Below, in pieces: positions 1-39,583 of a stretch of DNA of 39,583 nucleotides. The notes under the pieces were generated by a model. The model saw nothing but the letters and a program-made list of their open reading frames with translations, had not been told where the DNA came from and did no database searches. The translations under genes and the position numbers were made by a program. Origin of the DNA: Terriglobales bacterium. Its GTDB lineage: Bacteria > Acidobacteriota > Terriglobia > Terriglobales > Acidobacteriaceae. Where the stretch lies: positions 1-39,583 of the forward strand of contig JAICYU010000007.1 in NCBI GenBank assembly GCA_025934025.1, given 5' to 3'. How positions within the stretch are numbered: position 1 is the stretch's first letter; every line of letters begins with the position of its first letter.

Positions 1-540
1 CGCTATTTCATCGTAGCCGCGGGCGTGGGATCCGACGCTGAGCTCATGTACCGCACGGCGGTCGAAAGCAAGGAACGCTGGGGCCGCAACGCTTATTTTC
101 TGGAGATGGCCCGCATGACTGTTCAGGGCAGCTATCCCATGTTTCAAGTTGAATGGGACGATGGAAATGGCAAGCGCGCAGAGGAGCAGGTATCACTGGT
201 GATGGCCATCCGCGCGCAGCGCTTTCCCGGGCTGTTGCGTCTGGTCAAGCTGGGCTCGTCGTTGCTCCAGCCAAGCTATCGTCTGCTGCTGTTTCGCACA
301 GATAAGGTGCGGCACTTCCTGAACTATTTTGCCAGCCTCGCTAGCGGCATGAACTGGAAGGTGCCGCAGGTGGCAGTCGTTGAGTCCCACTGGTTGCGCT
401 GCACACCCACGGAGAGTGTCTCAGCTAACATTCACGCGCAGGCTGATGGAGAGCTATTGGGCCGTGCCCCCGCTGAGCTTTCCATTGCGCAAGAGGCATT
501 TCCTCTCCTGATGCCGCCGCAAAGGCCTGCTTCCATTTAG
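1..540 (+). CDS. Diacylglycerol/sphingosine kinase-like lipid kinase, C-terminal part (cut by window start)
   Basis: The reading frame is open from base 1, so the gene begins outside the window and only about 179 C-terminal residues are seen. The text AAGVGSDAEL near the start matches the conserved glycine/aspartate block of the DagK/LCB5 family. The end (HAQADGELLGRAPAELSI... followed by LLMP) matches the closing beta-strands of that fold, where a DGE motif precedes a hydrophobic strand and a Val/Met-Pro end. Family members phosphorylate diacylglycerol or related lipids with ATP at the inner membrane face. The nucleotide-binding GGDGT motif would lie upstream and cannot be checked. It ends 28 bp before a membrane hydrolase gene on the same strand, so co-transcription is likely. 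The exact lipid substrate cannot be told from this fragment. Confidence 0.72.
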   Translation, partial: RYFIVAAGVGSDAELMYRTAVESKERWGRNAYFLEMARMTVQGSYPMFQVEWDDGNGKRAEEQVSLVMAIRAQRFPGLLRLVKLGSSLLQPSYRLLLFRTDKVRHFLNYFASLASGMNWKVPQVAVVESHWLRCTPTESVSANIHAQADGELLGRAPAELSIAQEAFPLLMPPQRPASI

Positions 541-568
541 AATCTCTGGTTTCTCTGCGAGCCACTCA

Positions 569-1606
569 TTGGAACCTGTCACGCATTTCCTTACTGGAGC
601 CTGTTTGAGCCGGGCCGGGCTGAATCGCACCACCGCCCTGGCCACTTTGACGCTTACACTCGCCGCCGAATCTCCGGACATTGATATTGTTGCTTACTTC
701 CGGGGATCGGTAACCGGGTTCGCTCATCATCGCGGCTTCACTCATACGCTCCTCGGTGTGCCGGTGATGGCCGGCGCCAGCGTCGCGCTGGTCTACGGAA
801 TTTATTGTCTGATGAAGCGGCGCGGTCGCATGCCGGCGCAGGCCCCCAGGTGGAAACTGCTCTTTCTCTATTCCATGCTCGCAGTCCTGGTCCATATTTT
901 TCAAGACTTCACCAACAACTACGGAGTGCGTCCTTTCTCGCCCTTTTATCCCAAGTGGTATTCCGCTGATCTGGTTTTCATTATTGATCCCCTGATGTTG
1001 ATCGCGTTGCTCTGCGGGCTTTTCCTGCCCGGGTTGATCAGCCTTGTGACGGAAGAAATTGGCGAAAGAAGGTCGCGGTTCCGCGGACGAGGTGGGGCCA
1101 TCGCGGCCCTGGTCTGTCTCAGCGTTCTGATCTTTGTAAGATGGGTCGAGCATGGCCGCGCTGTTGATGCGCTGACTTCCGTGACGTATAGGAATGAAGA
1201 TCCGCTGCGGGTGTCGGCTTATCCCAATCCCCTGAATCTGTTTTCCTGGAATGGAGTGGTTGAGACGCGCGACTTCTTCGAAATGCTCACGGTCAACTCT
1301 CTTTCCGGCACATTCGATTCACAAGAGGCACCTGTTGTCAGGTATAAGCCGGAAGAAACGCCCGCGACGCTGGCTGCCAAACGGTCAAGCCTGGGCCGGG
1401 TTTACCTCGACTGGGCACAGTATCCGCTGGTGGAAACCATCGGGCGTCCGCACGAAAAGGAATTTCTGGTGCAATTTGAAGATCTACGCTTCGCCTCGAT
1501 TACGCGGCTGCGTCGCAACGGCTCGCCAACTCTGGCCGGATATGTGCTGCTGGGACCCGATCTGAGCGTTTTGGGTCAGTACATGGGCCAGCCTCCGCCA
1601 GATTGA
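569..1606 (+). CDS. Membrane-bound metal-dependent hydrolase, YdjM/LexA-binding-type family
   Basis: A 345-residue integral membrane protein. Candidate metal-binding motifs appear in family order: MEPVTHFLTGA at the N-terminus (H6), ESPDID at 34-39, HHRGFTH at 53-59, and H109 with D113 in a HIFQDFTNNYG block, then WYSADL. These are the hallmarks of the YdjM-like (DUF457) putative metal-dependent hydrolases. Hydrophobic segments occur near residues 62-82, 98-112, 134-160 and 172-190. The C-terminal third (about 195-345) is soluble and lacks recognisable motifs. The start is TTG at 569, because this codon gives the conserved MEPVTHFL beginning and the next in-frame Met is far inside. No good ribosome site is seen. 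It follows the lipid kinase by 28 bp. The substrate is unknown for the family. Confidence 0.8.
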   Translation: MEPVTHFLTGACLSRAGLNRTTALATLTLTLAAESPDIDIVAYFRGSVTGFAHHRGFTHTLLGVPVMAGASVALVYGIYCLMKRRGRMPAQAPRWKLLFLYSMLAVLVHIFQDFTNNYGVRPFSPFYPKWYSADLVFIIDPLMLIALLCGLFLPGLISLVTEEIGERRSRFRGRGGAIAALVCLSVLIFVRWVEHGRAVDALTSVTYRNEDPLRVSAYPNPLNLFSWNGVVETRDFFEMLTVNSLSGTFDSQEAPVVRYKPEETPATLAAKRSSLGRVYLDWAQYPLVETIGRPHEKEFLVQFEDLRFASITRLRRNGSPTLAGYVLLGPDLSVLGQYMGQPPPD

Positions 1607-1695
1607 CGTGTTAGAGACGCCGAGCTGCGATTCACGTCTGTTGAGCTTTCGATTCCATCTGGTCTTTTTCTTCGATTCGCTCTACCATCGCCATC

Positions 1696-2733
1696 ATGGC
1701 TGCCGCAGACAAGGCCCTTACCCGGGAACGGCTGGTTTCCGCAGTTCAGGCGGAAGATGATGCTTCTTTTGAGCTCAAATTGCGCCCGCGGCTTCTGCGG
1801 GAATTCATCGGCCAGAACAAAGTTAAAGAGAACCTATCTGTGGCTATTGAAGCCGCTCGCTCACGCGGCGAGGCCCTGGACCACGTTCTGCTTTCGGGCC
1901 CTCCGGGCTTAGGCAAAACTACTCTAGCCACCATCATCGCCAATGAGATGAGCGTACCCTGCCAGCAGACCGCGGGACCAGCCATCCAGATCAAAGGCGA
2001 TCTCACAGCCGTTCTGACCAACCTCACCGAACGTCAGGTGCTCTTTTTCGACGAAGTCCACCGCCTTCAGCCGGCGCTGGAAGAGATCCTGTATTCCGCG
2101 CTTGAAGATTACAAGCTCGACATCATCATTGGCCAGGGACCATCGGCGCGCACGCACACTATTGACGTGAGCCCGTTTACCTTCGTCGCTGCCACTACGC
2201 GCGCCGGGCTGCTTTCGGCGCCGCTGCGCTCGCGTTTCGGAATTCTGCTGCGCCTGGAGTTCTACAACACTGACGAGCTCAAGTTCATCATCGAGCGTTC
2301 GGCGGAAATTCTTGGCGTGCAGATTGACGACGAAGGAGCGCAGGAACTGGCGGGACGCGCGCGCGGAACGCCTCGCATTGCCAACCGCTTGCTGCGCCGG
2401 GTGCGCGACTTTGCCCAGGTGCGCGGCCAGGGCCGGATTGATAAAGCAACCGCCCAGGCGGCGCTGGAAATGCTCGAAGTGGACAAACACGGCTTCGACG
2501 AGATTGATCGCCGGCTGCTGCTGACCATCATCCAGAAATACAATGGCGGCCCGGTGGGGCTGGGGACCCTGGCGGCGGCGCTGTCTGAAGAAACGGAAGC
2601 CCTGGAAGAAATTTATGAGCCGTTCCTGATGCAGATTGGGTTTCTCGATCGCACTCCTCGCGGACGCATGGCAACTCGCCTGGCCTATGAACATTTCGGC
2701 ATCCGCTACGGCCGGCAGGACGGGCTATTCTGA
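1696..2733 (+). CDS. ruvB: Holliday junction branch-migration ATPase RuvB
   Basis: 345 residues, the normal RuvB length. RuvB forms hexameric rings that, with RuvA, drive branch migration of Holliday junctions in the cytoplasm for RuvC to resolve. Visible motifs are Walker [10 protein letters not shown] (68-76), Walker B FFDEVH (117-122), sensor 1 in AATTRAG (165-171) and the arginine finger in PLRSRFG (around R178). The C-terminal winged-helix DNA-binding domain has the signature [13 protein letters not shown]. The start ATG at 1696 gives the usual short acidic/variable N-terminus before [16 protein letters not shown]. No ruvA or ruvC lies next to it. The preceding gene ends 89 bp upstream, leaving room for its own promoter, though none is convincing. 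Confidence 0.97.
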
Positions 2734-3008
2734 GCGCATGCAGTCTCTCCTGTGTTTCTGGCTAAGTACTAACTGCTAAATACTTCCCGGCTGGTTGATC
2801 TCAGGGCGATTACCTCGTTCCCGGAGATGCACTTCTTCACTAGGCTTTGTTCATCCCTTTCTAACCTTCTCTCTGGCGAGGAGTCTAAGTTTTTGAATCT
2901 GGGCAATCTGATCTGCCGGAGAAGATGCGTGCCAACCGCTCGACAACTGGCCTTCATTTTCCTGCTCTGCTAGAGCGAGTGTGCAGCGGCGAGCCCTGCA
3001 CTCCAGGC
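2734..3008. other. Non-coding stretch after ruvB
   Basis: About 275 bp with no supportable gene. Short open frames on both strands have no recognisable protein features. No hairpin followed by a T-run is evident directly after ruvB. The region leads into the outer-membrane-protein tail at 3009-3101 and may be decayed sequence of the same lost gene, but the frame holding that tail meets a stop at 2886-2888 and nothing further upstream is recognisable. Confidence 0.5.
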
Positions 3009-3101
3009 CAAGATTTTGACGGCCTGCAGCGCACCCGCAATGGATTCATCAACGATGGGCGGCAGGTATTTGTGAAGATCTCCTACCTGTTCCGATATTG
3101 A
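3009..3101 (+). pseudogene. 3' tail remnant of an Oar/TonB-receptor-like outer-membrane beta-barrel gene
   Basis: The frame ending at the TGA at 3099-3101 reads QDFDGLQRTRNGFINDGR, then QVFVKISYLFRY and stop. Alternating hydrophobic residues ending in an aromatic, and the specific pattern DGRQVF-x-K-x-SYLFR[FY], are what I know as the last strand of large TonB-dependent/Oar-like carboxypeptidase-regulatory barrel proteins that are abundant in Acidobacteria. The same frame is open only back to 2889, after a TAA at 2886-2888, and the part before about 3009 does not look like barrel sequence. There is no start codon context. I therefore read this as a leftover of a deleted or decayed gene. It could be chance, but a 12-residue match ending exactly at a stop makes that less likely. 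Confidence 0.5.
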
Positions 3102-3151
3102 TTACGTCTTGCACGCTGTTTCCGTAGCAGTTACAGAATCCGTTTCCCCAA

Positions 3152-3176
3152 TCCTTCGTGTCCCTTCGCGGCTGAA
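3152..3176. repeat. Low-complexity TCCTTCGTGTCCCTTCGCGG-type phrase
   Basis: The bases TCCTTCGTG-TCCCTTCGCGG form two imperfect copies of a 9-10 bp unit (CCTTCGTGT / CCTTCGCGG). I associate such phrases with degenerate dispersed intergenic repeats in Acidobacteria and other soil bacteria, but this is memory, not a search result. A similar-style phrase occurs at 34661-34681. Confidence 0.3.
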
Positions 3177-3230
3177 TCGTGTTTTGCCTTTGCCGCCGCT
3201 CATCGGCGACAATCACTCAAGGCAGTTTCC

Positions 3231-3734
3231 ATGCTCTCCATTCGCAAAGCAACAGAGGCTGATATTCCGCTTGTGCTGCAGTTCATCCGGCATCTGGCGG
3301 AATATGAGCGCGAGCCCAACGCCGTTGTCGCGACAGAAGAAGACCTTCGGCGCGACGGATTTGGTCCGCAACCCAAGTACCGCTGCATCATCGCCGAGTG
3401 GGACGGCCGTCCAGCCGGATTCGCTTTCTTCTTATACAACTACTCCACTTGGCGCGGACAGCCAGGACTGTATTTGGAAGATCTGTTCGTCTTGACCGAG
3501 ATGCGCGGGAAAGGGATTGGCAAGGCATTGCTCCAGCATCTGGCGCAGGTTGCGGTCCAGGAGAACTGCTACGGCATCCGCTGGATGGTGCTGGAGTGGA
3601 ACGAACCGGCGCTCAAGTTCTATGACTCGCTCGGCGCGACCATTCTGGGCGAGTGGGAAACCATGCTGCTCACCGGCGACGGTCTTCTGCAACTTGCCGA
3701 GACGGGCAAGGACACGGCTCAGACGACAAAGTGA
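3231..3734 (+). CDS. GNAT-family N-acetyltransferase (diamine acetyltransferase-like)
   Basis: A 167-residue GNAT enzyme that should transfer the acetyl group of acetyl-CoA to an amine. The N-terminal strand MLSIRKATEADIPLVLQFIR is typical. Motif A is LYLEDLFVLTEMRGKGIGKAL (about 80-100), with the acetyl-CoA pyrophosphate loop RGKGIG at 92-97. Motif B follows with W-x-V-L-E-W-N-x-P-A-x-x-F-Y, including the catalytic-type Tyr of FYDSLGA. The YSTWRGQPGLYLEDLFV block is the form seen in spermidine/spermine and thialysine acetyltransferases, so a polyamine-like substrate is plausible. The last four bases GTGA hold both the TGA stop (3732-3734) and the GTG start of trmFO, so the two are translationally coupled. 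Confidence 0.88.
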   Translation: MLSIRKATEADIPLVLQFIRHLAEYEREPNAVVATEEDLRRDGFGPQPKYRCIIAEWDGRPAGFAFFLYNYSTWRGQPGLYLEDLFVLTEMRGKGIGKALLQHLAQVAVQENCYGIRWMVLEWNEPALKFYDSLGATILGEWETMLLTGDGLLQLAETGKDTAQTTK

Positions 3735-5074
3735 CCATCAGGATCATTGGCGCGGGACTGGCCGGATGCGAGGCCGCTTGGCAATGCGCGCGCCAGGGAA
3801 TCGCGGTCGAGCTTTACGAAATGCGCCCGAAAAAGTCCACGCCGGCGCACCAGACAGGCAAGTTCGCCGAGCTGGTTTGCTCGAATTCGCTTAAATCGGA
3901 AAGCGAGAATACCGCTCCCTGGCTGCTGAAGGAGGAGATGCGGCGGGCCGGTTCCGTGCTGCTGAAACTGGCGCAGGAAACATCGGTTCCCGCAGGACAT
4001 GCCCTGGCTGTGGACCGAGATCTCTTTGCTGCCCGCGTGACGGAGACGATCGAGGCTGAACCACTCATCAAGGTAGTGCGCGAGGAAGTTACGAGCATTG
4101 ACGAGAGCGACGGGATGACAGTGATCGCCACCGGACCGCTTACGTCGGACGCTCTGTCGCGCGAAATTGAGCGGCTTTCCGGCAACGATCACCTCTATTT
4201 CTACGACTCCATAAGTCCCATTGTTGAGGCAGATTCCATTGACATGTCGCGCGTGTATTTTGCCGCGCGCTATGGCAAAGGCACAGCAGACTACATCAAT
4301 TGCCCGTTCACGAAAGAGGAATACGAAAGGTTTTACGATGCGTTAATCGCCGCGCAATCGGTTGAAGGGCACGATTGGGAGCGCCTGAACTACTTTGAAG
4401 GCTGTCTTCCCATTGAGGAGATCGCGCGCCGAGGGCGCGACACGTTGCGTTTTGGCCCGATGAAGCCGGTGGGCCTGGACGATCCAGGCACGGGAAAACG
4501 GCCCTATGCCGTGGTGCAACTCCGCAGAGAGGACCTTCGGGCCGGCTCTTACAATCTGGTTGGATTCCAGAACCACTTGAAATACGGAGAGCAGACGCGT
4601 GTGCTACGGCTGATTCCCGGCTTGGAGAATGCAAAATTCCTGCGCTTCGGGCAGATTCATCGCAACACCTACATCAATGCGCCCTCGCTTCTGACTAAGT
4701 TGCTGAATCTGAAGCAACATCCCAGGGTCTTTTTCGCCGGCCAGATTTCCGGCGTCGAAGGTTATACCGAATCTATCGCCATGGGGTTGCTGGTGGGCAT
4801 CCACGTGGCGCGAATCGCGCATGGATTCGCCGCCGTAGCACCGCCGCGGGAGACGGCGATTGGCTCCCTGGTTCACTATCTTTGTCACGCTCGCGCCAAG
4901 AACTTCCAGCCTGCAAATATCACATTCGATTTGCTGCCGCAATTGGACGAAGTTGCGCACCGCCGCGTGCGTGATAAGAAGCTGCGCCACAAGATGGTTT
5001 GCGACCAGGCGCTGAGCGAAATGAGCAAATGGCTGGAGGAGGTTGCGATCCGACCGCAATTCTCATCGGTCTGA
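3731..5074 (+). CDS. trmFO: Methylenetetrahydrofolate-tRNA-(uracil-54-C5)-methyltransferase TrmFO
   Basis: 447 residues, normal for TrmFO, the FAD- and folate-dependent enzyme making m5U54 (ribothymidine) in the tRNA T-loop; it replaces SAM-dependent TrmA. The FAD Rossmann motif GAGLAG is at 7-12, followed by CEAAW and YEMRP. The conserved block LVCSNSLKSE contains C50, and YINCPFTKEEY contains C191; these correspond to the two conserved cysteines of the family. GQISGVEGYTESIAMG near the C-terminus closes the FAD fold. The start is GTG at 3731: the frame is open further upstream, but conserved sequence begins with TIRIIGAGLAG and the GTG sits in a GTGA overlap with the acetyltransferase stop. 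The 3' end overlaps the convergent der gene by 12 bp. Confidence 0.96.
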   Translation: MTIRIIGAGLAGCEAAWQCARQGIAVELYEMRPKKSTPAHQTGKFAELVCSNSLKSESENTAPWLLKEEMRRAGSVLLKLAQETSVPAGHALAVDRDLFAARVTETIEAEPLIKVVREEVTSIDESDGMTVIATGPLTSDALSREIERLSGNDHLYFYDSISPIVEADSIDMSRVYFAARYGKGTADYINCPFTKEEYERFYDALIAAQSVEGHDWERLNYFEGCLPIEEIARRGRDTLRFGPMKPVGLDDPGTGKRPYAVVQLRREDLRAGSYNLVGFQNHLKYGEQTRVLRLIPGLENAKFLRFGQIHRNTYINAPSLLTKLLNLKQHPRVFFAGQISGVEGYTESIAMGLLVGIHVARIAHGFAAVAPPRETAIGSLVHYLCHARAKNFQPANITFDLLPQLDEVAHRRVRDKKLRHKMVCDQALSEMSKWLEEVAIRPQFSSV

Positions 5075-6472
5075 AAACCGCCTCTTAACCTTCTTCCTCG
5101 GTCCCAGTTCAACCTTCTTGCGGGCACGGTTCTTGATCCAGATCGGGCTGCCGACGAACCCGAAAGCTTTTCTGATCTCGTTCTGAAGAAAGCGTTCGTA
5201 GGAAAAGTGGAGCTTCACATCTTTGTCTGTGAAAATAACGAACGTTGGCGGCGAGACCTGCGCCTGGGTCATGTAATAAATCCGCACCTTCTGGCGATGG
5301 GGCACAGAGGCGCGTTCAAAATCCACCGATTCAATGAAGCGGTTCATCTGCGAGGTGCTGATGCGCTTGCGCCGCTCGGAAGCAACCAGTTCGAGCGCCT
5401 TGAACAGCTTATCCAGATTTTTTCCGCTCGTAGCCGAAATAAAAACCATCGGCGCATAATCCAGGAACTTGAGCGCGCGGCGCACCTGCTGTTCGTAGAT
5501 GGCGCGGTCGGCTGAAGGAACCATGTCCCATTTGTTGACGACAATAATTACGGAGCGGCCGCTCTCATGCGCGTAGCCACCGATGGTTGCATCAAGCGCA
5601 TTTACGCCTTCGACAGCATCAATCACCAGCAGGGCCACGTCTGCTGCCTCCAGGTGCTTGCGCGCCATCACCACCGAGAGCTTCTCCGCCATTAAGTGCG
5701 TCTTGCCCTTGCGGCGGATGCCGGCCGTATCAATGAAGCGATAGCGCCGGCCGTCTTTTTCCAGAAGTTCATCCACGGCGTCGCGTGTGGTGCCGGCGAC
5801 AGGCGAGACGATGGCGCGTCCTGTGCCGGTGAGCGCGTTGAGCAAAGTGGACTTGCCGACGTTGGGATGGCCGATGATAGCGACCCTCGTCTCTTGTGGA
5901 GCTGTCTCTTCTTGCGGCGACTCTGTTTCTTGCGCCGCATTGGGGACTTCCGGTTTGCGCGGCTCTTCAGGAATCAGGTGCAGAACAGCTTCCAGCAGTT
6001 CGGCGGTGCCGGTGCCGTGCTCGGCGGAAATGGGAAATAGACGTTGGAGGCCGAGGGTGCGGAAATTTTCGGCCTCGGCTTCGAGCTTGAGTGAATCTAC
6101 TTTGTTCACGGCGAGAAAGAGCGGCTTGCTGAGCCGCTGCAACAGCCGTGCCAGTTCCATATCCGGCGCCGTCAGTTCGGTGCGAACGTCCACCACCATG
6201 ACAATGGCGTCGGCTTCGTCCAACGCGACCTTGGCCTGGCGGAAGACCTCGGTAGGAATGAGTTCCTTTTCGTCAGGAATAATGCCGCCGGTATCCACAA
6301 TCCGCAATTGCCGGCCATTCCACGTGGTCTGGCTGTAAAGACGGTCGCGGGTGATCCCTGGCTCGTCGCCCACAATTGCGCGCCTGGAGCCGATCAGCCG
6401 GTTGAACAGCGTAGATTTGCCCACGTTCGGACGACCGACGATGGCGAGAGTGGGAATACGGCTTGGGAACAT
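5063..6472 (-). CDS. der: Ribosome assembly GTPase Der (EngA), two G domains
   Basis: Der is an essential 50S ribosome maturation GTPase with two tandem G domains and a C-terminal KH-like domain. With the start at 6472, G domain 1 has GRPNVGKS at 13-20, DTGG around 60-63 and NKVD around 123-126. G domain 2 has GHPNVGKS at 201-208, DTAGIRRKG and NKWD. The KH-like domain carries VPHRQKVRIYYMTQA. The linker between G domains (about 168-195) is rich in Glu, Pro and Gln. ATG at 6472 gives MFPSRIPTLAIVG; a GTG at 6481 adds three residues and is an equal alternative, since neither has a clear ribosome site. The gene diverges from the DinG-type helicase and its end overlaps trmFO by 12 bp. Confidence 0.96.
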   Translation of the reverse strand: MFPSRIPTLAIVGRPNVGKSTLFNRLIGSRRAIVGDEPGITRDRLYSQTTWNGRQLRIVDTGGIIPDEKELIPTEVFRQAKVALDEADAIVMVVDVRTELTAPDMELARLLQRLSKPLFLAVNKVDSLKLEAEAENFRTLGLQRLFPISAEHGTGTAELLEAVLHLIPEEPRKPEVPNAAQETESPQEETAPQETRVAIIGHPNVGKSTLLNALTGTGRAIVSPVAGTTRDAVDELLEKDGRRYRFIDTAGIRRKGKTHLMAEKLSVVMARKHLEAADVALLVIDAVEGVNALDATIGGYAHESGRSVIIVVNKWDMVPSADRAIYEQQVRRALKFLDYAPMVFISATSGKNLDKLFKALELVASERRKRISTSQMNRFIESVDFERASVPHRQKVRIYYMTQAQVSPPTFVIFTDKDVKLHFSYERFLQNEIRKAFGFVGSPIWIKNRARKKVELGPRKKVKRRFSDR

Positions 6473-6495
6473 GATAGTCACAGCGCTGTACGAAT

Positions 6496-6525
6496 TTTAA
6501 ATTTGAAATTTTTAAATTTGAAATT
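6496..6525. repeat. Two exact tandem copies of a 15-bp A/T-rich unit
   Basis: TTTAAATTTGAAATT occurs at 6496-6510 and again, without gap or mismatch, at 6511-6525. Each unit contains AAATTT-G-AAATT(T), a near-perfect palindrome around a central G. It lies in the 98-bp divergent gap between der and the helicase gene and is strikingly A/T-rich against GC-rich surroundings. It could be an UP-element-like promoter region, a protein-binding site or a microsatellite-like sequence; I cannot choose. Confidence 0.8.
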
Positions 6526-6570
6526 CTGAGTGTGGATTTGAAGCTATCATAAGATGCAACTGTTCTCGCC

Positions 6571-8601
6571 ATGGCCTCTGCCTCGCACCCTGAAACCAAC
6601 GCTTTTGAGCGGCGTGTCCCCACGCTGCATCAGTTCTTTGCACCGGGAGGGCTGCTAAGCCAGGCCCATCCGAACTATGAATTTCGCCGCGGGCAGCTTC
6701 AGATGGCTGACGCAGTTGAGAAAGCCCTGAAAGAGCGGCGCCACCTGATTGTGGAGGCCGGTACCGGCACCGGGAAAACACTGGCCTATCTGGTTCCGGT
6801 AATTCGCAGTGGCCAGCGCGTAATTATTTCCACCGGAACCAAGAATCTTCAAGAGCAACTCTTCTTTAAGGATATTCCGTTCTTAGAGCAGCACCTGGGA
6901 CCGCTGCGGGTCTGCTACATGAAGGGCCGTGCCAACTATCTCTGCCGCCAAAAGCTGTATGACCTTACTGAACAGCCGGTGCTGAACGGTTTGCAGGAGA
7001 TTGAGTGGTATCGCCAGATCGCGGAATGGGAAAAGCTGACGGAAACAGGAGACAAGGCCCAGCTTAAGGGATTGCCTGACAACAACCAGCTCTGGCAGAA
7101 GCTGGATGCGCGCACCGAGCGCTGCACCGGACAGAAATGCGCTCAATGGGAACGTTGCTTTATCACGGAGATGCACCGGCGGGCGGTGGAAAGCGACATC
7201 ATCATCGTTAACCACCATCTGTTTTTTGCTGATCTCGCGTTGCGCCAGAGCGGTGGGCCCGATACGGGAATTCTTCCTGAGTTCGGCGCGGTGATCTTCG
7301 ATGAAGCCCACGAACTCGAAGATGTTGCCGGCGGCTACTTCGGCGTGAGCGTGAGTAATCTGAGGTTTGAAGAGCTGGCGCGCGATATGGAAGCCACTCT
7401 TCAGCAGAAGCAGGCGATCTCCGCCGGGCTAATTCAGGCGCTGGCGCGATTGCGGGAGAAGGCACGGTTCTTCTTCGGCATGCTGCCGTCAGGAGAAGGA
7501 CGCTTTGCTTTCGGCAATCGCGAAGCTTTCCTGATGAAGAACGGTAACGATTACGACGCAGTTATGAAGACGCTGGAGCATGTGTTCTCGCAACTGGAAC
7601 TGCTGCCGAAGAAGCCGGATGAGGTCTTCAACTTCGGACGTCGGGTGCAGGAGCTGAAGGCGCAGCTTGCCTTCATTATGGAGTCAGACGACAAGAACAC
7701 GGTGTTCTGGATCGAATATCGGGGTGAAGGCCGCCGTGGACGAGGCGGCCAGGCGCATGTGATTCTTCAGGCCACACCAATTGATGTCTCGCAGATCCTG
7801 AAGCAGACGCTGTTTGACAAGGTTGACACCGCTATCTTGACTTCGGCGACGCTTGCAGTCGCCGGCGCTCCTCAGCGCGGGAATTTTGAATACATTCGGG
7901 GCCGTGTAGGGCTGGATCATGCGCGGGAGATGACTGTTCCTTCGCATTTCGACTACGCGAAGCAAGCCGTTCTTTACATCCCGCCGGAGATGCCCGATCC
8001 ACGCTCGCCCGCATTCGCGCGAGATGCTGCGGAGAAGATCCGCCGGCTGCTGGAGATTACGCAGGGACGCGCTTTCTGCCTGTTCACCAGCTACGCTCAG
8101 ATGAATGACATACACGATCGCCTGCTGGGAGAACTTCCGTTTCCGATGTTGTTGCAAGGGACGGCTCCCAAAACCGCATTGCTGGAAGAGTTTCGGCTGA
8201 CGCCTAATGCAGTGCTGTTCGCGACTTCGTCGTTCTGGCAGGGAGTGGATGTGCAGGGAGAGCAGTTAAGCTGCGTGATCATTGACCGCCTACCGTTTGC
8301 TGTACCGAACGATCCGGTTGTGGCTTCGCGCATCAGGGCCATTGATGCGGCGGGTGGAAGCGCTTTCTTTGAATACCAGGTCCCGGCCGCGGTGATTGCG
8401 CTAAAGCAAGGCTTTGGGCGGTTGATTCGTTCGGTGAAAGATCGCGGCGTTCTGGCCCTGCTCGATAACCGCATCACAAAGCAGCGGTACGGAAAGGTAT
8501 TTCTCGACAGCCTGCCGCCGTACCAAAAAACTGACGATCTGACGGCGGTTGAGACTTTCTTTGTTGGCGCGAACCCGCTGACCCACATTGGCCCTTCCTG
8601 A
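6571..8601 (+). CDS. dinG: ATP-dependent DNA helicase, DinG/XPD-like iron-sulfur family
   Basis: 676 residues. Superfamily 2 helicase of the XPD/DinG type, a 5'-3' DNA unwinding enzyme used in repair and replication-conflict resolution. Walker A is EAGTGTGKT (62-70). The four-cysteine iron-sulfur domain is visible as C125 (ANYLC), C185, C190 and C196 (RCTGQKCAQWERC). IIVNHHLFFADLAL follows, then the DEAH box at 244-247. The C-terminal half has the SATLA motif, GVDVQGEQLSCVIIDRLPF and the final Q-x-x-GR-LIR motif (QGFGRLIRS). The start ATG at 6571 gives a short lead before LHQFFAPGGLLSQ. No exonuclease domain is fused. DinG and YoaA cannot be separated from sequence alone, so the symbol is by family. 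Confidence 0.9.
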   Translation: MASASHPETNAFERRVPTLHQFFAPGGLLSQAHPNYEFRRGQLQMADAVEKALKERRHLIVEAGTGTGKTLAYLVPVIRSGQRVIISTGTKNLQEQLFFKDIPFLEQHLGPLRVCYMKGRANYLCRQKLYDLTEQPVLNGLQEIEWYRQIAEWEKLTETGDKAQLKGLPDNNQLWQKLDARTERCTGQKCAQWERCFITEMHRRAVESDIIIVNHHLFFADLALRQSGGPDTGILPEFGAVIFDEAHELEDVAGGYFGVSVSNLRFEELARDMEATLQQKQAISAGLIQALARLREKARFFFGMLPSGEGRFAFGNREAFLMKNGNDYDAVMKTLEHVFSQLELLPKKPDEVFNFGRRVQELKAQLAFIMESDDKNTVFWIEYRGEGRRGRGGQAHVILQATPIDVSQILKQTLFDKVDTAILTSATLAVAGAPQRGNFEYIRGRVGLDHAREMTVPSHFDYAKQAVLYIPPEMPDPRSPAFARDAAEKIRRLLEITQGRAFCLFTSYAQMNDIHDRLLGELPFPMLLQGTAPKTALLEEFRLTPNAVLFATSSFWQGVDVQGEQLSCVIIDRLPFAVPNDPVVASRIRAIDAAGGSAFFEYQVPAAVIALKQGFGRLIRSVKDRGVLALLDNRITKQRYGKVFLDSLPPYQKTDDLTAVETFFVGANPLTHIGPS

Positions 8602-8658
8602 AACCCAGCATTTACAATAAGCAGTCAGGCATTGAGCGCGAGAGCGTCAGGGAGACCC

Positions 8659-9036
8659 ATGTACGAGGTCACAGTAGAAGATTCGTTTGCGGCGGGGCAC
8701 TATCTCCGGAATTATCGGGGCAAGTGCGAGAACCCGCACGGGCACAACTACAAAGTCCGTGTGACGCTGCGCGGCGCTGAACTGGACAAGGCCGGCCTGC
8801 TGCTCGATTTCAAAGATCTGAAGGAAGTCATGAAGCGAGTGATTGACCGGCTCGACCACCAGATGCTGAATGAGATTGAGCCCTTCACGGTGTTGAATCC
8901 ATCAGCGGAAAATCTCGCGCGCTACTTCTATGAGCAGGCGAATACGCGGCTCAAGACTGTGACGAGCGGCCGGGTGAACGTGAAAGACGTTACCATCTGG
9001 GAGACTGACGCTACGACCGCGCTCTATACGGAGTAG
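8659..9036 (+). CDS. queD: 6-carboxy-5,6,7,8-tetrahydropterin synthase QueD
   Basis: 125 residues. QueD converts dihydroneopterin triphosphate to 6-carboxytetrahydropterin, an early step to queuosine and other 7-deazapurines. The zinc histidines are H14 (FAAGH), H27 and H29 (PHGHNY). C23 in the GKCENPHGH block is the expected catalytic cysteine. LDFKDLK (49-55), LDHQMLN (65-71), PSAEN (81-85) and WETD near the end complete the family pattern. ATG at 8659 is preferred over an upstream TTG at 8632 because AGGGAG lies at 8649-8654 and the known N-terminus starts at MYEVTVEDSF. It is followed 18 bp later by queE, and queC comes next, so the three form a pathway cluster. No preQ1 riboswitch fold was recognised upstream. 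Confidence 0.95.
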   Translation: MYEVTVEDSFAAGHYLRNYRGKCENPHGHNYKVRVTLRGAELDKAGLLLDFKDLKEVMKRVIDRLDHQMLNEIEPFTVLNPSAENLARYFYEQANTRLKTVTSGRVNVKDVTIWETDATTALYTE

Positions 9037-9054
9037 TTATGCTCCTCTTCTCGA

Positions 9055-9735
9055 ATGCAGATTATTGAGATCTACCGTTCCATTCAGGGCGAGTCATCGT
9101 TCGCCGGGGTGCCGTGCATTTTCGTGCGCCTGGCGACCTGCAATCTGCGCTGCGTCTGGTGTGACAGCGAGTACACCTTCAGCGGCGGAAAGAAGTTGAC
9201 GGCGGATGAGGTGGAAGGTGAGGTCCTGCGCCTGAGCAGCGGAGGTCTGCTGGAGTTTACCGGAGGCGAACCGATGTTGCAGGAGCGGGAACTGGCGCCG
9301 CTCATGGAGCGCCTGCTTCACCGCGGCTTTACGTTATTGCTCGAAACCAGCGGCGAGCGTCCTCTGGAGAGAGTGCCGAAAGCGGTACACAAAATTGTAG
9401 ATGTGAAGTGCCCAGGCTCGGGAGAAGGCGGTTCCTTCCGCATGAGCAACCTGGAGACGTTAACACCGAAAGATGAAGTCAAATTTGTGTTGATGGACCG
9501 CAACGACTACGAGTTTGCACGCGACTTTACCCGCCAACACGGGTTAGAGGAGAAAGTAAACAGCGTAATCTTCTCGCCGGCCTTTCGTAAAATTCCGAGC
9601 GCGGAACGTGACAGCACGAATTGCCATCTCGATCCGTGCTGCCTGGCTGCGTGGATTCTCGCGGACAATCTCAACGTCCGGCTTGGGCTTCAGATCCACA
9701 AATTTATCTGGGAACCGGCGATGAAAGGCGTCTAG
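9055..9735 (+). CDS. queE: 7-carboxy-7-deazaguanine synthase QueE (radical SAM)
   Basis: 226 residues. QueE is the radical-SAM enzyme that rearranges 6-carboxytetrahydropterin, the QueD product, to 7-carboxy-7-deazaguanine, which QueC then uses. The cluster cysteines form the CX3CX2C motif C29-NLR-C33-VW-C36, preceded by the typical IYRSIQGES start. The SAM-binding motif TGGEP is at 69-73. ETSGE and DVKCPGSGE are also family blocks. The C-terminal part contains NCHLDPCCLAAWIL, a cysteine-bearing segment whose role I cannot assign. The gene sits 18 bp after queD, and queC starts 108 bp downstream. Confidence 0.95.
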   Translation: MQIIEIYRSIQGESSFAGVPCIFVRLATCNLRCVWCDSEYTFSGGKKLTADEVEGEVLRLSSGGLLEFTGGEPMLQERELAPLMERLLHRGFTLLLETSGERPLERVPKAVHKIVDVKCPGSGEGGSFRMSNLETLTPKDEVKFVLMDRNDYEFARDFTRQHGLEEKVNSVIFSPAFRKIPSAERDSTNCHLDPCCLAAWILADNLNVRLGLQIHKFIWEPAMKGV

Positions 9736-9843
9736 AGGGGTGTTCGTGGAGGATTTTGAGATAATTCTCTGCACGCCCAGGGCAGCTATTCTGTTTGCTG
9801 CGCCATCGAATTTGAAACCGGCAAGTGCGAGCTCAGGGTTTTT

Positions 9844-10566
9844 GTGACCATAGGTAAAAAGCCAAAATCTATTGTTCTGCTGAGTGGAGGCATGGATTCG
9901 TGTGTCTGTGCGGCGCTGGCGGCCCGGGACACCGATGCTGCGGCTCTCCACATTAGCTACGGACAGCGCACCGAGCACCGGGAGCGACATGCGTTCGAGC
10001 GTATTTGCGACCGGCTGGGTATTGAACGCCGTCTGGCGTTGACGAATGAAGCGCTGGCGATTATCGGGGGTTCCGCGCTGACCGATACAGAAATCGCAGT
10101 GCCGGTGGCGCGCGAGGAGATTGGCCACGGGAAGGTCCCGGTCACCTACGTTCCGTTCCGCAACGCCCATTTTCTATCGGCGGCGGTGAGTTGGGCGGAA
10201 GTTGACGGCGCAGCGAAGATTTACATCGGAGCCGTGGCGCAGGACAGCTCAGGCTATCCGGATTGTAGGCCGTCCTATTACGAAGCATTCAATGAGCTGG
10301 TGCGCCAGGGAACGCGCGAGGGCAACATTGAGGTCGTCACGCCGCTCATCAATCTTTCCAAGGCCGAGATTGTGAAGCTGGGGCTGGAATTGAATGCTCC
10401 GCTGGAGCTGACCTGGTCCTGCTACAGCCGCGAAGATCGAGCCTGCGGGATTTGTGAAAGTTGTGTGTTGCGGATGCGGGCGTTTGCGGAAGCGGGCGCA
10501 CCTGATCCGGTACCCTATATGGAGCAGTTGTTCAGGAGCCAAGTTCAAGCCGGAGGCAAAGTATGA
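9844..10566 (+). CDS. queC: 7-cyano-7-deazaguanine (preQ0) synthase QueC
   Basis: 240 residues. QueC is an ATP-dependent amidotransferase-like enzyme that turns 7-carboxy-7-deazaguanine into preQ0. The PP-loop SGGMDS is at 14-19. The zinc site is formed by C193, C201, C204 and C207 (SCYSREDRACGICESC). YVPFRNAHFLSAA and AQDSSGYPDCRP are QueC blocks. The start is GTG at 9844, chosen because KSIVLLSGGMDS begins 8 codons later as in relatives; AGGG lies about 6 bp before it. Its TGA stop overlaps the ATG of the next gene as ATGA (10563-10566). queF, which would complete preQ1 synthesis, is not in this window. Confidence 0.95.
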   Translation: MTIGKKPKSIVLLSGGMDSCVCAALAARDTDAAALHISYGQRTEHRERHAFERICDRLGIERRLALTNEALAIIGGSALTDTEIAVPVAREEIGHGKVPVTYVPFRNAHFLSAAVSWAEVDGAAKIYIGAVAQDSSGYPDCRPSYYEAFNELVRQGTREGNIEVVTPLINLSKAEIVKLGLELNAPLELTWSCYSREDRACGICESCVLRMRAFAEAGAPDPVPYMEQLFRSQVQAGGKV

Positions 10567-11630
10567 AGACACAAACAAGATTCGTTCTGATGGCATTGTT
10601 GTTTGCCTTGAGTGCAGTTGTCGCGTGGCCGCAGACCGCTACGGTGAAAGGAACTGTCACCCAGGCCGGCAAACCGGTTCCCGGTGCGCAGATCGTGATG
10701 ACCAGGATGGATAACGGGCAGAAGTACAAGATCAAGGCTGGAAGCGACGGCACCTTCACTATGGTGGGCGTTGGGATCGCAAATTACGAGATTGATGTGC
10801 TTGGGGCCAATGGTGAAAAGATTTACTCGGAAAAGCGGACGGTGACACCAGGAGACGATGGCTTCGCGCATCTGGCACTTGAGATCAGCGCTGGCGGCGG
10901 CATGACCGAGGAGCAGCGCAAAGCCATTGAAGCCCATAACGCCAAAGCACAAAACATGAATGTGCTGATCAAGCAGGCGCAGGACGCGATGAACCAGAAG
11001 AACTGGCAAGCCGCGGAACAGCCACTGCAGCAGTTGGTTGCCGCGGACCCGAACGACTACGAGTACTACAACGCCCTTGGCAGTACCGAATTCAATCTAG
11101 GCAAGTTTGATGCAGCACTGGAAAGTTTCCAGAAAGGAATCCAGGCAGCGGAGAACACCAAGCCGGACCCCCAAAAACCTGCCACCGATCCAGTAAAAGT
11201 GAAGGCGGCGCTCACCTCCATGCTGACTCAGGAAGGCAACAGCTACGTGAAGCTGAATAAGAGCGCTGAGGCTGCCCAAGCCTTCAAGAAGGCGGCTGCG
11301 GCTTCGCCGGGAGGGCCGGCGGCCTACAATCTTTGCGTCGTGAACTACAATTCCGGGAACGCGCAGGAAGGAATTCCGGCGTGTGATCAGGCAATCACTG
11401 CTGATCCTAACAATGCGAATGCTTATTTTCTGAAAGGCTCGCTGATGATGCAGCAGAGCAAACAAGGAAAAGACGGCAAACTGGAAGCCCCGGACGGCAC
11501 AGCCGAAGCACTCAACAAATATCTGGAACTCGAGCCGGACGGACCGCATGCCAACGACGCCAAGCAGATGCTGCAATATATTGGCGCCAAGATTGAAACT
11601 ACCTACAAATCCGGAAAAAAGAAGAAGTAA
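10563..11630 (+). CDS. Secreted carboxypeptidase-regulatory-like/TPR protein
   Basis: 355 residues. A signal peptide is clear: MKTQTR, a hydrophobic stretch to about residue 21, then a likely cut near AWPQ-TA (24/25). Residues about 26-110 form a carboxypeptidase-regulatory-like beta-sandwich (TVKGTVTQAGKPVPGAQIVM... DGTFTMVGV). After a Gly-rich joint (SAGGG) come TPR helices: a unit near 137-195 with the DPNDYEYYNALGSTEFNLGKFDAAL pattern, and more at about 222-320 (DPNNANAYFLKGSLM). The tail is lysine-rich (KSGKKKK). The ATGA overlap with queC implies coupled translation, although no link between a periplasmic TPR protein and deazaguanine synthesis is known to me. It is probably a periplasmic scaffold; the partner is unknown. 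Confidence 0.85.
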   Translation: MKTQTRFVLMALLFALSAVVAWPQTATVKGTVTQAGKPVPGAQIVMTRMDNGQKYKIKAGSDGTFTMVGVGIANYEIDVLGANGEKIYSEKRTVTPGDDGFAHLALEISAGGGMTEEQRKAIEAHNAKAQNMNVLIKQAQDAMNQKNWQAAEQPLQQLVAADPNDYEYYNALGSTEFNLGKFDAALESFQKGIQAAENTKPDPQKPATDPVKVKAALTSMLTQEGNSYVKLNKSAEAAQAFKKAAAASPGGPAAYNLCVVNYNSGNAQEGIPACDQAITADPNNANAYFLKGSLMMQQSKQGKDGKLEAPDGTAEALNKYLELEPDGPHANDAKQMLQYIGAKIETTYKSGKKKK

Positions 11631-11671
11631 GCTGAACCAGCAAGACCACCTGACCGCATTTCCGGTGAGAG

Positions 11672-12912
11672 ATGGCCAGCCAACCTCAGAGCGCTGCAAT
11701 TCTCAGCTTCGATCAGGCATGCGATCGAGTTCGGCAGTATTGCAGCGCACTCGAGCCGCCCAGCACTGAAACAGTTCTTCTCAGTAATGCCTTGGGCCGA
11801 GTGCTGGGTGAAGCGGTCAAGGCTGATCGCGACTTTCCCCCCTTTTCCGCTCCACGCGAGATGGCTATGCCGTTCGCGCCGCTGATCTCGAGCGATTACC
11901 TTCCACGTTAAAAGTAATTGGCCAAATCAAGGCCGGCGGCAGGTTCACCGGCGCAGTGAGTTCAGGTGAAGCAGTTGAGATCATGACCGGCGCGGCGGTC
12001 CCTTCCGGAACTGACGCCGTGGTCATGGTAGAGCACGTAAGCCGTGATGGTGACAAGTTGAGCGTAGCGAGGTCCGTTAAGCGCGGCGAGAATGTGGTCG
12101 CTCAAGGCGCTGAGGCCAAAGCCGGGCAGGAGTTGCTCTCCCGCGGAACACGGATCGGTCCGGCTCAAATCGCGATGCTCGCCGCAGTAGGAAAAGCGAA
12201 TGTGACTCTCTACAAGAAGCCGTCGGTCGCTGTGCTCGCAACGGGCGACGAACTGGTTGAGGTAGATCAAACTCCCGGTCCGCAGCAAATTCGAAACAGC
12301 AACAGCTATTCGCTGGAAGCCAAAGTGACACAGTACGGGGGCAAGCCTGTACGCCTGCCCATTGCTCCCGACGAAGAACGCAAGCTGATTACTCTGATCC
12401 GCGCCGGGTTGGAAAACTCTGAGATGCTGCTTCTTTCGGGCGGCGTCTCCATGGGAAAATTTGATCTGGTGGAAGCGGCCTTGGCAAAGCTGGGCGCGAC
12501 ATTCTTCTTTACAGGGGCGGAGATCCAACCGGGACGGCCGGTGGTCTTTGGCGAACTCAAAGCAAGTGGGCTGAAGATTCCATTCTTCGGGCTGCCGGGC
12601 AATCCGGTTTCTGTGATGGTTACCTTTGACCTTTTTGCAAGACCGGTTATGCAGGCCCTGGCTGGAGCACGAACTGAAAGGCTGGCCACCACGAAAGCCC
12701 GGCTTGGGGCACAGCTCAAGACCAAGACCGGACTCACGCGCTTTCTCCCTGCCACTCTGAGCGCAGGAGTGTTCGATCCCCAAGTTGAGGTGGTTCCGTG
12801 GAAGGGATCGGGTGACATGCTGGCCATGGCACACGCAAATTGTTATCTTGTAGTCCCGCCCGATAGGGAACAGCTTGAGGCGGGAGAAATGGTTTCAGTT
12901 CTGGTCCCCTGA
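11672..12912 (+). pseudogene. moeA: Molybdopterin molybdenumtransferase MoeA, split by a one-base frameshift
   Basis: MoeA inserts molybdate into adenylated molybdopterin. The first frame (ATG 11672) gives a normal start through ADRDFPPF, then runs wrong to a TAA at 11909-11911. From 11848 the next frame continues RSTRDGYAVRAADLERLPS, then the IKAGGRF block, and on through GEAVEIMTGAAVPSGTDAVVMVEH, GDELVE, LLLSGGVSMGKFDL and PFFGLPGNPVSVMV to 12912. The expected PPF-x-RS-x-x-DGYA motif is restored by adding one base at about 11846-11848, beside CCCCCCTTTTCC. The total of 1241 nt is one short of 414 codons. The rest is undamaged, so a sequencing error or very recent mutation is likely. The 3' frame alone can be read from an internal GTG at 11956. 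The TGA overlaps the moaC ATG (TGATG). Confidence 0.88.
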
Positions 12913-13406
12913 TGCCTGCCAGGAAAAGGACACTCTCTCATTATCGCGCCGGAGGCGAAGCCACCATGGTGGATGTCTCAGCCAAGAATGTGACCCGGCG
13001 TGAAGCGGAAGCCAGCGCGTTTGTAGAGATGTCGAGCGAAGTGCTGAAAGCGCTGCCCCGGAATCCGAAGGGGGACCCTCTTGAGATCGCAAGGTTCGCG
13101 GGCATTTCCGCTGCCAAGCGCACGGCGGAACTGATACCTATGTGTCATCAGTTGCCGCTCTCTTTCGTTGATGTGACTACCCGTGTGTGCGAAAATGGCG
13201 TAAAGATCCACTCACGTGCCATCACCACTGCTCAGACCGGAGTGGAAATGGAGGCGCTGGTAGCTGCCAGCGTTGCCGCGCTCACCGTCTACGACATGTG
13301 CAAGGCCCTGGACAAAGGCATGGTGATCCGGGAAGTAGTCCTGGAAACCAAGTCAGGCGGCAAGAGCGGTGAGTATCGGCGGAAGCGCGTCCCAGATCTA
13401 GAGTAA
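12912..13406 (+). CDS. moaC: Cyclic pyranopterin monophosphate synthase MoaC
   Basis: 164 residues. MoaC converts the MoaA product (3',8-cyclo-GTP) to cyclic pyranopterin monophosphate in molybdenum-cofactor synthesis. Family blocks are [18 protein letters not shown] (15-32), [14 protein letters not shown] (75-88), [10 protein letters not shown] (109-118) and [13 protein letters not shown] (125-137). D128 and K131 fall where the catalytic Asp/Lys are expected. The start ATG at 12912 shares its A with the moeA TGA stop, so the genes are coupled. A response regulator follows 11 bp later. moaA, moaE and moaD are not present in the window. Confidence 0.95.
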
Positions 13407-13417
13407 GAGCAGGTTTC

Positions 13418-14167
13418 ATGCCCAGCAACGTCAAGGTCTTGATCGTAGACGACAATCCAATGATTCTCGAGATGTTACGGGTAGCCGTCGCGCAATTCGC
13501 GACGGTTCAGACCTTGAGTGACGGGGCAGACGCTCTCTTAAAAGCCATTGACGATAAGCCAGACCTGATCCTGGCCGATTATGCAATGGGCGGCGTGGAT
13601 GGTTTGCAACTCCTGCAAAAACTTAAGTCCCGTCCCAATACTGCCGGGATTCCGGTGATCCTGATGGCCGCCAAAGCCGACGTCAACGAAAAGCTGAAAA
13701 CCGTCCAGGACACCGTTGAAGACTTCCTCTCAAAACCATTCTTTATCAAGGAAGCGGCGGCGAAAATCAAGAAGGTGGTGGACAAAATCTCGCTGGAGAA
13801 GATGGCGCGCGAAGCGCCGGCTGATTCCGTGCTGCGCGGCAGTTTGGCGCAGATGAACGTGCTCGATCTGCTGCAATCGCTCGACATGGGCCGCAAGACG
13901 TGCGCGCTCGCCCTGACCAATAACGGTGAGGAATGCCGGATGTACTTCTCTGACGGACAGATCAATCATGCTCAATTCGGCAAGCTCAAGGGTGATGAAG
14001 CCGTCTATAAGGTCCTTACCTGGACGGAGGGCAACTTTGAAATAGACTTCAAGCAGTCGAGTAAAGAGCAGACCACCACTCAGTCTACCCAGGGACTACT
14101 GCTGGAAGGTTTGCGGCTGCTGGACGAAGCCAATCGCGACGCTGAAGAGAACGTCCTTGAGGCCTAG
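13418..14167 (+). CDS. Response regulator: receiver plus PatA-type DUF4388 domain
   Basis: 249 residues. The receiver domain covers about 5-120: acidic pair D11/D12, phospho-acceptor D54 (LILADYAMGG) and K106 (LSKPF). The usual Thr/Ser switch residue is Ala (A84 in VILMAAKAD), which may weaken normal signal coupling. Residues about 134-225 match the DUF4388 pattern of PatA-type regulators: LRGSLAQMNVLDLLQSLDMGRKTCALAL, then a YFSDGQINHAQFGKLKGDEAVYKVLTWTEGNFEID block. That domain is common in gliding/developmental regulators and Acidobacteria; it carries no recognised DNA-binding motif. It lies between moaC (11 bp before) and mogA (2 bp after), inside a molybdenum-cofactor operon. No histidine kinase is nearby. 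Confidence 0.87.
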   Translation: MPSNVKVLIVDDNPMILEMLRVAVAQFATVQTLSDGADALLKAIDDKPDLILADYAMGGVDGLQLLQKLKSRPNTAGIPVILMAAKADVNEKLKTVQDTVEDFLSKPFFIKEAAAKIKKVVDKISLEKMAREAPADSVLRGSLAQMNVLDLLQSLDMGRKTCALALTNNGEECRMYFSDGQINHAQFGKLKGDEAVYKVLTWTEGNFEIDFKQSSKEQTTTQSTQGLLLEGLRLLDEANRDAEENVLEA

Positions 14168-14169
14168 AA

Positions 14170-14643
14170 GTGAAAACGGCGTCTGTCCTTACCATCAGCG
14201 ATTCCGCCTTCCAAGGCTCGCGTGAGGATCTCTCCGGTCCTGCCGTCGCGCAACGGCTTAAAGCGGCCGGGTTCAAAGTGGTCCATAGCAGCATCCTTCC
14301 TGACGAGTTAGATCAGATTCAGGCCAGGATCATCGAATGTGCCGAGATCACGCGGATGATTGTAACTACCGGAGGGACCGGCGTGGCGGCGCGAGACGTT
14401 ACGCCGGAAGCAACCAAAGGAGTGATTGAGCGGCAGATCGAGGGCATCCCTGAAAGGATGAGGTCTGAAGGCAGCAAGAAGACCCCGCTTGCCGCCCTGA
14501 GCCGCGGCATCTGCGGGATCAGGGGTAAGTCATTGATTCTTAACCTACCAGGCAATCCGGCAGGCGCCACTGAATCACTTGATAGCGTCTCCAGTCTTCT
14601 GGCACACGTCCTTGATCTGCTGGACGGCAAGACCGGTCATTGA
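14170..14643 (+). CDS. mogA: Molybdopterin adenylyltransferase MogA/MoaB-type
   Basis: 157 residues. Proteins of this fold adenylate molybdopterin before MoeA adds molybdenum. Visible blocks are VLTISDSAF (6-14), TTGGTGVAARDVTPEA (66-81, the molybdopterin-binding TGGTG loop and the DVTPE motif), and SLILNLPGNPAGATESL near the C-terminus. The start is GTG at 14170, two bases after the preceding stop; GAGG lies about 7-11 bp upstream. It is the last gene of this molybdenum-cofactor run and converges on carD with a 5-bp gap. MogA and bacterial MoaB cannot be fully separated by eye; the function is the same class. Confidence 0.9.
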   Translation: MKTASVLTISDSAFQGSREDLSGPAVAQRLKAAGFKVVHSSILPDELDQIQARIIECAEITRMIVTTGGTGVAARDVTPEATKGVIERQIEGIPERMRSEGSKKTPLAALSRGICGIRGKSLILNLPGNPAGATESLDSVSSLLAHVLDLLDGKTGH

Positions 14644-14648
14644 GGGAC

Positions 14649-15179
14649 CTAGGCGTCTGCGGTGATTTCCGGGAACTTCAGCCTGCATTTGCTCAGGGCC
14701 TTGTTGAGCATGCCCTCAATCTCGGGCTCTTCGGAGTTTTTCGCCATGGCCAGCTCCGTTATCAGGAGATAGCGCGCCCGGTCCAGCATCTTCTTCTCGC
14801 GGAACGAGAGCGGCTTTTCTTTGGCCAACAAGAGCAGGCTTTTCAGCACGATAGCCACTTCCAGCAGCGAGCCCGTCCGCATTTTGTCTGAATTTTCCTT
14901 GAACCGGCACTTCCAATCCTGGTTGCTGTCGCACTTGCCGTCCATCAGAAAACTCATGATCTTCTGCACTTCGCCGTTCTTGACCACGGGACGCAGCCCT
15001 ACCACGTTCACATTGCTGAACGGGACTTCAACTTTCAGGCTGCTGGCTTTGATCTTGAGCAGGTAAAACTTCTGCACGATTGGTCCGATGGTGCGGCTGC
15101 TGATCTGTTCGATAACTCCGACACCATGATTCGGGTAAACAACCTTGTCGCCGACTTGGAAATTCAGAATACCATTCAT
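14649..15179 (-). CDS. carD: CarD/CdnL-family RNA-polymerase-binding transcription regulator
   Basis: 176 residues. CarD/CdnL proteins bind the RNA polymerase beta subunit with an N-terminal Tudor-like domain and stabilise open complexes, notably at rRNA promoters. The N-terminal domain reads FQVGDKVVYPNHGVGVIEQI, with LKIKASSLKVEVPFSNVNVVGLRPV after it. The C-terminal helical DNA-binding part includes GSLLEVAIVLKSLLLLAKEKPLSFREKKMLDRARYLL, the usual leucine/lysine-rich helices. ATG at 15179 is chosen because the conserved sequence begins there; an in-frame TTG at 15224 would add 15 unconserved residues and overlaps the promoter. It diverges from greA, another polymerase-acting factor. Confidence 0.93.
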   Translation of the reverse strand: MNGILNFQVGDKVVYPNHGVGVIEQISSRTIGPIVQKFYLLKIKASSLKVEVPFSNVNVVGLRPVVKNGEVQKIMSFLMDGKCDSNQDWKCRFKENSDKMRTGSLLEVAIVLKSLLLLAKEKPLSFREKKMLDRARYLLITELAMAKNSEEPEIEGMLNKALSKCRLKFPEITADA

Positions 15180-15229
15180 GAAACCACCCAGATAGGACTC
15201 TCTTGCAGGGGAAGGGCTAGACAAAAAAC

Positions 15230-15258
15230 ATTATAAACTTTGTTGTTCCTTTCTGCAG
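15230..15258 (-). promoter_or_regulatory. Candidate carD promoter (consensus -10)
   Basis: On the minus strand TATAAT, a perfect -10 hexamer, lies at 15230-15235, about 50 bp before the carD ATG. The -35 position about 17 bp upstream holds CTGCAG, a poor match, so only the -10 supports the call. CarD-family activators often act at promoters with weak -35 elements, so autoregulation is possible but purely inferred. Confidence 0.4.
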
Positions 15259-15452
15259 CTTTTATAACTGTAAGCTCCGGTTTGATTTATTTCTTGAAAC
15301 GCTCCGCTCAAAGCTCCCTAAAGTGTTAGAAGCACATAGCTTTCGCGCAGGTGCCTGGAATTCCACAACGCGTCAGTGCCGGCGCTGAGGTTTATAATTG
15401 CTTTTTCATTCATCCCGGTCAGTTGCAGACCGCAGGAGTTTTTCTTCCCCCA

Positions 15453-15926
15453 ATGCCGGAGCACATCAAGAGAAAGCTGGAAGAGGAAATTCGCGCCTTG
15501 GAGCACGAGCTTGCCCATGAACTCCCGAAGGAAATAAAGAAAGCCGTTGCCATGGGAGACCTGAGTGAAAACGCCGAGTACCACATGGCCAAGCAGCGGC
15601 AGGAGTTTGTGAATGCGCGTCTCGGCCAGCTCAAGAAACGCATGAGCGAGCTGGCGCTGGTGAATCTGTCCAATATTCCCAAGGACCGCGTGGCCTTCGG
15701 CTCGCGCATTCGCGTCTTTGACAACGCCAAGGACGAAGAACTCGAATACAAGCTGGTGACCAGCGAAGAATCCGACGTGACCAAGGGGCTCATCTCTACT
15801 ACGTCGCCCATCGGCAAGGCGCTCATGGGCAAGAAAGTGGGAGACACTGCGGTAGTGGTCACTCCCAACGGCAAGCGCGAAATGGAAATTCTGGGGCTCA
15901 CCACCATCCACGACGAGGCGCAATGA
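15453..15926 (+). CDS. greA: Transcript cleavage/elongation factor GreA
   Basis: 157 residues. GreA rescues backtracked RNA polymerase by stimulating transcript cleavage. The N-terminal coiled coil starts MPEHIKRKLEEEIRALEHEL and carries the family signature MGDLSENAEYHMAKQRQEF, with the acidic tip residues in GDLSENAEY. The C-terminal FKBP-like domain includes GSRIRVFD, YKLVTSEESD, ISTTSPIGKALMGKKVGDTAVV and a short last strand. ATG at 15453 is chosen because family members begin there; the upstream in-frame extension from 15351 is not conserved-looking. GGAG lies about 14 bp upstream, which is long for a ribosome site. Its TGA overlaps the next gene's ATG (ATGA, 15923-15926). Confidence 0.93.
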   Translation: MPEHIKRKLEEEIRALEHELAHELPKEIKKAVAMGDLSENAEYHMAKQRQEFVNARLGQLKKRMSELALVNLSNIPKDRVAFGSRIRVFDNAKDEELEYKLVTSEESDVTKGLISTTSPIGKALMGKKVGDTAVVVTPNGKREMEILGLTTIHDEAQ

Positions 15927-16651
15927 CCTGGACCGGAGCGTTTGGACGAGGTTGCCGCGTGCTGCTGCACGCAATTGTCCGCTATCTGGCGCTCAAGCGC
16001 ATCTCGCCCAACGTGCTTACTTTTATCGGGCTGGTCATCAACATCATCGCCGCTATCCTTTTCGGATACGCCAACTCGGGCAACTACCAGCGCATGTTTG
16101 TTTACGCCGGACTGGTCATCATCGGCGCCGGCATCTTTGACATGGTGGATGGCCGGGTGGCCCGGGCGACGAATCAGGTCACTACCTTCGGCGGCTTTTT
16201 CGATTCCGTCATTGACCGCTATAGCGACGTTGCTCTCTTCTTCGGGTTGCTGGTTTATTACGCGCGCGCCGGGCACTTCTTTTATCTGCTGCTGGTTGCT
16301 TTCGTGATGGTCAGCTCCGTGATGGTGAGTTATACGCGGGCGCGGGCGGAATCGCTGATCGGCTCGTGCAAAGTCGGCTTTATGGAGCGCCCGGAACGAA
16401 TCGTGCTGGTCATTATCGGAGCGCTCTTTGCCCGCTGGGGAGCCATGGCTCCGGTGCTCTGGATTCTTGCTGTTCTCTCGACGATCACCATCATCCACCG
16501 CATCGCCTACACCTACCAGCAAACCCGCATTCTTGACGCCAAAGCAGCCGAAGAAGCCGCCGCCAAATCAGAGCCGGTGCCAGCCGCTGCTTCCCAAGCC
16601 GCGAAGCAGCAACAATCCGGTCAGCGCACGCAAGCGCCTTCGTTCAACTGA
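15923..16651 (+). CDS. CDP-alcohol phosphatidyltransferase (possible inositol/archaetidylinositol-phosphate-synthase type)
   Basis: 242 residues, membrane enzyme moving a phosphatidyl group from CDP-diacylglycerol to an alcohol. The complete signature D-x2-DG-x2-AR-x8-G-x3-D-x3-D is present: D73, D76, G77, A80, R81, G90, D94 and D98. Six or so transmembrane segments fit the family (about 29-50, 57-72, 102-118, 120-135, 158-172, 175-195). A basic region precedes SCKVGFMERPERIVLVIIG; such a segment is seen in phosphatidylinositol-phosphate-synthase-like members, which suggests but does not prove the acceptor. The Ala/Gln/Pro-rich C-terminal tail (about 205-242) looks disordered. It is coupled to greA by ATGA, an odd pairing of a transcription factor with a lipid enzyme. 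Confidence 0.87.
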   Translation: MTWTGAFGRGCRVLLHAIVRYLALKRISPNVLTFIGLVINIIAAILFGYANSGNYQRMFVYAGLVIIGAGIFDMVDGRVARATNQVTTFGGFFDSVIDRYSDVALFFGLLVYYARAGHFFYLLLVAFVMVSSVMVSYTRARAESLIGSCKVGFMERPERIVLVIIGALFARWGAMAPVLWILAVLSTITIIHRIAYTYQQTRILDAKAAEEAAAKSEPVPAAASQAAKQQQSGQRTQAPSFN

Positions 16652-16713
16652 TTCCCCTGAACAATGCTGAAGCTAAACAAGAGAGCCGGTTGGTACAATA
16701 ATTACATCAGCAG

Positions 16714-17646
16714 ATGGCCAGCCCGGCAGAACTCGTCCAGATTGATGTAACGCCCAGGCGTCTGCAGCCCAAGCCGGATTGGCTCAAAGCGCGCGCTCCT
16801 CTAGGAGATAACTATCATTCACTCAAGCGGCTGGCGCGCACGCTTGAGCTGCACACCGTGTGCGAATCAGCGCAATGTCCCAACATTGGCGAGTGCTGGA
16901 ACCACAAGACCGCAACCTTCATGCTGCTGGGAAATCTTTGTACCCGGCGCTGCGGCTTCTGCGCGGTGCCGAAAGGCAAGCCTGAGCCTCTCGATTGGGA
17001 CGAGCCGCGCCGTGTTGCTGAAGCGGTTGCCACCCTGGGGCTGAAGCACGCCGTGGTGACCAGCGTGAATCGCGACGACGATAACGTGGGCGGAGCGAAA
17101 ATTTTCGCCGAGACCATCCGCCAGATACGGCTTCAGGCGCCGGGCTGCCAGGTGGAAGTTTTGATCCCGGATTTTCAAGGCCGCGAAGATTGCTTGCGCG
17201 TCGTGATTGATGCCAAGCCGGAAGTGTTGAACCACAACACGGAAACGGTGCCGCGGCTGTACCGGTCTGTGCGCTCAGGCGCGCGTTACCAACGCACCCT
17301 CAATCTGCTGGGCAACGTGAAGCGCTTTGCGCCTGGCATGGTTTCAAAAACAGGAGTGATGGTGGGCCTCGGCGAGACCACGGAAGAACTGCTCCAGGTA
17401 TTTCGCGATCTGGCCGAGCGCAAGGTTGACATTCTCACCATCGGGCAATATCTCCGTCCTTCCAGGGACCATCTTCCCCTCGCCCGCTACTACACGCCCG
17501 ACGAGTTTGCTTTCATGAAGCGCGAGGCGCTCACAATGGGCTTTCGGCACGTGGAGTCGGGCCCGCTGGTGCGATCTTCCTACCACGCGCACGAGCAGGC
17601 CGAAAGCACCGGGTTGGTAACGCTCGATCCATCAAGAACGCAGTAA
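16714..17646 (+). CDS. lipA: Lipoyl synthase LipA (radical SAM)
   Basis: 310 residues, normal LipA length. LipA inserts two sulfurs into protein-bound octanoyl groups to make lipoyl cofactor for 2-oxoacid dehydrogenases and the glycine cleavage system. The auxiliary cluster motif CX4CX5C is C50, C55 and C61 ([12 protein letters not shown]). The radical-SAM CX3CX2C motif is C76, C80 and C83 (CTRRCGFC). The C-terminal RSSYHA motif that supplies a serine ligand is present near residue 285. [13 protein letters not shown] replaces the more usual TSVDRDD with Asn, a minor change. TACAAT at 16694-16699 could serve as a -10 element but lacks a matching -35. lipB is not in the window. Confidence 0.96.
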
Positions 17647-17710
17647 TCTGGCCGGTTCTGCCGACAAGCCAAAAAATATTCTTCAACAGCCCACTCGATT
17701 GAGCTTGGAG

Positions 17711-17730
17711 CGCAGGCACTCTTGCCTGCG
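17711..17730. terminator. Perfect 8-bp hairpin between convergent genes
   Basis: CGCAGGCA, four-base loop CTCT, then TGCCTGCG: a perfect inverted repeat, with GGAG before and CTCC slightly offset after it. It lies in the 95-bp gap between lipA (+) and the MCE protein gene (-), where a two-way terminator would fit. No T-run follows on either strand, so a REP-like dispersed palindrome is an equal reading. Confidence 0.45.
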
Positions 17731-17741
17731 ACAATCTCCGC

Positions 17742-18815
17742 TCAGAAAATGCGGAAGTGGATTGTCAGATATTTCTTCGGATTTTCGCGGATGGCCTTCA
17801 CCAGCGTGCGCGTCTCCACCAGCAACTGGTCCGTGTTGTTGTAAAGTGATGGGTTCTTCAGCAACATTCCCGCGCTACCTTCGCCTGCTTCGAGCCGGTC
17901 AGTGATGGCGGAGAGCTTATTGATCGTGTTCTGGAGTTTGGCGGCCAACTCTTCGTCTTTTGTCAGCTTGCCCAAAGTGCCTTTGCCCGCGTTCACGTCG
18001 TCTACAATTTTGTTGATTTTCACGAGCGTATTGTTGGCGTTGTTGTAGATGGCGTCATCTTTCAGGAACTTTCCGGCGCTGCCCTTGCCGTTATTGACGT
18101 CGTCAATGAGCCGGTCCAGCTTGTCCACCGCATCATTGGCTTTGCGATAGAAGGTCTCGTCGGCAAAGAATTTTCCAATGGTTCCTTTGCCATTGGTCAC
18201 GTCGGCCACCAGCCCCTGAAGCTGGTTCACCAGCGTGGTGGCGCGATTGATGAGCGTGGGATCGTAGATCACGCCGTGCAGCGTACCTTTTCCGCTCTCC
18301 ACTTCGCCCACAATGCGGTCCAGGCGCTTCACCAGAATGTCGAGATTGGTGAGGGTGGTCTGGCTGCTGCGCACTACGTCTTCCAGACCGGGCGCGTTGG
18401 TGGACTGGATCTGGTCGCCATCCCGCACCGGAGGGCCTTTAGCAAACCTGCTGTCCAGGTCAATAAATGCTTCGCCCAGAACTCCCTGTGTCGTGATGGT
18501 GGCCCTGGTATCTTTGCGGATCAGCGGCTGATAGCGCGTGTTGATGCGCATCACCGCTTCCACCGGGTCCTCCGGCCGGCCGGGTACCACCCGCACCCGC
18601 ACAACATTGCCAACAGCCACGCCCTGGAGATCCACGGGCTGCCCTTCGCGCAGACCTTCCGCGTTGTCGAAGAAGGTGCTGATCGTGAGCTTGTGGGTGA
18701 ACATGCCGCCGGTCCCGCTCATGAGAAAGACGAGAACAGCCAGCGTTATCGCGGCAACAATGACCGTAATGCCGACTTTAAGTTCAGACCACTTGAGCTG
18801 CTTTTGACTCGGCAA
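17742..18815 (-). CDS. MCE/MlaD-domain lipid-transport protein with five 34-residue repeats
   Basis: 357 residues. One N-terminal membrane anchor (about 13-33) is followed by an MCE domain (about 38-118; FFDNAEGLREGQPVDLQGVAVGNV, ITTQGVLGEAFIDL). MCE proteins form hexameric periplasmic rings that pass phospholipids between membranes with an MlaE/MlaF-type ABC transporter. Residues from about 177 on are five back-to-back units of exactly 34 residues, each opening GKGT or GKGS (last GEGS), then a G-[KM]-[FL] step, a D/N-x-x-x-Y/L turn and an amphipathic helix ending in a DVN-like turn. Such repeats probably form a helical barrel or needle extending from the ring. No MlaE or MlaF gene is adjacent; the next gene on this strand is a soluble ABC-F ATPase, not a transporter partner. 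Confidence 0.88.
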   Translation of the reverse strand: MPSQKQLKWSELKVGITVIVAAITLAVLVFLMSGTGGMFTHKLTISTFFDNAEGLREGQPVDLQGVAVGNVVRVRVVPGRPEDPVEAVMRINTRYQPLIRKDTRATITTQGVLGEAFIDLDSRFAKGPPVRDGDQIQSTNAPGLEDVVRSSQTTLTNLDILVKRLDRIVGEVESGKGTLHGVIYDPTLINRATTLVNQLQGLVADVTNGKGTIGKFFADETFYRKANDAVDKLDRLIDDVNNGKGSAGKFLKDDAIYNNANNTLVKINKIVDDVNAGKGTLGKLTKDEELAAKLQNTINKLSAITDRLEAGEGSAGMLLKNPSLYNNTDQLLVETRTLVKAIRENPKKYLTIHFRIF

Positions 18816-18971
18816 GAGAGTGTCGTCCTAAGCAAAAAAATCATAACAGATGAAAAATTAAAAGCCAGAAAACTCAGCATTGATGCGCGCAAGACATCTC
18901 TGGAAGAATGCCTCTCAGGGTGAGGAAGAACAGCCTTTCAGGCCGTGGAAGAACCATTCTTCAACATTCGG

Positions 18972-20822
18972 CTAGCCCTGTTTTTCTTCCAGTTCTGACC
19001 AGCGCTCGTACAAGCGGTCCACGTTCTCTTGTGCGTGATCCAGTTCGTTGTGCGCCGCGAGCAGGCGGGCGGCATCGCTGGCGATAGCCGGATCTTCCGC
19101 CGCGTCGCGCTTCTGCCGCAAAGATTCTTCGGCCTCAGTGATGCGCTCCTCCAGCGTGGCGTATTCTCGCGCTTCAAGATAAGAAAGCTTCTTCTTGATT
19201 TGATTCGCTTCGCCGACGTTCTCACTTGCTTTGCCTCTACTCGCTTCGCTCATCCCCACCTGAAGTCGGGTGTTTCTACCATCTTGTGCTTCTACCCAGT
19301 CTTCCCATTGCGTGTAGTCGGCGAACACCGCTGCACGGCCTGTGCCGTCAAGCCCGAGCACGCTTTCCGAAATGCGGTCCAGCATGTAGCGATCGTGCGT
19401 CACCAGCATGAGCGCGCCGGGAAATTCCATCAGGCTTTCCTCCAGAATTTCCAGCGTCGGGATGTCGAGATCGTTGGTGGGCTCGTCCAGCAGCAGAACG
19501 TCAGCGGGATGGAGCATGAGCTGAGCAATCAGAACCCGCGCCCGCTCGCCGCCGGAAAGCCTTGCTACCGGCTGGTTCAACTGCTCGCTGGTAAAGAGGA
19601 AGCGCGCCGCCCAGCTCGCCACGTGGATCACTCGGTCCTGGTAGATCACGGAGTCGCTCTCCGGGGCCAGCGCTCGCCGCAGCGTCACCGTTGTATCGAG
19701 CGGACGATTCTGGTCAAAGTACACCACGCGCAGCATCTCCGCCCGGCGGACCTGGCCGCGAGTGGGAGCAAGCTCGCCTGTCAGAAGCCGGAGCAACGTG
19801 GTCTTGCCGCTGCCGTTAGGACCCACCAGCCCCACGCGCTTGCCCGCCGTGAGAAGAAAATTGAGATCGCGAAAGAGCATGCGCCCGTCAATCTCAAATC
19901 CAAGCTCTTCCAGCTCGATCAGCCGCTTGGTCCGGCGCTCGGTGGAAGAAAAATCAATATCCACAGGTGCCGTCCGGGTGCGCGCGTTCAGGTCTCCCAG
20001 ATCCGCGATCAACTGGCCGGCTTTATCAATGCGTGCCTTGGATTTGCGGGTGCGCGCTTTGGCTCCGCGCCGCAGCCACTCAATTTCATGCCGCACGCGA
20101 TTTTCCAGCGACTCCTGCCGCCGCGCCTGCGCGTGCAGAAACTCCTCTTTCCGTTCCAGAAATGCCGTGTAGTCTCCGGCGACAGAGAGCAGGCCTTCAG
20201 GATAAGCGCGGCTCAGTTCCACCACTTTGCCGGCGACTGCCTGAAGAAAATAACGGTCATGGCTGACCACCACGCAGGCGAACGGCGCCGCCGCAAGCAA
20301 CGCTTCCAGCCACTCAATGCCTTCAAGATCAAGATGGTTGGTGGGCTCGTCCAGCAACAGCACGTCGGGATGCTGTACCAGCGCTTCCACGATAGCCAGC
20401 CGCTTGCGCCATCCGCCAGAGAGCGAGCCGGCCAGTGCATCAACAGCGGAGGTTTGCGAAGCAGGCTCCTGGTCAGAGAAACCGGCGCGCCCCAGCGATT
20501 CCACCAACCGCCCTTCACGCTCCCCATCAGGGACATCTGTCCGCTGCAAGGCGCGCGCGATCACCTGCCGCACGGTGAAATCTTCTGGGAAGTCCGACTG
20601 CTGCTCTACGTAAGCAATCCGGGCACGTTTTCTGGTGGCCACATCGCCGGCATCCGGCTCCAACTCGCCGGCGAGAATCCGCATGAGCGTGGATTTTCCG
20701 GAACCATTCGGCCCAATCAGCCCGATGCGCTCGTCTTCCGAGATGGTAAACGAGATCTCCTCAAACAGGGGAGCCGCGCCAAAACTCTTGCTGATGCGCT
20801 GGGCATTGATGATGGGAGGCAT
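18972..20822 (-). CDS. uup: ABC-F ATPase, Uup type
   Basis: 616 residues with two ABC ATPase domains and no membrane segment, the ABC-F plan. Domain 1 has Walker A GPNGSGKS (37-44), signature LSGGW (134-138) and Walker B LLLDEPTNHLD (155-165) followed by VVSHDRYFL. The interdomain linker (about 230-310) is basic and helical (RRGAKARTRKSKARIDKA). Domain 2 has GPNGSGKTT, LSGGERARV, LLLDEPTNDLD and VTHDRYML. A C-terminal coiled coil (about 535-616, QIKKKLSYLEAREYATLEERI) fits the DNA-binding extension of Uup. Uup proteins act on ribosomes and in limiting imprecise transposon excision. Its start ATG at 20822 gives MPPIINAQRISKSFG. A long open frame on the opposite strand is a codon-use shadow. 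Confidence 0.9.
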   Translation of the reverse strand: MPPIINAQRISKSFGAAPLFEEISFTISEDERIGLIGPNGSGKSTLMRILAGELEPDAGDVATRKRARIAYVEQQSDFPEDFTVRQVIARALQRTDVPDGEREGRLVESLGRAGFSDQEPASQTSAVDALAGSLSGGWRKRLAIVEALVQHPDVLLLDEPTNHLDLEGIEWLEALLAAAPFACVVVSHDRYFLQAVAGKVVELSRAYPEGLLSVAGDYTAFLERKEEFLHAQARRQESLENRVRHEIEWLRRGAKARTRKSKARIDKAGQLIADLGDLNARTRTAPVDIDFSSTERRTKRLIELEELGFEIDGRMLFRDLNFLLTAGKRVGLVGPNGSGKTTLLRLLTGELAPTRGQVRRAEMLRVVYFDQNRPLDTTVTLRRALAPESDSVIYQDRVIHVASWAARFLFTSEQLNQPVARLSGGERARVLIAQLMLHPADVLLLDEPTNDLDIPTLEILEESLMEFPGALMLVTHDRYMLDRISESVLGLDGTGRAAVFADYTQWEDWVEAQDGRNTRLQVGMSEASRGKASENVGEANQIKKKLSYLEAREYATLEERITEAEESLRQKRDAAEDPAIASDAARLLAAHNELDHAQENVDRLYERWSELEEKQG

Positions 20823-21186
20823 ACGCGCGGGATAGGTTGAGGATAGCAGGAAGAAGGAGAGCGGATGGGTGGACCTAAGTCCGAATTAGAGTATCGGCCA
20901 CCTCAGCTGCGCTCACGCAAACGTCGCATTCGGGGTTGGCACTCCGCGGGTGACGCGAGCTAACTCCTTTAGATTCGGGGTGATGGGGGAGGGTAGGCGG
21001 CTTGCGCACAAACGGTTACCGGAAAGTAAACATCGGGTCATGGCTTATCGCGAGCCCGCAGCTACAAGCACGCCGGAATCGTGGTGTCAGGGAATATCAG
21101 ACCCTATCTCGGTAAATGCCCGCATGAGCAGCACAAGAGGGTCGAGCAAGCTGTTCCTGAGGCGCGCTGATTTAGAATCACGCCAA
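20823..21186. other. Divergent intergenic region between uup and mutY
   Basis: 364 bp without a supportable gene. The mutY frame is open back to 20950, but that translation is arginine-rich and unlike any MutY start. The region should hold promoters for the two divergent genes; I found no convincing -35/-10 pair, hairpin or repeat in it. Confidence 0.5.
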
Positions 21187-22167
21187 ATGGCTCCTCTTGC
21201 GCCACGGTTCAATGCGAAAGTTATCAAGCGGTTTCGCCGTTTGCTGCTTCGCTGGTATGACGGTTCTCGACGTAAGTTGCCGTGGCGAGGCCAGACTGAT
21301 CCTTACCGTATTCTGGTATCGGAAATCATGCTCCAGCAGACGCGGGTGGCGGTGGTGGAAAGCCGTTACAGTGAATTTCTGCAGCGGTTTCCCACGGTGG
21401 AACGGCTTGCCCGGGCCAGCGAGCAGACTGTTCTGGCGGCGTGGAGCGGACTGGGTTATTACCGGCGCGCGCGGTCGCTTCGGCAGGCTGCAATCACAGT
21501 GGGTCACTCCGGTGGATTTCCGCGAAACGCTTCTGAACTGGAAATGCTGCCCGGTATCGGACGATATACCGCGGCGGCGGTAGCCAGCATCGCCTTCAAC
21601 CAGCCGGTTCCTGTGGTTGACGGAAATGTAAAACGCGTACTGTCGCGTGTTGCCGGACGGGACCTTGGTGACCAGGAATGCTGGAGCCTGGCCGCGGAGC
21701 TGTTGGAATCCAGGCGACCAGGTGACTTCAATCAGGCGCTGATGGAACTGGGAGCGATGGTCTGCCTGCCCGCCGGCGCGCCCCGATGCGCGGTGTGTCC
21801 GGTGGTTGAGCTTTGCTCCTGGCGCGGGGCCAAACAGAAATCAGCGGTGTCTTTGGCGCGAAAGGCTGTGCTCAAGTACCTGCTGGCCGAGAAGAACGGC
21901 GCGATTCTGCTGCGGCAGCGCGCTTTATCCGACCGCCTGATGCCGGGCATGTGGGAGTTGCCGGAAATTGCGGTGCCCGCGGATCATGAGCCATTACTCA
22001 AGCTGCGCCACTCCATCACCAATACCAATTACACGGTGCTGGTGTTTTCCGGAAACAGGCCAAGGGCCGGCAGCGCGCGCTGGGTACCGCTTCAGCGCGC
22101 CCCCAGGTTGCCGCTTACAGGATTAGCGCGAAAGATCCTGCGCCGGATCAAGAGCGGACAAGCGTGA
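21187..22167 (+). CDS. mutY: Adenine DNA glycosylase MutY
   Basis: 326 residues. MutY removes adenine mispaired with 8-oxoguanine. Catalytic Glu E46 sits in VSEIMLQQTRV and the catalytic Asp D145 in VPVVDGNVKRV. The helix-hairpin-helix LPGIGRYTAAAVASIAF starts at 121. The iron-sulfur cysteines are C193, C201, C204 and C210, a CX7CX2CX5C spacing; the first gap is one longer than the common X6, a variant also known in other MutY proteins. The C-terminal part (about 225-326) is a short MutT/NUDIX-like 8-oxoG-recognition domain (LMPGMWELPEI, LRHSITN). ATG at 21187 is chosen because homology begins there. The TGA overlaps the next gene's GTG (GTGA). Confidence 0.94.
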   Translation: MAPLAPRFNAKVIKRFRRLLLRWYDGSRRKLPWRGQTDPYRILVSEIMLQQTRVAVVESRYSEFLQRFPTVERLARASEQTVLAAWSGLGYYRRARSLRQAAITVGHSGGFPRNASELEMLPGIGRYTAAAVASIAFNQPVPVVDGNVKRVLSRVAGRDLGDQECWSLAAELLESRRPGDFNQALMELGAMVCLPAGAPRCAVCPVVELCSWRGAKQKSAVSLARKAVLKYLLAEKNGAILLRQRALSDRLMPGMWELPEIAVPADHEPLLKLRHSITNTNYTVLVFSGNRPRAGSARWVPLQRAPRLPLTGLARKILRRIKSGQA

Positions 22168-23558
22168 GAAGAACCATTCTGCTGTTTGTTGTAGCTTCGA
22201 CGTTGGCGTCGGGAGCCATGGCCCAGGACCGCAAGCAATCCGATTGCGTGGCGACGAATGCCCGCCCGCCGCGCGGCGTGACAAGAATCTTCATCGCGCA
22301 GCATGGAGGTGTCGATGGCACACTCGATGGCAGCATCGCCGAGCGCTTCGACCGCATTCTCCGCTGCTATTCCGAAGGATGCCATGTACCTGGGGGGAAG
22401 CCGGTCAAAGCAACAGAAAATCTGATCGTCTGCCTGGGACCGGGTACTTTTTTCACCAAAGGAACTTATGACTTCGTAATAGATGTGCCGCACAAGACCT
22501 CGGAAGGCTTCACAATCGGCAAAGGCTGGCATATCCACGGCGCTGGAGTTGACCAGACAACAGTCAAGCTGGCTGCGTACTTGCCGTTTCATGCCCATCA
22601 ATCGCCCGCGAATATGCCAGAAGATTCCGGAGCGGGAGTGGTCTTCAGCACCAATTCCGATCAGGCATCAGGGGTGGAAATCTCTGATCTCACCATTGAC
22701 GCTAACTATCCTGAGCTGAAGAAGCAGGCCACGGCCGCAGGAATCAAGGCGCTCAATCTGGAAGCAATTCACCTGCGCTCGGACCAGGGCGGCCACTGGA
22801 TTTACGAGGTCAGAATCATCAATGCAGCGGGAGAAATCGGCGCCATTGACATCCATTGGGAAACCTTTCCGGTGTGGATCGTCTCGATGAAGAACGGCTC
22901 TGTTCCGCAGCAAGACAACGAAAACGTGATTGAACGCGTTTCCATGAGCAATTACGGCGGTGGCGCATGCACAGCAATCGCGGTCGCGAATGCTGTCGCC
23001 GAAGTCAGGAACAATCGTGTTGAAGGTTACGGGATTGCATTCGGCGGCTGGACCATGGGGCCTGTCTGGTTTCACGACAATACTGCCGTCGGAACCGACT
23101 ACGGTTTCAACATTGATAGCCTTACAAATCAAGGAGTCAGGATCGAGCACAACCAAATAGTTCATCCCCGCAACTACGGAATTGTAATAGGCGGAGATGG
23201 AACGTACTCGAACTTCAAAATCGTCAACAACTCAATCGAGATAGACAAGCCGGGAGTGGTGGGGTTGATCTTCCGGGGGAATGTCACGGGCGCGGAGGTC
23301 GTGGGGAACAGTATTCTGGCGCCGCTTGGCGTGGAGGCCAGCGCGATCAGCAACTACGCGACGAGCCTTCTTGCCAAGCCCAACGTTAATAATGTCTATC
23401 AATCTAACCGGATCAGCAGTCAGCTACAGGTTTCGTTCCGGGGCCTTTCCTGGAAGTCGAGGAGCTGCATCGCCGGCAATCAGGACGAGAACGGCAAACC
23501 CAGCCGCAGCCTTCCTGACAACCATGCGGGAGCGTGTCTCACATCGCACCTCGATTAG
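22164..23558 (+). CDS. Secreted right-handed parallel beta-helix protein (pectate-lyase-like fold)
   Basis: 464 residues. A signal peptide is clear: MRR, a hydrophobic run, and a likely cut at SGAMA-QD (21/22). The mature part has the repeated short strands and Asn/Gly turns of a parallel beta-helix: VEISDLTIDANY, IYEVRIINAAG, VIERVSMSNYGGG, VRNNRVEGYGIAFGG, VWFHDNTAVG, VRIEHNQIVHPRNYGIVIGG, FKIVNNSIEI, AEVVGNSI. Such proteins bind or cleave polysaccharides, but I cannot identify catalytic residues or a lyase family. Six or so cysteines (C28, C68, C73 and others) suggest disulfides in an exported protein. The GTG start overlaps the mutY stop as GTGA. The kinase/hydrolase fusion gene follows 80 bp later on the same strand. 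Confidence 0.75.
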   Translation: MRRTILLFVVASTLASGAMAQDRKQSDCVATNARPPRGVTRIFIAQHGGVDGTLDGSIAERFDRILRCYSEGCHVPGGKPVKATENLIVCLGPGTFFTKGTYDFVIDVPHKTSEGFTIGKGWHIHGAGVDQTTVKLAAYLPFHAHQSPANMPEDSGAGVVFSTNSDQASGVEISDLTIDANYPELKKQATAAGIKALNLEAIHLRSDQGGHWIYEVRIINAAGEIGAIDIHWETFPVWIVSMKNGSVPQQDNENVIERVSMSNYGGGACTAIAVANAVAEVRNNRVEGYGIAFGGWTMGPVWFHDNTAVGTDYGFNIDSLTNQGVRIEHNQIVHPRNYGIVIGGDGTYSNFKIVNNSIEIDKPGVVGLIFRGNVTGAEVVGNSILAPLGVEASAISNYATSLLAKPNVNNVYQSNRISSQLQVSFRGLSWKSRSCIAGNQDENGKPSRSLPDNHAGACLTSHLD

Positions 23559-23620
23559 CGCTGACGGTTTTCACGCACAGCTTGGCCAAATCAGCTAAAC
23601 TCCGTCGTATAACGTTATTT

Positions 23621-23630
23621 GGGGGGGAGG
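23621..23630 (+). promoter_or_regulatory. Strong ribosome binding site fixing the kinase start
   Basis: GGGGGGGAGG ends 8 bp before ATG 23639. It is the best ribosome site seen in the window, and it selects this ATG over the upstream in-frame ATG at 23534, which lies inside the preceding gene. Confidence 0.75.
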
Positions 23631-23638
23631 ATAGGTGC

Positions 23639-26554
23639 ATGCGTGGTCGCAAGATCTCGCATTTCCGCATTCTGGAAAAAATCGGGGCCGGCGGGATGGG
23701 CGAGGTCTACAAAGCCGAAGATACAGAACTGGGTCGTTTTGTTGCAATAAAGTTTCTTCCAGAACGGGTTGCTGGAGATCATGAAGCCGTCGAGCGATTT
23801 CGTCGCGAAGCACGCAGTATTTCGGCGTTAAATCACCCGAATATCTGCACCATTTACGAAACTGGAGAATCGGACGGCGAATTTTTCCTGGCTATGGAAT
23901 TTCTGGAGGGGCAGACACTCAGAGAGACTCTCAATGGAGAGACGCTGCAATTCGACCAGGTCCTTGCGTTTGCAACCCAAATCGTCGATGCGTTGGATAC
24001 GGCGCACTCGCATGGAATCATTCACCGGGATATTAAGCCGGAAAATATCTTTGTAACCCGTCGCGGGCAGATCAAGATTCTCGACTTCGGCCTCGCCAAG
24101 GTAACTCTCGACCATTATGGTGTTTCAAGAATGGCTGGAGTGGCCGCTCTCACCACCGCAGCGGGCGCCACACACGATTTCCTGACCACCCCCGGCAGTG
24201 CAGTGGGGACGCTCGCGTACATGTCCCCGGAGCAGGCACGAGGCGCCCCCTTGGATGCGCGGACGGACCTGTTCAGCTTCGGCACAGTGTTATACGAAAT
24301 GTCAACCGATAGCCGTCCTTTTTCAGGCGAAAGCCTTGCTGCGCTCATCGATTCGATTCTGCATGCTAAACCGGCCAGAATTTGCTCCGGGAACCCTCAA
24401 TTCTCAGCAGAGATGGAGCGAATCATTTTCAGTGCCCTGGAAAAAAGTCCAGCCGATCGCGTGGCTTCAGCGGCAATCATGCGCTCCGCCTTTGAGACGT
24501 TGCGGCAAAAGAGGTTGTTGGAAGCGAGACGAGCTTCACCGCTGATCCGCGCTCTAAGAAGGCCTTTCGCTGCAGCCATTTTGGCCCTGGTCCTCGGCGC
24601 TTTGGGCGTTTCTGGCGCACTCATGTATCGCCAACACTCCCGTCTGCGATGGTTGCGTGAGGAGGCCGCACCGGAAATTATTCAATTGGCCTTACAGCGC
24701 AAAGGAATTGCCGCTTATCGGCTTATCAAAGACGCAGAACGCTACGCGTCGAATGATCCTGCTCTGGTAAAAGTAAAGGCCGCGACGCTGTGGCCAAACG
24801 CGGTTCTCTCCAGTCCTTCGGGCGCAGATGTCTATGTGCGTGACTACAGCGACACCCAGGGCAAGTGGGAGTATCTGGGCAAAACTCCTCTGGGAGGGGC
24901 TCGGCTGCCACATGCCTTTTATGCCTTCAAACTCACGAAAGATGGGTATACACCCGTTCAGGCCACCGGCACCGCGCTTGACGGATCTCCGGTCAACGTC
25001 CTGCTTGATCCGGTAGGGAGCCTGCCGCCAGACATGGTCCACATCCCTCCTGGTAAGGTTGATCCAACAGGCCATGCGCCTGCACACGTTGATGATTTTC
25101 TGATGGACAAATTTGAGGTCACTAACCGCGACTACAAAAAATTCGTAGATGCTGGAGGATATCGCGACTCCAGATACTGGAAGCATCAATTCGTCAAAGA
25201 TGGCCGGAAGATGAACTTCAGTGAAGCCATGCTGCTGTTTCGCGATAAGACGAACCGCTTTGGGCCGGCGAATTGGGAACTCGGGGCCTATCCGCCCGGT
25301 GAAGATGAGTATCCTGTCAGCGGCGTAAGCTGGTATGAGGCTGCGGCCTATGCTCAGTTTCAAGGGAAGGCATTGCCCACCGTCTATCACTGGTACCGGG
25401 CCGCGGATATGGGCAGATTCTCCGATATCTTGCAGGCAAGCAACTTTTCCGGAAAAGGGCCGGCCAGAGTGGGCAGCTACGCCGGCTTGGGGCCTTTTGG
25501 GACCTATGATATGGCCGGGAATGTCAAAGAGTGGTGCTTCAATTCGACCGGGCCATCCAGGTACATTCTCGGCGGGGCTTCCACGGATCCTCCGTATCTC
25601 TATCACGATGCTGAAGCGCGATCACCATTTGACCGCTCTGCGGTCAATGGAGTCCGTCTGATGAGATATCTTCATTCGGAGCCTGCTCAGCAAGCTTTGA
25701 ACCGCCCGCTCTCGTTTGAAATGGCTGATTACCGGAAGATGAAGCCTGTACCCGATCCGGTGTTTCGCATCTATGAAAGCCTTTATTCCTATGACCGGAC
25801 GCCGCTCGATCCCCGGATCGAGAGCGAGGATGACAGCTCACTTTATTGGCGGCGGCAGCGCATTACCTTCAATGCCGCATATGGCGACGAACGCGTGATC
25901 GCATATCTATTTCTTCCCAAGAGCGTCTCGCCGCCGTATCAAACGGTTGTCTATTTCCCACATGGCGGGGCTCAGACGTTCCACACTGTTGAAGATACGC
26001 AGTTGGCGCAAATTGACTTTCTGGTGAAGAGCGGACGCGCCCTGATGTTCCCCATCTACAAAGATACTTATGAGCGGCTTGGTACCCCACCGGAGGAAGG
26101 CACAGTTGCTGAACGAGATGAAACCATCCAGCAAGCCAAAGACTTGCGACGCGCTATAGATTACCTTGAAACCCGTCCTGATATTGACACGAAGCATCTG
26201 GCCTATTACGGCATAAGTTGGGGTGCGGAGCTGGGCGCGATCATGACCGCTGTTGAAAAGAGATTCAAAGCCGCAGTGTTTGCAGCCGGAGGCTGTGACA
26301 ATGCCAAAGTCCTTCCGGAGGTGGATCCGATGAACTACGCTCCGCGCGCCAAGTTGCCGGTGCTGATGATCAATGGAAGATACGATTTCATGATTCCGCT
26401 GGAAACCTGTCAGGAGCCCTTCTTCAAGCTTTTAGGCGCTGCGCCGCAGGACAAGAAGCACGTCTTGTTCGATACGGGCCATGCCCCTCCGCAATTGCCG
26501 GTCATGAAAGAAGCTCTGGATTGGCTGGATAAGTATCTGGGGCCAGTGAAATGA
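23639..26554 (+). CDS. Ser/Thr kinase - membrane segment - PEGA-like - FGE-sulfatase-like - alpha/beta hydrolase fusion
   Basis: 971 residues. The kinase (about 8-290) is complete: glycine loop IGAGGMGEVY (15-24), K38 in VAIK, HRDIKPEN (129-136), DFG (149-151), SPEQA (196-200). One membrane segment lies at about 310-331. Residues about 388-457 resemble a PEGA sandwich (SSPSGADVYV, YLGKTPLGG, KLTKDGYTP). Residues about 463-678 form a formylglycine-generating-enzyme/SUMF1-like domain (KFEVTNRDYKKFVDAGG, YPVSGVSWYEAAAYAQF, YDMAGNVKEWC, RYILGGAS, NGVRLMRY), but the paired active-site cysteines of true FGE are absent, so it is probably a binding domain. The C-terminus (about 690-971) is an alpha/beta hydrolase with candidate triad S860 (GISWG), D916 and H948. 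The kinase would face the cytoplasm and the rest the periplasm. Substrates are unknown. Confidence 0.85.
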   Translation: MRGRKISHFRILEKIGAGGMGEVYKAEDTELGRFVAIKFLPERVAGDHEAVERFRREARSISALNHPNICTIYETGESDGEFFLAMEFLEGQTLRETLNGETLQFDQVLAFATQIVDALDTAHSHGIIHRDIKPENIFVTRRGQIKILDFGLAKVTLDHYGVSRMAGVAALTTAAGATHDFLTTPGSAVGTLAYMSPEQARGAPLDARTDLFSFGTVLYEMSTDSRPFSGESLAALIDSILHAKPARICSGNPQFSAEMERIIFSALEKSPADRVASAAIMRSAFETLRQKRLLEARRASPLIRALRRPFAAAILALVLGALGVSGALMYRQHSRLRWLREEAAPEIIQLALQRKGIAAYRLIKDAERYASNDPALVKVKAATLWPNAVLSSPSGADVYVRDYSDTQGKWEYLGKTPLGGARLPHAFYAFKLTKDGYTPVQATGTALDGSPVNVLLDPVGSLPPDMVHIPPGKVDPTGHAPAHVDDFLMDKFEVTNRDYKKFVDAGGYRDSRYWKHQFVKDGRKMNFSEAMLLFRDKTNRFGPANWELGAYPPGEDEYPVSGVSWYEAAAYAQFQGKALPTVYHWYRAADMGRFSDILQASNFSGKGPARVGSYAGLGPFGTYDMAGNVKEWCFNSTGPSRYILGGASTDPPYLYHDAEARSPFDRSAVNGVRLMRYLHSEPAQQALNRPLSFEMADYRKMKPVPDPVFRIYESLYSYDRTPLDPRIESEDDSSLYWRRQRITFNAAYGDERVIAYLFLPKSVSPPYQTVVYFPHGGAQTFHTVEDTQLAQIDFLVKSGRALMFPIYKDTYERLGTPPEEGTVAERDETIQQAKDLRRAIDYLETRPDIDTKHLAYYGISWGAELGAIMTAVEKRFKAAVFAAGGCDNAKVLPEVDPMNYAPRAKLPVLMINGRYDFMIPLETCQEPFFKLLGAAPQDKKHVLFDTGHAPPQLPVMKEALDWLDKYLGPVK

Positions 26555-26575
26555 ACAGCCGATGACCAAGTTTTC

Positions 26576-29107
26576 ATGATCACAGAGCAGGAGATCCTTC
26601 GCTATCTCGCCAAGCAGCCACGGCATCTGGCCGGTTACAAACAAATCCTGCATGACTTCGGCCTTCGTGGGAAAGAGCGCCGGCCATTGGAGCAGACGCT
26701 GCGCGAGATGACGCGGCAGAAAAAGCTCGTCACGATCGGCAAAGAGCGATGGGCGCTTCCTTCGGCTGCTTCAAACAACGATCTCGTGTTGGGCCATTTG
26801 CGCATGCATCGTGATGGATACGGATTCGTCACACCTGATCCGGATGGTCTTCCCCCCCGCGCCAAAGGCAAGCTGCTAGGCGATGTTTTTATTCCGCCGC
26901 CTGAGATCGGCAGCGCCATGCACGGCGACCAGGTACTGGTGGAGCTCGGACGCATTCGCCCGGACGGAAAAGGTGAAGGCCGAATTCTGAGAGTGACCGA
27001 GCGAGAACAGGCGCGCGTCGTCGGCATGTTCCATTACGGCAGCCGGAACAACTATGTCACGCCGATTGACGAGAAGGTTGGGATGGAGATCACCATCCCG
27101 CCTGGAATGGAAGACCCACAAGAGCAGCAAGAACTCAAACAAGCATCGCAGAACGATACGAAACAAGGCGGTTCACCCAGTCCAAAACATTCGCGGAAAG
27201 CTGGTCCGCACCGGGTGCTCGGCGAAGAAGCGAAGCAGCGGGACTGGACCGATCTGGAAGGCGTTGTGGTGGAGGTGGAGATCACGCAATTTCCTTCCGC
27301 CACTCAGGGCCCGCGCGGCCGAGTGGTAGAGATTCTCGGTTACGAAGATGATTTTGGCGTGGATGTAGAGATCATCATCCGCAAGCACCACATCCGCCAT
27401 ACGTTTCTCGCAGATGCGCTCGCAGAAGCGCAGGAGATCAGCCCGGTAATCCCACAAGCTGAAATTGCGCGGCGCAACGACTACCGCGACCTGCCCATTG
27501 TGACCATTGACGGAGAGACAGCGCGCGACTTCGACGATGCAGTACTTGTTACCCGCCTGCCTCACGGACATTACGAGCTGCAAGTTCATATCGCCGACGT
27601 TGCCCATTACGTTGAAGACGGCTCTGCCATTGATGATGAAGCCCGCAAGCGCGGCACGTCAGTTTACTTCCCGGATCGCGCCGTGCCCATGCTGCCGCTG
27701 GAGCTTTCGACTGACATCTGCAGTCTTCGCCCTCACATGGACCGGCTGGTACTTTCCTGCGTGATGGAGATGGATCGCCAGGGAGAGGTTCTGAGCTACG
27801 AACTGGCGGAAGGCGTCATCCGCTCCGCTCAGCGAATGACTTATACGGACGTGAACGCCGTAATCGAAGGCGACGAGCACATCCGCCGTCGTTACGCCGC
27901 ACTGGCCCCCAATTTCGAGCTGATGTACGAACTGGCGCAGGTGCTGAACAAAAAAAGAGCCAGGCGCGGCTCCATTGACTTTGATTTGCCGGAGCCGGTG
28001 ATTGAGTTTGACGAGCACGGAATGATGAAAGGCGTGATCGCGTCCGAGCGGAACTGGGCGCATCGGCTGATTGAAGAATTCATGCTCGCTGCCAATGAGA
28101 CCGTTGCTACTCATCTCGAGCAGCACGGAATCGCCAGTCTTTATCGTATTCACGAGAAGCCTGATCCCAAGCGGATTTACGATTTTGAAACCATCGCAGC
28201 CAGCTTCGGCTATTCGCTCGGCGTGGGAGCGCTGCCCATCAAGCGCGTGCAGACGCGGACCGACAAACGATCGCATTATGGCAGCGGGCGCCGTGCCCCG
28301 GTTGTCGAATTGCCCGAAGAAGTCCACGTGACTCCGCGCATGTATCAGAAGCTGGTGCAGAAGATCACCGGCAAGCCGGAAGAGCGCGTGCTGTCGTATC
28401 TGATGCTGCGCTCGCTGAAACAGGCGCGCTATTCGGAAATCAATGAAGGGCACTTCGCTCTGGCTGCGGCAACTTACACTCATTTCACGTCGCCGATTCG
28501 CCGCTATCCCGATCTGATCGTGCACAGAATTCTCAAGGCTGTTCTGCATGAGAGCGGAGGCAAGAATCAGGGGCTTACGGCCGAAGGCCCCGGAGACTCA
28601 TCTCCCTGGTCGAAAAGGCGCCCTTCGTCCAGCAGGTCCATTTCGTCCACTTCGTCCAGCGGCCCTCCCAAAAAGCTGAAAGCTGTAGCCGGCCTGTCGC
28701 TTGATACTCTGCACGACATTGCTGAAAGTTCCAGCCAGACTGAGCGCGCTGCCGACGAAGCTGAACGCGAGCTGATGGAATGGAAAAAACTCAAGTTCAT
28801 GCAGGACCGGCTTGGCGAAGAGTTCGACGGCTTGATCGTTAGCGTGACCAAGTTTGGTTTCTTTGTCGAGCTGGTGGACCTTTTTATTGAAGGCCTGGTC
28901 CCGATTGACTCTCTCGAAGGCGACCAGTACACGTTCCGCGAGAACACGCGGCAGATCATCGGCAGCCACTCCCGCAAGACATTTTCCATCGGCGACAAGG
29001 TGCGCGTGCTGGCCGACCGCATTGATCCCGTCCAGCACAAAATCCAGTTCGCGCTGGCGGAAGAAGCGCCAAAGCGCGCGCAACGGCGGCACAAAGGACG
29101 CGGCTGA
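26576..29107 (+). CDS. rnr: Ribonuclease R (3'-5' exoribonuclease) with a low-complexity insertion
   Basis: 843 residues. RNase R degrades structured RNA. An N-terminal winged-helix-like region (1-65; YKQILHDFGLRGKERRPLEQTLREM) is followed by cold-shock domains (LGHLRMHRDGYGFVTPDP). The RNB domain has the metal-binding TIDGETARDFDDAV near 309-322, and the conserved block HFTSPIRRYPDLIVHR. The C-terminal S1 domain contains EEFDGLIVSVTKFGFFVELVDLFIEGLVPI, and the end is basic. Between RNB and S1, residues about 660-700 hold a Ser/Pro/Lys-rich insert coded in part by four 9-bp repeats (28622-28657), longer than the short linker expected. A second variable linker lies near 180-215 (Gln/Lys-rich). 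The start ATG at 26576 is 21 bp after the kinase fusion stop. Confidence 0.95.
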   Translation: MITEQEILRYLAKQPRHLAGYKQILHDFGLRGKERRPLEQTLREMTRQKKLVTIGKERWALPSAASNNDLVLGHLRMHRDGYGFVTPDPDGLPPRAKGKLLGDVFIPPPEIGSAMHGDQVLVELGRIRPDGKGEGRILRVTEREQARVVGMFHYGSRNNYVTPIDEKVGMEITIPPGMEDPQEQQELKQASQNDTKQGGSPSPKHSRKAGPHRVLGEEAKQRDWTDLEGVVVEVEITQFPSATQGPRGRVVEILGYEDDFGVDVEIIIRKHHIRHTFLADALAEAQEISPVIPQAEIARRNDYRDLPIVTIDGETARDFDDAVLVTRLPHGHYELQVHIADVAHYVEDGSAIDDEARKRGTSVYFPDRAVPMLPLELSTDICSLRPHMDRLVLSCVMEMDRQGEVLSYELAEGVIRSAQRMTYTDVNAVIEGDEHIRRRYAALAPNFELMYELAQVLNKKRARRGSIDFDLPEPVIEFDEHGMMKGVIASERNWAHRLIEEFMLAANETVATHLEQHGIASLYRIHEKPDPKRIYDFETIAASFGYSLGVGALPIKRVQTRTDKRSHYGSGRRAPVVELPEEVHVTPRMYQKLVQKITGKPEERVLSYLMLRSLKQARYSEINEGHFALAAATYTHFTSPIRRYPDLIVHRILKAVLHESGGKNQGLTAEGPGDSSPWSKRRPSSSRSISSTSSSGPPKKLKAVAGLSLDTLHDIAESSSQTERAADEAERELMEWKKLKFMQDRLGEEFDGLIVSVTKFGFFVELVDLFIEGLVPIDSLEGDQYTFRENTRQIIGSHSRKTFSIGDKVRVLADRIDPVQHKIQFALAEEAPKRAQRRHKGRG
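28622..28657 (+). repeat. Four 9-bp tandem repeats inside rnr
   Basis: CCTTCGTCC, AGCAGGTCC, ATTTCGTCC and ACTTCGTCC lie head to tail at 28622-28630, 28631-28639, 28640-28648 and 28649-28657. All end in GTCC and three of four share TTCGTCC. The period is a multiple of three, so the reading frame of rnr is kept and the array is translated as a Ser/Arg-rich stretch between the RNB and S1 domains. Confidence 0.8.
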
Positions 29108-29166
29108 GATTCGATCGCTTCTCCTAAAGATTCGGCTCGATGGGTGCTCTTGGTAGAATGGTTCTA

Positions 29167-29442
29167 ATGCCGCGAATGGTGAAATGCGCAAAGCTGGGGA
29201 GCGAACTGCCGGGGCTGGACGAGCCGCCGTTTGATACTCCTTTGGGCCAAAAGATTTATGAGAGCGTCAGTGCCGAGGCCTGGAGGATGTGGAGCGAGCA
29301 CTCCAAAATGCTGCTGAATGAGTACCGTCTTCAGCCCTGGAAGCCGGAAGCGCAGCAGTTCCTGGTGGAGCAGATGGAAGCTTTCTTTTTCGGCCCAGGT
29401 TCGGCTCTTCCCAAGGAGTACGTGCCACCGCCGAAGCCCTGA
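29167..29442 (+). CDS. yggX: YggX-type Fe(II)-trafficking/oxidative-damage protection protein
   Basis: 91 residues, the family length. Recognised from MVKCAKLGSELPGLDEPPF, GQKIYESVSAEAWRMWSEHSKMLLNEYRL and AQQFLVEQMEAFFFG, which match the YggX (Pfam Iron_traffic) pattern including the conserved cysteine near the start (C7 here). YggX protects iron-sulfur enzymes and is thought to handle labile iron. ATG at 29167 gives MPRMVKCAKLG, aligning with the usual MSRTVxC start; ATG at 29176 or 29158 are alternatives. It follows rnr by 59 bp. A hairpin terminator lies downstream before the convergent hydrolase. Confidence 0.9.
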   Translation: MPRMVKCAKLGSELPGLDEPPFDTPLGQKIYESVSAEAWRMWSEHSKMLLNEYRLQPWKPEAQQFLVEQMEAFFFGPGSALPKEYVPPPKP

Positions 29443-29544
29443 GCCTTCTTCTGATTAAAAATTTTTAATTGCACTATTTCTTATATTTTTTGGTACTCTG
29501 GCCTGCCACTATATCAATGTAAAGCTGCGCCTGACGCAAGCTTG

Positions 29545-29586
29545 CTCCTTGGGAGTTTTCGGCAGAGAGCTCCTTTGGGGCTTTTT
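29545..29586 (+). terminator. Two tandem hairpins with T-runs (rho-independent terminator)
   Basis: CTCC-TTG-GGAG followed by TTTT (29546-29559), then AGCTCC-TTT-GGGGCT followed by TTTT (29568-29586, one G-T pair in the stem). Both are on the plus strand downstream of yggX, just before the end of the convergent hydrolase gene. Further upstream ATTAAAAATTTTTAAT (29454-29469) is a perfect 16-bp A/T palindrome that may add to termination. Confidence 0.65.
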
Positions 29587-30382
29587 ATTTGCGCGCCGTT
29601 GTTCGCTTTCCTTCAAGAAAGCTCCTTATTTCCGGCCAATGTCGCACGACCGTCTCTTCGGTCTTGAGATGACCGCCACGAGGCAGGAGCTTGAGTCTGA
29701 TTCCAGCGGCATCTGCGAATTGCCGGACCGATTGCCAGGGAATGTAGGGGTCGTCTTTGGCGTGGAACATCAGTATTTTCTCCGGCGCAAGCCGCTCGAT
29801 CTCTTTCACCGGATTGAAGAACCTGCCGGAGCGCAGCTTGTTCCAGTTTTTTTCTTTCAACCGATAGCCATGTCCGAACGCTTCGCGCAGGTAGGCCGGA
29901 TAGCTCGGATTGGAGGTTTCCTTCGGCTGTTCCTGGCCGAGAATGCTCCAGTCCACCACTGGACAGTTCGCGACAACTTTTGTAACGCGCGGATCAAGTG
30001 AGGCTAAGATGGCTGCGGCTCCCCCAAAACTGCCGCCGATCACAAAGATCTCTTCCGGCTTTAACTTGAACTCCTGTCCAAAGGCGTTTTCGCGCAGCCC
30101 TTTCGGAAGCTCGTCAATGATGTCCTTGATGTCCTGCTCCGGCGACTGGTGCAGAAATTCACCATCGCTCTCCCACGCTCCACGCCATCGCGGATAGATA
30201 ACCCAGTATCCTTTCCCGGCAAGAAACCGGGCCAGCGGCTGTTTCCTGGGGACGGAGGGTATGCCATCGCAAAGAATGATGACCTTGTCCTGTTCTCGCG
30301 TTCGCGCAGGCGGCAGAAACTCGGCAACGATCTCTTGCTTAAAGCGGGTGCGAAACACCGGAGAAGTATACTTGGCGTGCAA
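29585..30382 (-). CDS. Alpha/beta hydrolase (prolyl-oligopeptidase/esterase-like)
   Basis: 265 residues, no signal peptide. The nucleophile elbow GGSFGG puts the serine at S118. An acid residue lies in HAKDDPYIPW (D211) and the histidine in PRGGHLK (H238), a complete catalytic triad in the usual order. The oxyanion region is ILCDGIPSVP. Members hydrolyse esters or peptides; the substrate cannot be told. The first possible start is TTG at 30382, right after an in-frame TGA; GTG at 30358 (giving VFRTRFKQEI) is an alternative and neither has a good ribosome site. The divergent metallopeptidase-like gene begins only 24 bp away, so promoters must lie inside the neighbouring reading frames. Confidence 0.8.
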   Translation of the reverse strand: MHAKYTSPVFRTRFKQEIVAEFLPPARTREQDKVIILCDGIPSVPRKQPLARFLAGKGYWVIYPRWRGAWESDGEFLHQSPEQDIKDIIDELPKGLRENAFGQEFKLKPEEIFVIGGSFGGAAAILASLDPRVTKVVANCPVVDWSILGQEQPKETSNPSYPAYLREAFGHGYRLKEKNWNKLRSGRFFNPVKEIERLAPEKILMFHAKDDPYIPWQSVRQFADAAGIRLKLLPRGGHLKTEETVVRHWPEIRSFLEGKRTTARK

Positions 30383-30395
30383 TCATCTTCTACTC

Positions 30396-30400
30396 AGGAG
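30396..30400 (+). promoter_or_regulatory. Ribosome binding site supporting a TTG start
   Basis: AGGAG ends 6 bp before TTG 30407. The TTG opens directly into a signal peptide, which together with this site overrides longer in-frame starts lying antisense within the hydrolase gene. Confidence 0.65.
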
Positions 30401-30406
30401 CCGGTC

Positions 30407-31744
30407 TTGGGTAAGCTACACAGCTTTTTCCTGTCGCTCGCATTTTCATCACTGGCTTTTGGCCAGCAGGCCGCAATCAATCCCGAGTTTGCTCAGCAGT
30501 ACTTCCAGGAGATGAGGGCAGTCTCGCAGAAAGATGGTGGCCGCCTGTGGGGCGTGACGCTATACGGCCCCATGCTATTTGCCGACCCAGGCACGCACCG
30601 GGTGGTCGCAAACCAGGCGGACAAAGAAGGCCGGCTGCACGAGCAGAACGGCGTTTTCCTCGGGCAGCTTTCGCCGGAGATGCCGATTGCCAACACTGGA
30701 GTGGATTGGGCCGGGGTGCGCTGGACCATGGTGATGTGGCCTCTGCCTGATAACCGGCGCCCGCGGAAGCAACTGATGGCGCACGAATCGTTTCACCGCA
30801 TTCAACCGCAGCTTGGATTGAAGCCGCTCGAGAACAGCAACAACCATCTTGACGGCCGCATCGGACGTGCATGGCTACAACTGGAGTGGCGCGCCCTCTC
30901 CAAGGCCCTCAACACGAACGGTTCCGCACAGCGGGATGCAATTTCCGATGCCCTCTACTTTCGCGCACTGCGCCGGTTTTTGATCCCGAATGCGGCAATC
31001 AACGAGAACCGCCTTGAAGCCAATGAGGGCGTGGCCGAGTACACAGGGGTAAAGTTGAGCGCGCGTTATCCGCAGGAAGCCGCTCTGGTGGCTTCGGTGA
31101 TTTTGTGGCAAGGCCCGAATCGCTCGCCGTTCGTGCGCAGCTTTGCTTACGTCTCCGGCCCGGCGTATGGCGTTCTGCTCGATGAGAGCGGCACGCCGTG
31201 GCGCAAGCGACTCACGCCGGATTCCGATCTGGGCGCGCTGCTCGCCTCGGCTTATCACGTTGCTTACCCGCTAGCGGGAAACGGCACCAGCCCCAATCCG
31301 AAATTGAATGAAACGGAAGCCGCCGCCCGAGCGCAAAAGTATGATGGCGACGAGGTGGTCGTCCACGAGAAGGAGCGCGAAGCCAGACAGCAGAAAGTCA
31401 TTGCTGAAGCTCGCTCGCGGTTGATCGAACATCCGGTACTGGTGCTTCCGGCAAGCACGAACGTCAACTACAGCTTTGATCCTGACCAGGTCACGGCCAT
31501 CAACGACGATGAGAGCGTCTTTTCAGGCGATGTGAAGGTAATTGACTCGTGGGGCGTGCTCTCCGTGACAACCGGCGCGCTATTTGTGCGTGAAAATGGT
31601 CGTATTGTGCGCGTCCAGGTCCCCGCACCCTCCCATCCTGCCGGCTCTCATATCAGCGGAGACGGCTGGCAGTTAGAGCTCAAGCCCGGGTGGGATCTAG
31701 TGCCGGGACAAAGGCAGGGAGATTGGACGGTTAAACAGAAATAG
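30407..31744 (+). CDS. Secreted protein with HExxH...E zinc-peptidase signature; family not recognised
   Basis: 445 residues from a TTG start. The signal peptide reads GKLHSFFLSLAFSSLAFG, with a likely cut before QQAAINPEF. I do not recognise the family. The centre holds HESFH at 126-130 (HExxH) preceded by PRKQLMA, and 77 residues later NEGVAEYTG with E207 and E211. HExxH plus a downstream Glu in an (N)ExxxEY helix is the zinc-ligand pattern of gluzincin-type metallopeptidases. The C-terminal part (about 325-445) has a charged helix (EKEREARQQKVIAEARSRL) then beta-rich sequence ending WQLELKPGWDLVPG, likely a separate domain. Peptidase activity is inference. It diverges from an alpha/beta hydrolase with only 24 bp between starts. 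Confidence 0.72.
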   Translation: MGKLHSFFLSLAFSSLAFGQQAAINPEFAQQYFQEMRAVSQKDGGRLWGVTLYGPMLFADPGTHRVVANQADKEGRLHEQNGVFLGQLSPEMPIANTGVDWAGVRWTMVMWPLPDNRRPRKQLMAHESFHRIQPQLGLKPLENSNNHLDGRIGRAWLQLEWRALSKALNTNGSAQRDAISDALYFRALRRFLIPNAAINENRLEANEGVAEYTGVKLSARYPQEAALVASVILWQGPNRSPFVRSFAYVSGPAYGVLLDESGTPWRKRLTPDSDLGALLASAYHVAYPLAGNGTSPNPKLNETEAAARAQKYDGDEVVVHEKEREARQQKVIAEARSRLIEHPVLVLPASTNVNYSFDPDQVTAINDDESVFSGDVKVIDSWGVLSVTTGALFVRENGRIVRVQVPAPSHPAGSHISGDGWQLELKPGWDLVPGQRQGDWTVKQK

Positions 31745-31769
31745 CTTCGAGAAATGCAGTCAGACGATC

Positions 31770-31787
31770 CGCTTCGCGCCCGAAGCG
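31770..31787. terminator. Perfect 7-bp hairpin after the metallopeptidase-like gene
   Basis: CGCTTCG, loop CGCC, CGAAGCG, 26 bp after the stop at 31744. No T-run follows, so this is a possible terminator or RNA-stabilising stem only. The remaining bases to the tRNA (31788-31912) show nothing I can name. Confidence 0.4.
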
Positions 31788-31912
31788 ATTCAGCAACTCA
31801 AAGGTTTGTTAAACAAGCTTCTAGCGTGGCCGTCAAGGTACCACTTTGAATGTGCTACACTCCACGCGCTCCGGCTTCGCTCGTGGGCATTCGTTTGTGG
31901 CATGAAGAGAAA

Positions 31913-31989
31913 TGGTCGGGACGGGCAGATTTGAACTGCCGACCCCTCGCACCCCAAGCGAGTGCTCTACCAGGCTGAGCCACGTCCCG
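31913..31989 (-). tRNA. tRNA-Pro, anticodon GGG
   Basis: The minus strand folds as a full cloverleaf of 77 nt. Acceptor CGGGACG pairs with CGTCCCG. The D arm is GCTC-AGCCTGGTA-GAGC. The anticodon arm is CTCGC-TTGGGGT-GCGAG with anticodon GGG. The variable loop is GGGTC. The T arm is GGCAG-TTCAAAT-CTGCC, followed by discriminator A and an encoded CCA end (31913-31915). Anticodon GGG reads the proline codons CCC and CCU. It stands alone between two protein genes on the opposite strand. Confidence 0.97.
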
Positions 31990-32148
31990 ACAAAAGAAAT
32001 GCCGCTGTTTTTAGGGGTTGTAACAGCAGGACAGGCTTGATTTTACTACAATACCCAACGCCTCTCACTGCCAAATCGCGCTCCCGACATGACCGGTGCC
32101 GGCAAGTCTTTGCAACCTGCTTGCCCGACCTATCACCCAATGAAGTGA

Positions 32149-33315
32149 ATGCTTTTCTCTAAAATTTCGGCGCGGGCGGCGCGCGTGCTTGCAGTGGTGT
32201 TCCTGCTAACCACTGTCGGCCTGGCCGCTGGGCTGGGCTGGAGCTGGTGGTTCGTTACAAAACTGGCGCTCAAGCCGCTGCCGGGGCCGGAGTTGCCGGC
32301 CAAGATGCGGCCAGTAACTGCGCCGGCCTCGCCCTTGCAATTGCAATATCAGTTGAGCTTACCTGGCCGAGGTGAAATCTTTCCCGCGCTGGCCGGAGCG
32401 CGCGCGGTGGATTACTGGCCCGTGGCGGTGCTGAGCATTGCCAACACTTCAAAGAAGCCGGTGTTGCAGGTGATCACCGCTGAGGTCCGCGGCTGGAGCA
32501 ATCAATTGCGCGAAACTGCCGTAATCGGGCCAAGCGAGGTGCGAACCTTCAATCTCGATCCGGAGCTGCTTCCCGACGCCTATCAGAACGGCGAGATGCG
32601 GCAAGCCACGCTGGTCGTCGAAGTGAAAGAGCCGGCCAGCGGCCACACCTTTGCCGACCAACGGCCGGTGTTTCTGCACGGCGTTTCCGACCTGTTCTGG
32701 GGACGCAAGTTTTCCAACGCCCAACTTCTTGCACGCTGGGTCACGCCGCATGATGACTCCGTGCTGCAGCTTGTTTCAGAAGCGCAGCGCCTGATTCCCG
32801 GCGGACGCATGCGCGGATACAACCAGGTGGACGGAGTCAATGTCGAAACGCAGGTGCGGCAGCAGGCTGAGGCGGTTTTCCGTGCGCTGAAGCAGTCGCG
32901 CATCAGCTACGTCACCAGCATCTATACGTTTGGCAATTATCCTGGGGAGACGCAGCGGATTCGTCTTCCCCGCGAGACCTTGCAGTTGAATAACGCCAAT
33001 TGCATTGACGTGAGCGTGGTGTTTGCTTCCGCCATGGAGAATCTGGGCATGCAGCCGCTGGTGGTCATTGTTCCCGGGCATGCCTTCACCGGAGTGCGCC
33101 TGGGCCGCGACTCACAAAAGGTGCTCTATCTTGACCTGACCGTTCTGCCTAAAGGAACATTTGCGAGTGCCATCAAGCGCGCGGAAGAATGGCTGAAGAA
33201 GACTCCGCCCGATCAGGTTCTTACAGTGGACATCGGTGCGGCGCGCTCGCTTGGAATTTATCCCATGCCGACCTTCCCGGCCGCGCGACAGCAGGTAACC
33301 ACCGCCACTTTATGA
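32149..33315 (+). CDS. Membrane-anchored transglutaminase-like (papain-fold) protein
   Basis: 388 residues. One N-terminal membrane segment (about 12-36) anchors a periplasmic body. Residues about 60-175 look like a beta-sandwich. The C-terminal part carries a transglutaminase-like core: C285 in LNNANCIDVSVVFASAMENLGM, H311 in VIVPGHAFTGVRL, and D329 in VLYLDLT, matching the Cys-His-Asp triad and spacing of that fold. Bacterial members are usually cysteine peptidases or amidases, or scaffold domains. The ATGA at 33312-33315 contains both this gene's stop and the start of the flavin amine oxidase, so translation is coupled. The 159 bp upstream to the tRNA hold no other gene. The substrate is unknown. 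Confidence 0.78.
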   Translation: MLFSKISARAARVLAVVFLLTTVGLAAGLGWSWWFVTKLALKPLPGPELPAKMRPVTAPASPLQLQYQLSLPGRGEIFPALAGARAVDYWPVAVLSIANTSKKPVLQVITAEVRGWSNQLRETAVIGPSEVRTFNLDPELLPDAYQNGEMRQATLVVEVKEPASGHTFADQRPVFLHGVSDLFWGRKFSNAQLLARWVTPHDDSVLQLVSEAQRLIPGGRMRGYNQVDGVNVETQVRQQAEAVFRALKQSRISYVTSIYTFGNYPGETQRIRLPRETLQLNNANCIDVSVVFASAMENLGMQPLVVIVPGHAFTGVRLGRDSQKVLYLDLTVLPKGTFASAIKRAEEWLKKTPPDQVLTVDIGAARSLGIYPMPTFPAARQQVTTATL

Positions 33316-34613
33316 CTGCGGACGTTCTCATCATTGGCGCCGGAGTAGCCGGCTTGGCGGCAGCAAGCGATCTTGTTTCCGCCGGCGCGACGGTCACAAT
33401 CCTCGAAGCACGCGACCGCATCGGAGGCCGGATTTTTACTCAGCCTACCGTAAATTTTCCAGTTGAGCTGGGCGCAGAGTTCATCCACGGACGCGCACGG
33501 GAGGTGCTGGACCTGGCAGCCGAAGCGGGCATCGAGTTGATTGAGGTCGAGGGTGAGTTCCGTCGCCGCAGCAACAGCCGCTGGCTTAATGCCGGAGAGC
33601 TGATGGGCGATGTGAACGAGCTTTTTGATGCCATGCCCGCAAGCGGTCCCGATTGCTCGTTTGCCGACTACCTGAAGAAGGCCCGCGCGGAGAAGCAGGT
33701 AAAGGAGCAGGCCTGGGCTTATGTGGAAGGCTTTCACGCCGCCGATCCCCGCCGCGTGGGCGTGCATTGGATCCGCCGCTGTACAAAGGCTGAAGAAGAA
33801 ATTCACGGTGATCGCACGTTCCGCGTACCTCATGGTTATTCCGCAATAGTTGAAGCGCTGGCTCGCGAATTGAAGCCGCCAGGCTGTTCTCTGGTCACGT
33901 CAGCACCTGTCATCGAGATCTCCTGGAGCGCAGGCAATGTTGTGGCACGGACCTCAGCGAATGAGTTCACCGCGCCACGCGCGATCGTCACTCTTCCGCT
34001 CGGTGTATTGAAAGTCGGTGGCGTTGAATTCAAACCTCTCCTCCGTGACAAAACCGAAGTCATCAAGAACCTTGAGATGGGGCCGGTGCTGCGCGTGGTT
34101 CTGTTGTTTCGCGAACGCTTCTGGGAGCAGTGGGAGGATTTCCGCGATCTCAGTTTCCTGTTCACTGATGATCCGCAGTTCCCCACGTGGTGGACCAGCA
34201 ATCCTTTGCCGCGCCCCATGCTCACCGGCTGGGCGGCGGGACATTACGCGAAGGCGCTCTCGGGCAGGCGTTCGGCGCAGATTGTTGAGATCGCCGTGCA
34301 GGCCTTGGAGCGCATCATGCCGCAAAGCGAGCGGATCCGGCCGCTGCTGCAAGCAGGATATCTCCACGATTGGCAAGCAGATGAATACTCGCGCGGTGCA
34401 TATAGCTACGCTTGTGTGGGCGGAAACGGCGCTGCCCGCGCGCTGGCGGAGCCGGTGGAAGGAACTCTGTTCTTTGCCGGCGAAGCTACGAATTCAGAAG
34501 GCCACGCAGGAACTGTGCATGGCGCGATTGCCACCGGCCGCCGAGCGGCAAAGGAAGCGCTTGCGGCAGCGCAATCGAAAGCCATTCAGAAAGTTGAAAA
34601 CCCCTCGTTGTAG
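33312..34613 (+). CDS. Flavin monoamine oxidase-family FAD enzyme
   Basis: 433 residues. The FAD Rossmann motif GAGVAGLAAA begins at residue 10 (VLIIGAGVAGLAAASDL), followed by ILEARDRIGGRIFTQ with GGR at 38-40. The C-terminal FAD motif LFFAGEATNSEGHAGTVHGAIATGRRAAKE is diagnostic for the monoamine oxidase/polyamine oxidase group. ELGAEFIHG and PLGVLKVG are further family blocks. The enzyme should oxidise an amine to an imine, passing electrons to oxygen. No signal peptide or membrane segment is seen, so it is cytoplasmic, unlike its coupled partner. The start ATG at 33312 sits in an ATGA overlap; the frame is open upstream but conserved sequence starts at MTADVLIIGAG. The exact amine is unknown. 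Confidence 0.88.
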   Translation: MTADVLIIGAGVAGLAAASDLVSAGATVTILEARDRIGGRIFTQPTVNFPVELGAEFIHGRAREVLDLAAEAGIELIEVEGEFRRRSNSRWLNAGELMGDVNELFDAMPASGPDCSFADYLKKARAEKQVKEQAWAYVEGFHAADPRRVGVHWIRRCTKAEEEIHGDRTFRVPHGYSAIVEALARELKPPGCSLVTSAPVIEISWSAGNVVARTSANEFTAPRAIVTLPLGVLKVGGVEFKPLLRDKTEVIKNLEMGPVLRVVLLFRERFWEQWEDFRDLSFLFTDDPQFPTWWTSNPLPRPMLTGWAAGHYAKALSGRRSAQIVEIAVQALERIMPQSERIRPLLQAGYLHDWQADEYSRGAYSYACVGGNGAARALAEPVEGTLFFAGEATNSEGHAGTVHGAIATGRRAAKEALAAAQSKAIQKVENPSL

Positions 34614-34630
34614 AACATGACTTCCGGTCA

Positions 34631-34693
34631 AGCTGTTCGATCCATCTGCGCTGCCCCCGATCTCCGCGTTCTCTGCGGTGAGCTGTTCAATCC
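34631..34693. repeat. 13-bp direct repeat flanking a low-complexity phrase
   Basis: AGCTGTTCGATCC (34631-34643) and AGCTGTTCAATCC (34681-34693) differ at one base and are 50 bp apart. Between them lies TCTCCGCGTTCTCTGCGGTG (34661-34680), a phrase of two similar 10-mers of the kind I know as degenerate dispersed sequence. The whole sits in the 111-bp gap between the convergent oxidase and glycosyltransferase genes; no classical terminator is clear. Confidence 0.5.
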
Positions 34694-34724
34694 TGGCAAT
34701 TCCGGCGGTTTTGGCAATCTCTTC

Positions 34725-35978
34725 TCACACCCACCAGCGGGGACCTGAGGCCCGGAAGATGGCCGATCGGGAAGGAACCCAGGAAGGAATACGGCGGAAG
34801 CGCGACACTGCTTCCAAAGCCCGGGCACGCTGGTGGCGATCAAAAGCGCGCACGTACTGGCGGATGATTTGCGGCATAGTGAGGCGCAGCGCGGCGGAAA
34901 AATTCTGCTCCGCCATTTCGTGCTGATCTGCCTCATTCTCCAGCAGTTGAATCATCTCGCGTGCCAGCGCTTGTTTGTTTCCCACGGGATAAAACCTGAT
35001 TGCCAGCGCCTCGTTTTCGGCCATCTCGCGAAAGTCGGGAATATCGGAGCAGATGATAGGAACTCCGTGCTCCGCCGCCAGATGCGCAACGCCGCTCGCT
35101 CCGGTTGCCGAGGTGTACGGCATCACCATGAATGAGGATGAGCCGAACAGTTCAGGAATCCTCTCTTCTTCCACGTAGCCGGTAAACTCGATGCGCGGAT
35201 TACTCCCGTATCTCTCGCGCAGGGCCTCGATGTATCCCGGTGAATTCCCGTTGTTGCTGCCCGCAATCACCAGGCGGGCGGTAGGAACTCGGTGGGCCAC
35301 CTGTTCTTCGAAGGCCTCAATCAGCATCTCGCAACGCTTGTATGTTCCCCATTTGCCGAAGGCGAGAATGCGGTGGTCGGGATTTCCGCGCTTGCTGAAG
35401 TCAGGGTATTCCGGCCGCGCGCTGAAGATTCCATGTGCCCGGAAATGAATGTTGTCGCCTTTGTATTTTTGAATCAATGTCCGCCGGTAAGCCGGAAGCA
35501 GAACGGAGATGGAATTTGCCATCAGAATCATGCGGGTGGCGGCGTATCCGCCGAGCTTAAAGATGGCTTTGTGGCGCACGCCTGCGTCCTGCAGGTCAAT
35601 GTGGTCCATCAGGTGATGCAGCGTGACATGAGTGTAATAGCCGGCAAGACGCGTTACCGCCGGGAGCGTCAGCCCCGAGAATGCCGCGATCGGTGATTCC
35701 TTGGTGCCAAAGCTGGAGAAGACCAGATTGAACCACACCACATTGGGCCGGATCTCCTTCAGCGCTCTGAGCAGAGTCCGGTGATTGCTCGGCCGGTTCA
35801 TCTTCCAGACGCGCTCCACGTTGAAGTCCGCAAGTTCGGGAAGCGGCGATTCCAATTCATCCGCCAAAACAGTGAGGCTCACCAGAGGATCTGCCTGCAG
35901 TTCCCTGGCAACGTGGTAGCCATATTCATTCAGGACGATCTTGCTGGGAGGAAAGGCGCTAACAAGACAAATCTTCAT
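34725..35978 (-). CDS. GT4-type glycosyltransferase
   Basis: 417 residues. The N-terminal Rossmann half starts MKICLVSAFPPSKIVLNEYGYHVAREL. The C-terminal half carries the GT4 nucleotide-sugar-binding pattern: ILAFGKWGTYKRCEMLIEAF, LVIAGSNNG, IEFTGYVEEERIPELFGSSSFMVMPYTSATGASGVAHLAAEHGVPIICSDIPDF, with the E-x7-E-type region represented by S-x-A-T-G-A-S-G-V rather than a clean pair. It should transfer a sugar from a nucleotide donor at the inner membrane face. ATG at 35978 is chosen because homology starts there; an in-frame extension to 36131 lies inside the upstream gene. It follows the TPR/outer-membrane-barrel gene by 16 bp on the same strand, which suggests a polysaccharide synthesis/export unit. 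Donor and product are unknown. Confidence 0.85.
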   Translation of the reverse strand: MKICLVSAFPPSKIVLNEYGYHVARELQADPLVSLTVLADELESPLPELADFNVERVWKMNRPSNHRTLLRALKEIRPNVVWFNLVFSSFGTKESPIAAFSGLTLPAVTRLAGYYTHVTLHHLMDHIDLQDAGVRHKAIFKLGGYAATRMILMANSISVLLPAYRRTLIQKYKGDNIHFRAHGIFSARPEYPDFSKRGNPDHRILAFGKWGTYKRCEMLIEAFEEQVAHRVPTARLVIAGSNNGNSPGYIEALRERYGSNPRIEFTGYVEEERIPELFGSSSFMVMPYTSATGASGVAHLAAEHGVPIICSDIPDFREMAENEALAIRFYPVGNKQALAREMIQLLENEADQHEMAEQNFSAALRLTMPQIIRQYVRAFDRHQRARALEAVSRFRRIPSWVPSRSAIFRASGPRWWV

Positions 35979-35994
35979 TTTCAGTCCAGTTTCC

Positions 35995-38900
35995 CTAAAA
36001 AATCGAAATCTGGAACACCGGTCTAAAAGCCGACGTCCTGACGTTGCCGCCAAAGTTGTAGAACGACTGTTGCTGCAAGCCGACGGAAAATCGCAACGGA
36101 TAATCCACCGGCAGCGGGCCTGTTCCATCACTCATGCTGCGCCGCACGGGTCTGACATAGGAGATGAGGAATCCGCTCTGCACGTTGTCATACAGATGGA
36201 AGCCCTCGCCGCGGGTGAAATCGGCAGTTGCATTGACGGTCCAGCGATCATTGGGCTTGATTTCAAAGCGCGCGCCCGGCACCAGGATCTGCGCGGTGGC
36301 AAAGGCCTGGTCCTGCACGCGCCACGAACGAATGTAATTCGCAAGACCGGTAATGGAGGCTTTTTGTCCGAACTTATGTTCCAGTCCGGCCCACGTGTTG
36401 GTGGTGAAAAATTCGCGCACCAGCGGATGGAACAAGAGATCGCGCACGGAGTATCCGGTGATGAATGAATTGCTGCCCCAGGGCCGGCCGACTTGGAATT
36501 CCAGATTCGCCCCTAAGTCGCGCGAGCTGAGGTTCTGGTTGGTAAACGGTCCCGATTCGTGTACCGCGCTGCCGCGAATCGTGATCCATTGAAACAACGG
36601 CGAACTGTTGAGGTACAGATATTGCCGGAAGAGATGCTGGTTCATCTGCACCGGTGATTCCGAGTCCCGGCGATCGGTGAATTGGATCCCTGGCGTAAGC
36701 TGAAAACGCGCATTGCCCATCCGCAGCACCGGCGAGGTGCCAACGTTGAAGATCGTGTCAAAGGTGTCGCGGCGCACAATTGCCAGTTGGCTGGGCAGAG
36801 AAACCGAGCCTTTGTAGTTGCGCACTCCGACCACGCCACTGATCGGCGCAAAGTGGTCGGGATTGTAATGGAAATCTGTGGTCAGATCTGTTTCCTGATT
36901 GAAGCGCGGACGTATCGGAGTGCTGAAGAACTCATTGTCCATCTGGAACAGAGTGGCGTCGTCAAACAGCGCCTCGCTGCCCAAACTGTTCTGAATAGTC
37001 AGGTTGGGATAGATCTCCATGCCTTCCTGACCGGCCACCTGAAGCATTCCGCGTTCCGCCGTGGGGTCTTCCGAAGCCAGCAGGTTGGCGCGAGCGAATG
37101 ATGTCAGCGCGTGGGACATATCATGACGCTGGTTGTAAATGTTGGCCCATGCGAGTTGATAGTCGTAGTTCTGTTCCAGATCGGCCTGGTCCGAGTGAGC
37201 GGAAAGGGTCTTCAGCATCGCTTCCGCGTCGCGGTCCTTGCCTTGCGCGATATAGGTGTCCGCCAGTCCCACTGCCACGGTGTCATCAGACGCGCCCATA
37301 TCCTGGGCTTTCTTGAAGTAGCGCTCCGCCAGATCAAAGTCGTGCGCGGCGAGAAATACGTTGCTCGCTTCCACCAGATTGTCGGGCGTAATGGGAGATG
37401 CCTCGCCAATTCGCGATTCCGCAAATGCCAGCGCCACTTCCTGCTTGGCCGCATCGTACTTTCCTTCGCTGACAAATAGCTTCGCGAATGCCAGCCGTAC
37501 ATCCACGCGGTCGGCATCAGGCGCATCCAGGGCGCGAGTGAAGCGGTCATTGGCTGCCTTGCGGTCGCCAAGCAGCATCAGGGCTTCGCCGGTGGCCAGC
37601 AGCACCGCCGATTGATCTGTGTCTGCGCGCTCGGCTGCTTCAACGTAACGGAAGGTCTCCGTGCGCTGGTGCAACTGCGCGTACGAAGCAGCAAGACTGG
37701 CGAGAATTACAGGGTCACCCGGAGAAAGCTGAAGCGCGGTGTTCCACTCCACGATGGCCTGCTTGTAATGGCGCGCATGATAGAGAGTGTCCGCCAGCGC
37801 CTGATGCAGAGTTACGTCATCGGGAGAAAACTTCAGGGCCGCCCGGTATTCTTTTTCGGCCTTGCCCATGTTGCGCATCTGGCGGTAAGCAGTAGCAAGA
37901 GCCAAATGAATCGGCCCGGTGCTGCCCATTTTCTTTTCCGCCAGGTTGATTTCCTGGAGAGCTTGCCGCGAGTGGTGCAATTGCAAATAGGAGAACGCCA
38001 GGCCAAGCCGCGCGATCGAATTGTCTGGGTTTTTCTTGAGCGCCGGTTCAAAGTCACGGACCGCGTTCTGCGCGTCTGACATGTCGTTGAGAACGTAACC
38101 GCGCGCCACCAACGCTTCAGTCATGTTGGGATCTTTCTCGAGAGCGCGGGTGAAGTCATCAATTGCCTGCTGCAGAAGCTGGTTCTGGCGATGGACGTGC
38201 CCGGCCAGCAGCGGGAAGTTAGGTTCCTTGGGCAGTACGGTTTCGTAACGCGTGACGAGAGAGAGCACATCGTCATAGCGGCCGAGATTGTAGAGGTCGT
38301 ACCCCAGATAGACAGCGGCGTCGCGGTCATGCGGGAGCTTCTGCACCGCCAGCTCGCCGAGCCGGGCGGATTCGGCGTATCTGCCTTTGAGGAACAGGTA
38401 GCGCTCGGTCTCGCGCATGATGTGTGGATCGTTCTTCATGGTTCCGGTGGCACGATCAATCCACTTGCCTGCCAGGTCAATTTCTCGGGCTTCAATGGCG
38501 GCATTGGAACCGGCAGCAATAATTGTGGGATTCGTCGGCGCCAGAGAATGCGCCTTCTCATAACTGGCCTGCGCCTTGGTAAATTCCTTGCGCGCTGTAT
38601 AGAGATCGCCCAGCGCGCGATGCGGAACGTAGTCGTCCGGATACGCGGCAGCCATGCGCTTGAAATAGCCTTCGGCTGCTTTGAAGTCACCCAAGTCGCG
38701 TGAGAGATCGCCCATGGCTTCCAGTGCATAACGGTTCTTCGGATCGCGCTGCAGCAGAGTGTTGTACATCTGCTGCGCCTCAGTTCTCCGGTTGGTTTTC
38801 CAGAGCAGGCTGGCATATTGCAGCGTGACGTTGTCATTTGCGGGATCCAGTTGCATCGCCTGTTTCAGGTCAGCTTCCGCTCCCGCAGCATCGCCGTCGA

Positions 38901-39583
38901 TTCCACGCAGCGCAGCGCGCAGGCGCAGATATTCCACCTGCTGCGTCGCATCCACTTGAATCTTCGCCAGCTCCTGCCGTCCGATCGTGACTTGCTGCCG
39001 TACTGCGGCGTCGTCTTGCAGGTCGCGATAGGAATCAATCAACTGGAGGCGAAGTTGCGTGGGATAGAGCACGCCTTCGACTGGCGCTGCCGGCATAGCT
39101 GCCAGAGCGGCCAGGTATTCCTTTACGGCATCGTTATCGCGATGTTCCACCGCCGCAAGATCGCCGCGGATAGCATGCAGCCGGTAAAAGTTGGCATCGA
39201 GCTGCTCGCTGCGCGCGAGGTAGGTGCGAGTCTTATCGAGGTTGCCGAGGCGCAATTGGGATTGGGCCGCAGCAAGCTGTACGTTGATGGACTTGGGCGA
39301 CATCGTCGCAGCTTTTTCGTAAGCCGCCGCGGCCTCTTTCTTCATTCCTGCCAGACCGTAGGTGAAGCCAAGTTCGGAGAGCACCTCGCTGGTCTTGCGC
39401 GGCGCACGGTTGAGGATGGCGATTGCGTTCTTGTAATCGTGGGCTTCGCGGTAATAGCCCGCAACCGCGCGAAAAACGTCAACATTTTTGGGATCGCGCT
39501 TCATGGCCCGATCCAGCAATGCCTTGGCCTTGTCCTGCTGCTTGTTCTTCATGTACGCAATGGCCAGAACCAGCTCCGTGTGC
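35995..39583 (-). CDS. Giant TPR plus outer-membrane beta-barrel protein (N-terminus beyond window)
   Basis: At least 1195 residues; the frame is open to the window edge, so the start and signal peptide are outside. The first about 860 residues are TPR repeats back to back (for example AKALLDRAMKRDPKNVDVF, AIAILNRAP, YEKAATMSPKSINVQLAAA, YFKRMAAAYPDDYVPHRALGDLY, LEKDPNMTEALVARGYVL, LKFSPDDVTLHQALADTLY). The last about 310 residues are alternating-strand, Gly/aromatic-rich barrel sequence (FHYNPDHFAPISGVVGVRNY, FQLTPGIQFTDRR, ANLEFQVGRPWGSN, AGLEHKFGQKASITGLANY, WTVNATADFTRG, RFSVGLQQQSFYNFGG) and end in FQISIF with the C-terminal Phe of outer-membrane proteins. This plan matches polysaccharide secretins such as PgaA, BcsC and PelB/AlgK-E systems. 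A glycosyltransferase follows 16 bp later. Confidence 0.85.
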   Translation of the reverse strand, partial: HTELVLAIAYMKNKQQDKAKALLDRAMKRDPKNVDVFRAVAGYYREAHDYKNAIAILNRAPRKTSEVLSELGFTYGLAGMKKEAAAAYEKAATMSPKSINVQLAAAQSQLRLGNLDKTRTYLARSEQLDANFYRLHAIRGDLAAVEHRDNDAVKEYLAALAAMPAAPVEGVLYPTQLRLQLIDSYRDLQDDAAVRQQVTIGRQELAKIQVDATQQVEYLRLRAALRGIDGDAAGAEADLKQAMQLDPANDNVTLQYASLLWKTNRRTEAQQMYNTLLQRDPKNRYALEAMGDLSRDLGDFKAAEGYFKRMAAAYPDDYVPHRALGDLYTARKEFTKAQASYEKAHSLAPTNPTIIAAGSNAAIEAREIDLAGKWIDRATGTMKNDPHIMRETERYLFLKGRYAESARLGELAVQKLPHDRDAAVYLGYDLYNLGRYDDVLSLVTRYETVLPKEPNFPLLAGHVHRQNQLLQQAIDDFTRALEKDPNMTEALVARGYVLNDMSDAQNAVRDFEPALKKNPDNSIARLGLAFSYLQLHHSRQALQEINLAEKKMGSTGPIHLALATAYRQMRNMGKAEKEYRAALKFSPDDVTLHQALADTLYHARHYKQAIVEWNTALQLSPGDPVILASLAASYAQLHQRTETFRYVEAAERADTDQSAVLLATGEALMLLGDRKAANDRFTRALDAPDADRVDVRLAFAKLFVSEGKYDAAKQEVALAFAESRIGEASPITPDNLVEASNVFLAAHDFDLAERYFKKAQDMGASDDTVAVGLADTYIAQGKDRDAEAMLKTLSAHSDQADLEQNYDYQLAWANIYNQRHDMSHALTSFARANLLASEDPTAERGMLQVAGQEGMEIYPNLTIQNSLGSEALFDDATLFQMDNEFFSTPIRPRFNQETDLTTDFHYNPDHFAPISGVVGVRNYKGSVSLPSQLAIVRRDTFDTIFNVGTSPVLRMGNARFQLTPGIQFTDRRDSESPVQMNQHLFRQYLYLNSSPLFQWITIRGSAVHESGPFTNQNLSSRDLGANLEFQVGRPWGSNSFITGYSVRDLLFHPLVREFFTTNTWAGLEHKFGQKASITGLANYIRSWRVQDQAFATAQILVPGARFEIKPNDRWTVNATADFTRGEGFHLYDNVQSGFLISYVRPVRRSMSDGTGPLPVDYPLRFSVGLQQQSFYNFGGNVRTSAFRPVFQISIF

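Follow-up and report, generated by a model that had tools for sequence, protein, structure and literature searches.

A receptor kinase-like gene from a Terriglobales bacterium and its candidate portable cassette of PEGA-like, FGE-like and hydrolase domains

The gene and its five-part chain

Within the window, by which we mean the whole stretch of 39,583 nucleotides that was analysed, a gene of 971 residues plus stop occupies 23639..26554 (+). Its translation is one frame free of internal stops and has homologues that are likewise single frames; a purine run, GGGGAGG, followed by 8 bases, precedes the ATG start at 23639. The preliminary description had read the product as a kinase, a membrane segment and three further domains on one chain. 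Such a chain is genuine: it consists of a kinase, a membrane helix, a helical hairpin with a PEGA-like domain, an FGE-like domain devoid of the cysteine pair and a hydrolase, and Pfam domains agree on this order with the hydrophobic segment at residues 310-330.

The Hanks-type Ser/Thr kinase domain (residues 10-283; 23666..24487, +) matches Pfam Pkinase at 173.3 bits (cut-off 31.7), and the motifs VAIK, HRDIKPEN and DFG are read in the translation. With the VAIK lysine, the HRD aspartate, DFG and a membrane helix, the protein fits a Hanks-type receptor Ser/Thr kinase. Hydropathy predicts a single membrane helix at residues 310-330 (24566..24628, +). It is followed by juxtamembrane helices (residues 333-383; 24635..24787, +), placed by a model of residues 332-468 and the alignment and presumed to lie outside, and by a beta sandwich at residues 384-455 (24788..25003, +), assigned from a sub-threshold Pfam PEGA match together with the model and fold comparison. 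Since that match (residues 389-443) scores 17.7 bits, under the cut-off of 20.8, PEGA-like is the right term. Modelled alone, residues 332-468 form three helices and a beta sandwich (pLDDT 94.7); in fold comparison only the common beta sandwich is recovered (best Z 9.1), the juxtamembrane helices being barely covered.

The FGE-like domain (residues 464-679; 25028..25675, +) is recognised by Pfam (FGE-sulfatase, residues 464-636, 88.8 bits, cut-off 23.3), by its EgtB-like fold and by its cysteine count. The alpha/beta hydrolase domain (residues 697-971; 25727..26551, +) has a CE7 esterase fold and passes the threshold of the Pfam DLH family (residues 755-925, 28.8 bits, cut-off 21.0). The catalytic triad proposed earlier is found at exactly the residues named, namely the candidate nucleophile S860 in GISWG (26216..26218, +), D916 (26384..26386, +) and H948 (26480..26482, +). 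An AlphaFold2 model of residues 332-971, built from 70 sequences, reached a pLDDT of 93.8 and a pTM of 0.90, and the outer part is thus predicted as one confident compact unit.

Comparison of the two larger models with known structures places them near, and yet outside, familiar enzyme families. The FGE-like model is nearest to EgtB (4x8b_A, Z 23.4, rmsd 2.2, 203 aligned); the whole chain, however, scores 75.9 bits against the NCBIfam EgtB cut-off of 360 and gives no match at E up to 0.1 to the DinB-type domain in which EgtB-type sulfoxide synthases carry their catalytic residues. It shares the fold of formylglycine-generating enzymes and lacks their catalytic cysteine pair. The hydrolase model is nearest to CE7 acetyl esterases (5fdf_A, Z 26.0, rmsd 2.7, 260 aligned, 19% identity), a group that includes acetyl xylan esterase and cephalosporin C deacetylase, and its sequence profile further matches MHETase, PETase-like and cutinase chains. 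Unlike CE7 enzymes, in which glutamine follows the nucleophile in the motif GxSQG, the modules mostly carry tryptophan there, are membrane-tethered and fused, and in the window the AXE1 Pfam score is 17.5 bits, below the cut-off of 21. Nor does the chain match a PAS domain at an E threshold of 0.1. Having failed a tested feature in each case, the module is not a member of FGE, EgtB, CE7 or RsbQ-PAS.

Distribution of the module and its exchangeable N-terminal domains

Searched with the C-terminal 524 residues, 298 of 396 genomes of the phylum Acidobacteriota gave some match; the weaker among the matches listed cover mostly the FGE part alone or the hydrolase part alone. Matches above 240 bits occur in at least 44 of the 396, the window's own genome included, a lower bound since at most three candidates were scored per genome. 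One genome of the same genus is among the matches listed, and its match is weak (E 2e-8); a single copy of the module is present in the window genome, so that the gene appears patchy. In a one-genome-per-species scan with a 49-row alignment as query, the best 80 of at least 595 stretches (at least 551 of which encode a relative) belong, by record title, to Acidobacteria, Aminicenantes, Verrucomicrobia, Planctomycetes, Gemmatimonadetes, Bacteroidetes/Ignavibacteria, Proteobacteria, Myxococcaceae, Latescibacterota, Zixibacteriota, Calditrichia and Marinimicrobia. After merging of two duplicate pairs, 127 distinct modules from Acidobacteriota and, going by record titles, about ten other phyla were aligned, and all 127 have the outer domains in one constant order. 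Judged from these sequences, the five-part fusion is not a local oddity.

The best 80 stretches are mostly from MAGs, and several relatives (L072, L085, L087 and L147) are interrupted by a contig end or a break in frame, as would be expected had an accidental fusion or an assembly artefact produced the arrangement. Such an origin is, however, exceedingly improbable: the same order is found in single frames in dozens of genomes, which cannot reflect chance or one assembly join, and these include a 5.66-Mb contig (G370:C1) and two records without a MAG mark in the title, Acidobacteria bacterium AB60 (L119) and Povalibacter uvarum DSM 26723 (L178). The earlier proposal that a hydrolase shares its chain with a signalling domain is borne out by the same observation. 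Two separately started genes, which would have spoken against a real fusion, are not clearly seen in relatives; this holds with three exceptions, L087, where the chain is split over two overlapping frames, and L072 and L085, where the N-terminal domain is not in frame, all three of which we have taken for broken frames.

Although the outer part is constant, the domain in front of it is not. Among the 127 modules the N-terminus was labelled kinase in 89, TIR-like in eight, winged helix in five, winged helix plus kinase in two, cyclase in two and BTAD in one; nine have several membrane segments and no recognised output, and 11 are unlabelled, seven of these being frames cut by the contig start and the others L072, L085, L159 and L174. 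Pfam confirms the TIR domain in L136, L143, L144, L146 and L155, the cyclases (L137, L154), the BTAD domain (L153), the winged helix alone (L068, L132, L148, L152, L178) and the winged helix with kinase (L107, L077). The remaining three TIR labels (L123, L128, L130) were assigned by eye and, having no Pfam match, match only a seed derived from L128. All three loose kinase motif patterns are matched in 79 of the 87 kinase-labelled rows uncut by a contig start. Of 90 kinase-labelled rows, the window included, 87 have exactly one membrane segment ahead of the module. Variants include two kinase domains in line (L066) and a TPR array between kinase and module (L103). The seven further kinase genes detected in the window genome are joined to PD40, PEGA (2) or TPR (3) or have no listed sensor, and coupling of kinases to diverse C-terminal parts is thus usual in this genome.

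To what extent these outputs were exchanged was assessed on a tree built from the module columns alone (123 rows; L147, L085, L126 and L172 dropped beforehand). With six labels counted, multi-helix included and winged helix plus kinase taken as kinase, no fewer than 15 changes are required on the tree, compared with a mean of 22.6 for shuffled labels; the outputs are thus partly inherited and partly swapped. Poor support affects 45 of the 120 inner branches; the well supported ones alone force at least eight changes for kinase, four for TIR, four for multi-helix and three for winged helix. In AU tests on 37 rows, hand-picked after inspection of the tree, a single origin was rejected for the winged-helix fusions (four of five rows, L178 being left out; p-AU 2e-59) and for the TIR fusions (p-AU 2e-4 for all eight rows and 3e-35 for the five confirmed by Pfam). 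A conserved outer cassette with swapped N-terminal domains, as these sequences indicate, goes beyond the case made in the preliminary description.

Since kinase, DNA-binding, TIR and cyclase domains are cytoplasmic in action, a single membrane helix behind such an N-terminal domain should place the C-terminal module outside. The positive-inside bias around the helix is weak, with a mean of 4.29 K+R before it versus 3.71 after it in 89 kinase rows (more before in 45, fewer in 22). Cysteine columns 633 and 674 do not co-vary across the modules (both present in 62, only one in 26 and 24, neither in 15) and so lend no disulfide support for an oxidising compartment.

A constant outer cassette combined with changing inner domains points to an input coupled to an output. 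We therefore consider it probable that the module after the membrane helix is a portable extracytoplasmic input and that the N-terminal domain is its output. The opposite direction, in which the hydrolase is a tethered effector acting on an envelope or extracellular substrate while the N-terminal domain regulates it or monitors it from inside, seems unlikely. An intact triad on a CE7-like fold would suit such an enzyme, as would the forms with several membrane segments and a solo relative (L090, about 28% identical) that matches AXE1/Abhydrolase and, judged by eye, has a hydrophobic stretch at its N-terminus. The forms with a winged helix only or with BTAD, however, contain no enzymatic domain able to modify the hydrolase, and a constant outer part joined to a repeatedly changed inner domain is the usual pattern of sensors. 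The multi-membrane-segment group, whose label was seeded from its own members, shows two or three hydrophobic segments at the N-terminus and lacks a recognised output, seven of the nine being uncut by a contig start, and a signalling role may accordingly not be universal. In those with two segments, an outside module would require another start topology.

Conservation of the active site and a possible mode of sensing

Module identity to that of the window is 33-50%, and mean column identity in a 70-row alignment is 42%. Against this background the triad is kept almost throughout, with Ser in 126 of 127 modules, Asp in 126 (the remaining one reaching a contig end) and His in 123. The four modules without His are L147, at a contig end, L126 and L085, with apparently damaged ends, and L140, which is degenerate. 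Every one of the 25 modules with an assigned non-kinase N-terminus (five winged helix, eight TIR of which three were labelled by eye, two cyclase, one BTAD and nine multi-membrane-segment) has the complete triad, as do both modules with winged helix plus kinase. R813 and R846 are conserved in 127 of 127. The residue after the nucleophile is more variable, being Trp in 82 of 127, as in the window's GISWG, Leu in 13 and Met in seven.

Many fold residues of the FGE part are retained across the modules. Absence of the cysteine pair needed to make formylglycine, proposed from the window alone, extends to the whole set: between GG at 645-646 and GxR at 671-673 the loop has no Cys in 118 of 127 modules, the window included, one in nine and two in none. 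In the profile match to the FGE crystal sequence 6s07, the Cys-bearing stretch of the latter is an insertion with no counterpart in the module.

As the best reading of these observations, the cassette would detect an ester or acyl ligand through a hydrolase whose active site is competent; catalysis, the ligand and the direction of signalling are what we infer. The strong retention of the triad leads us to favour catalysis as a step in sensing, and the ligand class (ester or acyl, possibly on a carbohydrate) is suggested by the CE7-like fold as its sole basis. A small molecule or glycan carrying an ester or acyl group would enter the hydrolase site, and its binding, its cleavage or an acyl-enzyme state would alter the packing of the hydrolase against the FGE-like domain; alternatively, the product of the hydrolase may be handed on to the FGE-like pocket. 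The PEGA and helical stalk would relay the change through the membrane helix and alter the oligomeric state of the output, so that in the window protein the Ser/Thr kinase would be switched on or off.

A module that has lost Ser and His (N, D and Q at the triad positions of L140) and nevertheless belongs to an otherwise normal-looking kinase receptor indicates that catalysis may be dispensable. The hydrolase and FGE-like sites could then simply bind the ligand, catalysis being vestigial or serving only to reset the receptor. Conservation of R813 and R846 as strict as that of the triad would agree with this, and a model of the same kind is laid out for RsbQ-PAS as the second of two in the accessible part of PMC3183031, the first being delivery of a product by the hydrolase and the second the hydrolase as receptor. 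More frequent loss of Ser or His would, however, be expected of a pure binder, whereas the whole triad is retained at 33-50% identity in all output classes, and we regard this alternative as rather improbable. The more specific form of the enzymatic reading is put forward tentatively, as something that may well not hold: the modules may constitute a widespread class of transmembrane enzyme-receptors, with kinase, ToxR-like, TIR and cyclase members, in which turnover of the ligand in the PEGA-FGE-esterase cassette is the event sensed.

For many bacterial receptor kinases we know of no ligand. The cassette has an intact, assayable active site, so that identifying the hydrolase substrate would yield one candidate signal common to the kinase, DNA-binding, TIR and cyclase receptors, and, if the enzyme-receptor reading is true, very different responses would share one external cue.

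Relation to known systems and gene surroundings

By analogy, the RsbQ hydrolase-PAS module appears to be the nearest relative in design. In the portion of PMC3183031 available, RsbQ with the PAS domain of RsbP (Bacillus subtilis and others) similarly pairs a triad hydrolase that is needed for signalling with a second sensory domain, and its outputs are diverse (PPM phosphatase, histidine kinase, diguanylate cyclase). As described there, RsbQ is a separate cytoplasmic protein that works in trans on a PAS partner, whereas the present hydrolase and FGE-like domain share one chain, presumably outside, with Ser/Thr kinase, winged helix, TIR, class III cyclase or BTAD as outputs. The cassette would be a single-chain, outer-face counterpart of RsbQ-PAS, the cue of which the same source calls mysterious.

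Several of the parts have been described in other contexts. Having a cysteine-less FGE domain with an N-terminal extension, the window protein answers to the definition of the OCTIN superfamily, whose extensions include Kinase and PEGA in the accessible part of PMC5915273; a C-terminal hydrolase and an analysis of swapped outputs do not appear in that part, and OCTIN itself is a crystal-forming protein. A survey of bacterial prolyl oligopeptidases (PMC4522959, compared by its description) lists an FGE domain among annotated architectures as well as homologues fused to transcription-regulator domains, so that hydrolases fused to FGE or to DNA-binding domains have already been published in some form; that description contains neither a kinase-PEGA-FGE-hydrolase chain nor a view of exchangeable sensors. 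FGE-type folds also occur as putative sensors with TIR or kinase domains among the C-type-lectin/FGE proteins diversified by DGRs, as far as the available text of PMC10907252 extends. In contrast to these, the FGE part of the module is strongly conserved, is not C-terminal and is accompanied by neither a reverse transcriptase nor repeats; diversification by a DGR was rejected, with zero RVT_1 matches in the window genome and zero direct-repeat families of at least 40 bases in 19000-31000. In the open-licence PMC literature searched, no description of a kinase-PEGA-FGE-hydrolase chain or of its swapped outputs was found. The parts and some fusions are known, and the cassette is grouped here with membrane receptors that carry an enzyme-like sensor.

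Neighbouring genes were surveyed as 830 open frames of at least 90 aa, from a crude caller, within 5 kb of 124 loci, many with short flanks, and no clear conserved operon partner or ligand-indicating neighbour emerged among these loci. It had been suggested that the secreted beta-helix protein next to the window gene could supply a carbohydrate ligand. This candidate was dropped: its Beta_helix match is weak (20.1 bits, cut-off 25.9), and among the 830 frames it matched only itself, homologues being absent from the other neighbourhoods.

The largest neighbour families are other kinases (23 loci) and ECF sigma factors (11 loci). Seven of these 11 loci, all kinase-type, have a Sigma70_ECF gene on the same strand no more than 133 bp upstream; of the 90 kinase-labelled modules, 74 come with at least 700 bases of upstream sequence. 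In L079, L048, L119, L138 and L111, five of the seven, the putative sigma2.2 region, located by eye, resembles LQPTALVHEAY and has no acidic residue before VHE, while those of L158 (LQATEL) and L061 (LDVTGL) keep one. According to the accessible part of PMC8999054, ECF43 members, which lack the acidic DAED motif, become active through phosphorylation; other kinase-linked groups retain the motif. The PknS-EcfK and PknT-EcfP pathways leading to ECF43 similarly place a receptor kinase beside an ECF sigma gene; PknS differs in its periplasmic TPR region, as far as the available parts of PMC13147305 and PMC8999054 describe it. Gene order and sequence together suggest that an adjacent ECF sigma factor may be one downstream route for some members of the module. 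The window gene has no ECF sigma neighbour; the best Sigma70_ECF match in the genome is found immediately upstream of a kinase of the TPR type.

Variation and copy number among the relatives

Two relatives of the 971-residue receptor (L077:5068-8559 and L107:6507-9818) combine, in a single chain, a winged-helix DNA-binding domain and a Ser/Thr kinase, followed by the same outer module of PEGA-like, FGE-like and hydrolase parts. In three others (L123:4938-7763, L128:7029-9791 and L130:7020-9815), the N-terminal domains comprise about 190 residues, are similar to one another and start in a TIR-like manner (FISYRQ), with no Pfam matches for any of them. Two or three hydrophobic segments are found at the N-terminus, without a recognised output domain, at L161, L166, L167, L169, L173, L121 and L149, and likewise in L115 and L175, both of which are cut. 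At L174:7836-9407 the membrane helix is missing, and a piece of kinase some 55 residues long leads directly into the FGE part; this may be a deletion, an assembly error or a decayed gene. The receptor can also occur in several copies within one stretch, with three in L070:3066-19849, two each in L127 and L053, and three in L084, one of them cut by the end.

Hydrolase part

A natural relative, the kinase receptor L140:980-4675, has a degenerate triad (N, D, Q) and provides a ready-made natural control on whether catalysis is needed. A stand-alone relative of the hydrolase part (L090:5081-6103; ~28% identity), with a hydrophobic segment at its N-terminus and an AXE1 score above the cut-off, is possibly a secreted cousin of the sensor enzyme.

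Neighbouring genes

Upstream of the kinase gene in the window lies a secreted-looking protein with a weak Beta_helix match (22164-23558); no homologue of it was found adjoining the relatives' genes. At seven loci (L119, L048, L138, L158, L111, L079 and L061), a Sigma70_ECF gene immediately precedes the module gene on the same strand, and in five of these seven the presumed sigma2.2 stretch is devoid of an acidic residue; the encoded proteins are possible kinase substrates. The window also encodes a separate, ordinary alpha/beta hydrolase of 265 residues (29585-30382, minus strand; Hydrolase_4/Abhydrolase_6).
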